DNA of 64,000 bases from Halobacteriales archaeon QH_7_66_36 (GTDB lineage Archaea; Halobacteriota; Halobacteria; Halobacteriales; Haloarculaceae): NCBI GenBank assembly GCA_003021175.1, contig PXQV01000012.1:179671-243670 (forward strand), given 5' to 3'. Below, piece by piece: positions 1-64,000 of this stretch (position 1 is its first letter; the number at the start of each line of letters is the position of its first letter). The translations under genes were made by a program, and so were the position numbers. Below the pieces are notes generated by a model. The model had not been told where the DNA came from. It searched no databases and saw nothing but the letters and a program-made list of their open reading frames with translations.

Positions 1-926
1 GCGAACCGCGTGGCTGCGGAGCCGCCACGGGATATGTTGCTGGCTGAGCCGGCAACCCGCTCGCTTGCTTCGTTCGCTCACGGAGAGTCGTCGAAATGCT
101 TCGTAGGAAACGAGTTCTCGAATCGGGCGTCGCCTGCTGGCGAAGGGTGGTGGCTCGGGTGAACGCCTCGTCACACGGGGCTCGGAGGGGGTAACTCTCC
201 TCATCGCCACCGGCCGATCCTCCGACGAGCGAGCCACTAAACGTTGCTACTCTGGTCGAGGAGAGGGACGACCGGCGTGCGGCCGTCGCGCCGGCGTCCG
301 AGTACGGACGCACGATGAGCGAGCACCATGGCACAGCGGTGGTGGTGGTTCGGCCCTACCCGTGTCGAACCACCGTGAGCCGCCCCGACACGAAACCGCC
401 GGTCGCACGCGGTGGGGGTGGTATGCGGCGCGCGACCGGAGCGGGCCACACCGGTTCTGCCGGCGTCGGGCTGGGGGGTGACGACCGACGCCGACGAATC
501 GGCACCGTCGTTCGGCCCGCGGCCGCGGTCGGTTTCACTTCGGGACATACGACGGTATGCGCCGGAGCCGTCTGTGTCGTTCCCCGAACATGTTCGTCCC
601 CACATGCAGGACGGACTGGTTACGAGAGCGTGGGCTACGGGGAGAACGTGTAGGGTGACCGGGCGAGGCGGGGGGTAGGGTAGGTGGGGGGTGAGTCGGC
701 CGGTTTCGGCACAGGCCCGGTTCACGTCGCGTCCACCGACCGACTGGGCTGGGACGCCAACAAGGTGTACAAGCCACATCCGATTAAGAACGTCCCCTAA
801 GCTGTTTGGGAACGAGGGTCATATTCGTCGCTGGCATCGAGCACACGGCGGATCGACGGCGAAGTAACTGGATCGGATCGGAGCATTCGCCTCCGAACCC
901 CCGACACTTTGGGGACGACGGGAATC
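1..926. other. Gene-free stretch at window start
   Basis: I see no convincing gene here. Open frames exist on both strands (the longest at 237-779, minus), but they are Arg/Pro/Thr/Gly-rich, carry no recognisable motif and look like chance frames in very GC-rich DNA. The stretch has G-runs near 470-480 and 660-690. The first 130 bases resemble decayed haloarchaeal intergenic DNA. A structured RNA cannot be excluded by eye. Confidence 0.4.
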
Positions 927-1790
927 TCACTCGTCCCACGCGGCCATCGCGGCGTGCGTCTCGGCGACCGACCGGACGCCGGCCGCGTCCAGCGTCCCCC
1001 GCTCGGTGACGACGGCCGCGACCAACGCCGGCGGCGTCCGGTCGAAGGTTCGGTCGTGCACCGCGACGGCCGCGCTCCCGTCGTACAGGGCTGTCGGATC
1101 GCGCGGCTCCAGGTCGGGGTCGGTCGTCCCCGCCGGCGCGACTTTCGCCGCCGCGCAGACGGCGAGCAGCGGGACGCCTGCCCGGGCCGCGACGGTCGCA
1201 GCGGTTCGGGTGCCGACTTTGTTGACGACGCTCCCGTCGGAGAGGACAGCGTCCGCGCCGACGAGCACGGCGTCGACCGGTTTGGCCGCGAGTAGGTCGG
1301 CGACCGCAGCGTCCGGCGCGAGCGTGACCGTCGGTGTGTCGTCACGGCGCGCCAGCCGTTCGGCCGCCTCGCTCCCCTCGCCGCCCGGCCGCGATTCGAG
1401 GACGGACACGCGCCCGAGGTCGGCGCGGCCGAGTGCGTCGAGCACGGTGCCAGACCGCGAGAGCGTGAGCACCGACGGTCCGTCGAGTTCGGCAGCGGCG
1501 TTCGCGGCGGCGGCTTCGGCTGCCGTCTCGGCCTGCTCGCGGACCGCCGCCGCACGCTCCGCGACGGCTGCCGGCGTCCGGGCTTCGGCGTCGGCCATCA
1601 CCCGGTTGATCCGGTTGGCGACCGCGTGCATCGACGGGCGAGCGTCGCGGAGGTCGCGGGCGAGGGCCGCGACCGCGTCGTACTCGTCGGCCGCCGCCGC
1701 GCGCTCGCGGAGCGCGTCGAGCGCGAACCGAGAGAGCCACGCCGAGCCGTGGTCGGTGTCGGCCCGGAGCGTCGTAACGGGATCGTCCAT
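927..1790 (-). CDS. eIF-2B alpha/beta/delta-family protein
   Basis: A 287-residue member of the eIF2B alpha/beta/delta superfamily, which in archaea also includes ribose-1,5-bisphosphate isomerase and methylthioribose-phosphate isomerase. The N-terminal third is helical and Ala/Arg-rich. The C-terminal part is the Rossmann-like half, with segments such as DAVLVGADAVLSDGSVVNKVGT and VPLLAVCAAAKVAP that are typical of the family's ligand site. The start is taken at the ATG (MDDPVTT); the frame stays open upstream, but that reading is unlike protein. It is divergent from the phosphodiesterase at 1848, 57 bases away. Whether it acts in translation or as a sugar-phosphate isomerase cannot be decided from sequence alone. 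Confidence 0.85.
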   Translation of the reverse strand: MDDPVTTLRADTDHGSAWLSRFALDALRERAAAADEYDAVAALARDLRDARPSMHAVANRINRVMADAEARTPAAVAERAAAVREQAETAAEAAAANAAAELDGPSVLTLSRSGTVLDALGRADLGRVSVLESRPGGEGSEAAERLARRDDTPTVTLAPDAAVADLLAAKPVDAVLVGADAVLSDGSVVNKVGTRTAATVAARAGVPLLAVCAAAKVAPAGTTDPDLEPRDPTALYDGSAAVAVHDRTFDRTPPALVAAVVTERGTLDAAGVRSVAETHAAMAAWDE

Positions 1791-1847
1791 GTCCGAGCGG
1801 CGGGTGCCGGCGCGGAAGCTTTTGCGATCGGACGCGTACGGTCGCGT

Positions 1848-2345
1848 ATGCGACTGGTCGTCATGGGCGACACGCACGTTCCGTCCCGCGAGGCGGCGAT
1901 CCCCGACTGGGTGGTCGACGAGATGCGCGCGGCCGACCACGTGATACACACGGGGGATTTCGACTCCGCGGACGCGCTCGCGACCGTCCGCGAGTACGCG
2001 CCCGACCTCACCGCTGTCGTCGGCAACATCGACCCGCGAAACCTCGACCTTCCGGCGGTTGCCACGCTCGACGCCGAGGGCGTCCGGTTCGTCGTCACCC
2101 ACGGCACCGGCGAGCTCGCCACCTACGACGACCGCGTGGCACGCATCACGGACGAGCACGCGGCCGACGACCGGCTCACGGTCGGCATCTCGGGCCACAC
2201 CCACCAGCGCCGCGACGAGACGCACGGCGGCTACCGGCTGCTCAATCCGGGCAGCGCCACCGGTGCCGACCCCGCGCCGGACGCCTCTATCATGACTGTC
2301 GACGCCGCCGACGGTGAGGTGAGCGTGGAGACACACGTCGCGTGA
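1848..2345 (+). CDS. YfcE/MJ0936-type metallophosphoesterase
   Basis: A 165-residue calcineurin-like phosphoesterase of the YfcE/MJ0936 type. The dinuclear metal ligands are all visible in order: GDTHVP near residue 7, HTGDFD near 38, GNID near 62, THG near 85 and GHTH near 118. The LLNPGSAT segment near 135 is characteristic of the subfamily. Such enzymes hydrolyse phosphodiesters in vitro; the physiological substrate is usually unknown. The ATG at 1848 was chosen because the metal motif follows within seven residues, as in homologues. It is convergent with hisE. Confidence 0.9.
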   Translation: MRLVVMGDTHVPSREAAIPDWVVDEMRAADHVIHTGDFDSADALATVREYAPDLTAVVGNIDPRNLDLPAVATLDAEGVRFVVTHGTGELATYDDRVARITDEHAADDRLTVGISGHTHQRRDETHGGYRLLNPGSATGADPAPDASIMTVDAADGEVSVETHVA

Positions 2346-2372
2346 GGCTGGGCGGCGACAGATCGAACGCCG

Positions 2373-2669
2373 TCAGCGCCGCGACTCCAGTTCGGCGAGC
2401 AGGTCCGACAGGTCCATCTCCTTCATCGAAAGCAGAACGAGCAGGTGGTACACGTAGTCGGCGGCTTCGGCGGCCAGCTCCTCGTTGTCGTCGTCTTTCG
2501 CCGCCAGCAGTAGCTCCGTCGCCTCCTCGCCGAGCTTCTCCAGCACGTAGTTCTCCCCCTTCTCGTGGGTAAACAGCCGGGTTGTGTAGGAGTCCTCCGG
2601 GAGTTCGGCCTTCCGCGATTCGATCACCTCGAACAGCTCTCGGAGCACGTCCGCGTCGGCGTCACTCAT
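2373..2669 (-). CDS. hisE: Phosphoribosyl-ATP pyrophosphatase HisE
   Basis: A 98-residue single-domain HisE, which hydrolyses phosphoribosyl-ATP to phosphoribosyl-AMP in histidine synthesis. The all-alpha MazG-like signature is present: EKGENYVLEKLGEEATELLLAAK, then an acidic stretch and EAADYVYHLLVLL; the EExxE and ExxD acidic residues bind Mg2+. Its start overlaps the stop of the upstream DUF151 gene by eight bases (2662-2669), indicating translational coupling. It is a free-standing protein, not fused to HisI. Confidence 0.95.
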   Translation of the reverse strand: MSDADADVLRELFEVIESRKAELPEDSYTTRLFTHEKGENYVLEKLGEEATELLLAAKDDDNEELAAEAADYVYHLLVLLSMKEMDLSDLLAELESRR

Positions 2670-3111
2670 CGGTCACGACCTCGCGGATGTCGGAGAGCTC
2701 CTCGAACTCCGCGGGCAGCTCTTTGCCGGCGTCGAACACGTCGGGGGCGACGCCGATGGGAGCATTCGTCCGCGCGGCGAGCGCGAGCGCGTCGGAAGGG
2801 CGCGCGTCGACGACGACCCCCTCGCGCGGCGTGTCGAGGTGGAGGTCGGCGATGTAGGTGCCGTCGCGGAGATCCGTGATCTCGACGCGCTCGACCCGGC
2901 CGCCCAGTTCCTCCGTCACGTCCAACAGCAGGTCGTGGGTGAGCGGGCGGCCGATGTCGGCCGCGTCGAGGCCGCGCCGAACCGCCATCGCCTCGTCGAA
3001 GCCGACGAAGATGGGGAGCAGCGACTCCGCCGTCTCGACCCCGACCAGCACGACCGGGACGGTGCCGGACGGGGTGTTCGCGACCTTTACCCCGTCGATG
3101 AAGGCGTCCAT
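2662..3111 (-). CDS. DUF151 / bifunctional-nuclease-family protein
   Basis: A 149-residue DUF151 protein, the family named after a plant nuclease with DNase and RNase activity. The family core is clear: an N-terminal beta strand, VPVVLVGVETAESLLPIFVG, then RPLTHDLLLDVTEELG and the conserved DARPSDALALAARTNAPI near residue 100. The ATG at 3111 (MDAFIDG) is preferred because 18 in-frame upstream codons are Arg/Pro-rich and unlike the family. It lies directly upstream of hisE with an overlap and 31 bases downstream of pdxT, so the three may be co-transcribed. A biochemical role in archaea is not established. Confidence 0.85.
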   Translation of the reverse strand: MDAFIDGVKVANTPSGTVPVVLVGVETAESLLPIFVGFDEAMAVRRGLDAADIGRPLTHDLLLDVTEELGGRVERVEITDLRDGTYIADLHLDTPREGVVVDARPSDALALAARTNAPIGVAPDVFDAGKELPAEFEELSDIREVVTDE

Positions 3112-3142
3112 AGCAGGGGGAAGTGGGCCGGCGGTAAGCCGA

Positions 3143-3766
3143 TTACGGCTCTGCCGGCTCGCCACTCGCTGCCGTCCGCTCGGCCGAACCGAAGAAGGCC
3201 AGTTCGTGGACGCGGAAGTCGTCGGTCAGCTCCGGGTGGAAGGAGGTGGCGGTGACCGGGCCCTGCCGGACCGCCACGGGGCGGTCGTCCCACTCCGCGA
3301 GCAGCTCCACGTCGTCGCCGACCTCGTCGATGACCGGCGCACGGATGAAGACGGCCGGGAACGGCTCGTCAAGACCGTCGACCGACAGCGGCGCTTCAAA
3401 GGAGTCGGCCTGCCGGCCGAACGCGTTCCGGTCGACCGTCGCGTCGAGCAGGTCGAGCGTCGCCACGCGGTCGTCGTTCGCGTCCGTCGCGGCGACGATG
3501 AGCCCCGCACACGTCGCAAGCACGGGTTTGCCGGCGTCGACGTGAGCGCGTATCTCGGCGTCGATACCCTCCTCGGCGAGGAGCGTAGAGATAGTCGTCG
3601 ACTCGCCGCCGGGCATCAGGAGCACGTCACAGCCCGGGACGATACCCGCGTCGCGGATCTCGACGACATCGGCGTCGCGGCCGTACCGTTCGGCCGCCCG
3701 ACGGATGGCTACCGCGTGTTCGGTCACGTCACCCTGCACCGCGATGACGCCAGCCTTGAAAGTCAT
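3143..3766 (-). CDS. pdxT: Pyridoxal 5'-phosphate synthase glutaminase subunit PdxT
   Basis: A 207-residue class I glutamine amidotransferase that supplies ammonia to the PdxS synthase in DXP-independent vitamin B6 synthesis. PdxT hallmarks are present: GVIAVQGDVTEH at the N-terminus, MPGGESTT near residue 52 (oxyanion region), the nucleophile Cys in LATCAGLIV near 85, and the His/Glu pair in SFHPELTDD near 180. Family length is about 190-210, so it appears complete. The partner pdxS is not in this window. Confidence 0.95.
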   Translation of the reverse strand: MTFKAGVIAVQGDVTEHAVAIRRAAERYGRDADVVEIRDAGIVPGCDVLLMPGGESTTISTLLAEEGIDAEIRAHVDAGKPVLATCAGLIVAATDANDDRVATLDLLDATVDRNAFGRQADSFEAPLSVDGLDEPFPAVFIRAPVIDEVGDDVELLAEWDDRPVAVRQGPVTATSFHPELTDDFRVHELAFFGSAERTAASGEPAEP

Positions 3767-3809
3767 GACGCTCGATACGTGACGGACGGCGAAAAGGGCG
3801 ACGACCGGC

Positions 3810-3971
3810 CTACGCGACGACGTTCAACACGAGGACGAACGCGCCGAACAGGAGCCCGAAGGCGACGACGGTGCGCGGGTCGATGGTCGGCGAGTTGCGG
3901 TCCTCGCTGTCGAAGTACCGAACGAGCCCGGCAGAGGACATCAGCCCCCCGGAGTTCTGACCACTGCTCAT
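3810..3971 (-). CDS. secG: Preprotein translocase subunit Sec61-beta
   Basis: A 53-residue Sec61 beta subunit of the SecYE-beta translocon. It has the archaeal layout: a short hydrophilic N-terminus ([20 protein letters not shown]), then a [23 protein letters not shown] tail-anchor helix running to the stop codon. The ATG at 3971 was preferred; 13 upstream in-frame codons do not match the family. It stands alone, divergent from the thioredoxin gene at 4091. Confidence 0.9.
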
Positions 3972-4090
3972 ACGCCTTGTTCCGAGGTAGGCGGTGTAAG
4001 TCTTCCGCATCCACCGGGCGACCGGACCGTGTGCGACCGGCGAGCAGGTGGGAAAAGCTTTACAGCGCGGATCGATTACCGACGTTCGGT

Positions 4091-4357
4091 ATGAGTGTCA
4101 ACCTGAAGGACTTCTACGCCGACTGGTGTGGCCCGTGCAAGACGCAGGACCCGATCCTCGAAGAGGTCGAGGAGGAGTATCCGGACGTGAGCTTCGAGAA
4201 GGTGAACGTCGACGAGGAGCAGGACGTCGCCAACGAGTATCAGGTGCGGTCGCTCCCGACGCTCGTCATCGAGAACGACGACGGCATCGTCCAGCGGTTC
4301 GTCGGCGTCACACAGCGCGACGACATCGAGGACGCCCTGCAGGAAGCCGGCGCGTAA
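4091..4357 (+). CDS. Thioredoxin-fold protein
   Basis: An 88-residue small thioredoxin/glutaredoxin-like protein. The redox motif WCGPCK sits at residues 12-17, and the cis-proline segment [11 protein letters not shown] lies near residue 55. It is shorter than the usual 105-110 residue thioredoxin because the first beta-alpha unit is nearly absent, a form common in haloarchaea. The ATG at 4091 starts directly into the first core strand ([12 protein letters not shown]). A TTTACA box about 30 bases upstream fits a leaderless transcript. It precedes a rhodanese gene on the same strand. Confidence 0.9.
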
Positions 4358-4394
4358 CCCGGTAGCTTAATTTCTCGACGCGGCACCGACACGT

Positions 4395-4757
4395 ATGGAC
4401 GGCGAAATATCGGTCGCGGAGCTGTCTGATCTCATCGAGAGCGGCGACGACGTCGAGGTGGTCGACATCCGACCGCCGGGGGCGTTCACGCGGGAACACA
4501 TCCCGGGGAGCCGAAACATCCCGTTCGCGGAGCTACCGAACCGCGTCGAGGAGCTGAACGGTGCCGACCGCGTCATCACCGTCTGTCCGCACGGGAAGGC
4601 GTCCGTGCAGGCCGCGCGACTCGTCGGCTCCTACGAGGGAACCGACGGCACCGTCGAGTCGCTCGCGGAGGGTATCGACGGCTGGCGTGAGGCCGACGGC
4701 CCGTTAGAGAGCGACGGGGCGACGAACGACGGTCCCGAGCCGGACGCGCCGTTCTGA
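4395..4757 (+). CDS. Rhodanese-like sulfurtransferase domain protein
   Basis: A single rhodanese domain of 120 residues. Diagnostic segments are VVDIRPPGAFTREHIPGSRNIPF near residues 20-43 and the active loop VCPHGKAS near 64-71, whose Cys would carry a persulfide. The C-terminal 20 residues are an acidic halophilic tail. A TTAATT box at 4366-4371, about 26 bases before the ATG, fits a leaderless promoter. Adjacency to thioredoxin suggests sulfur transfer or redox work, but the substrate is unknown. Confidence 0.9.
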   Translation: MDGEISVAELSDLIESGDDVEVVDIRPPGAFTREHIPGSRNIPFAELPNRVEELNGADRVITVCPHGKASVQAARLVGSYEGTDGTVESLAEGIDGWREADGPLESDGATNDGPEPDAPF

Positions 4758-4805
4758 CGGCGTCGCTGCTCGGATGCACTGACAGCCGGGGATCACGGCA
4801 GAAGG

Positions 4806-5126
<321 letters not shown>

Positions 5127-5153
5127 TTAAACACTGTCGGGAGGAAGCACGCG

Positions 5154-7343
5154 CTACGAACGACTGCGACCGACTATCTCGTCGGCGAGCGCGACCGCCT
5201 CGTCGGCCTCCGTCTCGCCGACGCCGTCGGCGTACGTCGCCCGTTCGTAGAGGCGCGCGACACGGCGGACGCGCTCGTCGCCGACGGCCGCGGCGTACGC
5301 GCGAACCGTCTCGCCGCTGCGGCGCGGCCGGCTCTGTCGCGAGAGCGCGTACTCGACCCGGTCGTAGGCCCGGCGCGTGTCGGTCACGGGGTCCGACCGC
5401 GGCTGGTAGCGGAGCCACACCGCACGGTAGACGCGGTCGGTGAGTCCAGTCTGGCGCGCGCCGGCCGCGGCCCCGAGTGCGACCACCGCGCCGAGCGCTA
5501 ACTGCTCGCGCGGCGGCAGCGACGGCAGGTCGATGCCGCCACTCGTGTCGCCGTCACCGCCCGCTGGCTCTCCGGCCTCGGTCAGCCGCCGGCTCACCCC
5601 CGGCGTCTCTTCGGTCTGTATCGCGCCCGCGTCCGCCGTCGCGTTACTCGTCGACGTCTCGCCGCTCTCGGTCGGCGTGGCCGACCACTCCTCCGGGCCG
5701 GTCTCGTCGGTGTCGACGTTCGACTCGTTGAGCGCGCGCGCCTCGCTGATGCGGTCGCTCTCCGCGGCGCGACGGGGGCCGCCCGGCGTCGGGTCGAACC
5801 GGAACCAGCCGTGCTCCGGGAAGAACACCTCAGCCCACGCGTGGGCGTCGAGACCGCGCGCGACCCAGCGGCGCTCGCCGACCCGCTCACCGGGCGTGTA
5901 CCCCACCGTGAACCGCGCTGGGATACCCTGCGTCCGGAGCATGACCGCCATGGTGGTGGCGAAGTACGTGCAGTAGCCGGCGTCCATCTCGAAGAGGAAG
6001 GCGTCGGCGACGTTGCCCGACGGCTTCGACACGTCGAGCGAGTAGTCGTAGCTGTTCGCGAGCCACTGTTCGAGGACGCGCGCCGTGTCGTAGGGGTTCT
6101 CCGCGTTGGCGGTGACACGGGCCGTCCGCTCGGCCACGCGGTCGGGGAGATTGCCCGGGAGCGCGGTGTACCGGTTCAGGATGTCGTCGGGGTAGTCGGT
6201 TCCCGCGCGCCGCAACCTCTGCGGCCCGGCCGAAGGGATCCGCGACTCGACGGTGTATGATTCGCCGTCGGTGAAGCTTCGAACGGGGCTGACGCTCCCG
6301 TCCGAAAGCACGTCCGCGCCGGTGTCGCTCTGTTCGACGACGTACGGCCGCCACAGCGCCGGCATGTTCCCCATGCGACCTTCCAGCCGAACCGTCTGTT
6401 GGACCCGTCGGCTGTCGCCGGGCGGCGCGTCGAGCGTCTCGCCGTCGTACGGCTGCGTCTCGCCGGTTCGCACCCAGCCGTCGCCGGTGAACCGGTCGAA
6501 CGACCCGACTCGCCAGTACCCCCCGACGTCGCTCTCGACGGTGAACCGCACCGCCGGCGACAGCGAGATGCTCCCCTGCACCTCGATCTGCTCTGCGCTG
6601 CCGAGCAGATTCGCCTCGGTCGTCCCGCCGCTGCCGAAGTCGGCGTCGAAGCCGTCGATGCCAACGTTCAGTTGTCCCGGCACGAGGTCGACGGCGCTCG
6701 TCGTCGCGACGACGGCACCGAGACCGACCAACACGTCGCGGCGGGCGTCGTCGACAGCGACCGACTCCGTCGTGCGCGTCGTGTCACCGAAGCCGGCCGC
6801 TCCGGCCACCCCGACCGCGCCGACGAGCGTCGTCGCCGGACCGGCGTCGCCCGTGAGGACGAGCAGGCCGAGCGTCGCCCCGGCGACGGCCGCGCCCGAC
6901 AGATAGTGCCGACGGAGGGCGAGATACCACGCGAACATCGTCGGACCGGGGGTGATCGCGAGCGCCCAGACGCCCGCGTTGACGATGCGGAGGATCGACA
7001 GCCCGGACAGCATCGAGATAGCGTCGGCGACGATTGGGCCAAGCGCCTCGTAGGGATCGATGGCCGCCGGAAGCGTCGTGAAATAGTAGTAGCTGCCGGC
7101 GGCGAGCAGCGCGACCGTCACCGCGGCGGCGGTTCGGGGCCGGACGAGCCGAGAGAGGACGGTCGCCACGAGCAGCGACCCGGCGAGCGCGAGCGCGAAC
7201 TGCGACGGCTCGCCCGCGACCGTGACGATGTACCGGAGCACGCTCAGATACGTCGCCATCGTCAGGCCGACCGCCGCCGTCGCGAGCAGTCGGCCGGCGT
7301 CGACATCGCCCACGACCGGGAGCCGGCGCGTCGCCGTGCTCAC
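5154..7343 (-). CDS. Membrane transglutaminase-like protein (TgpA/DUF3488 plus DUF4129)
   Basis: A 729-residue membrane protein with a block of about seven hydrophobic helices in residues 15-215, an extracytoplasmic region holding a transglutaminase-like domain, one helix near 615-630, and a cytoplasmic C-terminal DUF4129 tail. The papain-like triad is visible: Cys in DAGYCTYFATTMAVML near 457, His in DAHAWAEVFF near 500 and Asp in FRFDPTPG near 515. Its start overlaps the DUF58 stop by ATGA (7340-7343), and MoxR is upstream, the well-known MoxR-DUF58-TgpA arrangement. The family is inferred to process or modify surface proteins; the substrate is unknown. Confidence 0.92.
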   Translation of the reverse strand: MSTATRRLPVVGDVDAGRLLATAAVGLTMATYLSVLRYIVTVAGEPSQFALALAGSLLVATVLSRLVRPRTAAAVTVALLAAGSYYYFTTLPAAIDPYEALGPIVADAISMLSGLSILRIVNAGVWALAITPGPTMFAWYLALRRHYLSGAAVAGATLGLLVLTGDAGPATTLVGAVGVAGAAGFGDTTRTTESVAVDDARRDVLVGLGAVVATTSAVDLVPGQLNVGIDGFDADFGSGGTTEANLLGSAEQIEVQGSISLSPAVRFTVESDVGGYWRVGSFDRFTGDGWVRTGETQPYDGETLDAPPGDSRRVQQTVRLEGRMGNMPALWRPYVVEQSDTGADVLSDGSVSPVRSFTDGESYTVESRIPSAGPQRLRRAGTDYPDDILNRYTALPGNLPDRVAERTARVTANAENPYDTARVLEQWLANSYDYSLDVSKPSGNVADAFLFEMDAGYCTYFATTMAVMLRTQGIPARFTVGYTPGERVGERRWVARGLDAHAWAEVFFPEHGWFRFDPTPGGPRRAAESDRISEARALNESNVDTDETGPEEWSATPTESGETSTSNATADAGAIQTEETPGVSRRLTEAGEPAGGDGDTSGGIDLPSLPPREQLALGAVVALGAAAGARQTGLTDRVYRAVWLRYQPRSDPVTDTRRAYDRVEYALSRQSRPRRSGETVRAYAAAVGDERVRRVARLYERATYADGVGETEADEAVALADEIVGRSRS

Positions 7344-8311
7344 TGTGCGGCCACCTCCGTCGCGGCGTTCGTCTCTCCCTCCCGTCCGCCCCGCAACTCC
7401 GCGTACGGGAACGACTGCCCCTCCAGTTCGACGGTCACCGCGTCTACCGTCGCAGTCACCCGCACGTCGCCGTCGGCTCCGACCTGTCCGGAGCCGGTGC
7501 GGGCGAGCAGGTCGAGCGCCTCGTCGCGCCCCTCGGAGCCGCGGCCGCGGTCGGTGAAGCCGCCGGGCGTGACCACCTCGACCGCGACGCCGGCATCGAG
7601 CAGGTGGACGACGATGCTCGCGGTCGCGCTCGCCATCGCATCCGCACGGCCGGCGGCCGCCTCGGCGACGACCGTCACCGCGCCCTCGTCGGGCGTGGCG
7701 TACTCCGTGACGACCAACTCGCCCGGCTCTCGCTTCGCGGACGATTTCCAGTGGACGTTGCGGAGCGGGTCCCCGGGCGCGTACTCGCGCAGCGAGTCGA
7801 AGGCGTCGCGCTCGGGCGACCCCGCCCGGTCCACGAGACCCCGAAACGTCCGGTTCGGCGTCAGCGGCTCGACGTCCGGATACACCAGCGCCTCGGTCTC
7901 GCCGCCGGCGGTCGTCCGGCGGACCAGCAGGCCGAACGCATCCGTCTCGCGGACCGTCGCCGGCCCGAGCGTCTGTGGGCCGCGCTCGCGTAGCTTCACC
8001 GTGTAGCCGTCCGCCGTCGACGCGACCCGCGAGAGACCGTCGCCGAGTGCGTCCGTCACGGTCGCGCGGCCGCCGGTCGATGGCCGAAGCTCGATGTCTC
8101 GCGTCTCACCCGGGAACCCGGGCGCGGGCTTTCGCCGGACGACCGTCGGGTCGTCGCGGCGACGGAGCGTGATCCACGCGTAGCCGAGCGCGACCAGCGC
8201 CGGGCCGGCGACCGCGTTCAGCGACCGCGGGCCGGAGTGAGCGGCGAACGCCACTGCCGCGAGCATGACCGCGACCGCGCCGTAGCCGCGTCGGGTCGGC
8301 CGCACGGTCAC
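7340..8311 (-). CDS. DUF58 domain-containing protein
   Basis: A 323-residue DUF58 protein. Two N-terminal hydrophobic segments (GAVAVMLAAVAFAAH and GPALVALGYAWITL) precede the soluble part. The DUF58 hallmark REYAPGDPLRNVHWKSSAKR lies near residue 180, followed by a von Willebrand A-like fold. The start is a GTG at 8311 whose GTGA overlaps the MoxR stop (8308-8311); an in-frame GTG six bases further on is the alternative. The downstream end overlaps the transglutaminase ATG, so the three genes are translationally coupled. It probably forms a complex with the MoxR ATPase. Confidence 0.88.
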   Translation of the reverse strand: MTVRPTRRGYGAVAVMLAAVAFAAHSGPRSLNAVAGPALVALGYAWITLRRRDDPTVVRRKPAPGFPGETRDIELRPSTGGRATVTDALGDGLSRVASTADGYTVKLRERGPQTLGPATVRETDAFGLLVRRTTAGGETEALVYPDVEPLTPNRTFRGLVDRAGSPERDAFDSLREYAPGDPLRNVHWKSSAKREPGELVVTEYATPDEGAVTVVAEAAAGRADAMASATASIVVHLLDAGVAVEVVTPGGFTDRGRGSEGRDEALDLLARTGSGQVGADGDVRVTATVDAVTVELEGQSFPYAELRGGREGETNAATEVAAQ

Positions 8312-9252
8312 TCGACCGGCACGGCAGTGAGCGCGTCCCGGATCAGTTCGCGTTTGGACCCGTCGCGGCCGACGCGCACCCGGTGTGCGAGCACCGACTC
8401 CGCCTCCGACTGCACGTCGTCCGGGATCACGTAGTCGCGGCCGTCGAGCACTGCCCGGCCCTGTGCGGCCCGCAACAGCGAGATGGAGCCACGTGGCGAG
8501 ACGCCGAGCTGGGCGTTCTCGCGGGTGTACCGCGCCAGCCGGGTCACGTACGACTGGACCGGTTCGCCGACGGTGACCGACGCCGTCGCCCGACGCGCGG
8601 CCACGAGATCCGCCGTCGTCGCCACCGGCTCCAGCGTCTCGATTGGGTGGTCGCCGACGACGCGGCCCAACACCTCCTGTTCCTCCTGCTCGTCGGGGTA
8701 GCCGAGGGAGAGCTTCACGGCGAACCGGTCCAGTTCTGCGGCCGGCAGTTCGTACGTGCGGTCGCGCTCGACGCTGTTCTGCGTCGCGACGACGAAGAAG
8801 GGGTCCGGCAGGATTCGCGTCTCGCCGTCGACGGTCACCGTCTCCTCTTCCATGGCCTCCAGCAGCGCGGCCTGTGTCTTCGGCGGCGCGCGATTGATCT
8901 CGTCGCCCAGTACGACGTTCGCGAACACCGGTCCCTCGCGGAACTCGAACTCGCCGGTCTTCTGGTTGAACACGTTCACGCCGGTGATGTCGGCCGGCAG
9001 CAGGTCGGGCGTGAACTGGACGCGGTTGAACGCACACTCGAAGGAGGTGGCGACGGCCCGCGCGAGCATCGTCTTCCCGACGCCGGGCACGTCCTCCAGC
9101 AGGACGTGGCCCCGTCCGAGCAGCGCGATGACGAGATGTTCGACGGCCTGTTCGTTGCCGACGATGACCTCACCGACGTTCTCGACGACGCTCCGTGCGG
9201 TCGCACTCGCGTCCGATACCCCTTCGACTGCCGCCTCTTCGGCGTCGCTCAT
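8308..9252 (-). CDS. MoxR-family AAA+ ATPase
   Basis: A 314-residue AAA+ ATPase of the MoxR group. It shows Walker A (EDVPGVGKTMLA near residue 60), Walker B (VVLGDEINRAPPKTQAALLEAM near 115), sensor 1 (FFVVATQN), an arginine-finger region (LDRFAVKL) and the C-terminal lid with SPRGSISLLRAAQGRA. MoxR proteins act as chaperone-like ATPases for metal-cofactor or surface-complex maturation. The ATG at 9252 (MSDAEEA) fits family length; the open frame upstream is basic and unlike the family. It heads the MoxR-DUF58-transglutaminase operon. Confidence 0.93.
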   Translation of the reverse strand: MSDAEEAAVEGVSDASATARSVVENVGEVIVGNEQAVEHLVIALLGRGHVLLEDVPGVGKTMLARAVATSFECAFNRVQFTPDLLPADITGVNVFNQKTGEFEFREGPVFANVVLGDEINRAPPKTQAALLEAMEEETVTVDGETRILPDPFFVVATQNSVERDRTYELPAAELDRFAVKLSLGYPDEQEEQEVLGRVVGDHPIETLEPVATTADLVAARRATASVTVGEPVQSYVTRLARYTRENAQLGVSPRGSISLLRAAQGRAVLDGRDYVIPDDVQSEAESVLAHRVRVGRDGSKRELIRDALTAVPVE

Positions 9253-9488
9253 CGCCCCTCCGGATGGTGACTCGGTCGCGGTCCTCGTGTGCGCATCCCT
9301 ATCAAGAGGCGTGTCATTAGCCACCACGACGGGCCGCGACGACGTAAGGCTGACTCCTCCGGGTGTCGAGCGCTCAATAGCAGTACGACGCGATACGTTC
9401 TCTCGTCGGGAGCAGTGATTGGCAGTTTGTGGAGACAGCAGCAGCGAACTCAGCATCCGCGAGCGAAGCGGAGGCACGGCTGCGGTTT
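9253..9488. other. Gene-free stretch upstream of the MoxR operon
   Basis: This holds the presumed promoter region of the MoxR operon. Nothing else stands out apart from a small CCGC..GCGG hairpin near 9457-9471. The adjoining 9489-9569 segment is the 3' flank of engB and is described separately. Confidence 0.4.
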
Positions 9489-9569
9489 TTTGATGCAGAT
9501 TTTTGCGAGAAGTGGTGCCCGCAGCGCGGCCGGAGGCCGCGCGGGGAACCCGACGACCAAAGAGGTGCG
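9489..9569 (-). repeat. 3'-flank element, copy A (after engB)
   Basis: Read on the minus strand, this begins directly after the engB stop with CGCACCTCTTT, passes an 8-bp perfect hairpin (arms 9524-9531 and 9535-9542) and ends in the 18-mer GCAAAAATCTGCATCAAA (9489-9506). The same start and end motifs follow the unrelated zinc-ribbon gene at 32691, so this is a dispersed 3' element rather than part of engB. It may be a terminator or mRNA-end processing signal. Confidence 0.65.
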
Positions 9570-10190
9570 TCAGAAGAACTTGAACAGGTCGTCGCGCTTC
9601 GCCTCGTGGAGGTGATGGCGAACGGCCTCGTTGAACGCCTCGATGTTCCCCGTCTTTGCGACGATGGGGGCGACGTGCTCGCCGTCCCACTGTTTCCACG
9701 GCGGCAGGAGACCGAACCGGTCACAGATGGCGTCCAGTCGCTCGTCGCGGTCGTCCACCTTGTCCATCTTGTTGACCGCGAGGACGGCCGGCACCCCGAG
9801 TTCGCGGAGGAAGCCGAACATCTCGACGGTGTGGGGTATCTCTTCGGGGCCGGAGTGGCGGTCGATGATGTCGACGGCGGCCTTCCCGTCGAGGACGACG
9901 ACGCCACAGAGAACCCTGTCGGCGTACTCTTCGAGATACCGGACGATGTCAGTCTTGATGCGTTCGCGCACGTCGTCGGGGACGCCGGACATGAACCCGA
10001 AGCCCGGGAGGTCGGTGATGACGAAGTCCTCGCTGGCCCAGTCGTAGTGGTTGGGTGCGCGGGTGACGCCCGGCTTGCTCCCGGTGTCGAAGTCGTGGCC
10101 CGTCACCTCTCGCATGAGCGTCGACTTCCCGACGTTAGAGCGCCCGAGCAGGACCACCTCGCTGTCTCGGTCCGGGCGGGTGTCGAACAT
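9570..10190 (-). CDS. engB: GTP-binding protein EngB (YihA family)
   Basis: A 206-residue TRAFAC GTPase of the EngB/YihA type. The G motifs are visible: G1 GRSNVGKST near residue 14, G3 DLPGFGF near 57, G4 NKMDK near 140 and G5 AKTGN near 184. Bacterial homologues assist large-subunit ribosome assembly; the archaeal role is presumed similar. The ATG at 10190 places G1 at the usual distance from the N-terminus. The divergent neighbour at 10250 is a broken cyclo-ligase fragment. Confidence 0.93.
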
Positions 10191-10249
10191 ACCGAGCGTT
10201 GCCCGTCGGGACGGATAACGCTCTTGGGACGCTCGGTCCCACGGGAGAC

Positions 10250-10375
10250 ATGGACAAGGAGATGCTCCGCGAGCGGACGTGGGACGCGCTCGCACGCTCG
10301 GGGGAGGCGCGGGTTCCTGCTCTCTACCACTGCACCTCGACTCCGCCGGACGGAGGTGGCACAAACGTATTGTAG
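10250..10375 (+). pseudogene. 5-formyltetrahydrofolate cyclo-ligase, 5' fragment (copy 1)
   Basis: The ATG at 10250 opens a 41-codon frame whose first 21 residues ([20 protein letters not shown] plus R) match, from memory, the N-terminus of haloarchaeal 5-formyltetrahydrofolate cyclo-ligases. Similarity stops abruptly near 10312, where the sequence turns into the leader of the downstream toxin-antitoxin genes. A diverged second copy of the same N-terminus begins at 11247. The two share an exact 27-bp match (10265-10291 and 11262-11288). The rest of the gene is not in the window. Confidence 0.6.
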
Positions 10376-10426
10376 ACTCGAACCAGACGTTGCGACACGA
10401 CGGCGCGCGACCCGGACATCGACGGC

Positions 10427-10822
10427 GTGGATACTGACGGGATGGAGGCGTACCTCTCGGGGACGGAGGTGGTCTTCGCCGTGCTGTTCGGGTCTCGTGC
10501 CACCGGGGACGCCACCGACACCTCGGACGTCGACATCGCGCTCCGGTTCCCTGACCGTCTGGACGCATACGAGCGGTTCCGCCGCCGCAACCAAATCGAC
10601 GCCGAGCTACAGACGTACGCCGACGGCTTCGTCGACGTGAGCGATATCGTGACGCTACCGACGCTAGTCGCGCGTGCGGCACTCCACGATGGGGTTCGCC
10701 TCGTCGGCGACGAGACGGAGGTGGTGGCGTACCAAGAGCGGGTCGACCGCGAGTACGCGTCGACGACAGCCGAGCGGGAACAGGACGAACTCATCCGCCG
10801 CTTGGCGGACGGCGACGCGTAG
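10427..10822 (+). CDS. MntA-type nucleotidyltransferase antitoxin
   Basis: A 131-residue minimal nucleotidyltransferase. The polymerase-beta-type active-site pattern GSX10DXD is exact: [15 protein letters not shown] near residues 23-37. A third acidic residue lies in the DVSDI segment near 72. In the HepT-MntA system the antitoxin neutralises the HEPN toxin by adding AMP units to it. The start is a GTG at 10427; an ATG at 10442 is the alternative. The stop codon abuts the toxin ATG with no spacer, so the pair is coupled. It carries no cyclo-ligase similarity, so it is an insertion at that site. Confidence 0.88.
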
Positions 10823-11242
10823 ATGACCGACAGGACCGTTGCCGCGGAGAAGCTGCGTCTCGTTGACCAGTACACGAAAGGGCTCCGCGAGATGCGCGAC
10901 GTGCCGCGGGACGAATATCTCGCTGACGTGATACGCCAGCGTGCCGTTGAGCGGTCGTTCATGAACGCAATTCAAGCGTGTATCGACATCGCAGAACACG
11001 TCCGTGCGGCCGAGAGTCTCGCACCCGACGGCACGTCGAAGGAGGCTGTCGAGGCGCTCGGCGATGCCGGTATCGTCTCCGCGGAAACCGAGTTCCGGCT
11101 CATCGAGGCTGTCGGATTCAGAAACGTCCTCGCACATCGATACGGGAGTATCGACCACGACGTGGTCTACGACCTGCTCCACGAGGACGTTGCGTGGCTG
11201 GAACGGTTCAAACGGGAGGTGGCTCGCTGGCTTGCCGAGTGA
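10823..11242 (+). CDS. HepT-type HEPN ribonuclease toxin (DUF86)
   Basis: A 139-residue all-helical HEPN protein of the DUF86/HepT group. The catalytic and AMPylation motif RX4HXY is exact: RNVLAHRY near residues 105-112. The preceding VERSFMNAIQACIDIAEHV helix is typical of HepT. HepT toxins are RNases whose activity is blocked when the motif Tyr is modified by MntA. It directly follows its antitoxin, giving a complete two-gene module flanked by cyclo-ligase remnants. Confidence 0.9.
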   Translation: MTDRTVAAEKLRLVDQYTKGLREMRDVPRDEYLADVIRQRAVERSFMNAIQACIDIAEHVRAAESLAPDGTSKEAVEALGDAGIVSAETEFRLIEAVGFRNVLAHRYGSIDHDVVYDLLHEDVAWLERFKREVARWLAE

Positions 11243-11246
11243 GCCC

Positions 11247-11393
11247 GTAAGTAAGCGGGAACTCCGCGAGCGGACGTGGGACGCGCTCACACGTTGGGTG
11301 AGGCTCGTTTCTCTTTCTGTCGCACGGCCGTACCCCGAACTTCGCGCGAGGGTGAACGCTGCCGTCGTCCGACTTATGACTCGTCCCGAGTGA
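11247..11393 (+). pseudogene. 5-formyltetrahydrofolate cyclo-ligase, decayed 5' fragment (copy 2)
   Basis: This second copy of the cyclo-ligase N-terminus can be read only by switching frame. [15 protein letters not shown] is in one frame, GEARFSF in the next, HGRTPNFARG in the third and NAAVVRLMTRPE in the first again. Put together these match the expected N-terminal order (WDAL..GEARFPF..HGRIPNF..AA.RL..RPEW). There is no start codon, several frameshifts are needed, and similarity ends near 11393. At the protein level it differs from copy 1 in several residues, so it is not a recent exact duplication. Confidence 0.6.
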
Positions 11394-11679
11394 GCGTTAT
11401 GAGTTCTACCTTCTGTCGGTTTCAAACTCGTGCTGGATCTTCCTTTGGCTTCGACCTGCCGTTTCGTCCGTGATGGACTGCGTCGCTAGCCTGTTTCAAC
11501 CCCGTATTAGGTTTTCCTCCCTGTCTCGACTGTCGATGCCTCTAAGAGGGCGTAGATCACTATATTCATCTGGATCACTCCGACACCCGTCGGGACGTTC
11601 CCGACGCACGCCAGCCTTCACTGGCGCGAACAAATAGCTACAGAGGGTGTCTCATCCCGTTGGGTTGGATTGAGAACGG
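11394..11679. other. Low-content spacer between pseudogenes
   Basis: There is no gene I can support here. The composition is less GC-biased than the flanks, and the only local structure is a short CCAGCCTTCACTGGCG hairpin near 11609-11624. It probably consists of decayed DNA left between the toxin-antitoxin insertion and the broken HTH gene. Confidence 0.35.
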
Positions 11680-12282
11680 TTACCAGACCCATACACCAAC
11701 AGCCAGTAACACGAACAAGCCATCGATGAGAACCACCACTCCAGGAGGTAGGTCGAAAATGAACTCGGGAGGAGGGCTGGGCATCGGTGTGGGTTCATCA
11801 CCTGCCCCTCCACCGCTGCTTCCATCATCACCGCCCAGTATCGGGAGGCCGTGTCTGAGCAACTGGTCGAGTAGAACGCTCACAACGGCGAGGACTCCAA
11901 TAGCCCCCAGTAGCTGTTTGAGGACTCGCTGAATCGACTGTGTTGGCTCTTCACTCTGGGCTGCTATAATAAGTGGGACATACATCGGTGCATAGACAGT
12001 CATCACGTTTCCCTGGTCAGAATAAGCTTCGCTGATGGGTTCGATGAAATCTATCGTTTCGAACTTATCAAGAGGACATCAAAAGTTCTGTAACGAGGTC
12101 TCCGTACTGTCGGCTGACTCGGAAACTGTTTGCGGTTCCGTATATAATGAATCCAACATCAGTCGGGCGGTCTCTGGGGAAAAGGCGTCAAAGACTTCGT
12201 TCGCAGCCTCTTCATCGAATTCGACTACAAGTGAGTCAGGTGGATGATCTCGTGAGATCTGAAACGGGAAGCGCCGACTCAT
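11680..12282 (-). pseudogene. Membrane-anchored ArsR-like HTH regulator, broken by an in-frame TGA
   Basis: One reading frame runs from the ATG at 12282 to 11680 with a single internal TGA at codon 68 (12079-12081). Before it is a winged-helix N-terminus (DEEAANEVFDAFSPETARLM, then a TSLQN recognition-helix segment). After it the frame resumes as LDKFETIDFIEPISEAYSDQ, MTVYAPMYVPLIIAAQ and two hydrophobic helices near the C-terminus. Haloarchaeal relatives read LQNV-Q/R-YHL across the gap, so CGA-to-TGA plus Tyr-to-Cys and His-to-Pro changes explain the break. The downstream half alone could be misread as a 108-residue membrane protein. Confidence 0.7.
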
Positions 12283-12392
12283 GCAACTGCTCTGTTGTAG
12301 GTTTTAGTGACGATTTTATGAGTGTAGTGACCGGTTCAGTCGACACTGTACCGTACTCCGGGATTTTCTCATTAAGTAACATAGGCACCCCT

Positions 12393-12791
12393 ATGCAACG
12401 AAGAACGGTACTGGCAATTACCGCATCCGGACTCGGCATCCTCGCCGGTTGCGTGAGCGGTGGCCGGAGTGGGGCCGATGCTCCCGACCAGCTCTGTACG
12501 ATTGAAACCCCATCTAATTCGAATCCCCCAGTATCTACGAACACCGAGTCATTTCTGGAGACGTATCTATCCGACAAACCCCGTACTGAGATCGTGATTG
12601 GGGATGAACAGGCTCAGTGCGTAGATATCCCCGACATGCGCATCGAGAACGAAACGTCTGCCAGTCACTCTGTACCATCGCGGTCAAACGATCGCTACGG
12701 CTCGGGGACCTCATACTCGGAGGCGATGCAGCCCGCCACGTCGACGAGCCTGTTTGTGAATTCTGGGAGTTCTCTACCGGAGATAGGGTGA
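12393..12791 (+). pseudogene. Tat lipoprotein, 3'-truncated
   Basis: The ATG at 12393 opens a lipoprotein N-terminus: MQRRTVLAITASGLGILAGC, a twin-arginine signal with the lipobox LAGC at Cys20. A polar, Ser/Thr-rich mature part reads well to about residue 95 (IENETSASHS). After about 12690 the frame runs antisense through the end of the metallo-beta-lactamase gene and loses protein character. I read it as a gene cut at the boundary of the incoming operon. A TTAAG box at 12371-12375 is placed for a leaderless start. The function is unknown. Confidence 0.45.
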
Positions 12792-13447
12792 CCATGAATT
12801 GGCGCGACGTAGCTGATGTCGTACGTCTCGAAGATCGACGCCAGCGCTGCCTCCAGCTTCTCCGGGTCAACATAGCGGAGCCAGGCGAGGTTGTTGGCGT
12901 GGTACTGGTAGATAGTCTCACGAGGGACATTATCCTCGAACTGTCGAGAAGTGCGATCACAGTCGGCTGGTTCGTGGTAGCTTCCGAAACCGTCGGCCGT
13001 GAATAGCACACCCGAGCCGTGGTCGTAGATCCACGCCGTATGCGATCGGTCGGCCAGAGGCGGGTCAACGAAGCTGAACCGTCGATCGAGGACCGTCCGG
13101 CTGTCGCCGATAGTGCATCGCTGGGCGTCAGACAACCCCTGCAGTTCGGGCGACCCCGAGGAGGCGACGAGCTCAACATCGTCCCACCGATCGCGGATCG
13201 TCGAGATATTTCCGGCATGGGGGTAATCAGAATGGGACAGCACAATGGCCTCGGGACCGTCGCCACCTGTTGCTTGATCGATACGCTCGGCGATCGCCTC
13301 GCGGTGGTAGAACGACCCTGAGTCGATGAGAATCGCCGCCGTTTCTGTCTCGATTAGGTACACAGAGACGTGCTCGTGGGCGTCCTCGTGGGCGAAACAT
13401 TCGTTGATCCACCGAACGCCGCCAGTGAGTGGGATTGTTGCCGGCAT
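12695..13447 (-). CDS. Metallo-beta-lactamase-fold protein, variant motif (MBL-1)
   Basis: A 250-residue metallo-beta-lactamase-fold protein, closest in style to the flavodiiron-type (ODP) branch but without a flavodoxin domain. The usual HxHxDH motif reads HSDYPH (in LSHSDYPHAGN near residue 72): Asp replaces the second His/Glu and Pro replaces the Asp. The other ligands remain: His in DRSHTAWIY near 134, Asp in LFTADGFG near 150 and His in APIHGHP near 220. It is the last gene of the nine-gene operon, four bases after its paralogue. The substrate is unknown; hydrolase or redox activity are both possible. Confidence 0.85.
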   Translation of the reverse strand: MPATIPLTGGVRWINECFAHEDAHEHVSVYLIETETAAILIDSGSFYHREAIAERIDQATGGDGPEAIVLSHSDYPHAGNISTIRDRWDDVELVASSGSPELQGLSDAQRCTIGDSRTVLDRRFSFVDPPLADRSHTAWIYDHGSGVLFTADGFGSYHEPADCDRTSRQFEDNVPRETIYQYHANNLAWLRYVDPEKLEAALASIFETYDISYVAPIHGHPISGRELPEFTNRLVDVAGCIASEYEVPEP

Positions 13448-13450
13448 CGC

Positions 13451-14257
13451 TCACCCCAGCGTCCCAATCCGGTCTCGGCGCTCAATCTCCTCAACGACGC
13501 CTTTCATTCGAGTCATCTGCTCAGTCGCTTCTCTTCGGACGACGAGCCCATGGGCGGGTGCGAGCTGTTCCGGCTCGTGTGTGGCGATCAGCCGGTCGAT
13601 CTCGCGTTTCACTTTTGAGACATCGACGTACTGGTGCCAGAACAGCACCCGTCCGTGGAACTGGACCAGTCTGTCATCTCCCAGTGGCGCATCCAGTTCG
13701 TCGACGAACTGGAGCGCCTCTGATTCGCCGTGGGGGAACCCGAGCCAGTCGATTGGGAACAGCGTGTCGGTCGTCCGCTCACTCATCCACAGCGACACTG
13801 GTGCGTCCAGAAACGTCGCCTCGTGGAACGCGACCACATATCCTCCGAGGTCGATCTCATCGCCCTCACCGACTCGAAGCGCGTCGTCCAGCCGGTAGAG
13901 TTCGTGGTCGTCGCCGTACCGCGGCGCAACGAGCGTCGCATCGGGGTAGGCGTCGAGGATGGCGAGGGTGTTGCCTGCGTGGGGAACGTCCGGATGCGAG
14001 ACGACTAGGTAGTCCAGCCCATCACCGTCCAATAGCGCCTCCAATTCGTCGAGGATGTGGTCGGAGCCGGCCGGCGAGAGCGTATCCAACAGCAGCGACT
14101 CTTCCTCGCCACACAGGAGATATGCACACTGGGGGATGTATACCGCCTCGTCAGGATTGGCCCACGCCGGCGAACTCCCCTCGGCGGCGAACATCTCGCT
14201 GCGGTCAGGGCCGCCTTCGTAGATCCAGTAGAATCCCGGTTCGATCTCTCGAGCCAT
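13451..14257 (-). CDS. Metallo-beta-lactamase-fold protein, variant motif (MBL-2)
   Basis: A 268-residue paralogue of the adjacent gene, sharing the variant motif as HPDVPH (in VSHPDVPHAGN near residue 87). The Asp in LFPIDWLGF and the His in APAHGLV near 240 are kept, but the His of the third motif aligns with Val (DAPVSLWM against DRSHTAWI). One metal site is therefore probably altered. Its ATG abuts the stop of the M20 peptidase gene (14258) with no spacer. The pair could form a heterodimer in which one subunit is catalytically weaker; that is inference. Confidence 0.85.
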   Translation of the reverse strand: MAREIEPGFYWIYEGGPDRSEMFAAEGSSPAWANPDEAVYIPQCAYLLCGEEESLLLDTLSPAGSDHILDELEALLDGDGLDYLVVSHPDVPHAGNTLAILDAYPDATLVAPRYGDDHELYRLDDALRVGEGDEIDLGGYVVAFHEATFLDAPVSLWMSERTTDTLFPIDWLGFPHGESEALQFVDELDAPLGDDRLVQFHGRVLFWHQYVDVSKVKREIDRLIATHEPEQLAPAHGLVVRREATEQMTRMKGVVEEIERRDRIGTLG

Positions 14258-15619
14258 TCACTCATCCCCCGCGACCGTACTGTCGCTCCCGTAGGACCGC
14301 ATGAACGCAGCCGAGACCTCGATACCCTTGCGGAAGCATCCGACATCGATGTGCTCGTCGGGCGAGTGGTTCCCCTGGTCGGGGTTGGCGTAGGGGACGA
14401 CCAATACCGGTACGTCTAGATTCTCACGGAAGTGTGCCGCCGGGAGGCTCCCGCCGAGCAGCGGCATCTCGACCGGTTCGAGGTCCCAGACGTCCCGAAA
14501 GGCTTCGAGGATCACGTCGGCAGCGGGCGTGTCCAGCGGCGTCTTCATCGGTGGGAAGGTCCCCAGCTTCGTCACCTCGACATCGGAGGCGTGCTCGTGG
14601 AAATGAGCCTCGACGAGTTCGAAAATCTTGTCGGGATCCTGGTTGGGGACCAGCCGCATGTCCAGCTTCGCCGTCGCTTCGTTGGGAATAATTGTTTTCA
14701 TCCCCTCGCCGCCGTAGCCGCCGGTGATCCCGTTTATTGTCAGCGTGGGCTCCAGCAGCAGCCGCTCGTAGTAGGCCGTCTCTGTCGCGAACCGGTCGAG
14801 TCCCAGTTCCTCCTTGATCGCGCCTTCGTCTAGCGGAATCTCCGCGATCATTTCGCGGTCGGCCTCTGTTATCATCATGTCGTCGTAGAACCCTTCAATG
14901 GCCGCTTGATCCCCCTCGAAGGCTGTCGCGAGCAGCCCAACCAGCTCGTTAGCCGCGTTCGGGACGGGTCCACCGAAGTTGCCTGAATGAAGGTCGTCAG
15001 CGGCGGTACGGTGGTCCAGTTGTACCGAGAGGATACCCCTATTGCCGTAGATAAGTGTCGGGCGGCGTGAGCGGTGCATCGGGCCGTCGGCAACGTACAC
15101 CAAGTCGACATCGGAGAGTCGGTCGGGGTCATCGCCGAAGTAGTTGATGAGTCCCTTGCTGCCGCTCTCTTCGCCGCCCTCAATGAAGAGCTTCACGTTC
15201 GCCGTGACCTCTGCGCCAGCCGCGTCGAGCGCGTCCATCGCGAAGGCATGGGTCAGCAGCTGTCCCTTGTTGTCGCCGCTGCCCCGAGCGTAGATCGAGC
15301 CGTCCCGCACGGTCGGTTCGTAGGCTGGTGTTGTCCACTGATCGACATCGCCCGGCGGCTGAACGTCGTAGTGACCATAGAACAGCACGGTTGGCGCCGA
15401 CTCGTCGACGAGGCGCTCAGCGTACACCAGCGGGTAGCGGCTCGTCGGGAGCTGCTCAACCGTTTCGAAGCCGTGGTCGACGAGTGTCTCGACCAGCAGA
15501 TCCGCACACTCAGCCATTCCCTCGCCGGTCGCGCTCACACTAGGCTGTGACAGCAACTCGAACAACACCTCGCGGTAGTCTTCGAAGCGTTCTTCAACGA
15601 CATACTTGACGTCCGTCAT
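14258..15619 (-). CDS. M20-family metallopeptidase / amidohydrolase
   Basis: A 453-residue M20 peptidase of the dipeptidase/carboxypeptidase group. Co-catalytic metal and catalytic residues are in order: His and Asp in YGHYDVQPPGD near residue 83, the bridging Asp in YARGSGDNKGQL near 113, Glu-Glu in EGGEESGSKG near 148, Asp in VYVADGPM near 174 and a C-terminal His in NHSPDEHID near 425. The dimerisation (lid) domain lies between. Substrates of the family include dipeptides, N-acyl and N-carbamoyl amino acids. Its ATGA overlaps the creatininase-family stop at 15616-15619. Confidence 0.92.
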   Translation of the reverse strand: MTDVKYVVEERFEDYREVLFELLSQPSVSATGEGMAECADLLVETLVDHGFETVEQLPTSRYPLVYAERLVDESAPTVLFYGHYDVQPPGDVDQWTTPAYEPTVRDGSIYARGSGDNKGQLLTHAFAMDALDAAGAEVTANVKLFIEGGEESGSKGLINYFGDDPDRLSDVDLVYVADGPMHRSRRPTLIYGNRGILSVQLDHRTAADDLHSGNFGGPVPNAANELVGLLATAFEGDQAAIEGFYDDMMITEADREMIAEIPLDEGAIKEELGLDRFATETAYYERLLLEPTLTINGITGGYGGEGMKTIIPNEATAKLDMRLVPNQDPDKIFELVEAHFHEHASDVEVTKLGTFPPMKTPLDTPAADVILEAFRDVWDLEPVEMPLLGGSLPAAHFRENLDVPVLVVPYANPDQGNHSPDEHIDVGCFRKGIEVSAAFMRSYGSDSTVAGDE

Positions 15620-16416
15620 TCGGCGTCACCTCTCTCAGCCGTGTTGTTGCCACTGACAGCCCGCGCTTCACGGACGCGCTCGGCAAAGTCGGAGACGAGC
15701 TGCTTGGTGATGACCTCGCCACGCGCCTCGGTAGCCAGCGTCGGGTCGCCCATATGCCCGAGGTCGGAGTAGGCTTCCAGCCCGTCGGCCATCAGCGCAG
15801 ACCCCGAGATGCCGCCTTGGTAGCCGGGCGTCAACTCTTCGGGCAGGACGAGGTCGGGCCGAAGGTGCCAGACCGACGCCGTTACGGCGGCACCGCCGTG
15901 GCCCCGGCCCTCCGGAGGAACGTCGAGTTCGTCCAGGCTATCCATCAGCGACCCGATGAGTAGGTCCTTGTCCAGCAGCGAGATGAGATCGACGTCATCG
16001 CCGAGTTCTTTTGCCAGCGACGGCAGCACGGCGTTCATCGCCGGAAAGTTGCCGCCGTGTAGTGAGAAGATGACGAGTTCGTCGAATCCGTGAGCGGCGA
16101 GGCTGTTGCAGTAGTCTTCCAACACAGCCATCAGCGTCTCCGGTCGGTAGCTGATGGTACCGGAAAAGCCCATATGGTGCTCCGAGCAGCCCGGCCGGAT
16201 CACCGGTGCGACTAAAGCATTGCCCAGCTCCTCGGCCAGTTCACCCCCAACCGCCTCTGCCCAGGCGGCGTCCTTTAGGAGGCCTAGGTGGGGGCCATGT
16301 TGCTCGACTGACCCGGCAGGGATTAGTGCCGTCCGGACCCCCCCGGTGAGGGCGTCGTCTATCTCCATCCAGGTGAGTTCTTCCAGGTGCACCGATCGCA
16401 GATTCGTTGTGGTCAT
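15616..16416 (-). CDS. Creatininase-family hydrolase
   Basis: A 266-residue creatininase/MftE-family amidohydrolase. Family landmarks are PAGSVEQHGPHL near residue 38 (metal-binding Glu and His), an Asp ten residues on (LLKDAAWA) and SLHGGNFPAMN near 118. The fourth region normally reads like HAGExETS and supplies His and Glu ligands; here it reads GHGGAAVTASVW, keeping the His but not the Glu. Family members hydrolyse cyclic or linear amides (creatinine, FAPy intermediates) or cleave peptide tails. It overlaps the M20 gene and lies 36 bases after the ABC ATPase. Confidence 0.88.
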   Translation of the reverse strand: MTTTNLRSVHLEELTWMEIDDALTGGVRTALIPAGSVEQHGPHLGLLKDAAWAEAVGGELAEELGNALVAPVIRPGCSEHHMGFSGTISYRPETLMAVLEDYCNSLAAHGFDELVIFSLHGGNFPAMNAVLPSLAKELGDDVDLISLLDKDLLIGSLMDSLDELDVPPEGRGHGGAAVTASVWHLRPDLVLPEELTPGYQGGISGSALMADGLEAYSDLGHMGDPTLATEARGEVITKQLVSDFAERVREARAVSGNNTAERGDAE

Positions 16417-16452
16417 CGTTGATATTGTGATTGTGTATCTCAGTTATCGGTC

Positions 16453-17448
16453 TCAGCTCTCGTACAGCACACACCGCGTGTAATGGTCGTCACTGGTTTC
16501 GAACATCGGCGGCTCGCCGTCGCGACAACGGGGCATGACCTCTGGACAACGGTTGGCGAAGCGGCAGCCAGTCGTCTCAAAGGTCGGGTCGGGGACCTCG
16601 CCACCGATGCTGGCACCATCCCGACGGTTGTCTGGGTCGACCTCCGGTACCGACGCGACCAGCGCCTTCGTGTAGGGGTGTTTTGGGTTGTGGATGATCT
16701 CCTCGGTCGGACCAACCTCTACCAGTTTGCCGAGGTACATGATGCCAATACGGTCGCACATATACTTCAGCAGGGAGAGGTCGTGACTGATGTATAGCGC
16801 CGCCAAGTTGAGTTCGCGCTGGAGGCGCTTGAACAGGTCTAGCACGCTCGCCCGAATGCTCACGTCGAGCATGCTGGCGGGCTCGTCTGCCAGCAGGAAC
16901 GAGGGATTGAGCACGATCGCGCGAGCGATAGCGACCCGCTGGCGCTCACCGCCAGAGAGGTCGCCGGGGTATTCGCCGGCGTAGGCGCTGGGCGGCTCCA
17001 GCCCGACGTTGTCCAGTGTCCGGTAGACCCGCTCGGTTCGCTCCTCCTCGGTGCCGATGTCGTGGATATCCAGCGGTTCGGCAACCCAGTCATAGACCGA
17101 GAAACGCGGGTTCAGCGACTCGAATGGGTCTTGGTAGATGATCTGGGCCTCGCGCCGGAACGACTTCAGCTCGCTGCCCGAGAGGTCAGTGAGCTGGCGG
17201 CCATCAAAGTAGATGTCCCCCCCAGTCGGCTCCAGAAGGCGGATGGCAGTCTTACCGGCCGTCGTCTTGCCGCAGCCGCTCTCGCCGGCTAGCCCGAACG
17301 ATTCGCTGGGCTCGATCTCGAAGGAAACGCCGTCGACAGCCCGCACGTACTGTTGGTCGGCGTTCCAGTTCAGCAGTTTCGACGCCAGCCCCGCGTTTAT
17401 CGGAAAGTACTTTTCGAGACTCTCGACACGGAGCTTCGGTTCAGTCAT
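16453..17448 (-). CDS. Dipeptide/oligopeptide ABC transporter ATPase (DppF/OppF type)
   Basis: A 331-residue nucleotide-binding subunit of a peptide-type ABC importer. It carries Walker A GESGCGKTTAG near residue 54, the Q-loop YQDPFESLNP, signature LSGGERQRVAIARA near 165, Walker B LLADEPASMLD, H-loop ISHDLS and the C-terminal oligopeptide extension HPYTKALVASVP followed by a Cys-rich CRFANRCPEVMPRC. It overlaps the DppD-type ATPase stop by eight bases, and with it forms the usual ATPase heterodimer. Confidence 0.95.
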   Translation of the reverse strand: MTEPKLRVESLEKYFPINAGLASKLLNWNADQQYVRAVDGVSFEIEPSESFGLAGESGCGKTTAGKTAIRLLEPTGGDIYFDGRQLTDLSGSELKSFRREAQIIYQDPFESLNPRFSVYDWVAEPLDIHDIGTEEERTERVYRTLDNVGLEPPSAYAGEYPGDLSGGERQRVAIARAIVLNPSFLLADEPASMLDVSIRASVLDLFKRLQRELNLAALYISHDLSLLKYMCDRIGIMYLGKLVEVGPTEEIIHNPKHPYTKALVASVPEVDPDNRRDGASIGGEVPDPTFETTGCRFANRCPEVMPRCRDGEPPMFETSDDHYTRCVLYES

Positions 17449-18496
17449 TGCTGTACCCCTCCTGGCCGGCGGCAGCGTCTTTGGGCCGCTCCTCAGTCCA
17501 GGCCTCCTTTTTATTTGCTTCGGGGCGTAGCTCCTCGGCCTCGTCAGCGCGGTGGCACTCTACGACGTGACCCTCGGCGACCTCCCGCGGCTGAGGAGTC
17601 TTCTCGTAGCACTCTTCTTCAGCGAACGGACAGCGATCGGCAAACCGACAGCCCTCCTCGGGGTTGACGAGCTCCGGCGGTGACCCTGGGATCGAGATGA
17701 GTTCCTGGTCGCCCTCTGCAATGCTGGGGAAGGCGTTTCGGAGCCCCATCGTGTAGGGATGATGGGGTTCGTTGATCACGGTCTCCGTGTCGGTGTACTC
17801 GACGATCCGGCCGCCGTAGACGACGGCGATCTCGTCGCATGTCTCCGAGACGACGGAGATATCGTGGGTGATCATGATCATCGCGCTGTTGATCTCGGCC
17901 TGCAGATCCTTGATCCGCTCAAGGATTTGATCCTGGATGATGACGTCTAGCGCGGTAGTAGGCTCGTCCGCCAGCAGGATCGGGGGATCGAGCGCCAGTG
18001 CTATCGCGATGGCCGCCCGCTGTTTCATTCCCCCGGAGAACTGGTGGGGGTAGTCCGTGACCCGCTCGGGATCTAAGTCGACGAACTCGAACAGCTCCTG
18101 TGCGCGCTCTCTGGCTTCCGCTTTCGATGTGTCGGGCCGGTGGGCGCGGATCACCTCGACGATCTGCTCCTCGATTGTGTACACCGGGTCGAAAGCGTTC
18201 ATCGCGCTTTGAGGGATCAACGACACGTCATTCCAACGGTATTTCTGGAGCTCCTTCTCGGACAACTCCGTCAGGTTGACGCCGTCATAGACGATCGATC
18301 CGTCTACGACTTCGCCGTTCTCCGGCAGGATGCGGTTGATCGACTCGGCGATGGTCGTCTTGCCGCTGCCACTCTCGCCGACCAGCCCGAGTGTCTCGTT
18401 TCTCGACAGTGATAACGAGACGCCGTCGACAGCGTGGACGTCGCCGGTCTCGGTATGGTAGTACGTTTTCAGAGTCTCGATTTCGAGTAGTGTCAT
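17441..18496 (-). CDS. Dipeptide/oligopeptide ABC transporter ATPase (DppD/OppD type)
   Basis: A 351-residue partner ATPase. It shows Walker A GESGSGKTTIAE near residue 36, signature FSGGMKQRAAIAIAL near 158, Walker B ILLADEPTTALDV, H-loop ITHDISV, and the C-terminal HPYTMGLRNAFPSI region with the Cys set CRFADRCPFAEEEC. About 40 acidic, Lys-containing residues trail the family domain. It follows the permease gene by seven bases and overlaps the DppF-type gene. Confidence 0.95.
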   Translation of the reverse strand: MTLLEIETLKTYYHTETGDVHAVDGVSLSLSRNETLGLVGESGSGKTTIAESINRILPENGEVVDGSIVYDGVNLTELSEKELQKYRWNDVSLIPQSAMNAFDPVYTIEEQIVEVIRAHRPDTSKAEARERAQELFEFVDLDPERVTDYPHQFSGGMKQRAAIAIALALDPPILLADEPTTALDVIIQDQILERIKDLQAEINSAMIMITHDISVVSETCDEIAVVYGGRIVEYTDTETVINEPHHPYTMGLRNAFPSIAEGDQELISIPGSPPELVNPEEGCRFADRCPFAEEECYEKTPQPREVAEGHVVECHRADEAEELRPEANKKEAWTEERPKDAAAGQEGYSND

Positions 18497-18503
18497 GTAT
18501 TTG

Positions 18504-19445
18504 CTATTCGCGCTCTCGCAGTTCGGGGTTGCTTACTTTCTCGTAGGTGCGACCGATGAGGAACACCGAGATGACGAGCAGGTTGATTGATAGGCCCGGC
18601 GGGATAACCCACCACCACGCCGTCCGTATGGCGTTTGCCGTGTAGGCGGTGAACAGCATCTTGCCCCACGACACCGACAGCGGGTCGCCAAAGCCCAGGA
18701 ACGAGACGCTCGCCTCGGCGATAACAGCCCAGCCCACCGAAAACGCGCCATAGAGGAACACCAGCGGCAGGACGTTCGGGAGGATGTGGGTATACAGCAC
18801 CCGGACGTCGCTCCCGCCGGCAGCACGGGCGGCCTCGATGTAAGGCCGCTCCTTGATGGTGAGCACCTGCGATCGGATGACCCGGGCCGTTGAGCGCCAC
18901 TGCACCAGCGCGATCGCGAGGATGACGTTGAGCAGTGATGGGCCTAGAATGACCACCAGCACGATGACGAACGGCAGGAACGGAACTCCATAGATGATGT
19001 CAGTTAGCCGCATCAGGATGTCGTCAGTCCAGCCGCCGAAGTAGCCGCTTATCAGCCCCATGTTCGTCCCGATGAACACCGACATGAACGCCCCCAGCGA
19101 GCCGACGATCAACGCAATCCGGGTGCCGATCAACACCTGCGAGAGGACATCACGTCCCAGTCGGGTCGTTCCTAGGAGATGTTCGGTGGAGGGGGCCTCC
19201 ATACGTTTGATCTCGCCGTCGTCGGTACGGAGCTTCTCCTGGGCATCGTAAGGCGCGAGGAGTGGCGCGAACAGCCCGACGAACAAGAATATTGCGAGGA
19301 GCAGCAGGCCGATCTGCCCGAGCCTCTCGCCGCGGAAGATCTCCCGCTGGGCCGCCAAGGTTTGTCGGAGTCGAGACCTCCCGCCATAGTGCTGCGAGAG
19401 GATGTCGTACTCGTCTTCCGTCGAGGTGCGATTCTGAGTGCTCAT
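18504..19445 (-). CDS. Dipeptide/oligopeptide ABC transporter permease (DppC/OppC type)
   Basis: A 313-residue permease. A cytoplasmic N-terminus of about 50 residues precedes helix 1 (LGQIGLLLLAIFLFVGLFAP). A periplasmic loop with TEHLLGTTRLGRDVLSQVL is the OppC-type N-terminal signature. The core transporter helices follow, with the ATPase-coupling EAA-like loop EAARAAGGSDVRVLYTHILPN near residue 205. Its start overlaps the DppB-type stop by four bases. Confidence 0.94.
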   Translation of the reverse strand: MSTQNRTSTEDEYDILSQHYGGRSRLRQTLAAQREIFRGERLGQIGLLLLAIFLFVGLFAPLLAPYDAQEKLRTDDGEIKRMEAPSTEHLLGTTRLGRDVLSQVLIGTRIALIVGSLGAFMSVFIGTNMGLISGYFGGWTDDILMRLTDIIYGVPFLPFVIVLVVILGPSLLNVILAIALVQWRSTARVIRSQVLTIKERPYIEAARAAGGSDVRVLYTHILPNVLPLVFLYGAFSVGWAVIAEASVSFLGFGDPLSVSWGKMLFTAYTANAIRTAWWWVIPPGLSINLLVISVFLIGRTYEKVSNPELRERE

Positions 19446-20419
19446 TCGTAGGTCACCCTCGGATCGAAGTGGGCGTACAGCAGGTCGGCCGCGAAGTTCA
19501 ACAGGATGACGACGCTCCCCATCAGGAAGAACGCCGCCATCGCCACCGGGTAGTCGTTGTAGCTAACCGCGGTCACCATTGCCCGTCCCATCCCCGGCCA
19601 GTTGAACACGACCTCGATGAGCAGCTGGCCGCCGATGGCCTTGCCCGCGACGAGCGCTATGATCGTCACGATCGGTAGCAACGAGTTTCGGACCGCGTGC
19701 TTGTACAGAATCGTGTACTGCGACAGCCCCTCGGCTTTCTTCATCTTGATAAAGTCTTCATTGAGTATTTCTAGCATTGTGTTCCGCATTAGCAGCGTCG
19801 GTGTCGCCATGTAGTAGATCGCGCCCGTCAACATCGGGAGCGCGACATGGTACAGGAAGTCCACCGACACGAACTTGTCAACGAAGCCGTTATAGTCGGC
19901 ACCGACCGACCGGATACCACCCGCGGGGAACCACTTCAGCCAGAAGACGAACACCATTATCAGCACGATGCCCGTCCAGAACGTCGGCGATGACCGCGCA
20001 ACCAGCGTCGCCAGCAGTCCGACGATCTCTCGGTCCGTGCCGCGCCACCACGCCAGTAACGCGCCGCCGAGGATGCCGATCATGTACGCTAGCGTGATTG
20101 CACCTAACATCAGGAAGATGGTGTTCCAGAATTTGGTGACGATAATGCCCGCCACCGGCTCGCGGTACTGGAAGGAGGTTCCGAAGTTACCCTGCAGCAC
20201 CTGGAAAATGTAGTCGACGTACTGGATATGTAGCGGCTCGTTGAGCCCGAGGTTCTCGATGACCTCTTTGCGGGCTTCGCCGCTCAATCCCTGAGCGACA
20301 AACATCGTGGTGGGGTCGCCGGGGACGATCCTGAACAGCAGGAACAGGATCGTCAGGAACGCCCAGTAGGTGACGGCGAGCTGGCCGATGCGCCTGACGA
20401 CGAACTCTTTCATTCCCAT
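19442..20419 (-). CDS. Dipeptide/oligopeptide ABC transporter permease (DppB/OppB type)
   Basis: A 325-residue permease with the OppB layout. Helix 1 at the N-terminus (IGQLAVTYWAFLTILFLLFRIVPGDP) is followed by a conserved loop with LGLNEPLHIQYVDYIFQVLQGNFG. Five more helices follow, and the EAA-like coupling loop MKKAEGLSQYTILYKHAVRNSLLP lies near residue 230. It lies 54 bases after the substrate-binding protein stop and overlaps the DppC-type gene. Confidence 0.95.
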   Translation of the reverse strand: MGMKEFVVRRIGQLAVTYWAFLTILFLLFRIVPGDPTTMFVAQGLSGEARKEVIENLGLNEPLHIQYVDYIFQVLQGNFGTSFQYREPVAGIIVTKFWNTIFLMLGAITLAYMIGILGGALLAWWRGTDREIVGLLATLVARSSPTFWTGIVLIMVFVFWLKWFPAGGIRSVGADYNGFVDKFVSVDFLYHVALPMLTGAIYYMATPTLLMRNTMLEILNEDFIKMKKAEGLSQYTILYKHAVRNSLLPIVTIIALVAGKAIGGQLLIEVVFNWPGMGRAMVTAVSYNDYPVAMAAFFLMGSVVILLNFAADLLYAHFDPRVTYE

Positions 20420-20473
20420 GGTCGGGGAGGTGCGGGGGGATGGTCGGCGTATTGGACGGTCCTGATGTTCATA

Positions 20474-22189
20474 TCACTCGGGGTACAGAAGGTTCCTCTC
20501 GTCGTCCCAGGTGTAGCCCGCGTCCTCAAGTTCCGCGCGGGCGGCATCCAGATCGAAGTTGAACGACTCGGTGTCGGGGTTGTGCCAGGTGGTGTTGACT
20601 TCAGCGATCTGGGACTGGGCGACGGTCCCCCGACCGTTCAACAGCGTGTCGACGATATCCTGCTTAGGGATCGCGTACGCTAGCGCACGACGGAACGCGA
20701 CGTCATTGAAGGGCGCCTCGTTGCACTTATAGTTGATGTGGTAGAACCCGTGGCTGTCCTTGATGCTCAGCGAGAGGTAGTCCATACTCTCTAGGCGGTC
20801 CTGGGTGTTCGGCTGAGGGACCCACCCGATCATGTCGATCTGCTCATTCTCGATCTGGCGGACCAGCGTCTGCATGCTCGATCCGGGGATCTTCAGCAGT
20901 TCGTCGACGTTCGGCGGGTCGAAGTGATCGTCGTTGGCGACGAGGGTCAGCTGCTCCTCCCGGCGCCAGCTCTCGAATTTGAATGGCCCGCTACCGATCG
21001 CCTCGGAGTTCGGCCAGTCGGTCGCCTGCTCGACATCGACGTTTTCCGGCACCTCCTTCCAGATATGCTCGGGTAGTAGGTAGATGGTACCTAGGGTGTT
21101 GGCGACGAACGGTGCGTACGGCTCCGTGAGGTTAAATCGGAGCGTCCGGTCGTCAACGATCTCCGTGGAATCGATGGGTTCGGCCCGACCGGAGAGTTTC
21201 GGCGAGTGGTCCTCTATGTAGTCGAAGGTGAACTTCACGTCCTCGATGGTGAGGTCCTCGCCGTCGTGCCAGGTCATCCCACTACGGATCGTGATATCGA
21301 AGGTCGTGTCGTCGACCTGTTCCATCTTCTCGGCCGCCCATTTCTTTGGCGTACCGTCTCTAGAGATGCGGAACAGCCGGTCGTAGATCAGCCGCATCGT
21401 CTGGGCGTCGTGGGTCGCTTGGACGTTCAGCGGATTCATATTGTTCACGTCCGAGGGGTAGCCCAACCGGACCGTCGAGACGCCTTCCTTCGGCTCGACG
21501 CCGATGAGGTTCCAGAAGCTCATCAACCCCTCGCCCATCATCGGCTTGGGATTCTCGAAGCGGTTAGAGTTGTACGGCATCACCTGCTGTTTGTTCGCGA
21601 TCGGCGTGTGGGGCTGGTCCCGCATCGCGATCTCCTGGCACTTGTAGACGGCCTCCTTGCGCTCCTCGATGTCGTAGACCTGCTGCTGCTGCTCTGCGAA
21701 CTGGTCGTACTCATCGTTGGTGTAGTTGACAAAGTTGTACTTCCCCTCTTCGGCCTGCGAAGAGTGGAAGACGCCGTAACAGAAGTGGTTCGGGTCGATG
21801 CGTTCGGCTCGCCCGGCCCAGTTCAGCGTGTACGAGTCGAATTCCTGACCGACTAGCGCTTGGTCGACGATCTGGTTCCAGGCCATCGGGTTCTCCTGAA
21901 CTGAGACCCCGAGTTCCCGCCAGTTCTCCGCGATCATCTGGCCGAACTCGAATCTGACTGGATCGTAGTCCGACGTCGTCGTGATGAGTTCTATCTCGCG
22001 AACCTGCTCGCCCGGCTGGACGGTCGCCTCCTCGTTGCTGCCGTCACCGCCATCGCTGCCGTCACTGCCTTCGCCGCCATCACCGCTGTCGTCCGAACAG
22101 CCCGCAAGACCGACGAGAATGCCCGTCCCGGCGGACGCTCCTGCTGTCCGTAACACCTTTCTCCGTGTCTGTTTGTCACTATGTGGCAT
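20474..22189 (-). CDS. Substrate-binding lipoprotein of peptide ABC importer, apparently circularly permuted
   Basis: A 571-residue family-5 solute-binding protein. The N-terminus has a twin-arginine motif (QTRRKVL), a hydrophobic core and the lipobox GLAGC at Cys31, then a Gly/Asp/Ser linker. The domain order is unusual. Residues 63-235 read like the normal C-terminal lobe (GQMIAENWRELGVSVQENP, RIDPNHF, ENPKPMMGEG). Residues 237-571 read like the normal N-terminal lobe (LGYPSDVNNMNPL, GMTWHDGEDLTIEDVKFTFD, FRRALAYAIPKQDIVD) and stop where the C-lobe usually begins. An in-frame ATG at 22201 is an alternative start. It heads the operon. Confidence 0.88.
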   Translation of the reverse strand: MPHSDKQTRRKVLRTAGASAGTGILVGLAGCSDDSGDGGEGSDGSDGGDGSNEEATVQPGEQVREIELITTTSDYDPVRFEFGQMIAENWRELGVSVQENPMAWNQIVDQALVGQEFDSYTLNWAGRAERIDPNHFCYGVFHSSQAEEGKYNFVNYTNDEYDQFAEQQQQVYDIEERKEAVYKCQEIAMRDQPHTPIANKQQVMPYNSNRFENPKPMMGEGLMSFWNLIGVEPKEGVSTVRLGYPSDVNNMNPLNVQATHDAQTMRLIYDRLFRISRDGTPKKWAAEKMEQVDDTTFDITIRSGMTWHDGEDLTIEDVKFTFDYIEDHSPKLSGRAEPIDSTEIVDDRTLRFNLTEPYAPFVANTLGTIYLLPEHIWKEVPENVDVEQATDWPNSEAIGSGPFKFESWRREEQLTLVANDDHFDPPNVDELLKIPGSSMQTLVRQIENEQIDMIGWVPQPNTQDRLESMDYLSLSIKDSHGFYHINYKCNEAPFNDVAFRRALAYAIPKQDIVDTLLNGRGTVAQSQIAEVNTTWHNPDTESFNFDLDAARAELEDAGYTWDDERNLLYPE

Positions 22190-22235
22190 ACAGATACCCA
22201 TGTCCGTTCAAATTAATAAAAGTAACTCATAAATT

Positions 22236-22245
22236 AATTTATATA
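22236..22245 (-). promoter_or_regulatory. Probable TATA box of the ABC/hydrolase operon
   Basis: Read on the minus strand this is TATATAAATT, centred about 40 bases before the possible ATG at 22201 and 52 before that at 22189. It sits in an AT-rich 190-base gap that contrasts with the GC-rich surroundings. It fits an archaeal TATA box, with transcription starting near 22213-22216 and a short leader. Confidence 0.55.
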
Positions 22246-22381
22246 GCGGTATGAAAGGATCGATTTTGGGATATGGGGGTAAAAGTAGATTATATTACCC
22301 GAGGTACAGAACTCTATTAAGAGAATAGTTGAACTTGACGAGCTCTCAATACCCTTTAATTATAGTTTTACGGGGACGAGG

Positions 22382-22894
22382 TCACTCTTCGATGTCCTCG
22401 TCGATGGCGATGTAGTCGGTGCTCAGGTAACTGCTCATATCTCGGTTGCGGTCGGTGACAACGATGTGCTCGACTGTGTCGACGGTGTCGTGCTCCCGAA
22501 TCCTCGTCAGCGTTCGCTTGACGGCCTCGACATCCGGGAGGCTCCCGACCGCGTAGACGTCGTAGGTGCCGAGCCCGGCCGAGACGTGCCAGAGCGGCAG
22601 CCTCTGGAGGAACTCAAAGATGTCGTCCCCGGCGCCGGGGGCGTCCGTTGCGGTGACCGCCAGCCGGACCAGCTCCCAGTCGGTTTCTCGTGGGTCCAGC
22701 AGGAAGAAGACGGTCGTCACCTCTAGGATGTTGTCCACGCGATAACGGACACCCTCAGTGCTCATATCGTGGCCAGCTGCCTCTAAATCCTCAGCAATCT
22801 CCGAGTACGGTTTTCTCGGGTCCTCCGCGAGGATGCGGAGGATTAGACTGTCGATCTCATCGAATGTTGGCCACCTCTCGCCGTTTTCTTCCAT
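22382..22894 (-). CDS. Lrp/AsnC-family transcriptional regulator
   Basis: A 170-residue Lrp/AsnC regulator. The N-terminal winged helix reads FDEIDSLILRILAEDPRKPY and continues through SEIAEDLEAAGHDMSTEGVRYRVDNI. An effector-binding RAM-like half follows, with PLWHVSAGLGTYDVYAVGSLPD and a VEHIVVTDRN strand. The ATG at 22894 (MEENGERW) is preferred; 19 upstream codons are Arg-rich and unlike the family. It lies on the same strand, 180 bases upstream of the operon promoter, so it is the best candidate for the operon's regulator. Confidence 0.88.
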   Translation of the reverse strand: MEENGERWPTFDEIDSLILRILAEDPRKPYSEIAEDLEAAGHDMSTEGVRYRVDNILEVTTVFFLLDPRETDWELVRLAVTATDAPGAGDDIFEFLQRLPLWHVSAGLGTYDVYAVGSLPDVEAVKRTLTRIREHDTVDTVEHIVVTDRNRDMSSYLSTDYIAIDEDIEE

Positions 22895-23439
22895 ACTGCT
22901 GCCAAGTCGCTTCGGCACTAAACGATACCGCCGACGAGTGACGCGTCGCAAGGGCTCTCCCTCATGGAATGACCCACTCTTGTCCTACTCAATAAGTGAA
23001 ATTTAGTCCGGAGTTCAGATGGATCCTACCCCATACTGTTGTGCGATTGTTAACGAGTAATGTGTTAAATAACAGAAATCATAAACACCGGTCTGCGTTG
23101 GTTACCCAGTCCGGTTGATGATTGTTCGAGAGTGGCCCCGTAGCGAGCGGTGCCGCATCTCTGGCACTCCGAAATCGATTGTCCCGTCTACGTCTCGTCA
23201 GGGATCGATTCGTGGGTCTCGAACTGGTGATCGGTCGCTCGGCCGCAGTCCTCACAGTCGAGCCGGGCCATCGTCGGCACCGGCGACGGCCGGCTCCGCG
23301 CCGTTCGAGGTGAGGTGGTCCACGGTGGCCCGCCCTTCGCCACAGCGCCGTAGAACGTGGTCGACTCGACGACAAGGTGGACGATGCCGAGAACCGCCGT
23401 CTCCATCGACTCGTCCGCCCGAGTGGCACCATCACCGGG
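22895..23439. other. Mostly gene-free, AT-rich boundary region
   Basis: Bases 22980-23100 are markedly AT-rich and include TGTTAAATAACAGAAATCAT, unlike the flanking core DNA. The region holds the upstream side of the AsnC gene and the edge of the operon block. The only coding-like trace is a minus-strand micro-frame at 23188-23271, listed separately. I see no att site or transposase. Confidence 0.4.
23188..23271 (-). CDS. Possible 27-residue zinc-knuckle fragment
   Basis: An ATG at 23271 opens a 27-residue frame (MARLDCEDCGRATDHQFETH, then ESIPDET). The CxxCGRxTxHQ start resembles the N-terminal zinc knuckle of small haloarchaeal zinc-ribbon proteins, but the second CxxC is absent. It may be a remnant of a longer zinc-ribbon gene or chance. 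Low confidence. Confidence 0.25.
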   Translation of the reverse strand: MARLDCEDCGRATDHQFETHESIPDET

Positions 23440-23516
23440 ATGCTTGTGAGACAGAACCGGAATTTGGTCTGGCCAGCCGGGATCAACGTCCCACACGACC
23501 GGCGTTGCGTCACGGT

Positions 23517-24110
23517 ATGAGCGACGGTGATTCCGTCGTGCTCCTCCGTCCGGCGGACGACGAGAGCGACGGGCGAGCGGCCGAGGAAATCACCGACATA
23601 CGTCGGACTTTCAAGCAAGTTTCACCGGGGATCGAGGTCAGCGTCGAGCGGATCGAGACCGACGATTTCGATACCACCGTTCGGCAGTGTCTCTCGGTGT
23701 TTCGAACTGCCGAGAGGAATATCGTCGCCGGTTTCGGTGGCGGCCCCCGTGAGATCTTTCTCCCGTTTACCGTCGCTGTGCTCGTCGTCCGCGACGAACT
23801 GGAACAGGTGTATCAGTTCAACGATATCGATGGTTCGGTCCGCGAACTCACGGTCCCAGAGCTGATGACATCGCTCTCCAAGGAGCCGCTTCACACGTTG
23901 GAGCGGATCGGTGCGCACGATGGACAAGTAACGCTACCCGAACTCGCCGAGGGCGCAGACGTATCGAAGAGTACCTTGGGCCGCCATCTGGATAAACTCG
24001 AAGCGGCGGACGCGGTGCGCACGACGAGGGATGGAAAGACGCGGGTAGTCAGTCTCACGCTGAGCGGCGAACTGCGACTCCACAGAGGAACGGGTTCCGA
24101 GCGCGACTGA
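23517..24110 (+). CDS. Orphan CARF-HTH (Csa3-like) regulator, 5' end possibly frameshifted
   Basis: 197 residues from the ATG at 23517. The N-terminal half looks like a CARF Rossmann domain (DSVVLLRPADDE, ECFSV-type strand, and the ligand loop AGFGGGPREIFLPFTVAVL near residue 77). The C-terminal half is a MarR-like winged helix (GQVTLPELAEGADVSKSTLG). The family's first strand and GxD loop are missing. The same frame just upstream reads SRDQRPTRPALRHG, and the +1 frame from an ATG at 23440 reads NLVWPAG, so a one-base shift near 23485 may have cut off the true start. No cas genes are nearby. Confidence 0.7.
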   Translation: MSDGDSVVLLRPADDESDGRAAEEITDIRRTFKQVSPGIEVSVERIETDDFDTTVRQCLSVFRTAERNIVAGFGGGPREIFLPFTVAVLVVRDELEQVYQFNDIDGSVRELTVPELMTSLSKEPLHTLERIGAHDGQVTLPELAEGADVSKSTLGRHLDKLEAADAVRTTRDGKTRVVSLTLSGELRLHRGTGSERD

Positions 24111-24159
24111 TCCCGTGAGTGGGGACCATCATTTTGTGACCTGCCGGCAACGTTGACTC

Positions 24160-25464
24160 GTGCGGCTCGTACAGGTGACGATGCCGGCCGGGAAGCGGGA
24201 CACCGTGCTCGGCGTCCTCGACGACGAAGGGATCGACTACGTCGTGACCGACGAGACGAGCGGCCGCGAGTTCGTCGGCGTCGTCTACTTTCCCATTCCG
24301 ACGGCGGCGGTCGAACCGGTGCTCGAACGGCTCCGGGAAGTCGGTCTCGACGATCAGGCGTACACGGTCGTGCTCGCCGCCGAGACGGTCGTCTCACGCA
24401 GGTTCGACCGACTGCGGGAGGAGTACGCGGAGCGCGAGGACAATCAGGACCGTATCGCACGCGAGGAGTTGCAGGCCCGCGCGGAGGAGCTGGCTTCGTC
24501 GGTGCCGACGTACGTCGTGATGACGGTCGTGAGCGCGGTCATCGCCACGGCGGGCCTCCTGCTCGACTCGCCCGCGACAGTGGTCGGGTCGATGGTCATC
24601 GCGCCGCTGATCGGCCCGGCGATGGCGGCGGCCGTCGGCAGCGTCGTCGACGACGATGAACTGTTCTCGCGTGGCGTCCGGATGCAGGCGCTCGGTATCG
24701 GTCTCGCCGTCGCCGCCGCCGCAGGCTTCGCCGCCACGGTGAACACGCTCAATCTCGTCCCCGCGTCGCTGGACCCGAGTGCCCTCGGGCAGGTGCAGGA
24801 GCGACTCAGCCCGGATTTCCTCTCGCTGGCGGTGGCACTCGGTGCCGGTGTCGCCGGGGCCGTCTCGCTCACTACCGGCGTCTCCTCGGCGCTCGTGGGC
24901 GTGATGATCGCCGTCGCGTTGGTGCCGCCGGCGGCGACGGTCGGTATCGGCATCGCGTACGGGAGCGTCTCGATGGTCGTCTCCTCGGGCGTGCTGGTCG
25001 TCGTGAACGTGCTCTCGATCAATCTCGCGGCGCTGTCGGTGTTGTGGTACTACGGCTACCGTCCGCAGCGACTCTTCCGCGAGGACGACGCCCGCGCCGC
25101 GACGGTTCGCCGCGCCGTCGCGCTCGTCCTCGTCATCGCCGTCCTCTCGGCGTTCCTCGGCGGCGTCACCTACGACTCGTTCCGAACCGCGGACGTGCGC
25201 AGCGACGTGGAGGGCGAAGTCGAGGCGGTGTTCGCCGAGGACGGCGTCTACCCCGCGCTGTCAGTGTTCGACGTGACCGTGGCCTTCGAAGCGCGGGACC
25301 CAGTGTTCCTCCTGCACGAGCCGAGTTCCGTCGTCGTCACGGTCGGCGTCCCGCCCGACACCGACACGATGGGGGTGACCGCCGTCGTCCGCGAGGCCGT
25401 GACAACGGTCGCCGGTCCCGAGGTGGAGGTGCAGGTCAGATTCGTCCCCTACCGGACGGCGTGA
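24160..25464 (+). CDS. DUF389 (TIGR00341) membrane protein
   Basis: A 434-residue DUF389 protein. The soluble N-terminus (residues 1-105) has an ACT-like or ferredoxin-like strand pattern beginning MRLVQVTMPAGKRD. The membrane core carries the family signature SPATVVGSMVIAPLIGPAMA near residue 138 and LTTGVSSALVGVMIAVALVPPAAT near 240, with about seven helices in all. A 90-residue C-terminal soluble part follows. The start is a GTG at 24160, which matches the expected first strand. The function of the family is unknown. Confidence 0.88.
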   Translation: MRLVQVTMPAGKRDTVLGVLDDEGIDYVVTDETSGREFVGVVYFPIPTAAVEPVLERLREVGLDDQAYTVVLAAETVVSRRFDRLREEYAEREDNQDRIAREELQARAEELASSVPTYVVMTVVSAVIATAGLLLDSPATVVGSMVIAPLIGPAMAAAVGSVVDDDELFSRGVRMQALGIGLAVAAAAGFAATVNTLNLVPASLDPSALGQVQERLSPDFLSLAVALGAGVAGAVSLTTGVSSALVGVMIAVALVPPAATVGIGIAYGSVSMVVSSGVLVVVNVLSINLAALSVLWYYGYRPQRLFREDDARAATVRRAVALVLVIAVLSAFLGGVTYDSFRTADVRSDVEGEVEAVFAEDGVYPALSVFDVTVAFEARDPVFLLHEPSSVVVTVGVPPDTDTMGVTAVVREAVTTVAGPEVEVQVRFVPYRTA

Positions 25465-25527
25465 CTGCGCGTCGGTCCCCGAGCGGCCGACGCAGTTCTT
25501 ATGCCGCGGACTCCCTCACGACGGCAC

Positions 25528-25998
25528 ATGGGGTACGCCTGTCCCGTCTGTGACGACCCGCAGGCCGACGCCCGCCACCTCGCGAACCACCTCGCGTTCA
25601 CGGCCATCCTCGGGGACGACGCCCACGAGGCGTGGCTCGACGACCACGCCCCCGGCTGGGCCAACGAGGGGGAATCCGAGTTGACAGCGCGAATCGCCGA
25701 CGAGGCCGAGCAGCGGGAGTATCCGCAGGTGTTCGAGGACACCACCGGCGGGACGCGCGAGGGCGACCGCGCCGGCGAACTGTTCGAGTCGGAGGGGCAC
25801 GGCCACGGTCGCGAGCACTCACCGTCGGCACGCGCGACCGACGAGGTGCCGTACCAGCAGGCCGAGGTCACCCCCGACGACGAGACCGAGGCGATACTCG
25901 ACGAGGCGCGGGCGATGACCCGCGAGATGCTCGGCGAGGACGAGGACGGCGAGGCCGACGCGGAGGACGCCGACGACGCGGCCACGAGCGACGGGTAG
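25528..25998 (+). CDS. DUF5810-type zinc-binding protein
   Basis: A 156-residue haloarchaeal protein, probably DUF5810. An N-terminal C2H2-like zinc site, CPVCDDPQADARHLANHL, is followed by HEAWLDDHAPGW. The rest is acidic and flexible, ending with DEDGEADAEDADDA. The ATG at 25528 (MGYACPVC) is chosen over the one at 25501 because the zinc site should be close to the N-terminus. It precedes a DUF5809-type gene, as is common in haloarchaea. The function is unknown. Confidence 0.82.
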   Translation: MGYACPVCDDPQADARHLANHLAFTAILGDDAHEAWLDDHAPGWANEGESELTARIADEAEQREYPQVFEDTTGGTREGDRAGELFESEGHGHGREHSPSARATDEVPYQQAEVTPDDETEAILDEARAMTREMLGEDEDGEADAEDADDAATSDG

Positions 25999-26035
25999 CG
26001 ATACGCCTACTTACCGGCCCGTCGTACCGCAGGGT

Positions 26036-26452
26036 ATGCACGTCGAGGGGTTACTCGCGCCGGCGACCGCAACGGCGGCACGCGAGCGGTACGACGCGCT
26101 CGCGCCCGCCGCCAAGACGGTCGTGCGCGAGAGCGCGAAGGCGATGTCGTTCGACCGCGCCGAGTACGACGAGCGAGTCACGGCCGAGGTCGTAGAGACG
26201 GCGCTCGACGCGCTGTTCGCGTCGCTGCTGGAAGTCCACGTCGGCACGCGCGACGAGTTCGAGACGTTCCGCGACGACCACCCGGACCTCGACCCCGATG
26301 TCGAGGGGAGCGACGAGGTGGACCGCGTCGTGTGGCACCCGGCCCCGGCCGCGGACCTGCTCGTCGCCGCCACGTTCCACGAGGCGGAGCGGGCGGCCGT
26401 CGGCACGCTCCGGCGACAGGCGTTCGGCAAGGCGTACCGCGACCTGTTATGA
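26036..26452 (+). CDS. DUF5809-type haloarchaeal protein
   Basis: A 138-residue mostly helical protein that I match to DUF5809 from its opening (MHVEGLLAPATATAARERYD), its acidic centre with DDHPDLDPDVEGSDEVDRVV and its C-terminal HEAERAAVGTLRRQAFGKAY. There are no membrane helices or catalytic motifs that I can name. Its stop overlaps the next ATG (26449-26452), indicating coupling. It lies between the DUF5810-type gene and a membrane protein, a conserved haloarchaeal set. The function is unknown. Confidence 0.8.
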   Translation: MHVEGLLAPATATAARERYDALAPAAKTVVRESAKAMSFDRAEYDERVTAEVVETALDALFASLLEVHVGTRDEFETFRDDHPDLDPDVEGSDEVDRVVWHPAPAADLLVAATFHEAERAAVGTLRRQAFGKAYRDLL

Positions 26453-26844
26453 GGCCGATCACGCGGAATCTGGTCGTCGGCCTGCTGGTCGTGACCGTGC
26501 TGTTGCTCGCGCTCGGCGCGGCCCCGTCCCTGCTCCGGAGCGGCGACCCGTACTACGTGGCGGCGACGTCGGCCCAGCCGCCGGCCGAGACTGCGCCGGT
26601 GAACGGCTCGACGCTCTCCGAACAGCGGTTTCCGTACACGCTCGCCGCGGTGCGGAGCGGTGACGGTCGCTCCGACGCCTACTACCGCGGTCCGGTCGGG
26701 GTGAAGGGCGCTTTCACTCACTCGCCGTTCGACGAGACGGGCGCGTACGCGGAACAGTATCCGGACGCCGTCACGCCGAACGGGACGTACGTCCGGTTCG
26801 AGAACACCACGTATCGACTGACCGTCGTCCACGACACCGACTAA
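26449..26844 (+). CDS. Haloarchaeal single-pass membrane/secreted protein of unknown function
   Basis: 131 residues. One N-terminal hydrophobic helix (LVVGLLVVTVLLLALGAAPSLL) acts as signal anchor. The rest is polar and extracytoplasmic, with PYYVAATSAQPP, QRFPYTLAAV and three possible N-glycosylation sites (NGS, NGT, NTT). It overlaps the DUF5809-type gene by four bases upstream and the Nudix gene by one base downstream (TAATG), so it belongs to one transcriptional unit. No family is recognised. Confidence 0.75.
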   Translation: MRPITRNLVVGLLVVTVLLLALGAAPSLLRSGDPYYVAATSAQPPAETAPVNGSTLSEQRFPYTLAAVRSGDGRSDAYYRGPVGVKGAFTHSPFDETGAYAEQYPDAVTPNGTYVRFENTTYRLTVVHDTD

Positions 26845-27404
26845 TGACCCACCCGAACGACACCCCGAGCGGAACCGACCACGACTGGCCGGTCGTCGAA
26901 TCGCGCGCCGAGTACGAAACCGGCTGGTACACGGGCGGCTACGACCGCCTCCGCCAGCCGGACGGCACGGAGAAGAACTACTACTGGGCCGACCTGCCCC
27001 CCGCCGTCGTCGTGGTCGCGACCACCGGCGACGAACTCGTGATGGTCGAGCAGTATCGCCCGGCCATCGGCGAACACTGTCTGGAACTCGTCGCCGGCGT
27101 CGTCGAGGACGGCGAGAGCTACACCGAGGCCGGCGCGCGCGAACTCCGCGAGGAGGCCGGCTTCGACCCCGCCGGTATCTCGCTCGTCGAGGATTTCTGG
27201 TGTGCAACGGGCGTGCTCCGCCACCGGCGAGGCATCGTCTTCGCCGAGGGGTTGACGCCGGTCGAGCGACAGCTCGACGGCAACGAGTTCCTGTCGGTGA
27301 CGACGGTTCCAGTCGAGGACGCACTCGAACGCGCCCGCGCCGAACCGGCGAACGACGCGACTATCGAGGGGATCCTGCTCTCGCGGGCCGACGGCTTACT
27401 GTAG
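26844..27404 (+). CDS. Nudix hydrolase (ADP-ribose pyrophosphatase-like)
   Basis: A 186-residue Nudix enzyme. The Nudix box is perfect: G-x5-E-x7-REUxEExGU as GVVEDGESYTEAGARELREE followed by AGF, near residues 90-112. The N-terminal part (RAEYETGWYTGGYDRLRQPDG) and a tail proline/Glu region resemble the ADP-ribose pyrophosphatase subgroup, but the substrate is inferred. It is the last gene of the DUF5810-DUF5809-membrane-Nudix unit and converges on rimI with a nine-base overlap. Confidence 0.92.
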   Translation: MTHPNDTPSGTDHDWPVVESRAEYETGWYTGGYDRLRQPDGTEKNYYWADLPPAVVVVATTGDELVMVEQYRPAIGEHCLELVAGVVEDGESYTEAGARELREEAGFDPAGISLVEDFWCATGVLRHRRGIVFAEGLTPVERQLDGNEFLSVTTVPVEDALERARAEPANDATIEGILLSRADGLL

Positions 27405-27872
27405 CTCGCTGACCAGCACGTACGCGTCCTCGCCGTCGTCGTAGTAGCGGGGGAGCGTCCGGCGGAACTGGAAGCCGAAGCGACGGTAGAGCCGGATCGC
27501 GCTGTCGTTGGACTCGCGCACCTCGAGCTTGACGCGGCTCGCACGCTTCTCGCGCATGACCGTCAGCGCGCTCCCAAGCAGCTGCGCGCCGATGCCGCGG
27601 CCCCGGTAGTCCGGGTGGACTGCGATGTCCTTGACGTGGCCGAGCGTGCGGCCGGCGTTCGGCACCGTGTCCGCGACGACGTAGCCGACGACCCTTCCGT
27701 CGACGGTCGCGACGAGAAATCCCGGCTCGCCGAGGAAGCCCTCGAAGGCGGCGAACGGCCACGGCTGAGGGAAAGACGTCTTCTCGATGCGGTAGACGGC
27801 CAACAGATCCCCCCGCGCCGCTGGGCGAATCGCCCTGTCGTCGGTCCCGTCGTTCGGAGCCGCCGTAGTCAC
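27396..27872 (-). CDS. GNAT acetyltransferase, RimI-like
   Basis: A 158-residue GNAT enzyme, probably the archaeal RimI-type N-terminal acetyltransferase. It shows the acetyl-CoA-binding motif A VKDIAVHPDYRGRGIGAQLL near residue 80, motif B with ESNDSAIRLYRRFGFQFR near 120 and the GYVVADTVPNAG strand before it. The start is uncertain: a GTG at 27872 is used here, with a TTG at 27878 in the same frame as the alternative. The substrate is presumably protein N-termini. Confidence 0.85.
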   Translation of the reverse strand: MTTAAPNDGTDDRAIRPAARGDLLAVYRIEKTSFPQPWPFAAFEGFLGEPGFLVATVDGRVVGYVVADTVPNAGRTLGHVKDIAVHPDYRGRGIGAQLLGSALTVMREKRASRVKLEVRESNDSAIRLYRRFGFQFRRTLPRYYDDGEDAYVLVSELQ

Positions 27873-28205
27873 GTCCAATAATTTGCGCCGCGCACACTAA
27901 GCCGTGCCGGCCGAGGCGCGTGGCGGTGTGCGTTCGGAACGATCCGGTCGGAACCAAAACTCTATGGCATTGCTTTCATGTTACAACCGCTCGCACGAAC
28001 TAATGCACCCGACGAGGGTGCATCCCCACCCACCCTATCATCGACACGGGCGCTCCTTCCCCCACCTCCCCGTGTCGACGTTTTCGAACCCACCGGACCA
28101 CAGTCCCCCGTCGTCTCTCCGCCCTGCTCTCCGCCCTTCCAGCTTCGGTCGCGTCGCTACCGGCAGGCACGCGAAAGAAATCGAGTGGCGACGGCGCGGT
28201 TAGTC
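27873..28205. other. Gene-free stretch between rimI and aconitase
   Basis: I find no gene here. Open frames on both strands are Ser/Pro/Arg-rich and short. It contains the promoter side of rimI and a less biased stretch around 27960-28110. The aconitase 3' hairpin begins at 28206. Confidence 0.4.
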
Positions 28206-28231
28206 GTCGCCGGCTTGCACAGGCCGGCGAC
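28206..28231 (-). terminator. Strong hairpin after aconitase
   Basis: Perfect 9-bp arms GTCGCCGGC (28206-28214) and GCCGGCGAC (28223-28231) enclose an 8-base loop. The hairpin lies five bases beyond the aconitase stop codon. There is no long U-run after it, so it may stabilise or define the mRNA 3' end rather than act as a classic intrinsic terminator. Confidence 0.5.
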
Positions 28232-28236
28232 ACCCG

Positions 28237-30207
28237 TCAGTCGTCGGCTGGCGCGGCACCGCCCTCGTCGTACTGCCGTTTCGTCAGCGACAGCTTGCCG
28301 CCCGCGGAGAGGATACGCCGCTCGCGCTCGGAGGCGTCGAGGTGGGCGGTCAGCTCCCAGTCGTCGTTGACGCGGACGGTGAACGCCTCCCGTCCGGCGT
28401 CGACGGCCGCGGCCACGTCGTCGACGATCTCGATGTCGTCGCCCTGCTCGATGCGCTCGTAGTCCGCCTCGTCGATGGTGAGCGGAATCAGCCCGAAGTT
28501 GAACAGGTTCGCCTTGTGGATGCGGGCGAAGGACTGCGCGAGGACGCCCTCGATACCGAGATACATCGGGCACAGCGCCGCGTGCTCACGCGAGGAGCCC
28601 TGCCCGTAGTTCTCGCCGGCGACGAGGAAGCCGCCGTCAGACTCCAGCGCGCGCTGGGCGAACGTGTCGTCGACCCGCGAGAGGGTGAACTCCGAGAGCT
28701 TCGGAATGTTCGACCGGTACATCAGGATGTCCTGCGTCGCCGGGATGATGTGGTCGGTCGTGATGTTGTCTTCCATCCGCAGGAGGGCGGGACCGGCCAG
28801 CTCGTCGCCGAGGGGATCTTTCAGCGGCACATCGCCGATGTTCGGCCCCTTGACGAGCCCGTCGTCGACGGCCTCGTCGGGCTCGATGAGATCGGCCTTC
28901 GAGCCGTCGTACTGGTCGGGAAGCTCCATCCCCGGCGCGTCGAGGTCGCCGAGTTCCTCCGCGAGGTCACGTGGGTCGACGAGTTCGCCGGTGATGGCCG
29001 CGGCGGTCGCGACCTCCGGCGAGGCGAGGAAGACGGAGTCGTCCTCGATGCCGGAGCGGCCCTCGAAGTTGCGGTTGAACGTCCGCACGGAGACGGAGTC
29101 GGAGGCGGGCACGTGGCCGATACCGATACACGCGCCACAGGTCGCCTCGGAGAAGTTGACGCCGGCGGCCATCAGCTCCGCGGTCCACCCCTCGCGGGCG
29201 AGGATCTCGGAGGCCTGCTTCGAGCCGGGCGCGACGATCATCTCCGTCTTCTTGTTGATCTCGCGGCCCTCCAGCATCTTCGCGGACGGGAGGATGTCCT
29301 CGTAGCCGCCGTTGGTACAGGAGCCGATGATGACCTGCTCGACCTCCTCGCCCGCGACCTCGCGGACGGGGACGACGTTGTCGGGCATCGACGGCGTGGC
29401 GACGAGCGGCTCGACCTCCGAGAGGTCGACGACGATCTCGTCGTCGTAGTCGGCGTCCTCGTCTGGCGAGAGCGCCTCGAACTCGTCCTCGCGGCCCTGC
29501 CGGGCGAGGTAGTCGCGGGTGTGCTCGTCGGTCGGGAAGATGGACGTGGTCGCGCCCAGCTCCGTCCCCATGTTGGTGATGGTCGTCCGCTCGGGGACGG
29601 TGAGCGTCTCCACGCCCGGTCCCGTGTACTCGAAGATCTTGCCGACGCCGCCCTTCACGCTCAGCCGGCGCAGCATCTCGAGGATGACGTCCTTCGCGGA
29701 GGACCACGCTGGCAGCTCGCCCTCCAGCCGGACGTTGACGACCTCCGGCATCTCGATGTAGTACGGGCCGCCACCCATCGCGACGGCAACGTCGAGCCCG
29801 CCGGAGCCGATGGCGAGTTCGCCCAGACCGCCCGGTGTCGGCGTGTGCGAGTCCGAGCCGAGCATCGTCTTGCCGGGCGCGGCGAAGTTCTCCTTGTGGA
29901 CGTTGTGACAGATGCCGTTGCCGGGCCGCGAGAAGTGCGCGCCGAACGTGCCCGCCGCCGAGCGGAGGAAGCGGTGGTCGTCCGTGTTCTTAAAGTCGAA
30001 CTGGTAGGTCTGGTGGTCACAGTACTGCGCGGCGACCTCCGTCTGCACTTGGTCCAGTCCGAGCGCCTCGAACTGCAGCCAGACGAACGTCCCCGTCGTG
30101 TCCTGCGTGAGGACCTGATCGATCTCGATCCCGATCTCCTCCCCCGTCTCGAGTTCCCCCTCGACGAGGTGGCCTTCGAGAATTTTCTCCGTGAGCGTCT
30201 GTCCCAT
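28237..30207 (-). CDS. acn: Aconitate hydratase
   Basis: A 656-residue aconitase of the shorter archaeal type, which isomerises citrate to isocitrate in the TCA cycle. Cluster ligands are visible: one Cys in IIGSCTNGGYED near residue 298 and the CGAC pair near 362. Other landmarks are LGSDSHTPTPGGLG, FNRNFEGRSG and the swivel-domain segment GENYGQGSSREHAAL near 550. A TTTATATCCG box at 30231-30240 (minus strand) lies about 28 bases before the ATG, fitting a leaderless transcript. Confidence 0.95.
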   Translation of the reverse strand: MGQTLTEKILEGHLVEGELETGEEIGIEIDQVLTQDTTGTFVWLQFEALGLDQVQTEVAAQYCDHQTYQFDFKNTDDHRFLRSAAGTFGAHFSRPGNGICHNVHKENFAAPGKTMLGSDSHTPTPGGLGELAIGSGGLDVAVAMGGGPYYIEMPEVVNVRLEGELPAWSSAKDVILEMLRRLSVKGGVGKIFEYTGPGVETLTVPERTTITNMGTELGATTSIFPTDEHTRDYLARQGREDEFEALSPDEDADYDDEIVVDLSEVEPLVATPSMPDNVVPVREVAGEEVEQVIIGSCTNGGYEDILPSAKMLEGREINKKTEMIVAPGSKQASEILAREGWTAELMAAGVNFSEATCGACIGIGHVPASDSVSVRTFNRNFEGRSGIEDDSVFLASPEVATAAAITGELVDPRDLAEELGDLDAPGMELPDQYDGSKADLIEPDEAVDDGLVKGPNIGDVPLKDPLGDELAGPALLRMEDNITTDHIIPATQDILMYRSNIPKLSEFTLSRVDDTFAQRALESDGGFLVAGENYGQGSSREHAALCPMYLGIEGVLAQSFARIHKANLFNFGLIPLTIDEADYERIEQGDDIEIVDDVAAAVDAGREAFTVRVNDDWELTAHLDASERERRILSAGGKLSLTKRQYDEGGAAPADD

Positions 30208-30230
30208 AACGTCTTGGAATCGGCTGGCAT

Positions 30231-30240
30231 CGGATATAAA
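30231..30240 (-). promoter_or_regulatory. TATA box of aconitase gene
   Basis: Minus-strand TTTATATCCG, centred about 28 bases upstream of the aconitase ATG at 30207. Spacing is typical of leaderless haloarchaeal promoters. Confidence 0.6.
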
Positions 30241-30490
30241 TCCGGCGTGTTTGCCGGATCTTGCGCAGTACGCCTTCCGTTTCGGTCGATGTCGGTTTGG
30301 TTATGGAACAGCTTTGCCGCTCACGGGAGAAAAACGCGCCACTCGGGTCGTGCATGGACGTTCAGGGAGAACGCGTGAGTGTTCGGCACAGAGATGAACG
30401 CAGACGTTCATGTACTCGGGGAGAATGGAGCCGTCGATGCGGTTTCGCGCCGACCGGGTGGCTTTTGCCCGCTCGGCGGCGCGCTGGGGT

Positions 30491-31243
30491 ATGGAACTGT
30501 TCGCTGTCCCCGACCTCCCGGAGGTGCGGCCCGGCGACGACCTCGCCGACCTCATCGCGGCCCGCACCGATCTCGTGGGCGGAGACGTGCTGTGTGTCGC
30601 CTCCACCGTCGTCTCGAAGGCAGAAGGCCGCGTCTACGAGTACGCCGACTTCCCCGCCGGCGACCGCGCCGAGCAGATCGCCGCGCGACTGGAAGCCGTC
30701 ACCGGCGATCAGAAGGACCCGCGATTTGCGCAGGCCATCCTCGAAGAGAGCGAGGAGATACTCACCGAAGCGCCGTTCGTGCTCGCGGTGACGGAGTTCG
30801 GACACATCACCGTCAACGCCGGCATCGACCGCTCGAACGTCCCCGACGGCGACCTGCTCCTGTTGCCCGAGGACCCCTCCGCCTCCGCGGCACGGTTCTC
30901 GCGGCGACTGGACGTGCCGGTCGTCGTCACGGACACCTCCGGGCGACCGTTCCGCTACGGGCAGCGTGGCGTCGCCGTCGGGTGGGCCGGGATGCCCGCC
31001 TCCCGCGACTGGCGCGGCGAGACCGACCGGGACGGTCGAGAACTCGGCGTGACCGTCCAGTCGGTCGCGGACGAACTCGCCGGTGCGGCGAATCTGGTCG
31101 CCGGCGAAGGCGACGGCGGAACGCCGGCCGTCGTCGTCCGCGACTGGGACTTCGGCGACCACGGCGGCTCCGACAACCTCTTTCGGGACGACGCGGACGA
31201 CATCGTTCGCGACGCCCTCCGCGACTGGGCGTTCGACGGGTAG
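30491..31243 (+). CDS. cofE: Coenzyme F420-0:L-glutamate ligase CofE
   Basis: A 250-residue CofE, the GTP-dependent enzyme that adds gamma-linked glutamates to F420-0. Family segments include VGGDVLCVASTVVSKAEGRVYEY near residue 33, VLAVTEFGHITVNAGIDRSNVP near 100, LLPEDPSASAARF and VVVTDTSGRPFRYGQRGVAVG near 150. The ATG at 30491 matches the expected short N-terminus (MELFAVPDLPEVRPGDDL). It lies just upstream of an F420-dependent Mer-like gene, so both belong to F420 metabolism. Confidence 0.93.
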   Translation: MELFAVPDLPEVRPGDDLADLIAARTDLVGGDVLCVASTVVSKAEGRVYEYADFPAGDRAEQIAARLEAVTGDQKDPRFAQAILEESEEILTEAPFVLAVTEFGHITVNAGIDRSNVPDGDLLLLPEDPSASAARFSRRLDVPVVVTDTSGRPFRYGQRGVAVGWAGMPASRDWRGETDRDGRELGVTVQSVADELAGAANLVAGEGDGGTPAVVVRDWDFGDHGGSDNLFRDDADDIVRDALRDWAFDG

Positions 31244-31331
31244 CCCCCGGTCTCGGCGTCGCTGGCCCACGCCCGAGACCCCTCGTTGCCGTTACCGACA
31301 GTCGAAGGGGTACGGACGGCTAACTGTCGGT

Positions 31332-32312
31332 ATGCTTGGCATCGAACTCACCCCTGACCATCCCGTCGAGCGCGTCGGCGACCTCGGCGCGCGCGCCGAA
31401 GCGGCAGGGTTCGGGACCGTCTTCTGCTCTTCGCACTACGACAACCGCGACCCGTTCGTCGCGCTCGACCGCGTGGCCCGAGAGACCGACACCGCGCGTC
31501 TCGGGCCGGGCGTCGCGAACCCGTACGACACCCATCCGGCCGCGCTCGCCGCGAAGGTGGCGACGCTCGACGAGGCGTCCGACGGCCGCGCCGTCTTCGG
31601 CATCGGCCCGGGCGATCCCGCCACGCTCGGCCATCTCGGTGTCGACCGCGAGCGCGGCCTCTTGGCCGTGTTGCAGGCGTTCAAGGACGCACAGGCGCTG
31701 TGGCGCGGCGAGCGCGTCACCCGCGACGGCGCCCACATCGCCGACAGCGCCGGGCTGAACTTCGAGCCGCCGCAGGGTGATTCGATCCCCGTCCACGTCG
31801 GCGGGGAGGGCCCGCACATGTGTCGCATGGCCGGCAAACACGCCGACGGATTACTCTTCAACGGGTCGCATCCGGACGACCTCGCGTGGGCACGCGACCG
31901 CGTGGAGGAGGGTAAGGCCGACCGGCCGCCAGAGCGGGGCGAGTTCGAGCTGGTCGCGTACGCTTCGACGTCGATTGCGGCGGACGCCGAGGCCGCACGC
32001 GAGGCCGCGCGGCCGCCGGTCGCCTACATCACCTCGGGCGTCGCGCCGTCGGTGTTGCAGCGCCACGACATCGACGCGGAGCGCGCAGAACAGATCGGCG
32101 ACGCGCTCTCTGCCGGGGAGTTCGAGGAGGCGTTCGGTCTCGTCACGCCCGCGATGGTCGACGCGTTCTGCATGGCTGGAACGCCCGAGACGGTGCGCGA
32201 GCGCGCGGAGGATCTGTTAGAACACGCCGACGGCATCGTCGCGGGGTCGCCGCTCGGTCCCGACCTCGACACGGCTATCGATCTCGCTGGCGACGCGCTC
32301 TCAGTGGCGTAG
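31332..32312 (+). CDS. mer: F420-dependent methylenetetrahydromethanopterin reductase-like protein (Mer)
   Basis: A 326-residue luciferase-like F420-dependent oxidoreductase of the Mer family. It opens with IELTPDHPVERVGDLGARAEAAGF and contains LGPGVANPYDTHPAALAAKVATLDE, FGIGPGDPATLGHLGV and IPVHVGGEGPHMCRMAGKHADG, the TIM-barrel landmarks. Haloarchaea do not make methane; the enzyme is presumed to work in folate-type one-carbon metabolism. The gene ends in a long hairpin shared with the convergent small membrane gene. Confidence 0.9.
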   Translation: MLGIELTPDHPVERVGDLGARAEAAGFGTVFCSSHYDNRDPFVALDRVARETDTARLGPGVANPYDTHPAALAAKVATLDEASDGRAVFGIGPGDPATLGHLGVDRERGLLAVLQAFKDAQALWRGERVTRDGAHIADSAGLNFEPPQGDSIPVHVGGEGPHMCRMAGKHADGLLFNGSHPDDLAWARDRVEEGKADRPPERGEFELVAYASTSIAADAEAAREAARPPVAYITSGVAPSVLQRHDIDAERAEQIGDALSAGEFEEAFGLVTPAMVDAFCMAGTPETVRERAEDLLEHADGIVAGSPLGPDLDTAIDLAGDALSVA

Positions 32313-32388
32313 TGACTGCTGTGAGCCATTTCGGTATCGACCGCACGAATACGTGGGGTCGAACCGGTAAACGGTTACAGCAGTCACT
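32311..32388. terminator. Long bidirectional hairpin between convergent genes
   Basis: Perfect 12-bp arms, AGTGACTGCTGT (32311-32322) and ACAGCAGTCACT (32377-32388), with further pairing inside (CC/GG, TT/AA, GGT/ACC and CGACC/GGTCG), make almost the whole 78 bases fold on themselves. It overlaps the last base or two of mer and the stop codon of the opposing gene, so it could end both transcripts. Confidence 0.6.
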
Positions 32389-32614
32389 GTGAGTCGCGAT
32401 GCTCCTCCGGCGGTTCACCGGAGGGGAGCGCCCGCACGAGTGCGCTCCCGACTGCGCCGGCCGACAGCGCACCGAAGACGACCGACGCACCGGCGGTGAT
32501 GAGTGCTCCTATCGCCATCAGGGCCGCCTGCTCGGGGCTCTGTGCCGCGATTTCGGCGAACCGCATCGGAAGCTCGACGATGCTCTCGAGGAGACCGCTG
32601 CTCTCGCCTGCCAT
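32384..32614 (-). CDS. Small haloarchaeal membrane protein
   Basis: A 76-residue protein with a short amphipathic N-terminus (MAGESSGLLESIVELPMRFA), one hydrophobic hairpin or long helix (AALMAIGALITAGASVVFGALSAGAVGSALV) and a polar tail. The ATG at 32614 was preferred over 32638. Its stop codon lies inside the bidirectional hairpin. No family is assigned; codon bias supports it being real. Confidence 0.65.
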   Translation of the reverse strand: MAGESSGLLESIVELPMRFAEIAAQSPEQAALMAIGALITAGASVVFGALSAGAVGSALVRALPSGEPPEEHRDSQ

Positions 32615-32690
32615 GTGTGGGACTTCGGCGCACGACACTTCGGGCTTCCGGGTTCGCCACGCTCTTTTCCCGCGGTAGCGACGCTCCGGT

Positions 32691-32915
32691 ATGGATCGCG
32701 ACCGCTCGCTCGACGAGTTCCTCGGCGACGCAGACGAGGGATCGCCGAACCCGGATGACGCGAGCGACGCGGACGCGACAGACGAAGACGAGCCGACGCT
32801 TGCGACGACGACCTACGACTCCGACGGTGCCGACTGCGAGGCCTGCGGCGCGACGGTCACCCGGCGCTGGCGAGACGGCGATGCGTTGGTGTGTGGAGAG
32901 TGTAAGGAGTGGTAA
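32691..32915 (+). CDS. Small acidic zinc-ribbon protein
   Basis: 74 residues. An acidic linker of about 45 residues (DRSLDEFLGDADEGSPNPDD and onward) is followed by a C-terminal zinc ribbon CEACGATVTRRWRDGDALVC and GECKEW, with four Cys in CxxC pairs. The layout matches a haloarchaeal family of small zinc-finger proteins (DUF7573-like). The 3' flank carries a dispersed element also seen after engB. The function is unknown. Confidence 0.85.
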   Translation: MDRDRSLDEFLGDADEGSPNPDDASDADATDEDEPTLATTTYDSDGADCEACGATVTRRWRDGDALVCGECKEW

Positions 32916-32983
32916 CGCACCTTTTTACCGCTCGGGTTTCCTCGCTCGCTACGGAACCTCTCTCGGCAAAAATCTGCATCAAA
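32916..32983 (+). repeat. 3'-flank element, copy B (after zinc-ribbon gene)
   Basis: It begins directly after the TAA with CGCACCTTTTTACCG, then GGGTTTCC, and ends with the 18-mer GCAAAAATCTGCATCAAA (32966-32983). Start motif, GGGTT-CC middle and end motif match copy A after engB, with the same orientation relative to the upstream gene. The gene-free DNA beyond it (32984-33267) holds a TTTATATA box near 33131-33138 with no gene to serve, but nothing else I can name. Confidence 0.65.
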
Positions 32984-33267
32984 GATGTCGAGCGCTCCCT
33001 CCGGTCGCGCTCGGTAGATATCTATTCGTTCCGCTACCGCACTATCTTCGCCGCTCTTGCGGTGTTCCTCTCTTATGGACGGTAATCGGCTATGGGTGAT
33101 AGAGTACTCGCCTCGTGGTACGGCGAACGTTTATATACCGAGCCGCGGCCAGCGGCTCCGTGACGTAACCGTCGCGGCGACGGGCCCGAGCGGGAGCGCG
33201 GCCCACCTGTCGTCGTCTGGTCATGGGTCGCCTGTTCGCACTTAGACAGCGACGCCAGTGCCGTCAC

Positions 33268-34041
33268 TCAAAGGCTAAGGGCCGTCGTCATGACACCGTG
33301 GGTCGCGACGAACTGCTCCAGTTCCTCCTTTCGCGGGCCGATCTCGTCCGGTTCGTGTGAGTCGGTGCCGAAGACGGAGGAAACGTCGTGGTCGACGAGC
33401 ACGTCCACGAACTGCGGAGTCGGGTGGACTTCTCCGTACTCGGAGAGGACGCGGCCGGCGTTCAGCTCGGGAACCGTCCGCGAGTCCGCGAATGCCTCGG
33501 CGACGCGTCGGTAGTCTGCGTCGGTCGCAATGTCGCGGAGCGCGCTGTTGCGCTCGACGAGGTCGACGTGGGCGGCGACCGCGAACAGGTCGGACTCGAT
33601 CAGTTCGACGAGGCGGTCGAAGTAGGTGGTGACGTGCTCGCGACGCGCTGCCGCCGACTGCTTCGCGAAGTAGTCCTCGAAGTGGACGTTGACGCCGTCG
33701 AGTTCGTGGACGGAGCCGATGGCGTAGTCGAACTCGGCGTCGGCGAGAAACGAGGCGACTGCGTCGTGGTCTGTAGGGTGATAGTCCATCTCGACGGCGT
33801 CGTAGACGTTCAGATCGAAGTCCGTGGCGAGATCACGGAGCGCCTCGCGGCGGCGCTCGTAGGTGATGTCGAGGTTGAAGCCGAACGCGCGCTTGTAGCG
33901 TGCAGGCTCGCTTCGCGTCGAGACGTTACAGTGGTCGGCGACGCCGACGGCATCGAGACCGGCACGCTCTGCGGCCCCGAGCATCTGCCGGAGGAACCGC
34001 CCGTCGGAGTAGTTCGAGTGGACGTGGTAGTCGTGGTTCAC
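33268..34041 (-). CDS. PHP-domain phosphoesterase (histidinol-phosphatase-like)
   Basis: A 257-residue PHP-domain hydrolase. The four metal motifs are present: YHVHSNYSDG at the N-terminus (HxH), AVGVADHCN near residue 35, the EMDYHPTDHD region near 88 and the C-terminal FGTDSHEPDEIG (DxH) near 228. The His in AIGSVHEL and the AAHVDLVER segment complete the site. It resembles HisK-type histidinol phosphatase, but other PHP esterases look similar, so the substrate is not certain. Confidence 0.85.
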   Translation of the reverse strand: MNHDYHVHSNYSDGRFLRQMLGAAERAGLDAVGVADHCNVSTRSEPARYKRAFGFNLDITYERRREALRDLATDFDLNVYDAVEMDYHPTDHDAVASFLADAEFDYAIGSVHELDGVNVHFEDYFAKQSAAARREHVTTYFDRLVELIESDLFAVAAHVDLVERNSALRDIATDADYRRVAEAFADSRTVPELNAGRVLSEYGEVHPTPQFVDVLVDHDVSSVFGTDSHEPDEIGPRKEELEQFVATHGVMTTALSL

Positions 34042-34135
34042 ACGCGAGGGGACACACCCCGACGGTAGGAAGGTTCGGGTGGCGTGGCTCGGTCCCTATG
34101 TCGGACGAGGACGAGCAGACGGTCGAGAGCGCCTG

Positions 34136-35977
34136 CTACGCGTTGTCGGCGGACGCGTAGTAGTACTCGCCGGCCTGCTTCTGCTCGCGGTCCTTCTGCG
34201 ATCCGGGCTTGTTGATGCGCGGTCGGCCCGTCCGCTCGTCGCGTCGGAAGGTGACGCCGAGATTCGCGAGGAACTCGTTCATCCCCTCGCGCATGCCGAC
34301 GGGTTGGCCGGCGTGCCCATGTTCGGCGGGCGTGCCGGCGAACACCTGCAGGCGGTCGGCCAGCAGGTCGATCATGTAGATGTCGTGGTCGATGACCATC
34401 GCGGTCGCGTCGTTGTTCTCGGCGTAGCGGCGGATGGCTCGCGTCGCGAGCACGCGCTGTTCCACGTCGAGGTGTGCGGACGGCTCGTCGAGCAGGTAGA
34501 GGTCCGCGTCCTCCGAGAGACAGGCCGCGATGGCGACGCGCTGGCGCTCGCCGCCCGACAGGTCCGTGATGTCCTGCTCCATCACGCGTTCCAGCTGGAG
34601 CGGCTGGGCTATCTCCGTGTTCCAGTACGACGAGCCGAAGTCATCGGTGACCGAGGAGAGGAACGCGTCAACGCGCATCGGCTGGTCGATGTCGATGTAC
34701 TGCGGCTTGTAGGAGATGTCGAGAGCGACACCGAGCGCGCCCGAATCCGGCTCCAGCCGCCCCGCGAGCATCTTCGCGAAGGTGGATTTCCCGATGCCGT
34801 TGGGCCCGACGACGCCGAGCACCTCGTTGCGGCGTATCTCGCCGGCCGCCACGTCGAGCGAGAACTCCCCCTCGCCGTAGGATTTCGACATATCGGGATA
34901 CTCGACGAGCGTGTCGCCGGTCGAGCCAGTCCGGGGCGCGTGTTCCTCGAACTGGATGGCTTCCTGCCGGATGCGCATGTTCTCGTTGTCGAGATAGCCG
35001 GTGAGGTACTCGTTGATGCCGCCCTTCGTGCTCTTCGGGTCGGTGACGACGCCGAAGGCCGACGGCTGGCCGTACGCGACGTGGATGGAATCGGCGAGGA
35101 GATCGAGCACCGCGAGGTCGTGTTCGACGACGAGCATCGAGCGGTCGCCGTCGGCGGCGAGTTCGCGGATCAGCCGCGCCGCGGTAACGCGCTGGCCGAT
35201 GTCGAGATACGGCGTCACCTCGTCGAGGAAGTAGAAGTCGGCGTCGCGGACGAGCGTCGCCGCGAGCGCGACCCGCTGGAGCTCACCGCCCGACAGCGTG
35301 TCGATGTCCTGATCGATGACCGGCGCGATGCCGAGCCGCTCGATGACGTCGTCCGCGACCCCGCGCTCGTCGACGCCCTCGACGAGTTCGCGTGTGTTGC
35401 CCGAGAACGTCTCGGGTATCTTGTCGACGTACTGCGGTTTGCGGGCGACCGTCACGTCGCCGTCGCGCAGCGCCGCGAGATACTCCTGTAGCTCCGTGCC
35501 ACGGTACGCGTCCATCACGTCGTCCCACGAGGGCGGGTCGGCGTGGCGGCCGAGGTTCGGGTCGATCTCGCCGGCGAGGATGCGGACCGCGGTCGTCTTC
35601 CCGATGCCGTTCGGCCCGAGGATGCCGGTGACGCGGCCCTCCTGTGGGGCCGGCAGTCCGTACAGCGCGAACGCGTTGTCGCCGTAGCGGTGGGCGGGCG
35701 TCTCGTCGAGCTCCTGCGGGAGGTTGATGATCTCGAGGGCGTCGAACGGACACTTCTCGACGCAGATGCCACACGACTCGCCGAGACAGATCTCCTCGGA
35801 GATGAACACCTGATTCGGGCCGCCCTCGTACGGTTCCTCCTCGTCGTAGTGGTCGCCACGCTCGACGATACACTCCTTGCCCGTCCGGTTGGGCGGACAG
35901 AAGTTCACGCACTCGTAGTTACAGCGGTCGGGTTGACACCGGTCTAAGTCGACGACCGCGATGGAATCGTCGGCCAT
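34136..35977 (-). CDS. Ribosome recycling ATPase ABCE1/RLI
   Basis: A 613-residue ABCE1 (RLI) protein that splits ribosomes with aPelota. The N-terminal iron-sulfur domain has eight Cys (CQPDRCNYECVNFCPP and CLGESCGICVEKCP). NBD1 has Walker A GPNGIGKTT near residue 122, signature LSGGELQRVALAA and a Walker B reading FLDEVTPYLD rather than the common DEPSSYLD. NBD2 has GPNGIGKST near 394, LSGGERQRVAIAA and LLDEPSAHLD. It is followed after one base by an EMC6-like gene upstream. Confidence 0.95.
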   Translation of the reverse strand: MADDSIAVVDLDRCQPDRCNYECVNFCPPNRTGKECIVERGDHYDEEEPYEGGPNQVFISEEICLGESCGICVEKCPFDALEIINLPQELDETPAHRYGDNAFALYGLPAPQEGRVTGILGPNGIGKTTAVRILAGEIDPNLGRHADPPSWDDVMDAYRGTELQEYLAALRDGDVTVARKPQYVDKIPETFSGNTRELVEGVDERGVADDVIERLGIAPVIDQDIDTLSGGELQRVALAATLVRDADFYFLDEVTPYLDIGQRVTAARLIRELAADGDRSMLVVEHDLAVLDLLADSIHVAYGQPSAFGVVTDPKSTKGGINEYLTGYLDNENMRIRQEAIQFEEHAPRTGSTGDTLVEYPDMSKSYGEGEFSLDVAAGEIRRNEVLGVVGPNGIGKSTFAKMLAGRLEPDSGALGVALDISYKPQYIDIDQPMRVDAFLSSVTDDFGSSYWNTEIAQPLQLERVMEQDITDLSGGERQRVAIAACLSEDADLYLLDEPSAHLDVEQRVLATRAIRRYAENNDATAMVIDHDIYMIDLLADRLQVFAGTPAEHGHAGQPVGMREGMNEFLANLGVTFRRDERTGRPRINKPGSQKDREQKQAGEYYYASADNA

Positions 35978-35978
35978 G

Positions 35979-36293
35979 TCAGAAGGTCGTATTCGTCGAC
36001 AGCAGGACTCCCCAACAGACGAACCAGAGAGAGAAGGTCATGAACGCGACGTAGAGGTAATCCTTCGTGGAGAAGTCCTTCATGTCGATTCCCACCACCT
36101 GCAGGACGGGGAACTGGACGAGGATCGCCCCTCCGAGCACGAACACGCCTTTGGGGTCCGTCGCTGCTGTCGCGGCCCCGGCTGTCACGACGGACGACGC
36201 GACCGCGGCGACGATCCCCATGATAGACGCGAGTGCCGTGACCGTCACGCCCCGCATGTGCGGTGAGAACCGGCCGGCAGTGTCTGTCGCCAT
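35979..36293 (-). CDS. EMC6-like membrane protein
   Basis: A 104-residue protein with three hydrophobic segments: VTVTALASIMGIVAAVASSVV, VFVLGGAILVQFPVLQVVG and YLYVAFMTFSLWFVCWGVLL. The conserved DFSTKDYLYVAF block marks the archaeal EMC6-like family, thought to relate to membrane-protein insertion. The ATG at 36293 is chosen; the upstream frame is basic and polar. Its stop lies one base from the RLI start codon, suggesting co-transcription. Confidence 0.85.
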   Translation of the reverse strand: MATDTAGRFSPHMRGVTVTALASIMGIVAAVASSVVTAGAATAATDPKGVFVLGGAILVQFPVLQVVGIDMKDFSTKDYLYVAFMTFSLWFVCWGVLLSTNTTF

Positions 36294-36452
36294 GCTCTCG
36301 CGTCGTCCCCGTGAGGGGAAAAGCGATTCGCTACGCACCGACCCCGCGAGAGCCACGGGCTGTGCCGGCGAGGGTAACTCGACCTGTCTCGTTCAGCGCT
36401 GAAACGCCTGCACACGGGTGAGAGCTCCCCTGAGTTCTCGGCATCACCTCCA

Positions 36453-36460
36453 TGTTTATA
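36453..36460 (+). promoter_or_regulatory. TATA box of the HTH gene at 36488
   Basis: GTTTATAT lies about 31 bases before the ATG at 36488 in GC-rich surroundings, as expected for a promoter giving a very short leader. Confidence 0.5.
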
Positions 36461-36487
36461 TTTCCCCGGCCCCTGCAACCGAGTGGG

Positions 36488-36769
36488 ATGAGTGATTCTG
36501 ACGGGGAGACCATCGACGACCTGCCGCCGAGCGCGAAGCTCGTGTTCAAGGTCCTCGAATACAAGGGTCCGATGACACAGAAAGGGATCGTGGAGGAGTC
36601 CATGCTCTCGGCACGCACGGTTCGGTACGCGCTGGAACGGCTCGAAGAGATCGACATCGTGAACGAAGACGTCTACTTCGCCGACGCGCGACAGAACCTC
36701 TACGAGATCGCGGCCGAGGAGCCTGCCGACGCCACCGCCGAGGAAACCGCGGCCGCATCCGACGACTGA
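36488..36769 (+). CDS. Small winged-helix (MarR-like) protein
   Basis: A 93-residue winged-helix protein, conserved in haloarchaea. The HTH reads PPSAKLVFKVLEYKGPMTQK, GIVEESMLSARTVRYALERL and EEIDIVNEDVYFADARQNLY, followed by an Ala/Glu/Asp-rich tail. The ATG at 36488 is supported by a TATA box 31 bases upstream; the in-frame upstream codons are not protein-like. It has no effector domain and may act as a general DNA-binding regulator. Confidence 0.85.
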   Translation: MSDSDGETIDDLPPSAKLVFKVLEYKGPMTQKGIVEESMLSARTVRYALERLEEIDIVNEDVYFADARQNLYEIAAEEPADATAEETAAASDD

Positions 36770-36862
36770 CCTCGCCGAGACTCTTCAATCGCGAACATTA
36801 CAATCACGCCAACAGGCACGACCGGTGGGAACTTTTGACCGTGGGACGCGTTAGCGACGGCC

Positions 36863-38542
36863 ATGGAGGGGACGCTTCGCGTCGGTGCCGTGCTGGTGAC
36901 CGTCGTCGGTCTCGTGCTCGCCGGGATCGCGCCAGCGGTCGGTGGGGAGAACAGCACAGCGGTCGCGTCGTCGGCAGACGAGCACGCGCCGCCCGACCCA
37001 GCGAGTGACCGCCTCGGCTGGGAGGACGGCTACTGGTACAACGAGTCGGTCGACGTCAACCAGTCAGACGGCGTCAGCCGTGCCGAGTTCAACGCCACCG
37101 CGAGCCGCGCGATGGCCCGCGTCGAACGGATCCGTCGGCTGGAGTTCAAACAGCGACCCGACGCACGGTTCCTCACAGAGGCGGAGTACCAAGAGATACG
37201 CGAGGAGACCCGCGCGCGGCGGGTGAACGTGACGACCGCCGACCGGACCCACCAGAACGTGAAGTTCGAGGCGCTGTTCCTCGTCGGTGAGAACAGGGAC
37301 TACTTCGCGGAGCAGGCGGCCAACGCGCAGACGAACGTTCCACTGGCGTTCACGGTCACGGGCGAGAGCCCGGTGCTCGAGGAGCGCGGCCTGTCGGTCG
37401 GTGACGTCGCCATCATCCGCAGCGAGGGCGAGATTCCACGAATCGAGGAGACGACCCTCGCACACGAACTCGTCCACGTGCTCCAGACGCAGTACTACAA
37501 CGTGACGACGCCCGCATCTCGGCGGACCGAAGACGCCGCGCTCGCGTTCGACGGCGTGGTCGAGGGGGACGCCACGTATCTCGACGGGCGATACGGCAGT
37601 CAGTGTGAGGCGACGTGGGACTGTCTGTCAACGCCGGACGGCCCGCCGCCGAACGTCGCCAACCTCGGGCTGGTGATGTACGGACAGACCGTCTACGCCG
37701 AGGGACCAGGACTGGTCGAGTCCGTCGAGTCACGGGACGGCTGGGCGGGTGTCGGTCAGTTGTACGAGACGCCACCACGGACGACCGAGCAGCTGATCCA
37801 CCCCGAGACGTATCTCGACGACGCCGGCCGCGACGTGCAGGTCGAAGACCGGAGCGGCGACGCGTGGCGCGTGCTCGATCTCGAGGACGGGATCGACTAC
37901 GCGACGTTCGGCGAGGCGGGCATCTTCATCATGCTCTACTACCCCAGCTATCAGAGCCGAAGCGAGGTCGTGATGCGGCCGGGCTACCCGTTCGAGAACA
38001 CCGCCCCCGGCTTCTACAACCTCGATCATCCGGCCTCGGCGGGGTGGGACGGCGACAAGCTCTACCCGTACGTGAGCGACGGGGCCGGCGAGAACGAAAC
38101 CGGCTACGTGTGGAAGACGACGTGGGACTCGGAGACCGACGCCCGCGAGTTCGCCGCGGCGTACCGGCAGGTGCTGGAGCACCGCGGCGCGCGACAGGCG
38201 CAGGGCGCGGACAACGCCTACGTGATTCGCGACAGCCCCGGTAGCGCCGAGTTCGAAGACGCGTTCGCGGTCGCGGCCGAGGGCGACACGGTGACGATAG
38301 TGAACGCGCCGACACTTGCCGACCTGAACGGCGTCCGGAGCGGCGTCGTCCCCGCAGACGTGCGCACGCCGTCGCCGACGGACACGCCGTTCGGTGGCTC
38401 GTCACCATCGGCGACTGACACCGAGACGCCGGCAGGCACGCCCGCCTCGCCGACGGCGTCTTCGGGGCAACCGGGGTTCGGTGCGCTGACGGCGCTGTTG
38501 GCGCTGGTAGCGATGGCGGTCGCCGCCCGCCGGTTGGGGTAG
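36863..38542 (+). CDS. Hvo_1808-family surface protein with HELVH motif and PGF-CTERM anchor
   Basis: 559 residues. A signal peptide (VGAVLVTVVGLVLAGIAPAVGG) is followed by a large secreted domain. The segment TTLAHELVHVLQTQYYN near residue 200 has the HExxH zinc-protease pattern, and a downstream Glu (AFDGVVEGDATYLDGRYGS) could be a third ligand. A Thr/Ser/Pro linker leads to the C-terminal PGFGALTALLALVAMAVAAR, the PGF-CTERM signal processed by archaeosortase A with lipid anchoring. TTTTGA near 36831 may be its promoter. Protease activity is inferred. Confidence 0.85.
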   Translation: MEGTLRVGAVLVTVVGLVLAGIAPAVGGENSTAVASSADEHAPPDPASDRLGWEDGYWYNESVDVNQSDGVSRAEFNATASRAMARVERIRRLEFKQRPDARFLTEAEYQEIREETRARRVNVTTADRTHQNVKFEALFLVGENRDYFAEQAANAQTNVPLAFTVTGESPVLEERGLSVGDVAIIRSEGEIPRIEETTLAHELVHVLQTQYYNVTTPASRRTEDAALAFDGVVEGDATYLDGRYGSQCEATWDCLSTPDGPPPNVANLGLVMYGQTVYAEGPGLVESVESRDGWAGVGQLYETPPRTTEQLIHPETYLDDAGRDVQVEDRSGDAWRVLDLEDGIDYATFGEAGIFIMLYYPSYQSRSEVVMRPGYPFENTAPGFYNLDHPASAGWDGDKLYPYVSDGAGENETGYVWKTTWDSETDAREFAAAYRQVLEHRGARQAQGADNAYVIRDSPGSAEFEDAFAVAAEGDTVTIVNAPTLADLNGVRSGVVPADVRTPSPTDTPFGGSSPSATDTETPAGTPASPTASSGQPGFGALTALLALVAMAVAARRLG

Positions 38543-38551
38543 TGCCCCGGC

Positions 38552-40402
38552 TTACTGCGGCGCGACCGTAATGGTCCGGCCGCGGTCGACGGCCGCCTCC
38601 AGTTCGTCGGCGATGGCGCTCCCGCGAGACACCTGTATCTCGCCGCCCCGCGAGACGGTCGCGGTGAACAGATACTCGTCGCCGGCGCGCACCTCGACCG
38701 TCTCGCCGGCGTGCCCGTCCAGCGGGACGATGACGTGCCGTGAGGTGATCTCCGGGGTAACTATCTCGCCCTGCCGGGTGCCGCCGTCTCCGCCACCCGA
38801 CCCGCCGGAGCCACCGGCGAGCCGACCGGGGTGTTCGTCGAGCGTCCGCACGTCGATGTCGAGGCCGAGCCGGTTCTCGATGTCCGAGATGCGGCCGCCG
38901 CCCTTGCCGATGACCGTCGAGATGTCGTCCTCGGAGACGTAGACGACCGCCGAGTTCTCGCCTTTCAGTTCGACCTCGACGGGACCGCGAGCGACGGATT
39001 TGATCTCGCGTTCGATCTCGTTGCGTGCGATGCGGTCGACGCCGGACTCCTCGCCGTCGCCCTGTGCACCGTCCAGCGGAACGGTGACGACCTGCTGGTT
39101 GAACGTGTAGATCTCGTAGGCCGGTTCGCCGGTCTCGTAATCGGAGACGACGATGACGGGGCGGGTGAGGTCTTCCTCCATCAGGCCGTGGGGAACCTTC
39201 ACCTCTGTCGTGACCTCGTAGACGGTGTCCACCCCGCCGTCCTCGATGTAGACGATGGTGTCGACGACCTGCGGAATCATCCCGAGTTCGACGCGGCCGA
39301 CGAGTCGCTGGAGGGCGTCGATGGCGCGGGTCGCGTGGACGACACCGATCATCCCGACGCCCGCGAGTCGCATGTCCGCGAACGTTCGGAAGTCGGCGGT
39401 CTTGCGCACCTCGTCGTAGACGGTGTAGTCGGGCCGCACCATCAGCAGGGAGTCGGCCGTCCGCTCCATCGATCCCCGGAGTTCGGTGTACTGGGTGATC
39501 TCCGGGCCGACCTGCAGGTCGCGCGGCTTCTCCATCGTCTTGACCGCGAAGCCGGCGTCGTTCAGGAACTCCGCGACCGCCTGCGCGAACGTGGACTTGC
39601 CGGCCCCGGGCGACCCCGAGAGCATCACGCCGCGCTGTCGCTCCGTGAACCGGTCGCGCATCCCCGCCGGGAGGTCGTAGTCGTCCAGATCCGTCTTGAC
39701 GATCGGCCGGACGGCCGTCACCTCGATGCCGTCGGCGAAGGGCGGTCGCGCCACCGCGATCCGGTAGTCCTCGTACTGGATGATCTTCATCCCGGGCTCC
39801 GAGAGTTCGACGAACCCCTTCGCGGAGCCGCGAGCCGTCGACTCGATCTCGTTGGCGACGGTCAGCATCTCGTCCTCGTCGAGCGGGTCGTCGGCGATTG
39901 CCCCGTAGGTGATGTCGCCGATTTCGCCGCGCTTCGCCATCGGCACTACGTCCGTCTTCAGGTGGACGGACATCGTCTGCTCGTCGAAGTAGCGCTCGAT
40001 GTCCAGCCCCTCGGTCGTCTCGTCGACCTTCGGCTCGACGTACTCGATGGTCACGTCGGTCGCGCGGGCGACCTCCGCCTGCACGCGGTCGCTCGTCAGC
40101 AGCGTCGCGTCGTGTTCGGCCGCCAGCTCGCGGATGAGCGCGTCGATGTCACCCTCGCCCGCCCCCGACGACTCCTCGTTCGTGGGGCGACGACCCACGT
40201 ACTGCAGGTCGAACCCGCCGGTCTCCGCCCGGTCGACGAGTCGCTGGAGTTCCTCCAGTCCCGACCATCCGGCGTCGCGACCCTGATTGGCCTGCGACTC
40301 CAACTCCGCGACGACTGCGTTGGGGACGTAGACGACATCGAGGTCGTCCCGCTCGGACACGCGGCCGTCGACGACCGCGCTCGTGTCCGGTAGAATGCTC
40401 AT
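38552..40402 (-). CDS. PIN-PilT/VirB11-like ATPase-KH protein
   Basis: 616 residues in four parts. A PIN nuclease domain (residues 1-150) has acidic residues in LPDTSAVVDGRV, VVAELESQ and GDIDALIRE. A PilT/VirB11-like ATPase follows, with Walker A SGSPGAGKSTFAQ near 265. A KH domain has VIGKGGGRISDIENR near 495. A TRAM-like C-terminal beta domain contains VPLDGHAGETVEVRAGDEYL. The fusion is conserved in archaea and looks like an RNA-acting ATPase/nuclease. The ATG at 40402 starts directly at the PIN strand. Confidence 0.93.
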   Translation of the reverse strand: MSILPDTSAVVDGRVSERDDLDVVYVPNAVVAELESQANQGRDAGWSGLEELQRLVDRAETGGFDLQYVGRRPTNEESSGAGEGDIDALIRELAAEHDATLLTSDRVQAEVARATDVTIEYVEPKVDETTEGLDIERYFDEQTMSVHLKTDVVPMAKRGEIGDITYGAIADDPLDEDEMLTVANEIESTARGSAKGFVELSEPGMKIIQYEDYRIAVARPPFADGIEVTAVRPIVKTDLDDYDLPAGMRDRFTERQRGVMLSGSPGAGKSTFAQAVAEFLNDAGFAVKTMEKPRDLQVGPEITQYTELRGSMERTADSLLMVRPDYTVYDEVRKTADFRTFADMRLAGVGMIGVVHATRAIDALQRLVGRVELGMIPQVVDTIVYIEDGGVDTVYEVTTEVKVPHGLMEEDLTRPVIVVSDYETGEPAYEIYTFNQQVVTVPLDGAQGDGEESGVDRIARNEIEREIKSVARGPVEVELKGENSAVVYVSEDDISTVIGKGGGRISDIENRLGLDIDVRTLDEHPGRLAGGSGGSGGGDGGTRQGEIVTPEITSRHVIVPLDGHAGETVEVRAGDEYLFTATVSRGGEIQVSRGSAIADELEAAVDRGRTITVAPQ

Positions 40403-40811
40403 ATCTCTGATTCGGTCGGCGCGTTCATAAGCCTTCCAACACCCCGCGAACGGCTCGTAGTGGTGCAGTCGGGGAAATGAGGGTACGGTCAAGACCGTAT
40501 ATCGACACTCCGACACGGCGCACGCTGGCGAGCGTCTCGTCGCGAGCCAGCCCCGTGCGAGGGATGAGCGACGAACGCAGTGAGGAGCGAATCGGCTGGG
40601 GAGGCGTGTGGCTGCGGTCGGCGGTGCGGTTCCCTAGAATCGCGCTAGCAGGACGCGTCACCGTCATCGACCCGTCGTTACCGTTCCCCGGTGCGGTTCC
40701 CTAGAATCGCGCTAACAGGACGCTTTAGTTGACGTTTCTACCGACGACAGCGGGCACGTTTCGGGAGAAGCACACACCATCAGACGAAACCCGCATTATA
40801 ACCCATCCAAG
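40403..40811. other. Gene-free stretch with a two-unit repeat
   Basis: Between two minus-strand genes. It contains TCAAGACCGTATATCGAC near 40491, then haloarchaeal-type repetitive DNA (GAGCGAATCGGCTGGGGAGG, 40586-40605) and the 34-bp repeat pair listed separately. I see no coding frame with protein character. Confidence 0.45.
40623..40723. repeat. Two 34-bp direct repeats, 67-bp period
   Basis: Units at 40623-40656 and 40690-40723 share GGTGCGGTTCCCTAGAATCG and the next 14 bases, differing at one base (GCTAGCA against GCTAACA). The spacer is 33 bp. There are only two units, no cas genes, and the sequence does not resemble known haloarchaeal CRISPR repeats. Confidence 0.7.
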
Positions 40812-41405
40812 TCACTCCCGATACCCTTCGGTCAGCGACTCCACGTACTTCGCGATCACGTCCACCTCCAGATGAACGGGGTCGCCGACAGACTTCCGTG
40901 AGAGGCTGGTGATGTCGTACGTCGCAGGAATGATCGCGGTTGTGAACCCACCGTCCTCGAAATCGGCCACGGTGAGCGAGATACCGTCGACGGTGATCGA
41001 CCCTTTCTCGACGACGTACCGACCCATTGACGCGGGCAGCGAGAAGCCGAACACCCAGTCGTCGTCGACCTGCTCGATGCCGGTAACCTCGCCGACGCCG
41101 TCGACGTGGCCCTGCACGAAGTGGCCGTCGAAGCGGCCGTCCGCGGGGAGGGCACGCTCCAGATTGACGACGGCACCCGCGTCCAACTCGCCGAGATACG
41201 TCCGCTCGACGGTCTCCTCGGAGAGGAACAGCGAGAACCACTCGTCGGTGTACTCCTCGACGGTCAGGCAGGCCCCCGAGACGGAGACGGACTGTCCGTG
41301 TTCGAGTTCGGCGGCGAAGGGTGCCGACACGCGCAGGCGGAGCCCGCCCGCCGTCGTCTCTCGTGACAGTATCTCGCCGGTCGCCTCGACGATGCCCGTA
41401 AACAT
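40812..41405 (-). CDS. ribE: Riboflavin synthase (alpha type)
   Basis: A 197-residue bacterial-type riboflavin synthase that dismutates 6,7-dimethyl-8-ribityllumazine. The two tandem lumazine-binding domains are clear: MFTGIVEATGEI with VSVSGACLTVEEY, then FVQGHVDGVGEVTGIEQ with GSITVDGISLTVADF and GDPVHLEVDVIAKYVE. The start at 41405 (MFTGIVE) is the family start; an ATG three codons upstream (41414) is possible. Haloarchaea use this type instead of the archaeal pentameric RibC. Confidence 0.94.
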   Translation of the reverse strand: MFTGIVEATGEILSRETTAGGLRLRVSAPFAAELEHGQSVSVSGACLTVEEYTDEWFSLFLSEETVERTYLGELDAGAVVNLERALPADGRFDGHFVQGHVDGVGEVTGIEQVDDDWVFGFSLPASMGRYVVEKGSITVDGISLTVADFEDGGFTTAIIPATYDITSLSRKSVGDPVHLEVDVIAKYVESLTEGYRE

Positions 41406-41460
41406 AGCTGACATACGGGCGAGTCGCACAAACTCCTTGTCGTTCACGAACGCGTGACGC

Positions 41461-41624
41461 GGTAGTGTTCTGATAAGAGTGACTCCGCAGAGTATGAGGG
41501 CAACAGGGTGTAGAAAGCCCCCGGTCGCTCGACCGTCCGCGGCCGGATCGAGCGCCCGGCCCCTTTCGGTCCCGCCCACCGCAGTTAGACAGTCGAGCGA
41601 CGACCCGCGTATCTGAACACCGCT
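41461..41624. mobile_element. MITE-like element, copy 1
   Basis: About 164 bp bounded by imperfect inverted ends: GTGTTCTGATAAG at the left (from 41465) and, reading the right end in reverse complement, AGCGGTGTTCAGATACG (ending at 41624). Inside are GTGTAGAAAGCCCCCGG near 41508 and CCCCTTTCGGTCCCGCCCAC near 41560. The same blocks in the same order occur at 47814-48136. There is no open frame, so it would need a transposase elsewhere. Confidence 0.6.
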
Positions 41625-41672
41625 CGTGACGCTATCCACAGGGCTTTCCCGCAGGCCGACCCAGCGACGGAC

Positions 41673-41915
41673 ATGGCGCGGTCTATCATGGAGATGGTCG
41701 GGTTCGCGGCGACGCTGGCGCTGGCGGCACCCATCGCGCTGTTCGGGGTCGAACAGCTCGTCGCCGGCGACCGGCTCGTCGGCGGCGCGGCGCTCGGTAT
41801 CGCCGCGCTCATGCTGGCCGTCGAGCAGTATCTCACGACGCCGACCGATCTACCCGGAAAGGTGGTCGACGGAACCGTCGGTCGGGTCGCGAAGGAGCCG
41901 GACGAAGAGGAGTAG
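41673..41915 (+). CDS. Small haloarchaeal membrane protein
   Basis: 80 residues. Two hydrophobic helices (VGFAATLALAAPIALFGVEQLV and LVGGAALGIAALMLAVEQYL) are joined by a short polar turn, with a cytoplasmic tail TPTDLPGKVVDGTVGRVAKE and acidic end. It is a conserved haloarchaeal small-protein type (DUF7533-like), with no known function. It is convergent with the UvrD helicase, 17 bases apart. Confidence 0.8.
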   Translation: MARSIMEMVGFAATLALAAPIALFGVEQLVAGDRLVGGAALGIAALMLAVEQYLTTPTDLPGKVVDGTVGRVAKEPDEEE

Positions 41916-41932
41916 CGGCGACGCGGCGGATC

Positions 41933-43777
41933 TCAGTCCGCCGCGCCCTCGACGGGTTCGAGCGGTTGCTGGGCGCGTTCCATCAACTCGGCCAGCGACA
42001 GGTCCGTCGGCTCGTTGTCGATGAGCACGTCGATCGGGAGCGTCGGCGCGCCGTCGATGAGATCCTCCAGCAGGACGAGACGCTCACGGGCGCGCGACAT
42101 GCCGACGTAGAAGACGCGGCGTTCGTTGTCCGTCAGGACGGGCACCGGGTCGGTTCCCTTCTCAAAGGAGACGCCCTCGGGGAGTTTCTCCTCGTCGACG
42201 CTGGCGGCCATCTGTTCGACCACCTTCTCCGTCAGGTCCGTACAGACGAACACGTGGTCGGCCTCGCGGCCCTTCGCGGAGTGGATGGTCCCGACGCGAA
42301 CCCGGTCGGAGTCCATCCCCTCGTAGGGACCATCGAAGTACGCCTCGACGGAGTTCTCCTGAAAGTTGGAGGTGCGCGTGAGCATGTCCGACGCACCGGC
42401 AGGGCCGGGCGTGAACGGCGCGTACTCCTGGACGAACTCGGGGTCGACGGTGAACTCTTCGAGGCGAACGTCCTCGTTTTCCCTGCGCTCGTCGAGCGCG
42501 TCGAAGAGGTCATCTCGTTCGCCGGTGCCGAACGCCGAATCGGCGAGCATCTCCGCGAGGCGGCGCGCTTCGAGTCCCGTGATCGGCTCGTCGTCGTCGT
42601 ACTTCTCGACGGCGCGCACGTACCCCTCCAGCCGGTCGGTCCACATCCGCATGTCCGTCAGCGAGGTGTACGGGATACCTATCGACGTGAACTCCTCCAT
42701 GAACTGGAACAGTTGGTAGCGGGCGCGGAACAGCACCATCACCGTCTCGTCGTCCGTCTGTTCGACCGTGTTGCGGACGTTCCGCGTCAGGTCGAACATC
42801 GACGGCGACCGAACCGCCTCGACGCCCCCACCCTCCTTCCGCGGATTGAGGTTCTTCTGCTGGCGCTCGTCGATGTGGCGGATCTGTCGGTTGACGACGT
42901 GGAGCACGTTCGACGGGAGCCGGTAGGAGTTGGGGAGGACGATGTCGTCGTCCGGATCCGCCTCCAAGAGGAGCGCGGGGTCGGCCCCCTGCCACGCGTA
43001 GACGACCTGATCGTCGTCGCCCGCGATGAGGACGCTCTCCATGTGTGGCTGCCACTCCTCGTAGACGCTGTGTTGGAGCGTCGTGATGTCCTGAAACTCG
43101 TCGATGACGAGGTGGTCGACGTTCGGGACGAGCGCGCGCTGCTGCACCCGTTCGAGCATGTCGGCGAAGCCGACGACCCCCTGTTCGCCCTTGTAGGTGC
43201 GCCACGCGCGGATGACCTCCGGCACGTCGATGCGGTCATCGTCGGTCGGCCACGTCGGGGTGTACTTGTTGCCGGAGTTGGCGTTCGGGTCGATACCCGG
43301 CGGGAGACGAACCTCGTCGAGGTCCCACTGGAAGGGCACGTCGTACCAGTCGGCCACGTCGCGGCGGGTGCGCTGGAGCCACTCCGAGGTGGCGATGATC
43401 TTGTTGCCGATGGTGGTCGAGCGGGCCGAGCGACGGCGATTCGTGTCGTACTCGCCCTCGAACTCGATGCCGTAGTCGTCACAGAACGCCTCCTTCTCGT
43501 CCTCGCCGACCACGTCGCTTCGGGAGAGGTTCAGCAGTTCGTACGCCTTCGCGTGCATCGTGCAGACGTTCCCCTTCAGCGATTTCGGAGAGCGGTCGAG
43601 TCGCTCGGCGAGTCGCTCGCGCACCTCGGCGGCGGCCGCGCGGGTGTACGAGACGACGAGAATATCCCGGACATCGACCCCCTCGTCGAGCATCTCGTCG
43701 ACCCGGTCGAGCAGAGCGGTGGTCTTCCCGCTCCCGGGCCCGCCGAAGAGCCGCGTTACCTGTGGACCGTCGGACAT
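41933..43777 (-). CDS. UvrD/PcrA-family superfamily 1 DNA helicase
   Basis: A 614-residue SF1A helicase. Motif I GGPGSGKTTALL lies near residue 12, motif Ia VVSYTRAAAAEV near 45, motif II LVIDEFQDIT near 240, motif III AGDDDQVVYAWQGA, motif IV LPNSYRLPSNVLHVVN, motif V VRVGTIHSAKGREADHVFV near 505 and motif VI RRVFYVGMSRARERLVLLED near 565. The ATG at 43777 places motif I as usual. It is a DNA repair or replication-associated helicase, not attached to nuclease domains. Confidence 0.95.
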   Translation of the reverse strand: MSDGPQVTRLFGGPGSGKTTALLDRVDEMLDEGVDVRDILVVSYTRAAAAEVRERLAERLDRSPKSLKGNVCTMHAKAYELLNLSRSDVVGEDEKEAFCDDYGIEFEGEYDTNRRRSARSTTIGNKIIATSEWLQRTRRDVADWYDVPFQWDLDEVRLPPGIDPNANSGNKYTPTWPTDDDRIDVPEVIRAWRTYKGEQGVVGFADMLERVQQRALVPNVDHLVIDEFQDITTLQHSVYEEWQPHMESVLIAGDDDQVVYAWQGADPALLLEADPDDDIVLPNSYRLPSNVLHVVNRQIRHIDERQQKNLNPRKEGGGVEAVRSPSMFDLTRNVRNTVEQTDDETVMVLFRARYQLFQFMEEFTSIGIPYTSLTDMRMWTDRLEGYVRAVEKYDDDEPITGLEARRLAEMLADSAFGTGERDDLFDALDERRENEDVRLEEFTVDPEFVQEYAPFTPGPAGASDMLTRTSNFQENSVEAYFDGPYEGMDSDRVRVGTIHSAKGREADHVFVCTDLTEKVVEQMAASVDEEKLPEGVSFEKGTDPVPVLTDNERRVFYVGMSRARERLVLLEDLIDGAPTLPIDVLIDNEPTDLSLAELMERAQQPLEPVEGAAD

Positions 43778-43936
43778 GAGAACATACAGACGATCCACCG
43801 GCATAAGCGGCGTGGCTTCGCTCCGAGGATGAACGACGGTCCAGAGCACCGCGCGACCCCGGCAGAACGCCGCCCGAGCGACCCGTCGGACTCACCGAGT
43901 CCTTTTCACCGAACGGGCCACAACGGACGGCCAATC

Positions 43937-44467
43937 GTGTCGGAGAAGACGCCCCGAGGGAGTTCCGTCGGCGTGGACGACCCGTACGCCTTCGTCGAGC
44001 GGTGCGACCACCTCACCGACGACGGCCGGTGTCGCTACGCCGCCGAGCACGCCCGCCACGACCCGTCGTTCGCGGCCGAGCGCCGCGCCGACGACCTGCG
44101 GTGTCCCGCCGCTGACCCGCACGGCGACTGGGCGTGGGCCGACTGCCAACACTTCCGGGCGCGCAACCGCGACCGCGAGTGCGTCCGGTGTGGTCTCGAC
44201 GAACACCGACGGGCCCACGACGACGAGCGACCGCTGCTGGAGGAACACCACCTCGAATACGCCGCCGACGACCGCAAGGAGTTGGCACACGAGATAACGG
44301 TGTATCTCTGCCGGTGGTGTCACGCGAAAGTTCACGACTCGTGGGCGCGCGTCGACGACGACGCCAGCCCCGACCCGGAGGCCATCGCGGAGAAGGAGGG
44401 CCGCCGCAGCGAGGAGCTATCGGAGGCGTCGTTCACGACGGCCGCCGACCGCTACGACGAGGAGTGA
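43937..44467 (+). CDS. DUF7097-type zinc/HNH-like protein
   Basis: 176 residues. Two Cys/His-rich parts are present: FVERCDHLTDDGRCRYA, then CQHFRARNRDRECVRCGLDE, HHLEYAADDRKELAHEITVY and LCRWCHAKVHDSWAR. The last resembles a beta-beta-alpha HNH-like knuckle (HH...CxxCH..VH), so nucleic-acid binding or cleavage is possible but unproven. The start is a GTG at 43937 (VSEKTPRG); an ATG 36 codons upstream gives a Pro/Arg-rich extension that does not look like the family. Confidence 0.75.
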   Translation: MSEKTPRGSSVGVDDPYAFVERCDHLTDDGRCRYAAEHARHDPSFAAERRADDLRCPAADPHGDWAWADCQHFRARNRDRECVRCGLDEHRRAHDDERPLLEEHHLEYAADDRKELAHEITVYLCRWCHAKVHDSWARVDDDASPDPEAIAEKEGRRSEELSEASFTTAADRYDEE

Positions 44468-44554
44468 CGCAGTAGGTATACACAGACGTGAACACTCACG
44501 GGGGAAGCGACGGCGTTCCCGGGCATTTTTCCCCACGTACGCGCTATCCGAGAT

Positions 44555-45124
44555 ATGACCCGGATCGTCGTGGTCGACAACCACGGGCAGTTCACCCATC
44601 TGGAACACCGGACGCTACGCGACATCGGCGTGGACGTGGAGACGGTCGACAACGAGACGCCGCCGGCGGAGACGGACGCGGACGGCTACGTCCTGTCGGG
44701 CGGGCCGTCGATGGACCGCACCGGCCGCGCCGTGGAGTATCTCGACGCCGACGAACCCGTGTTGGGCATCTGTCTCGGCCACCAGCTGATGGCGACGGAG
44801 CTGGGCGGCGAGGTCGAGTCGGGTGACTACGGCGGCTACGCGGACGTGACCGTCGAAATCGGCGGCGACGACGACCCGCTGGTCGGCCCGCTCGCGCCGG
44901 AGACGCGCGTCTGGGCGAGCCACGCCGACGAGGTGGTCACGGTCCCGCCCGGCTTCGAGCGGACGGCGACGAGCGACATCTGCGGCGTCGAGGCGATGAG
45001 CGACACCGAGCGCGACCTCTACGGCGTGCAGTGGCACCCCGAGGTGGCACACACGGAGCGTGGCGTCGAGCTGTTCGAGAACTTCGTCGCGCGGTGCGAG
45101 CGGGCGGCCCCCGACACCGCCTGA
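44555..45124 (+). CDS. guaAA: GMP synthase glutamine amidotransferase subunit
   Basis: A 189-residue class I amidotransferase subunit of the split archaeal GMP synthase. It shows RIVVVDNHGQFTHLEHRTLRDIG, the YVLSGGPSMDRTG loop, the nucleophile Cys in LGICLGHQLMATELGG near residue 76, VWASHADEVV and the His/Glu of YGVQWHPEVAHTERGVELF near 165. The synthetase subunit is not in this window. Its length is normal for the family. Confidence 0.95.
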   Translation: MTRIVVVDNHGQFTHLEHRTLRDIGVDVETVDNETPPAETDADGYVLSGGPSMDRTGRAVEYLDADEPVLGICLGHQLMATELGGEVESGDYGGYADVTVEIGGDDDPLVGPLAPETRVWASHADEVVTVPPGFERTATSDICGVEAMSDTERDLYGVQWHPEVAHTERGVELFENFVARCERAAPDTA

Positions 45125-45195
45125 CGGGTGTCACCGCGTCTCGAACCCGGCGGCTGTCAGTAGCGTTATGAGCGGCGGGTGAAAAGGAAACGGAC

Positions 45196-47055
45196 ATGAC
45201 CGCGACACAGGGCGATCTGGCCTCCCTCTCGCGGTTCATCTTCCGCGCGCCGAACTGGTACTCCAGCGTCGCGTTCGCCACGTTCATCGCCGCGCTCGCC
45301 GGCATCGCCGCGTTCGACTCGCGGTTCGTCCTCGAAGACGCGTGGCAGGGCATCTTCTTCATCGCCGTGCCGACCATCATCGCCAGCGGCGTCACCCCCT
45401 ACGTCGACACGAAACTCGGGGGACAGCTCACACCGAACCGGGCGTCGCTGCTCGCACTCATCTGTGAACTGCTCGTCGTCGCGACGCTCGTCGTCGTCGG
45501 TGTGATCGCGGAACTCACCGCGCGACTCGGACAGGGGTTCGTCTTCGACGCGCTGTTCGCCGCGCTGGCGGCCGTGTTCGCCTTCCGGCTACTCGTCGTG
45601 ATGGCCGTCTCTCACCGGTCGCCGCTGCGCGCGAGCGTCCCCGCGAGCATCCAGACGGTCGCGGCGGGCATCCTGCTGTTCATCTACAGCGGGACGATGC
45701 GCTACGTCGAGATCGGCGGCCCTATCGCCCGCTCGTATCTCTCGCGACCGGAGGTCGCCCCCGAGGAACTGCTCGTAATCATCCCGAGCGACTTCTTCCT
45801 GCTCGCCGGGATGTGCGTGCTGTACGCCGCCGCAGTCACCGTGTTCATCACGGTCATCGACCGACCGTGGAAACAGTCGATGGAGGTGTCGGTGCTCAAC
45901 TTCCTGCGCGGCTTCATCGGTCACATCGCCGAGGGGACCGACGAGCTGGAGGACTTCTTCGAGGGCATCGGCGAGGAGGCAGTCGTCCCGGTCACCGTCC
46001 TCTCCTTCCGGACGGCGACCGGCGAGAAGGCGCGGTTTGTCCTCCCGATGATACACCCCGGACCGATGGGCGAGATCGGCGGCGGAAACCTCCCCGTGCG
46101 CATCGCGCGACAGGCCGACGGCCTCGCGTTCCCGCCACACGCCACCGCCGGTCACGACTTCAATCTCGTCACCTCGCGAGAGGTGGAGTCGCTGTTGAAC
46201 GCCGCCGGCGATGCGATGGACGGGCTGACGTATCACGACGAGGCGACCGCGAGCGTCCGCACCGAGGAGGGAGAGGCGACCCTACTCGCGCAGGCGTTCG
46301 GCGACAGCGCGTTCATGACCGCGACCTACGCACCGGGGTTCGCCGACGACGTGGAGTACGCCGTCGGCCTGTCGGCCGCGGCCGAGGCACGGCAGGGCGG
46401 GCTGAACGACGTGATGTTGGCCGACGCGCACAACTGCAACAACGGGCTGAAGGGCGAGGACCTCGGCCACGTCGTCCCCGGGTCGAAGCGCTCGTTCGAC
46501 ATGATCGAGGCAGCCCGCGCCGCCGGCGAGCGGCTCGCGGACGCTCCCCGTCAGCCCCTTCGGATGGGCGTCGCGTGGGATCGAACTCGGTGGGAGCCGC
46601 TCGACGGCATCGGGCCGCTGGGCGTCCGCGTCGCCGTCACCGAGGCCGGCGATCAGCGGACGGCGTACGTCCTCGTCGACGGGAACAACATGGAGCCGGG
46701 ACTGCGGGACGCAATCGTCGCCACCGTGGAGGAACGCGTCGACCACGCCGAGGTGATGACGACGGACACCCACATCGTGAACACCGTCGAGGCGTCGAAT
46801 CAGGTTGGCGAGCGGATGGACGGCAGCGAACTCCGGTCGCTGATCGCCGACCTCGTCGACGAGGCGGTCGCCGACCTCGAACCCGTCGAGGCCGGGATGG
46901 CGACCGAGCGCGCCGAGGTGACCGTGTTCGGCAACGACCGGACCGAGTCGCTCGCCTCCCACGCGAACGCGATGGTGCAGATGGGCGGGGCCCTCGCCGC
47001 GGCGTGTATCATCGCCGTCACCGCCGTCTCGGTGCTTCTCTTCTTCCTCACCTGA
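45196..47055 (+). CDS. DUF2070 membrane protein
   Basis: A 619-residue DUF2070 protein. The N-terminal 240 residues hold about seven membrane helices (SVAFATFIAALAGIAAF, LLALICELLVVATLVVVGVIAEL and others). A large soluble domain follows, with MIHPGPMGEIGGGNLPVRIA, FPPHATAGHDFNL and MLADAHNCNNGLKGEDL. A final C-terminal helix is GALAAACIIAVTAVSVLLFF. The His/Asp-rich conserved blocks suggest a metal-dependent hydrolase-like domain, but the family is uncharacterised. Confidence 0.9.
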   Translation: MTATQGDLASLSRFIFRAPNWYSSVAFATFIAALAGIAAFDSRFVLEDAWQGIFFIAVPTIIASGVTPYVDTKLGGQLTPNRASLLALICELLVVATLVVVGVIAELTARLGQGFVFDALFAALAAVFAFRLLVVMAVSHRSPLRASVPASIQTVAAGILLFIYSGTMRYVEIGGPIARSYLSRPEVAPEELLVIIPSDFFLLAGMCVLYAAAVTVFITVIDRPWKQSMEVSVLNFLRGFIGHIAEGTDELEDFFEGIGEEAVVPVTVLSFRTATGEKARFVLPMIHPGPMGEIGGGNLPVRIARQADGLAFPPHATAGHDFNLVTSREVESLLNAAGDAMDGLTYHDEATASVRTEEGEATLLAQAFGDSAFMTATYAPGFADDVEYAVGLSAAAEARQGGLNDVMLADAHNCNNGLKGEDLGHVVPGSKRSFDMIEAARAAGERLADAPRQPLRMGVAWDRTRWEPLDGIGPLGVRVAVTEAGDQRTAYVLVDGNNMEPGLRDAIVATVEERVDHAEVMTTDTHIVNTVEASNQVGERMDGSELRSLIADLVDEAVADLEPVEAGMATERAEVTVFGNDRTESLASHANAMVQMGGALAAACIIAVTAVSVLLFFLT

Positions 47056-47117
47056 CCACGCTGAAGCCGAGCATCGCCGTCCTCGGCGACGAACTCGCGA
47101 GCGTCACGAGAAGGCGG

Positions 47118-47360
47118 TTACGCGTCCTCGAACAGGTCGTCGACCGCCGCTCGGGCCGCGAGCGCGGCGTCTTCTGCCACCCGTTCGGCCGCGTCGTCGT
47201 CGACGTTGAGATACACGTCCACCTCGAGGGTGCCGTCCTCGAAGGTGGCGGTCACGTCGAGGTCGCGAACGTCGCTCTGCTTGTACCGAGAGAGAACGAA
47301 GCCTTCGGCCGCGTCGGAGGCGGTTTCGACGACCTCCTCTGCGGTCGGGTCGCTACTCAC
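47118..47360 (-). CDS. DUF3194 family protein
   Basis: 80 residues of the archaeal DUF3194 family: acidic, two-layer alpha/beta, with GFVLSRYKQSDVRDLDVTAT, FEDGTLEVDVYLNVD and DDAAERVAEDAALAARAAVD. The start is a GTG at 47360, six bases after the prefoldin beta stop. The prefoldin-DUF3194 adjacency is conserved across euryarchaea and supports the call. The function is unknown. Confidence 0.9.
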   Translation of the reverse strand: MSSDPTAEEVVETASDAAEGFVLSRYKQSDVRDLDVTATFEDGTLEVDVYLNVDDDAAERVAEDAALAARAAVDDLFEDA

Positions 47361-47366
47361 GCGCCG

Positions 47367-47765
47367 TTACGCGCCGCCAGCGCCCGGGCCGCTCGGCCCC
47401 TGCGGGCCGCCCATGCCGCCGCCCTGCTGGAGCATCTGCTGGAGCTCCTGCTGGAGCTCTTCGAACTGCTCTTGGACGCGCTCCTCCTGCGTTCCGAGCT
47501 GGTCGGCGCGGACCTCCAGCGACTCGACCTTGTCTTCGAGGTCGTCGCGCGCCTCGTCGTAGTCCGCGGCGACGAGCAGTTCGCCGACCTCGCGGTACAT
47601 CTCGACGCCCTCGTCGAGGTCGTCGAGCGCGTCAAGCGCGGTCTCGGACTCCTGCAGCGACGTCTCGGCCTGCTGCTTCTGCGCGGCCACCTGCTGTGCC
47701 GTCTCCTGTAAGTCCTGTAGCTCCTCGATCTTCTCCTGTGCTTCAGGCGGAAGATTCCCTTGCAT
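47367..47765 (-). CDS. pfdB: Prefoldin beta subunit
   Basis: A 132-residue prefoldin beta, part of the hexameric chaperone that hands nascent proteins to the thermosome. Two long coiled-coil helices ([20 protein letters not shown] and [20 protein letters not shown] onward) flank the beta hairpin [20 protein letters not shown]. The C-terminus is Gly/Met/Gln-rich ([20 protein letters not shown]). The ATG at 47765 is chosen over an upstream one. The Pcc1 gene that normally precedes it is 3.9 kb away, behind an inserted copper module. Confidence 0.95.
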
Positions 47766-47813
47766 GTCCGACGGGATGTGCTTCCCACTCAAAAACCCCC
47801 GCTTTCCGCTACT

Positions 47814-48136
47814 GGTAGTGTTCAGCTAAGAGCGACTCTAGGGAGTAGGAGGACGACGAGGTGTAGAAAGCCCCCGGACGCTGCGGTCGCGCGACTCGCT
47901 GTGCTCCGCAGCCTCCCTGTGGTCGGCTTGCGGTGTCCTCGCGCGGTTCTACCGCGTGAGCAGGCCGAGGCGACGGCGTCGCCTCGCGGCTTGCGTCGCC
48001 GGGCTTCCCGCAGCGCCCACCGGGAGAGCGGCGCTCTCCCGAGCAATCGGCGGCGACGCCGCCGATAACGGCCCCTTTCAGTCCCACCCACCGCGGTTGC
48101 GCAGTCGAGCGACGGCTCACGTATCTGAACACCGCT
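47814..48136. mobile_element. MITE-like element, copy 2
   Basis: About 323 bp with the same ends as the element at 41461: GGTAGTGTTCAGCTAAGAG at the left and GTATCTGAACACCGCT at the right, forming imperfect terminal inverted repeats. GTGTAGAAAGCCCCCGG (near 47871) and CCCCTTTCAGTCCCACCCAC (near 48072) are shared inside. The extra length is GC-rich with strong hairpins (around 48020-48042 and 48048-48066). There is no coding frame of protein character. It sits between prefoldin and the inserted copA. Confidence 0.6.
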
Positions 48137-48210
48137 CCGCTACCGAAGTCTCCCCTCCACGAAGAGCCGAGCGAGAGCGGGCGAAAGCGACCCGAATCGC
48201 TAGGTGTCCG

Positions 48211-50808
48211 TCAGCGGAGATTGCCGAGCAGTTCGTAGTCGTGGTCGGGGGTGTAGCGGCGGAACAGCAGGCTGTTCGTCAACACCGACACCGACGAGAA
48301 CGCCATCGCCCCGGCCGCGAGCATGGGCTGGAGCAGGCCGAGCGAGGCGAGTGGGATCATCGCCGTGTTGTACCCCAGCGCCCACACGAGGTTCTGCTTG
48401 ATCTTCCGGAGCGTCGCGTCGGAGATGCGGATGGCCCGCACCACGTCGCGCGGGTCGTCGCGCATCAGCGTCACGTCCGCGGCCTCGATGGCGACATCCG
48501 TGCCGCTCCCGATGGCCGTGCCGACGTGCGCGACCGCGAGCGCCGGCGCGTCGTTGACGCCGTCGCCGACCATCATCGCCGTCCGGCCCTCCGCTTGGAT
48601 GGCCTCGACCGCGTCGGATTTGTCATCGGGCAACACCTCGGCGCGGACGTTCGCCGGGTCGATGCCCACCTGATCGGCGACGGCGCGGGCGGTCCGCTCG
48701 TTGTCGCCGGTCAGCAACGTCACGTCGACGCCGCGCGCTCGGAGTTCGCGCACCGCGTCGGCCGCACCCGGCTTGACCGTGTCCGCGTCCGCGACCACGC
48801 CCACGGCTTCGCCCTCGCAGGCGACCAGCACCGCCGTCTTTCCTTCCTCTTCGAGTCGCTCCATCGTCCCTGCGGCGGGCGAAGGGTCGATGTCGTTGTC
48901 CCGGAGCAGTTTCCGGTTGCCGACCAGCACCTCGCGCCCGTCGACCGTGGCGCGGACGCCGTGACCGGGCACGTTCTCGAACGCCTCGCTGTCCCCCACG
49001 TCGACGCCGCGCTCCTCGGCCCCCTCGACGATGGCTCGGGCGAGCGGGTGTTCGCTGCCGCGTTCGGCCGCCGCGGCCAGTCGGAGCACGTCGTCCTCGG
49101 AGCGGCGACCGGGAGCGGCGACCTGTCCGCCGTCCGTCGCTGGCTCGCCGCCGTCGGCGGTCCCTTCGCCGTCGACGGCGATTACGTCGGTGAGTTCCAT
49201 CTCGCCTTCGGTCAGCGTCCCGGTCTTGTCGAAGACGACCGTGTCCACGTCCTTCGCGCGTTCGAGCACGTCGCCGCCCTCGAACAGGACGCCGTGTTGC
49301 GCGCCGATGGTGGTGCCGATCATCGTCGCCGCCGGCGTGGCGAGACCCAGCGCGCAGGGACAGGCGATGAGCACCGCGCTGGCGAAGACGACGACCGCGA
49401 ACTCGAAGACGGAGACGGTCCCGCCCGCGACGGCCGGCCCGCCGGCGACGAGGCCCCACAGCGGGAGTCGCGCGACGACGCCCGCCAGCAGTTCGGGGGC
49501 GGCGAACCAGACGACACCCCACAGGACTGCGTTGGCGATGACCGCGGGAACGAAGTACGCCGAGATGCGGTCGGCGAGGTTTTGGATGTCGGGCTGGCGT
49601 GACTGGGCGTCCTTGACCGTCTGAACGATCTGCTGGAGGGCGGTGTCGGCACCGACCTTCGTCGCCTCCACGACGAGGACGCCGTTCTCGTTGATCGTCG
49701 AGCCGACGACTTCGTCGCCCTCGCGCTTCTCGACGGGGACGGACTCGCCGGTGACCATCGACTCGTCGACCGCGCTCTGTCCGTCGACGACCACGCCATC
49801 GGTCGGTATTCGCTCGCCCGGGCGGACCTTCATCCGGTCGCCGACCGCGACATCTTCCAGCGGCACCTCCGCCTCGGTGCCGTCCTCGCGGACGACGGTC
49901 GCCGTCTCGGCCTCCATTTCGAGGAGCCGCCGGAGCGCCTCGCCGGCCCGACCCTTCGAGCGGGCTTCGAGATAGTTGCCCAGCGTAATGAAAACGAGGA
50001 TGAGCGCCGCCGTGTCGAAGTAGATGCCGCCGGCGACCAGCCCCGTGAGCACCGCGACCGAGTAGACGTAGGCCGTGCTCGACCCCAGCGCGATCAACAC
50101 GTCCATGTTGGCGCGGCCGTTCTTCGCGAGCGCCGTGTAGGAGTTCTTGTAAAAGGGGTAGCCGAGCACGAGTTGGACGGGCGTCGCGAGCGCGAACTCG
50201 ACCCAGCCGAACGTGACACCGAACACCGTCTCGGGGACGAGCGTGCCGCCGAGGAGGAGACTCTCGGCGAGGACGAACAACAGCGGTGCCGACAGCGCCG
50301 CGCCGAACAGCGTCCGTCGGAGTTCCTTGCTGATTTCGGCCTCCCGGGCCGCGTCGCGGGCGTCACGACCGTCGTTACCCGACCCGCTCTCCTCGCGAAC
50401 CGGCGAGTACCCCGCCGACTCGACAGCGTCGTACAGCGCCACAGGCGAAACATCTGCGGGATTGTAGGTGACCTGCGCCTCGTCGGTGGCGTAGTTCACC
50501 TCGCTGTCGACGACGCCGGGGACGGCTTCGAGTGCCGTCTCGTTCGCCTCCGCGCAGTTGGTACAGGACATGTCGGCGATGGCGATGGTCGTCGTCTCCG
50601 AGACAGCACCGTAGCCGGCCGCCTCGACAGCGGCGTATAGCTCACCGAGCGACACCACTTCGGGGTCGTATTCGACAGAGCCTTCGTCGGTGGCGAAGTT
50701 CGCGTTCGCCTCAACGACCCCCTCGCGGGATTCGAGGGCGTCAGTGACTGCCGCCGAGCAGTTGGCACACGACATCCCCGTGATGTCGAAGTGGGCGGTT
50801 CTGGTCAT
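48211..50808 (-). CDS. copA: Copper-exporting P1B-type ATPase CopA
   Basis: An 865-residue heavy-metal P-type ATPase. Two N-terminal metal-binding domains carry [13 protein letters not shown] (Cys14 and Cys17) and [13 protein letters not shown] near residue 79. The membrane channel has the copper motif CPC in [20 protein letters not shown] near 481. Catalytic parts are [24 protein letters not shown] near 526, [13 protein letters not shown] and [20 protein letters not shown] near 770. Cu+ export is the likely role. The AsnC-TRASH regulator lies directly upstream on the same strand, a typical haloarchaeal copper-resistance pair. Confidence 0.95.
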
Positions 50809-50905
50809 TACCTACGTGTAGTGGCTCCTCTCTTAGGCAGTTTGCTACTTCGAAGCGAAAGGCAACGACCTCGGAAGATTTGGAGTCGAAAGCCGAAGGC
50901 GTGGT

Positions 50906-51496
50906 TTACGCCCCTTCTTCGAGTCGCTGATACTGCGTCTCGAAGCGGCTCTGACACGACCCACAGCAGAAGTGGTAGACATCGCCGTCGATGCGGGCGG
51001 ACTCGCCCTCGCTGTCGACGGTGTTGCCACACTCCGCACACGTGATGGCGAACTCGGTACCGTCGAGCGACGGTGTCCACTCCATGTCGTCAACGAGCGT
51101 CACCGAGTAGTCGGTCGCCGGCACGTCCGCCAGCAGACCGTCGATCCACCGTCGCACGTTCTGCCCCTCCGCGCGACCGTGGAACCAGACTTCCCCCTCC
51201 GCCGTGACGAAGAGATGTTCGACGCCGTCCGCACCGCTGAGTTGTGCGCGGAGATCCTCAGCGGCGGCCGGGCTGCTCTCGATCTGTACGAACACCGGCA
51301 CGCCGGCCCGAAGTTGTGCCCGATTGACCTCGACGGTGAACCCGTCGAGCACGCCGACTTCCTGCAGGCGCGTGACGCGGTCGGAGACGGCCGGGCCGGA
51401 GAGTCCGACCGCCTCGCCGATGCTGCTGAACGGCCGTCGCGCGTCCTCGGCCAACAGCGAGAGGATCTCCATATCCGTCTCGTCTAACTCGCGCAT
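50906..51496 (-). CDS. Lrp/AsnC regulator with C-terminal TRASH metal-sensing domain
   Basis: 196 residues. It has an N-terminal AsnC-type winged helix (LDETDMEILSLLAEDARRPF and LSGPAVSDRVTRLQEVGVLD), a middle RAM-like region (VPVFVQIESSPAAAEDLRAQ) and a C-terminal TRASH/YHS-like metal domain with CAECGNTVDSEGESARIDGD and YHFCCGSCQSRFETQY. The Cys set suits Cu+ or Zn2+ sensing. The ATG at 51496 (MRELDET) fits the family. It lies 97 bases upstream of copA and probably controls it; TCGAA-containing palindromes lie upstream of its own start. Confidence 0.92.
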   Translation of the reverse strand: MRELDETDMEILSLLAEDARRPFSSIGEAVGLSGPAVSDRVTRLQEVGVLDGFTVEVNRAQLRAGVPVFVQIESSPAAAEDLRAQLSGADGVEHLFVTAEGEVWFHGRAEGQNVRRWIDGLLADVPATDYSVTLVDDMEWTPSLDGTEFAITCAECGNTVDSEGESARIDGDVYHFCCGSCQSRFETQYQRLEEGA

Positions 51497-51541
51497 ACAC
51501 GGCGTAAGAGCCGCACGGTACAATACCCTTTGTCGGATTCA

Positions 51542-51583
51542 CATTCGAATGCAAACTCACGAGTCGAATGGGCTTGGATTCGA
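51542..51583. promoter_or_regulatory. Cluster of TCGAA palindromic sites upstream of the copper regulator
   Basis: CATTCGAATG (51542-51551) is a perfect 10-bp palindrome. GAGTCGAATG (51561-51570) and GGATTCGAAG (51577-51586) repeat its core at a spacing of about 17-18 bases. They lie 46-90 bases before the regulator's ATG, a plausible operator. This is inference only. Confidence 0.35.
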
Positions 51584-51627
51584 AGCAGTTTGCGCCAAGT
51601 GTGTCACCCGGACAACGGATCAGGGGC

Positions 51628-51873
51628 TCAGACGCCAGCGACGGATTCGGCCACCTCGACCAGCGTCGTCCACGTGTTGAGACCGGCGCGCAGCGCGGTG
51701 AGGTCGTCCGCGCTGACGGTGACGGTCACCGTCTGTCCGTCGCGGTCGACGGTCGTCGTCGTGCGGTCACCGTCGATCTCGCCGAGCTCCTGACTGACGC
51801 TCCGGTCGACCAGCGCCGCCGCTTCGGGAGAGGGATACTCGAAAGCTAAGCGTGCAGAGTGCGGGCCGGTCAC
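51628..51873 (-). CDS. pcc1: KEOPS complex subunit Pcc1
   Basis: An 81-residue Pcc1, the dimerising subunit of the KEOPS complex that makes t6A in tRNA. The sequence reads [20 protein letters not shown], then [31 protein letters not shown], the typical beta-alpha-beta-beta-alpha order. Its start overlaps the rpoP stop by four bases (51870-51873). In most euryarchaea the next gene would be prefoldin beta; here the copper module intervenes. Confidence 0.92.
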
Positions 51874-52004
51874 TCGACGGGGACGGTTTTGATGTCGCGG
51901 CTCCGCTCCTTCAGCAGGACGCGGTGGCCGCAGTACGGACAGCGGACGCCGCCGTACTCGTCGAGGCTGACGTCGCGCTTACAGCGCGAACACTTGTACG
52001 TCAT
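51870..52004 (-). CDS. rpoP: RNA polymerase subunit P (Rpb12-like)
   Basis: 44 residues, the small zinc-binding RpoP subunit of archaeal RNA polymerase. The zinc ribbon is [20 protein letters not shown] ending [10 protein letters not shown], with four Cys in CxxC pairs. The ATG at 52004 overlaps the L37Ae stop by four bases. The compact L37Ae-rpoP-pcc1 order is conserved in archaea. Confidence 0.95.
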
Positions 52005-52273
52005 TCCTCGTCGTCGCCGAGTGCGGCGCGCAACGACCGTCGGACGGTGCGGCCGGCCGGCGTCTCCGGGCGGTAGGAGCCGCCGGTGTACTTGTAGCCG
52101 CAGTAGCCACACGCCCAGATGCCGGTCCCCTGTCGGGAGACGCGGTCCTCGCCACACTCCGGACAGGTGTGGTCGGCGTTGGTGTCCTCCTCGATCTCGG
52201 CGACGCGGCGGCGGGCGACGCGGCCGTAGCGCGCCCCGAACCGGCCGGCGCTTCCGGTCTTACCTTTAGCCAT
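52001..52273 (-). CDS. rpl37ae: 50S ribosomal protein L37Ae
   Basis: A 90-residue ribosomal protein L37Ae. It has a basic N-terminus ([20 protein letters not shown]) and zinc ribbon [20 protein letters not shown] with [18 protein letters not shown], four Cys. The ATG at 52273 is the family start. It heads the L37Ae-rpoP-pcc1 overlap chain. Confidence 0.96.
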
Positions 52274-52342
52274 ATTGTCGGTATCAACTCGGCTCGGCGT
52301 CATAAACCCTGCGAGACGCGGGCGTCGGGACCGCCGCGGGTC

Positions 52343-53596
52343 TCACTCGTCCCACTCCGCGAGCAGGTCGTCGCGTCGCCACGCGTCACGGTAGGCCGAC
52401 TGGATGTCGGTCGGGTCGTCGATAGCGACATCGTGTGCGGCGAGTTTCCGTTTCGCGACGGCCCGGTCGAGGTCGTCGGGCAGTTCGTACACCCCGGGGT
52501 CGCGATCCGTCTCGACGAGATGTCGCCCGGCCAACAGCAGCGCCGCGAACGTGGTGTCCATCACCGCGGCCGGATGCCCCTGTGCGTACGGGCCGGCGAG
52601 GTTGGCGAGTTCGCCGTCGGCGAACAGGTCGATATGGTCGCCGTCGGGGAGTTCGAACCGGGCGATGCCCTCGCCGATGTCAGCCTGCGAGACCGCGAGG
52701 TCACGGAGCAGTTCGACGCCCAACTCGACGTTCCGGTGGCCGGCGTTACACACCAGCGCCTTGTCGCGCATCGCCCGGTAGTGGTCGGGCCGGAGCACGC
52801 GACAGCTCCCGGTCGCGGTGACGAACACGTCGCCGAGCGGGGCGGCCTCGGCTATCGGCATGACGCGGTGGCCGTCCATGTGTGCGCGGAGTCCCTCGCA
52901 CGGGTCGATCTCGGTCACGATGGTTTTCGCGCCGAGCGACCGAGCCTTCCGGGCGATGCCGCGACCGACGTAGCCGTAGCCCGCGACGACGACCGTACTC
53001 CCGGCGGTGACGCGGTTTGTCGTCGTCATCAGATTCGAGAGGGCGCTCTCGCCGGTGCCGTGGACGTTGTCGAACCGGTGTTTCACCGGCGTGTGGTTCA
53101 CGGCGACCGCGGGGACGGTGAGCGTCCCGTCGGCGGCCATCGCCTCGATGCGGTGGACGCCGGAGGTGGTCTGTTCGGCGACGCCGACCAGTCCCTCGGT
53201 CGGCACGTCGCTCTCGTACGCCTGTGCCAGCAGTTCCGCGCCGTCGGTGAGCAACAGGTCCGGCTCGTTCGCCAGCAGGTCACGGCGGGCGGCGTTCAGC
53301 GCCTCGCGATCCATATCGGCGGCGACGAACGTCTCCAGTCTCGGCTGGGCGTCGAGATGTGCGACCACGTCCGCCTGTGTCGTCTCGTGGTTTGAGGCCG
53401 TGAACAGGACGCGTGCGCCGGCGTCGCGCACCGTCTCGATGTAGACGCCGGTTTTCGGTTCGAGATGCGAGGCGACGCCGACGGTCCACCCCGCGAGCGG
53501 CTCGGCTTCGGCGAACTCGGCGCGCAATGACTCGACGACCGGCATCCGTTCGCGGGTCCGCGCGAGCGGGTCGTCGCCGTGCTGACGCTCGACCAT
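52343..53596 (-). CDS. Adenosylhomocysteinase family enzyme
   Basis: A 417-residue SAH hydrolase-family enzyme, which recycles S-adenosylhomocysteine (or S-inosylhomocysteine in some archaea). It shows [50 protein letters not shown] near residue 140, [20 protein letters not shown] and the NAD-binding [20 protein letters not shown] near 213, then [19 protein letters not shown]. The C-terminal KxxHYRY-type tail is replaced by an acidic end, typical of the archaeal type. The frame opens at 53596. Confidence 0.93.
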
Positions 53597-53633
53597 ACCG
53601 ATACTACGCTGTCGTCACAAAAGACGACAGGGG

Positions 53634-53831
53634 TTACTCGGTGAGACCGAGGTCGTCGGCCGCGAGTTCGGCGATGCGCTCGCGCACCTCCGGGGCGACC
53701 GCCGCGACCTCGTCGCCGTCGTGACGGTTCGCGTTGTGGCGCTCGATGGCGTCCGCGACCTCGTCGAGTGCCACCCGCGTCTCGGTTTCACACTCGGGAC
53801 AGCGGACCGGAACGGTCGGCTCGTCGCTCAT
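53634..53831 (-). CDS. Small haloarchaeal CxxC protein
   Basis: 65 residues. A single knuckle [20 protein letters not shown] is followed by [20 protein letters not shown] and a C-terminal helix. Only one CxxC is present, so metal could be bound with the His residues or in a dimer. The ATG at 53831 (MSDEPTVP) is used. It is conserved-looking and acidic, but I recognise no named function. It is divergent from GGGP synthase. Confidence 0.7.
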
Positions 53832-53945
53832 GTGCGGGGCTTCGGAGCCCGGTGCCGAAACGGTGACGGTCGTGGCTGCCCCACGAGCCACGGGCAAAAC
53901 GGTGTATCCGAAGGGGTTTTGCCCGCGCGCCCGATTCCGGCAGAT

Positions 53946-54704
53946 ATGACGGCACCGTGGGCAGACTGGGACCACATCGTGAAACTCGACCCCGACAAGG
54001 AGCTGTACGGGGACGAGACGTTCGCCGACGTCTGTGCCACCGGGACGGACGCGATCGAGATCGGCGGCACCACCGGGATGACGGAATCGAAGATGGAGCG
54101 GTTCGTCAAGCCGTGCGTCGACGCGTGTGCCGACCACGGCGTCGACTGCTACGTCGAGCCGTCACACGCCGGCGCGGTCGTCCACGCCGACGGTCTCGAC
54201 GGCTATTTCGTCCCCATCGTCCTCAACGCCGGTGACCCGTTCTGGACCACCGGTGCACACCGCCACTGGGTGAAGGAGGACGCCGACATCGACTGGGACC
54301 GCACGTTCACCGAGGCGTACATCGTTCTCAATCCCGACTCGTCGGTCGCCGACTACACCGAGGCCGACTGCGCGCTCGACGCCGCGGACGTGGCCGCCTA
54401 CGCCGAGGTGGCCGAGCGGATGTTCGGCCAGCAGATCGTCTACATCGAGTACTCCGGCACGTTCGGCGACCCGGAGATCGTCGGGGCGGCCCACGATGCC
54501 CTCGACGAGGCGACGCTGTTCTACGGCGGCGGCGTCGGCGACTACGACGCGGCCTACCAGATGGGCCAGCGTGCCGACACCGTCATCGTCGGCGACCTGA
54601 CCCACGACGACGGTGCCGACGCCGTCCGAGAGACCGTGGAGGGCGCGAAGGATGCGGGCCGCAAGCGTAGCGCAGCGGCCCGGAACGATGAGCGGGGAGC
54701 GTAG
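53946..54704 (+). CDS. Geranylgeranylglyceryl phosphate synthase with repeat-derived tail
   Basis: A 252-residue GGGPS that makes the first ether bond of archaeal lipids. The TIM-barrel landmarks are [10 protein letters not shown] near residue 13, [14 protein letters not shown] near 37, [16 protein letters not shown] near 65, [16 protein letters not shown] near 165 and [17 protein letters not shown] near 195. Homologues end about where ETVEGAKDA ends. The last 15 residues ([15 protein letters not shown]) are encoded by a 46-bp element repeated downstream, so the tail seems acquired. Confidence 0.93.
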
Positions 54705-54864
54705 GCGACCCGCGAATAGCGAGACGCGAAGCGTCAGCGAGCGTCTCGGAATAGCAAGCGGGCGACGCCCGCGAGCAGCGAGCCGCAAGCGTAGCGCGGC
54801 GGCCCGGAACGATGAGCGGGGAGCGTAAGCGAGACGCGAGGCATCGGCCGGCGTCTCGGAGTAG
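54658..54864. repeat. Duplicated GC-rich element with hairpins
   Basis: A 46-bp unit at 54658-54703 recurs at 54782-54827 with one mismatch. Each is followed by a hairpin of arms GAGACGC and GCGTCTC (54721-54727 with 54741-54747, and 54831-54837 with 54851-54857). The first unit is translated in frame as the C-terminus of GGGPS; the second is noncoding. The spacing is 124 bp. Confidence 0.75.
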
Positions 54865-54939
54865 TGGGATTCGTCGGCACGCCTTTCGGCGGAACTTTAC
54901 GGTAGTCGCCTGTTTGACACGTATGGGCATGGGTGGAGC

Positions 54940-55587
54940 ATGAGCGTCATCCTCGATCACGCCTTCGGGCCGGAGGGGATCGTGATGGAGGAGGCGCTGG
55001 CGGCGACCGACGTGCGGTTCGAAGTCGAGCGGATCACGGCCCCCGAGCCGACGAATCCGCGGCTGTTCATCTGGGTCACGGGCGCCCTCGACGCGTTCGA
55101 CGCGGCGCTCGACGAGGACCCGACCGTCTCCGACGTCAAGACACTGCGCGAGGAGGAGTCCCGGCGGCTGTACAGCCTGCGAACGACCGACGCGGCCGAC
55201 ACGGTGTTGTATCCGCTGTGGACGGAACTCGGCGGCGAGGGGCTGACCGGTCGGTACGCCGACGGCTGGTGGCACGGGCGAATCCGGTTCCCGTCGCGTG
55301 CGGACGCCGCCGCGTATCAGGAGGCACTCGCCGAACACGGCGTCGAGTCCCGGCTGAAGAGCATCCGCCGTGACGACGGGGAGGTTCCGGGGTCGGCGGT
55401 GACACCCGAGCAGCGAGCGGCGCTCCGAGCGGCGTACCGAGCGGGGTACTTCGAGGTGCCACGGACGGCGACGATGCAGGAGATCGCCGAGGAACTCGGC
55501 GTGTCGACACAGGCAGTGAGCGAGCGACTGCGGCGCGGCTACGCCCGACTCGTCGAGCGAGAACTCCGGCCGGAACCGTCCGGATGA
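54940..55587 (+). CDS. HTH-10 (bacterio-opsin activator-type) regulator
   Basis: 215 residues. The C-terminal HTH-10 domain reads LTPEQRAALRAAYRAGYFEV-type (here VTPEQRAALRAAYRAGYFEV near residue 150), then RTATMQEIAEELGVSTQAVS and ERLRRGYARLVERE. The N-terminal two thirds is the variable sensory part with YSLRTTDAADTVLYPLWTEL and DGWWHGRIRFPSRADAAAYQ. It belongs to the Bat-type haloarchaeal regulators; the signal is unknown. The ATG at 54940 follows the duplicated element. Confidence 0.88.
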   Translation: MSVILDHAFGPEGIVMEEALAATDVRFEVERITAPEPTNPRLFIWVTGALDAFDAALDEDPTVSDVKTLREEESRRLYSLRTTDAADTVLYPLWTELGGEGLTGRYADGWWHGRIRFPSRADAAAYQEALAEHGVESRLKSIRRDDGEVPGSAVTPEQRAALRAAYRAGYFEVPRTATMQEIAEELGVSTQAVSERLRRGYARLVERELRPEPSG

Positions 55588-55854
55588 GCTTTCGGGCGTG
55601 TGTGTCCGCGCCGCGAGCGACGTATGGAACCAGCGTGTGTCGATCACGCCTCGCGCAACATAGTAGCGAACGTACACCGGCACCGCTCGCGAGAACGTCT
55701 CACCCTCGATAGACAGCGTCACGTCGACCGAGCGCGGCGCTGCATCCTTGAGATCCGGGAACGTCGCCACAGGCCAGTCGATGACCTCTCCATCGCGGTT
55801 GAGCCCTTTCGAAATCGCGACTGAAACCACGAGCCTGTCGGGTACGTTGTCCAT
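55588..55854 (-). pseudogene. Protein-coding fragment with lost 3' end
   Basis: The minus-strand ATG at 55854 opens about 85 codons with genuine coding character: MDNVPDRLVVSVAISKGLNR, DGEVIDWPVATFPDLKDAAP and VPVYVRYYVARGVIDTRWFH, with G/C third-position bias. The frame then enters the opposite strand of the HTH-10 gene without a stop, where protein character is lost. I read it as the 5' part of a gene whose remainder was deleted, but a very short intact gene with an unrecognised end is possible. No family is recognised. Confidence 0.35.
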
Positions 55855-55979
55855 CCGGCACGAGATCGGAACCCAGCACCGTCGGCGGAGTTCGATACGC
55901 GCCAATAGCTATGTCGGTCGCATGTGAACCCCCGCCGGGGAAAGACCGGGCTTAAGTCGGGAACGCGAGAATCGGACGT

Positions 55980-57284
55980 ATGGACGAACGCACGTACGCG
56001 GCTGACGCAGAGCCGGGCGCGACCGTCACGGTCGCCGGCTGGGTCCACGAGCTGCGCGATCTGGGCGGCATCGCCTTCCTCATCGTTCGGGACACCACCG
56101 GGCGCATCCAGGTAAAACTCGAGAAGGACGAGATGGACGCCGACATGGTGGACACCGCGCTCGACGCGAACCGGGAGTCGGTCGTTCGCGTCGACGGGGC
56201 GGTCGAGGAGGAGCCGCGCGCACCCACCGGCGTCGAGGTCGTTCCGACCGACGTCGAGGTGATCGCGGAGGCCGACACGCAGCTGCCGCTCGATCCCTCC
56301 GGGAAGGTCGGTGCCGAACTCCCCACGCGACTCGACAACCGGACGCTCGACCTCCGCCGCGAGGAGGCACAGGCCATCTTCGAGATTCGCGCCGAGGTGC
56401 TGCGCGGCGTCCGCGACGCGTTCCGCGCGCACAAGGCGACAGAAATCAACACGCCGAAGATTGTCGCCACCGGCACCGAAGGCGGGACGGAGCTGTTCCC
56501 CATCACCTACTTCGGCGAGGAGGCGTTCATGAACCAGAGCCCGCAGCTGTTCAAGCAACTGATGGTCGGCTCCGGGGTGGAGCGCGTCTTCGAAATCGGT
56601 CCCATCTTCCGGGCCGAAGAGCACAACACGCCGCGGCACCTAAACGAGGCGACCTCCATCGACTTCGAGTCGGCCTTCTACGACCACACGGAGGCGATGG
56701 ACGTCTGCGAGACGGTCGTCACCGCGGCCTACGACGCCGTCGCGGAGAACTGCGAGCGCGAACTCGAAGCGCTCGGGCTGGCCGAGGAGTTCGAGGCCCC
56801 GAGCGGCGACTTCCCGCGGCTGACCTACGAGGAAGCCATCGAGCGCATCAACGCCACCGACGCGCTCGACGAACAGCTCGTGTGGGGCGACGACCTGCCG
56901 ACGGAAGGCGAGCACGCGCTCGGGCAGGACGTGGGCGAACACTACTTCATCACCGACTGGCCCGCCGATATCAAGCCGTTCTACATCAAGAACCACGACG
57001 ACGACGAGACGCTGTCGACCGGCTTCGACATGATGCACCCGCGGATGGAGCTGGTGTCGGGCGGCCAGCGTGAACACCGCCACGACCGGCTCATCGCCGG
57101 CTTCGAACAGCAGGGGCTCGACCCCGAGCAGTTCGAGTACTACACCAAGATGTTCAACTACGGGATGCCGCCCCACGCCGGCTGGGGCCTCGGCGGCGAA
57201 CGGCTCATCATGACGATGCTCGGTCTCGACAACATCCGCGAGGCCGTGCTGTTCCCGCGCGACCGCCAGCGGCTGAGTCCGTAG
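55980..57284 (+). CDS. aspS: Aspartyl-tRNA synthetase (archaeal type)
   Basis: A 434-residue class IIb aspartyl-tRNA synthetase. The N-terminal OB fold ([20 protein letters not shown]) binds the anticodon. Motif 1 is in [19 protein letters not shown], motif 2 is [20 protein letters not shown] near residue 205 and motif 3 is [19 protein letters not shown] near 395. The length fits the archaeal enzyme, which is often non-discriminating and also charges tRNA-Asn. A CTTAAG box near 55949 lies about 30 bases before the ATG. Confidence 0.96.
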
Positions 57285-57288
57285 GGCG

Positions 57289-58107
57289 ATGCGCGAGGCG
57301 ACGGCGTTCGTCCCCGGCCACGTCACGGGATTTTTCGCGCCCGATCCACATCAGGACCCGCTACGGGCAGGGTCGCGGGGCGGCGGCGTTGCCCTCACCG
57401 ACGGCGTGGAGGTGACCGTGAGTGACGGAGCCGGCGTCACGCTCGGCGGCGACCCCGTCGAGGTGGCGTCGGTCGAGCGCGTGCTCGCGGCGCTGGGCGT
57501 GGATCCGCGGGTCGACTGCGAGACGCCGCTGCCGCTCGGCGCAGGGTTCGGCGTGAGCGGCGCGATGGCGCTCGGGACGGCGCTAGCAGCGGCCGCCGCG
57601 TTCGACCTCGAACGGTCGGAGAATGACCTCGTCAGCGTCGCCCACCGCGCGGAGGTGAACGCCGGCACCGGACTGGGTGACGTGGTCGCGCAGGCGCGCG
57701 GCGGCGTCCCGCTCCGCGTGGAACCCGGCGGACCGGAACACGGCGAGATGGACGGCGTGCCGGGACGGTCGCGCGTCGAGTATCTCCCGCTCGGCGAACT
57801 CTCGACGGCGGACACGCTCGCGGGCGACACGGACGCGCTCGCGGCGGCCGGCGAACGAGCGTTGGCCCGCGTCCGCGAGACGCCGACGCTCGGGACGTTC
57901 GCGGACGCCTCGCGGTCGTTCGCGGAGGCGGTCGACCTGCTCACCGACGACCTGCGAGCGGTGCTCGCGGCCGTCGACGACGCCGGCGGGACGGCGTCGA
58001 TGGCGATGCTCGGCGAAACCGCGTTCTGTCTCGGCGACGGTCTCTCTGCGGCGGGATACGACCCCGCAGTCTGTGAGATCCACTCGACCGGAGCCGTGCT
58101 GCGGTGA
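57289..58107 (+). CDS. Pantoate kinase (archaeal GHMP kinase)
   Basis: A 272-residue GHMP-superfamily pantoate kinase, the first step of the archaeal CoA route from pantoate. Family landmarks are ATAFVPGHVTGFFAPDPHQD at the N-terminus, the GHMP loop LPLGAGFGVSGAMALGTALA near residue 85, AEVNAGTGLGDVVAQARGGV near 122 and the C-terminal CEIHSTGAVL. It lies four bases after aspS. The next CoA enzyme, phosphopantothenate synthetase, is at 58936. Confidence 0.93.
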   Translation: MREATAFVPGHVTGFFAPDPHQDPLRAGSRGGGVALTDGVEVTVSDGAGVTLGGDPVEVASVERVLAALGVDPRVDCETPLPLGAGFGVSGAMALGTALAAAAAFDLERSENDLVSVAHRAEVNAGTGLGDVVAQARGGVPLRVEPGGPEHGEMDGVPGRSRVEYLPLGELSTADTLAGDTDALAAAGERALARVRETPTLGTFADASRSFAEAVDLLTDDLRAVLAAVDDAGGTASMAMLGETAFCLGDGLSAAGYDPAVCEIHSTGAVLR

Positions 58108-58247
58108 CGGGACAGCGACCCGCCGTTCGCCAGCGAGGCAACGGCGTGTCGTGCGCGAATCGCCTCGCTACGCCCGTCTACGCCCGAGAAAAGCGGTTTT
58201 GAACTGTTGTCTGTTTTATCCGGCTACCGTAGTCAGAACACGTTCCG

Positions 58248-58895
58248 ATGTCGAACTCCGAGATTCAGGGGACGAAGCTCGTCGAACTGTACCATCGGTA
58301 CGTGGGGGAGCCGGAGTCGAAGCGCGACGTGTACGGCTACTGGCTGTTCCTGCTCGGGAGCGTCGCCGGAATGGCCGGCGTCACGATGTTTCAGGTGGAG
58401 CAGCTGCTCTTCGCCGGCAACTTTCAGGTGCGCGAGTGGGCGATTGCGCTCGCGGCGGCGGGGCTGACGCTGACGATGTTCGGCGTCGTCGTCCTGTTAC
58501 CGGTGCTCCGAAGCACCGCGCCCGAGGCGGGCCAGCTCGACATCGACACGCTCGCGTTCGAGTTGCACCGTGACGACGACTGGCAGTAGCGACTCATCGA
58601 CGAGGATGAACGGACGCTCGCAGTGAGCGGCAGCAGCTACGAGACGCGCGAAGACCCCGAAGACGCCATCGAACGGGCCCGCGATACGGTCGCCGGGTCG
58701 AGCATCATCGAGATCGACGAGGTGGCCTTCGAGTTCCACGAACAGGAGAGCGGCTGGGGGTGGCGGCTCGTCGACGAGCACGGCAGTCTGCTGGCCGAAA
58801 GCGTCGAGCCACGCGAGACGCGGCAGGCAGCTCGCGAAGAGATGCTCGCGGTGAAAGACCACGCCCCCGACGGCGAAACCGTCGTCACGTGGTGA
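58248..58895 (+). pseudogene. Membrane protein with two DUF1508-like domains, broken by an in-frame TAG
   Basis: One frame runs from the ATG at 58248 to 58895 with a single TAG at 58587-58589 (codon 114). Before it are two membrane helices (YGYWLFLLGSVAGMAGVTMF and WAIALAAAGLTLTMFGVVVL) and the start of a DUF1508-like unit, FELHRDDDWQ. After it the unit continues as RLIDEDERTLAVSGSSYETR. A second unit follows, FEFHEQESGWGWRLVDEHGS with ETRQAAREEML. The repeat predicts Trp at the stop, so TGG changed to TAG. The N-terminal 113 residues could still make a stable fragment. Confidence 0.7.
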
Positions 58896-58935
58896 CGGAG
58901 ACGCACTTTTTTCATCGGGCGGACGAACCGCTGGT

Positions 58936-59709
58936 ATGGACGAGCCGCAGGTGCCCGCCAACCCCGACGACGAGGCGGAGATACCGGAGTCACACCCCCG
59001 GTACGAGTCGCTGCTCACGCGCCACCGCATCGAGGACGGACTGGAGAAGGGAATCACCTCTCGGCAGGGGCTCATCGCGCAGGGCCGGGGGGAAGCGTAC
59101 GATTATCTGCTCGGCGAGCGCACGCTGGAGAGCGCCGACGAGGCAGCACGAGCGGCGGCGGCGGCGTTGCTGTTGGCCGACCGCCCGGTCGTCTCAGTGA
59201 ACGGCAACGTCGCGGCGCTGTGTCCCGGCGAGGTGGTCGAACTCGCCGGGGCGACCGACGCGGACATCGAGGTGAACCTGTTCAACCGCACGGAAGAGCG
59301 GATGGAAGCCATCGCCGACCACCTCCGCGACCACGGCGCGCGTGAGGTGAAGGGACTGGCCGGCGACGGGGAGATTCCGGGCCTCGATCACGCCCGTGCG
59401 ACGGTGGACGCGGACGGCATCGAGAGCGCCGACACCGTGCTCGTCCCGCTCGAAGACGGTGACCGCGCGGAGGCGCTCGGCGCGATGGGGAAGACCGAGA
59501 TCGTGATCGACCTGAATCCGCTCTCGCGCTCCGCACAGACTGCGACGATTCCCATCGTGGACAACATCATCCGCGCGGTGCCGAACGCGACGGCCCACGC
59601 CCGAGACCTGCAGAACACGTCGCAGGCAGACCTGTGGGCAATCGTCGAGTCGTTCGACGCGGCGGCAGCTCTGGACGCGGCCGAGGCGGCCATCCGAACC
59701 GGGCGATAG
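58936..59709 (+). CDS. 4-phosphopantoate--beta-alanine ligase (archaeal phosphopantothenate synthetase)
   Basis: A 257-residue archaeal phosphopantothenate synthetase, which joins phosphopantoate and beta-alanine in CoA synthesis. It shows SHPRYESLLTRHRIEDGLEK, GLIAQGRGEAYDYLLGERT, PVVSVNGNVAALCPGEVVEL near residue 84, ADIEVNLFNRTEERMEAIAD, TEIVIDLNPLSRSAQTATIP near 195 and IVDNIIRAVPN. It acts after the pantoate kinase encoded at 57289, separated only by the broken DUF1508 gene. Confidence 0.94.
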   Translation: MDEPQVPANPDDEAEIPESHPRYESLLTRHRIEDGLEKGITSRQGLIAQGRGEAYDYLLGERTLESADEAARAAAAALLLADRPVVSVNGNVAALCPGEVVELAGATDADIEVNLFNRTEERMEAIADHLRDHGAREVKGLAGDGEIPGLDHARATVDADGIESADTVLVPLEDGDRAEALGAMGKTEIVIDLNPLSRSAQTATIPIVDNIIRAVPNATAHARDLQNTSQADLWAIVESFDAAAALDAAEAAIRTGR

Positions 59710-59735
59710 AAGGGAGCCGAGACCGACCGGCCGGT

Positions 59736-60485
59736 ATGCCGAGTGCAGTCGTCACTGGTTCGTCACGCGGGCTTGGTCGCGCTATCGCCCTCCGTTTCGC
59801 CCGCGACGGCTACGACGTCGCGATCAACTATCACACGAGCGAAGCCGCAGCACGCGAGGTAGCAGACGCGGCCCGCGGCCACGGCGTCGAGGCTACCGTC
59901 GTCGGCGCGGACGTGTCCGACCCGGACGCGGCGACGGAACTCGTCGACCGGGCGGTCGACGCCTTCGGCGGGGTCGACCATCTCGTCAACAACGCCGGTA
60001 TCGACCAGCACGTCTACACCGAGAACCTGTCACCCGAGGATTTCGACCGCGTTACGGACGTGAACGTCAACTCAGCGTTCGCGTGTACGAAGGCCGCGCT
60101 CTCGCATCTCCGCGAGGCGGCCGAGCGGGCGGGCGACGACCGCGCTGGTCCATCGGTCACGAACGTCTCCTCGATTCTCGCGTACACGGGCGCGGCGGTG
60201 GAGTGTCACTACGCCGCCTCGAAGGGGGCGTTGCTGTCGCTGACGAAGAGTCACGCCCGCGATTTCGCGCCAGAGATTCGCGTCAACGCCGTCGCCCCCG
60301 GCCACATCGAGACGGACATGACGAGCGACCGCACGGACGCGGAGAAGGAAGCGGAGTTGGCTGAGATTCCGCGCGGTCGCTACGGCCAGCCGGAGGACAT
60401 CGCGGGCGCGGTCGCCTACCTGCGTGACGCCGGCTTCGTGACCGGCGAGACGCTCAGCGTCAACGGCGGCGAGTTGATGCGGTGA
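59736..60485 (+). CDS. Short-chain dehydrogenase/reductase (FabG-like)
   Basis: A 249-residue classical SDR. It has the cofactor motif TGSSRGLGRAIALRFARDGY near residue 8, VNNAGID near 86, catalytic Ser in NVSSILAYTGAAVE near 140 and the YAASKGALLSLTKSHA catalytic Tyr-Lys near 157, ending in GFVTGETLSVNGGELMR. It resembles 3-oxoacyl-ACP reductases, but haloarchaea lack canonical fatty-acid synthesis, so the substrate is open. The ATG at 59736 is 26 bases after the previous gene. Confidence 0.9.
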   Translation: MPSAVVTGSSRGLGRAIALRFARDGYDVAINYHTSEAAAREVADAARGHGVEATVVGADVSDPDAATELVDRAVDAFGGVDHLVNNAGIDQHVYTENLSPEDFDRVTDVNVNSAFACTKAALSHLREAAERAGDDRAGPSVTNVSSILAYTGAAVECHYAASKGALLSLTKSHARDFAPEIRVNAVAPGHIETDMTSDRTDAEKEAELAEIPRGRYGQPEDIAGAVAYLRDAGFVTGETLSVNGGELMR

Positions 60486-60514
60486 CAAGGCTCGGGAGCG
60501 TGGACGGTCGCCGG

Positions 60515-60522
60515 GCTTATAG
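60515..60522 (+). promoter_or_regulatory. TATA box of the GuaB/GuaC-like gene
   Basis: GCTTATAG lies about 30 bases before the ATG at 60549, typical spacing for a leaderless transcript. Confidence 0.5.
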
Positions 60523-60548
60523 GCTCGAATCCGCAACTCATTTCGGGA

Positions 60549-61661
60549 ATGAACGAACTGCGCACCGGGCTGAGCTACGGGGACGTGTTACTCGTCCCGA
60601 AGCGCTCCCCCGTCGACAGCCGTGGGGATGTCGACCTCTCGGCGTCGCTCACGCCGAGCGTCGAACTGTCGACGCCGCTGGTGTCGGCCGCGATGGACAC
60701 CGTCACCGAGGCCGAACTGGCGCTCGAACTGGCGCGGGCCGGCGGTATCGGGGTGCTCCACCGGTTCCTCACGCCGAGCGAGCAGGCCGAGCAGGTCACG
60801 ACCGTCCGGAGCGAGGGCCAGCAGGTCGCCGCTGCCGTCGGCATCGACGAGGACTACGTCAGCCGCTCTGCGACGCTCGTCGAGGCGGGCGTGGACGCGC
60901 TCGTCGTCGACGTGGCACACGGCCATCTCGAACGGGCGCTGGACGCCGTGGCGGCGATCCACGCCGAGTTTCCGGACACCGACCTCGTGGCCGGCAACGT
61001 CGCGACCCCGGCGGGCGTCGAGGATCTGGCGGCCGCCGGTGCCGACTGCGTGAAGGTCGGTATCGGTCCCGGCTCACACTGCACGACCCGGAAGGTCGCC
61101 GGCGCGGGCGTCCCGCAGTTGACGGCGGTGGACGACTGCGCCGACGCCGCGGCGGCACAGGGCGTGACGACGTGTGCCGACGGCGGTATCCGGACCTCCG
61201 GCGACGCGACGAAGGCGCTGATGGCCGGCGCGGACACGGTGATGCTCGGGAGTCTCTTCGCCGGCACCGAGGAGGCACCGGGCGCGGTGGTTGAGGTCGA
61301 GGACACCCGGTACAAGCGGTCGCGGGGGATGGCGACCACCGCCGCCGGAGAGGCGCGAGCGGACAAGGAGGTGGATATCCGCACCGACGAGGGCGTGGAG
61401 GCGCTGACGCCGTACAAGGGACTGCTCGACGGGATCGTCACGGAGTTCTGCGCCGGCATCCGGTCGGGTCTCTCCTACTGTGGCGGCCACACCATCGCCG
61501 CCGCGCGGGAGAAGGCGGAGTTCATCCGCGTCGCCCCGAGCGCACAGGAGCGCGAGGGGTATCACGCGGACCACGACTGGGGAGGTGTAGACGTCGAACA
61601 GGAAGTGGTGCGTGACGGGGTGGGGACTGCGAGCGAGCGCGCCGCCGAGACCGACGACTGA
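60549..61661 (+). CDS. IMP dehydrogenase/GMP reductase family enzyme without CBS domains
   Basis: A 370-residue TIM-barrel enzyme of the IMPDH/GMPR family. It shows [37 protein letters not shown], the catalytic-Cys loop [20 protein letters not shown] near residue 170, [35 protein letters not shown] and the flap with [20 protein letters not shown] and [11 protein letters not shown]. The CBS pair that interrupts most IMPDHs is absent. Database labels for such haloarchaeal proteins vary; which reaction it performs needs assay. Confidence 0.88.
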
Positions 61662-61680
61662 CCCCGTTGCGCGCCGCAGT

Positions 61681-62817
61681 TCACAGCGCGGCTTCGAGTC
61701 TGTCGAGTCCTTCTTCGAGTCTGTCCATCGAGTTGGCGAAGGAGAGGCGGAGCTTGCCAGCGCCGGCATCGCCGAAACCGGACCCGGGGGCGAGCACGAC
61801 GCCGGCCTCGCGGACGAGTCGCTTCGCGAGCGCCATGCTGTCGTCGTACCCCTCGGGGTCGAGGAAGGCGTAGAAGGCACCCTCGGGACGGGGTGCGGCG
61901 ACGCCGTCCATCGCGGCGAGGCGGTCGGCGACGACGTCGCGCCGCTCCGCGAAGGCGGCCTTCATCTCCGCGACCGGCTCCTGTGGCCCGGTCAGCGCCG
62001 CGATGGCCGCGTGTTGTGCGGGCGTCGACGTGCAGGCGGTCGTCGACTCGCGGATCTTCGTCGCCTCGTCCACGACCGACGACTCCGCGGCGAGCCAGCC
62101 GACGCGCCAGCCGGTCATCGCGTGTGACTTCGAGCAGGAACCGACGGTGAGCACGTGGTCGCTCTGGTTGACGAGCGCCGCCGTGCCGGTCGGGTCGCGG
62201 TCGTAGGTGAGCGCGCCGTACACCTCGTCGGCGATGACGTAGGCGTCGTGGTCGCGGGCGGCCTCGACCACCGCGCGGACGGCGTCGTCGTCGAAGACGC
62301 GCCCGGTCGGGTTCGACGGCGTGCAGAGCACGACCGCGCCGGTGTCTAGCCCTATTCGCTCGATAAGTCGGTCGGGGTCGAGGTCGTACGGGTAGGGCAT
62401 GGGCACCTCGACGGGCGTCGCGTCGGCGAGGCGTGCCTGCGTCCAGTAGTTGGGCCAGCCGGGCGAGGGGATCAGCAGTTCGTCGCCGGGCGCGAGCACG
62501 CACAGTGCCGCGAGGTGGAGCGCCTCCATCCCGCCGGTGGTGACGAGCACGTCGTCCGACTCGTGCGAGAGATCGTACTCGCGGGCCAGCGTGTCGGCGA
62601 CGGCCTCGCGGAGTTCGGGGAGCCCTGCGTTCGTCGTGTAGTCGGTCTCGCCCCGCTCGGCCGCGGCGAAGGCCGCCTCGGTGGCGTGTGCGGGCGTGTC
62701 GAAGTCCGGCTCGCCGACTTCGAGGCGGACGAGGTCACCGCCCACCTCCTCGGCGAGGTCGAAGAGGACGCGGATACTGGAGCGATCAGAGGTCCGAACG
62801 CGGTCGGTCGGTCGCAT
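61681..62817 (-). CDS. Class I/II PLP-dependent aminotransferase
   Basis: A 378-residue aspartate-aminotransferase-fold enzyme. It shows RLEVGEPDFDTPAHATEAAF, YTTNAGLPELREAVADTLAR near residue 78, VVLCTPSNPTGRVFDDDAVR near 162, AYVIADEVYGALTYD, the PLP lysine in SCSKSHAMTGWRVGWLAAES near 232 and the C-terminal LRLSFANSMDRLEEGLDRL with the substrate Arg. Substrate specificity is not evident. It is divergent from thi4, 73 bases apart. Confidence 0.92.
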   Translation of the reverse strand: MRPTDRVRTSDRSSIRVLFDLAEEVGGDLVRLEVGEPDFDTPAHATEAAFAAAERGETDYTTNAGLPELREAVADTLAREYDLSHESDDVLVTTGGMEALHLAALCVLAPGDELLIPSPGWPNYWTQARLADATPVEVPMPYPYDLDPDRLIERIGLDTGAVVLCTPSNPTGRVFDDDAVRAVVEAARDHDAYVIADEVYGALTYDRDPTGTAALVNQSDHVLTVGSCSKSHAMTGWRVGWLAAESSVVDEATKIRESTTACTSTPAQHAAIAALTGPQEPVAEMKAAFAERRDVVADRLAAMDGVAAPRPEGAFYAFLDPEGYDDSMALAKRLVREAGVVLAPGSGFGDAGAGKLRLSFANSMDRLEEGLDRLEAAL

Positions 62818-62858
62818 ATCTCCCCGTCCGTCGCCGCCCGCTTGAAGCTTCCCCGGGG

Positions 62859-62864
62859 TTTATC
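62859..62864 (+). promoter_or_regulatory. TATA box of thi4
   Basis: TTTATC lies about 29 bases before the ATG of thi4 at 62891, consistent with a leaderless transcript. I see no TPP riboswitch in the 73-base divergent gap; thiamine control may be by a repressor. Confidence 0.45.
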
Positions 62865-62890
62865 ACCACAGCACAATATCACTAAGTTGT

Positions 62891-63826
62891 ATGTCCGACA
62901 CACAGGAGTTCGAGGGGTTCGCCCCGGTCGACGAGGCGGAGGTAACGCGCGCCATCGCAACGGACTGGAGCGAGGAGTTCGTCGGCTCGACGGAGACGGA
63001 CGTTATCGTCGTCGGCGGCGGGCCGTCGGGACTCACCGCGGCGAAGGAACTGGCCGAGCGAGGCGTCGACGTGACCGTCGTCGAGAAGAACAACTATCTC
63101 GGCGGCGGCTTCTGGCTGGGGGGCTTCCTGATGAACAAGGTGACCGTCCGCGAGCCGGCGGAGGGCGTGCTCGACGAACTGGACGTGGACTACGAGCCGA
63201 CCGAGGAGGCCGACGGTCTCTACGTCGCCAGCGGTCCGGAGGCGTGTTCCGGTCTCATCAAGGCGGCCTGTGACGCCGGCGCACGCATCCAGAACATGAC
63301 GGAGTTCACCGACGTGGTGGTCCGGGACGGCCACAGCGTCGGCGGCATCGTCATGAACTGGACGCCGGTCCACGCGCTGCCGCGCGAGCTCACCTGCGTC
63401 GACCCCATCGCCGTCGAGGCCGACCTCGTCATCGACGCGACGGGTCACGAGGCCATCGTCGCCTCGAAGCTCCAGGAGCGGGGCGTCCTCGACGCCGAGG
63501 GTATTGCCCACGCCGAGGAGCACAACGTCGGCATGGACGGCACCGACGACGGGAGCTACGGCGCGCCCGGCCACGACTCCCCCGGCCACGGCTCGATGTG
63601 GGTCTCCGAGAGCGAGGACGCGGTCGTCGAGCACACCGGCAAGGTCCACGACGGCCTGCTCGCGTCCGGGATGGCCGCCGCGACGGTCCACGGGCTCCCA
63701 CGGATGGGTCCGACGTTCGGCGCGATGCTCGTCTCGGGCAAGCGCGTCGCGCAGGCCGCCATCGAGGAGCTGGGTATCAGCGCGAGCGCCGTCGACGTGA
63801 CGGGACCGACGCCGGCCGACGACTGA
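62891..63826 (+). CDS. thi4: Thiamine thiazole synthase Thi4
   Basis: A 311-residue Thi4 that builds the thiazole of thiamine from NAD, glycine and sulfur. The FAD/NAD fold starts at [20 protein letters not shown] near residue 38. [20 protein letters not shown] lies near 70, and VIDATGHEA near 177. A Cys in [10 protein letters not shown] (residue 169) aligns with the CMDP Cys of yeast and plant enzymes that donates its own sulfur in a suicide reaction, and with the active Cys reported for Haloferax Thi4; methanogen enzymes have His there. It appears complete. Confidence 0.95.
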
Positions 63827-63827
63827 C

Positions 63828-63850
63828 GCGACCGAGTGTAGCGAGGTCGC
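63828..63850 (+). terminator. Hairpin directly after thi4
   Basis: GCGACC and GGTCGC arms (63828-63833 and 63845-63850) enclose an 11-base loop, one base after the thi4 stop. There is no clear U-run. The remaining bases to 64000 are GC-rich with no gene that I can support. Confidence 0.4.
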
Positions 63851-64000
63851 GCAGTGGCGAGCGGGAGTGACCAGCGGGAACGACACGCGAGCAGCCCGCT
63901 CAAATAGGACGACCGTCGAACGGACTCGCGGCCACGCTACGCCTCGTTCGGGACCGTCGAAGCGAAACGACGGAGTAGGAGGAGCGCGTACGAGGACTAT

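Follow-up and report, generated by a model that had tools for sequence, protein, structure and literature searches.

The closest described counterparts of the importer reported here are the Opp/Dpp-type systems OppABCDF and DppABCDF, in which a family-5 (cluster C) substrate-binding protein (SBP) is combined with two permeases and two ATPases; a structure of the E. coli DppABCDF importer is available (PMC12136057). Few binding proteins with a natural circular permutation appear in the literature searched. The glucose-binding protein TpMglB-2 (Tp0684) is circularly permuted, was presented with its cluster B crystal structure as founder of a subclass ("cluster Bc"), and its permutation was suggested to be linked to membrane tethering (PMC4990184). 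Ligand binding is retained in TpMglB-2. No description of a permuted oligopeptide- or dipeptide-binding protein was found in the largely open-access literature searched; TpMglB-2, from cluster B, was the only precedent.

The locus was analysed in a 64,000-nucleotide stretch of Halobacteriales archaeon QH_7_66_36 (the window) and comprises nine open reading frames on the minus strand at 12695-22201, with several overlaps and intergenic gaps of at most 54 bases. Its features are as follows.

22382-22951, minus strand: AsnC/Lrp-type regulator, upstream of and co-directional with the operon
22202-22381, minus strand: AT-rich spacer (34% GC), presumed promoter region by composition only
20474-22201, minus strand: circularly permuted (as read from sequence) cluster C (SBP_bac_5) substrate-binding lipoprotein, 575 aa
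22097-22201, minus strand: SBP residues 1-35, twin-arginine-type signal (TRRKVL) with lipobox LAGC35 at its end, predicted from sequence
21551-22006, minus strand: SBP residues 66-217, matching the canonical C-terminal part (AppA about 359-503) by sequence and PF00496 positions 279-366
21488-21550, minus strand: SBP residues 218-238, putative junction of former C-terminus to former N-terminus
20492-21487, minus strand: SBP residues 239-570, matching the canonical N-terminal part (AppA about 17-357; PF00496 2-286)
19442-20419, minus strand: OppB/DppB-type permease
18504-19445, minus strand: OppC/DppC-type permease
17441-18496, minus strand: OppD/DppD-type ATPase
16453-17448, minus strand: OppF/DppF-type ATPase
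15616-16416, minus strand: creatininase-family amidohydrolase, assigned by profile matches and residue comparison
14258-15619, minus strand: M20 metallopeptidase
13451-14257, minus strand: MBL-2, flavodiiron/ODP-like beta-lactamase-fold protein with H88-x-D90-x-P92-H93, D151, D170 and H236
12695-13447, minus strand: MBL-1, paralogue of MBL-2 with H72-x-D74-x-P76-H77, D133, D152 and H218

Pfam searches returned the expected family for each of the nine genes, and the importer was of Opp/Dpp type, with two BPD_transp_1 permeases, two oligo_HPY ATPases and an adjoining family-5 SBP. The single-strand arrangement with gaps of at most 54 bases, the AT-rich upstream region and the adjoining AsnC regulator, all claimed in a preliminary description, agreed with the open reading frame coordinates, Pfam assignments and base composition. 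The SBP gene was likewise present, but its start had been placed at the second methionine (22189), whereas the open reading frame begins at 22201. The permutation of the SBP had been overlooked in that description, as had the flavodiiron/ODP-like nature and altered metal motif of the MBL proteins. Compared with OppABCDF and DppABCDF, the locus carries additional creatininase-family, M20 and MBL genes, and the anchored end of its permuted SBP lies elsewhere in the fold.

The SBP scored 229.1 bits against PF00496 (cut-off 32.4), which makes it a family member by sequence. The match was split, with profile positions 279-366 located upstream of 2-286; the colinear canonical order was not found, and the protein belongs to the family only as a permuted class. 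In pairwise comparison AppA 365-503 corresponded to SBP 75-216 and AppA 37-345 to SBP 254-566. A profile search against PDB chains gave the same swapped order (AppA domain E-values 4e-60 and 2.9e-14). Top sequence and structure matches were family-5 (cluster C) proteins, AppA (1xoc), NikZ and DppA being among the closest solved structures. These alignments show the SBP to be circularly permuted, with the section that is C-terminal in canonical proteins preceding the N-terminal one.

The window derives from a draft genome of 18 contigs, and a swapped order could in principle reflect misassembly or profile matching. Such an artefact is extremely improbable and was rejected because relatives from other genomes, encoded in single open frames, had the identical order in 110 of 110 cases, and the same profiles read canonical proteins in canonical order. 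When section order was tested with two profiles, all 30 haloarchaeal loci and all 80 from the genome collection were permuted, and 26 control proteins were canonical.

An AlphaFold2 model of the SBP was obtained with pLDDT 85 and pTM 0.81. Model residues 237-575 were superimposed on AppA 17-357 (Z 25.9, rmsd 3.6, 333 aligned residues). The first section, modelled alone with moderate confidence (pLDDT 68), matched canonical C-terminal ranges with high overall rmsd. The models suggest that the two-lobed periplasmic-binding fold is kept, at lower confidence for the separately modelled first section. A short junction would join the canonical C-terminal section to the canonical N-terminal section with the predicted fold retained. 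Signal residues R13, R14, G34 and C35 were invariant across 26 homologues, and the chain ends and lipid anchor would lie at about canonical residue 350-360, which is internal in ordinary OppA/DppA.

TpMglB-2 is likewise an ABC importer SBP that is circularly permuted in nature, but it has the cluster B (type I) sugar-binding fold. The window SBP belongs to cluster C, which indicates a separate event, and it was not assignable to cluster Bc. In addition, almost no sequence similarity is left in the permuted part of TpMglB-2, whereas both sections of the window SBP clearly match canonical relatives.

Relatives of the window SBP (class A; 110 tested) occurred in haloarchaea and several bacterial phyla, and in the tree all class A proteins fell on one side of a single branch. 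A second permuted protein in the same genome had another breakpoint and clustered with canonical proteins. A single origin of all permuted proteins was rejected (p=0.0044), and a shared origin of L094 and the other class B proteins gave p 0.08. Permuted SBPs appear to have arisen at least twice. Very probably, permuted cluster C SBPs constitute a large undescribed class, in which the class A lineage (breakpoint around PF00496 position 285) spans haloarchaea and five or more bacterial phyla and has its own permease set, at least one further permutation (class B, breakpoint about 258) had a separate origin in haloarchaea, and permease docking is independent of chain-end position. Since the lipid anchor or N-terminus of permuted SBPs lies elsewhere in the fold than in canonical ones, docking on the permeases would not be able to depend on where the chain ends lie. 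A general tie between permutation and membrane tethering was not apparent: a lipobox-like motif (crude pattern) was detected in only 30/80 loci, and several Gram-negative proteins had plain signal peptides. Lipoboxes were present in the haloarchaeal permuted forms. In annotations, permuted proteins are labelled plainly as "ABC transporter substrate-binding protein".

The identical nine genes in identical order were found in Natronococcus sp. A-GB7 (G390; loci L033/L097) and in genomes G133 (L035) and G237 (L039). A plasmid of Halalkalicoccus jeotgali carries a decayed copy with the first seven operon genes and an MBL-2 fragment. Linkage of the enzymes to the importer in this genome only had been named beforehand as a result that would speak against the preliminary description; the same order in three further genomes and one decayed copy extends the linkage beyond it. 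Recurrence of its gene order across haloarchaea of three families marks the operon as a conserved unit. In other haloarchaea with a syntenic locus the AsnC/Lrp gene is oriented divergently, unlike in the window. The operon was not found in five congeners of the source archaeon, and its GC content is 61%, versus 68-70% in the surroundings. Horizontal acquisition of this haloarchaeal operon is probable.

The creatininase-family enzyme shares the PF02633 family and the common E-x-H, D and H metal residues with creatininase and mycofactocin MftE (E38, H40, D49 and H120 are kept). It differs from both in scoring below the equivalog cut-offs (creatininase TIGR04448, 86.5 bits, cut-off 235; MftE TIGR03964, 121.1 bits, cut-off 172), in having Gly for creatininase E122, and in having Val, shared by all five operon copies, at the position of the family Glu of HxGxxET. 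Creatinine degradation was rejected on the equivalog score, the missing E122 and the lack of a creatinase or sarcosine gene among the nine, and a mycofactocin role on the MftE score. The reaction of the enzyme is uncertain because true-creatininase residues are missing. Nothing relevant on creatininase in haloarchaea was found in the largely open-access literature searched. The M20 protein matched PF01546 and M20_dimer and had the conserved H-x-D, D, E-E and H residues of these domains, and its closest relatives were the archaeal Sso-CP2 carboxypeptidase and carnosinase/CNDP-type dipeptidases.

For both MBL proteins the best-defined relatives were ODP/flavodiiron beta-lactamase domains (PF19583; MBL-1 40.1 bits, MBL-2 25.4 bits, cut-off 27.2), with the H, D/E, H, D and H positions kept; the best PDB matches of MBL-2 were flavodiiron NO/O2 reductases. 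In contrast to these relatives, the pair (250 and 268 aa) has no flavodoxin domain and is changed at two ligand positions, so that neither protein qualified as flavodiiron. The Asp of HxExDH is replaced by Pro or Asn, and a flavodiiron His ligand was Asp in 57/57 MBL sequences examined. The HxHxDH motif was absent as well (HPDVPH and HSDYPH); its Asp position was Pro or Asn in all 57 sequences (Asn in four MBL-2 rows). On the basis of this motif, a reading of the pair as classical hydrolases was rejected. MBL-1 adjoined MBL-2 in 27/27 other loci examined, and in 24 of these the pair lay away from the importer operon in varied catabolic contexts, its neighbours including luciferase-like monooxygenases, acyl-CoA dehydrogenases and Tct transporters. 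The proposal of four hydrolases acting in series holds at most in part, because the MBL metal site is altered and flavodiiron-like and the pair is mostly found elsewhere.

It is quite conceivable, if somewhat short of probable, that the pair forms a separate module with a redox or oxygen-related role, co-transcribed by chance and outside the pathway. The ODP scores (MBL-1 above the cut-off, MBL-2 just below), the flavodiiron matches and the recurrent neighbours point that way, as does the decay of MBL-2 in H. jeotgali, where importer, creatininase and M20 genes persist. However, in four genomes spanning three families the pair closes the operon with genes that overlap or adjoin, and with two ligand positions unlike flavodiiron proteins oxygen chemistry is not assured.

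Class A importers elsewhere had HyuA/HyuB, Asp/Glu/hydantoin racemase, amidohydrolase, M20, M28 and creatininase genes as neighbours. By analogy, these neighbours favour cyclic amides or modified peptides as substrate class. In Ketogulonicigenium and Roseomonas, related permuted importers lie beside HyuA, HyuB and M20 genes, an arrangement resembling HyuA/HyuB/HyuC hydantoin utilisation; the window operon differs in lacking HyuA/HyuB, and its creatininase-family enzyme would take the ring-opening position. Most class A importers (e.g. Halomonadaceae, Rhodobacteraceae, Spirochaetes) were without a linked enzyme; membership of this importer class therefore does not point to any single substrate. 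Canonical peptide importers, too, often lie near M20, M28 and hydantoinase genes.

A tentative alternative is an ordinary di-/oligopeptide scavenging operon, in which linear peptides are bound, M20 acts as dipeptidase, the other enzymes trim modified residues and nothing is cyclic. This would fit the Opp/Dpp matches of the transporter subunits, the carboxypeptidase/dipeptidase relatives of M20, the M28 peptidases next to related importers and SBP E133 (E or D in 23/26), which by eye lies about at the dipeptide-pairing Asp of DppA. A linear-peptide operon needs no creatininase-family enzyme, though, nor the hydantoinases and hydantoin racemase of related loci.

We consider it reasonably likely that the operon, itself probably acquired, imports and degrades a small peptide- or amide-like solute by means of the permuted SBP. 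The Tat-exported lipoprotein would bind this solute outside the cell and pass it to the importer of two permeases and two ATPases. Inside, the creatininase-family amidohydrolase may open or cleave a (probably cyclic) amide, and the M20 dipeptidase/carboxypeptidase-like enzyme would then hydrolyse the product; the MBL pair might contribute a dispensable additional step, perhaps of a redox or non-classical kind. The preliminary idea that one compound is taken up and degraded is strengthened by the conserved unit and the amide-enzyme neighbours of the same SBP class, but not in its reading of the MBL pair as hydrolases.

The operon offers a defined haloarchaeal uptake-and-hydrolysis pathway, of predicted function, for assay. 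Alignments that assume colinearity lose about a quarter of a permuted protein. If the interpretation is correct, a widespread permuted cluster C class that arose at least twice, its breakpoints lying about 25 residues from each other, would allow the consequences of relocated chain ends and a shifted membrane anchor for substrate capture and delivery to be tested directly.

The operon comprises nine genes on the minus strand, running from 22201 to 12695 with intergenic gaps of at most 54 bases. They encode, in order, a binding protein, two permeases, two ATPases, a creatininase-family enzyme, an M20 metallopeptidase and two proteins of beta-lactamase fold, MBL-2 and MBL-1; the family of each was backed by Pfam. 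ORF coordinates and Pfam thus bore out the layout given in the preliminary description, as well as its AT-rich upstream region and neighbouring AsnC regulator:

upstream spacer: 34% GC (base composition)
22382-22951, minus strand: AsnC/Lrp gene, same strand as the operon, beyond the upstream spacer

Here the AsnC gene points the same way as the operon; at the other syntenic loci observed it was divergent, which suggests a local inversion.

For conservation analysis, MBL-2 was used as query against 391 haloarchaeal genomes, with matches in 27, counting the window's own. Linkage extended beyond this genome: the full nine-gene set was found in the same order in three of 27 other loci fetched (55-69% identity), in genomes from three different families, one being Natronococcus sp. 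A-GB7. A Natrialbaceae archaeon metagenome contig carried the first seven genes and then ended, and a Halalkalicoccus jeotgali plasmid carried importer, creatininase and M20 genes with MBL-2 as a fragment only. The operon is therefore a conserved unit and chance clustering is excluded; it is an uncharacterised cluster built of known families. Horizontal acquisition is likely, because a close creatininase copy was absent from all five congeners examined and the operon GC content is 61%, versus 68-70% in the surroundings.

By comparison with PDB sequences, binding-protein residues 254-566 corresponded to residues 37-345 of AppA, a canonical OppA/DppA-type (cluster C, family-5, PF00496) binding protein of known structure, and residues 75-216 to AppA 365-503. 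A 26-homologue profile gave the same split and matched AppA strongly in both stretches (4e-60 and 2.9e-14). PF00496 likewise matched in two pieces when searched in the window's own genome, positions 279-366 lying upstream of 2-286. These matches show, at the level of sequence, that the protein is circularly permuted: the canonical protein is complete and in single copy, cut near canonical residue 350-360 and rejoined via residues 218-238. The AlphaFold2 model was confident (pLDDT 85, pTM 0.81). Sequential structure alignment placed model residues 237-575 on AppA 17-357 (Z 25.9, rmsd 3.6, 333 aligned) and omitted the first section, as expected for a permutation. Modelled alone (pLDDT 68), the first section resembled the C-terminal portions of family-5 proteins, NikZ among them (top Z 9.0 and 8.7, overall rmsd large).

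For the order test, one profile per section was read in all long open frames of each locus. The permuted order was found in 30/30 haloarchaeal and 80/80 genome-collection loci; the same two profiles gave canonical order in all 26 canonical control proteins, two of them from the window's own genome. Sixteen further haloarchaeal proteins were chosen for a family match ending at profile position 260-262 or 283-287, and all 12 with both sections readable were permuted. By record title, permuted loci came from Natrialbaceae and other haloarchaea, Halomonadaceae, Rhodobacteraceae, Hyphomicrobiales, Spirochaetes, Trueperaceae, Clostridia, Chloroflexi and others. Permuted cluster-C binding proteins thus form a widespread class, apparently unrecognised so far, and the operon's binding protein belongs to it.

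A tree was built on the canonical N-terminal section only. Forty class-A proteins (permuted like the window's, break near PF00496 position 285) lay on one side of a branch with an SH-aLRT of 89, which is not firm support. Six permuted proteins with a break at profile position ~258-262 were placed among canonical proteins, including one from the window's genome:

G000:C15:22717-23577 (L094; L237:9749-11629): second permuted family-5 binding protein of this genome

It was permuted separately, its break lying ~25 residues earlier than that of the window protein. Pfam matches end at 258-259 in the second type versus 284-285 in class A. In two of the six, the N-terminal part corresponds to canonical C-terminal sequence from ~residue 335-345 onward, some 20-25 residues ahead of the class-A break. 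Constraining all permuted proteins together was rejected (AU p 0.0044), and with it a single origin; constraining the six alone was not (p 0.08). The permuted forms have at least two origins.

In L153 (11619-13361) and ~24 other bacterial class-A loci (such as L116-L155 and L171), the OppC-type permease partnering the permuted binding protein carries a ~300-residue insert between first transmembrane segment and transport domain. The insert had no match in Pfam or PDB searches.

In the creatininase-family enzyme (15616-16416) the metal residues E-x-H, D and H are retained and creatininase E122 is lost, with residue roles taken as in creatininase. All five operon copies have Val for the nearly universal Glu of the family motif HxGxxET, a residue that further creatininase-family proteins of the window's genome retain. 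Both losses mark it as a distinct amidohydrolase. The nearest relatives of M20 were Sso-CP2 carboxypeptidase and carnosinase-type dipeptidases.

MBL-1 and MBL-2 both match the flavodiiron-like (ODP) branch. With ligand roles that we take to be those of flavodiiron proteins, the pair keeps His, Asp/Glu, His, Asp/Glu, His (the first Asp/Glu being other residues in five MBL-1 rows), but Pro replaces the motif Asp (four MBL-2 rows have Asn there), and 57/57 sequences have Asp for one of the His ligands. MBL-1 adjoins MBL-2 in 27/27 other loci, mostly outside this operon beside varied catabolic genes, and the pair, possibly a heterodimer, is therefore treated as an accessory module. A class-A importer was near it in six of the 27:

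L038, L041, L043, L044, L047, L048: MBL pair with close divergent class-A importer, six haloarchaea

An enolase-superfamily (MR/MLE) enzyme was seen in at least three of these loci. All six also have what looks like an ADP-forming acyl-CoA synthetase, identified by the start of its sequence only. On a Paracoccus seriniphilus plasmid (L191, 7216-8822), two bacterial MBL-fold genes, one of which matches MBL-2, lie side by side next to a betaine/proline-type ABC importer.

Class-A importers of Ketogulonicigenium and Roseomonas adjoin HyuA/HyuB hydantoinase-oxoprolinase, M20 and M28 genes; further class-A importers neighbour a creatininase gene or an Asp/Glu/hydantoin racemase, the latter alone or together with an amidohydrolase. 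About three quarters of the longer class-A loci had no neighbour of these kinds. From these neighbourhoods we infer cyclic amides, N-modified amino acids or small peptides as a candidate substrate class.
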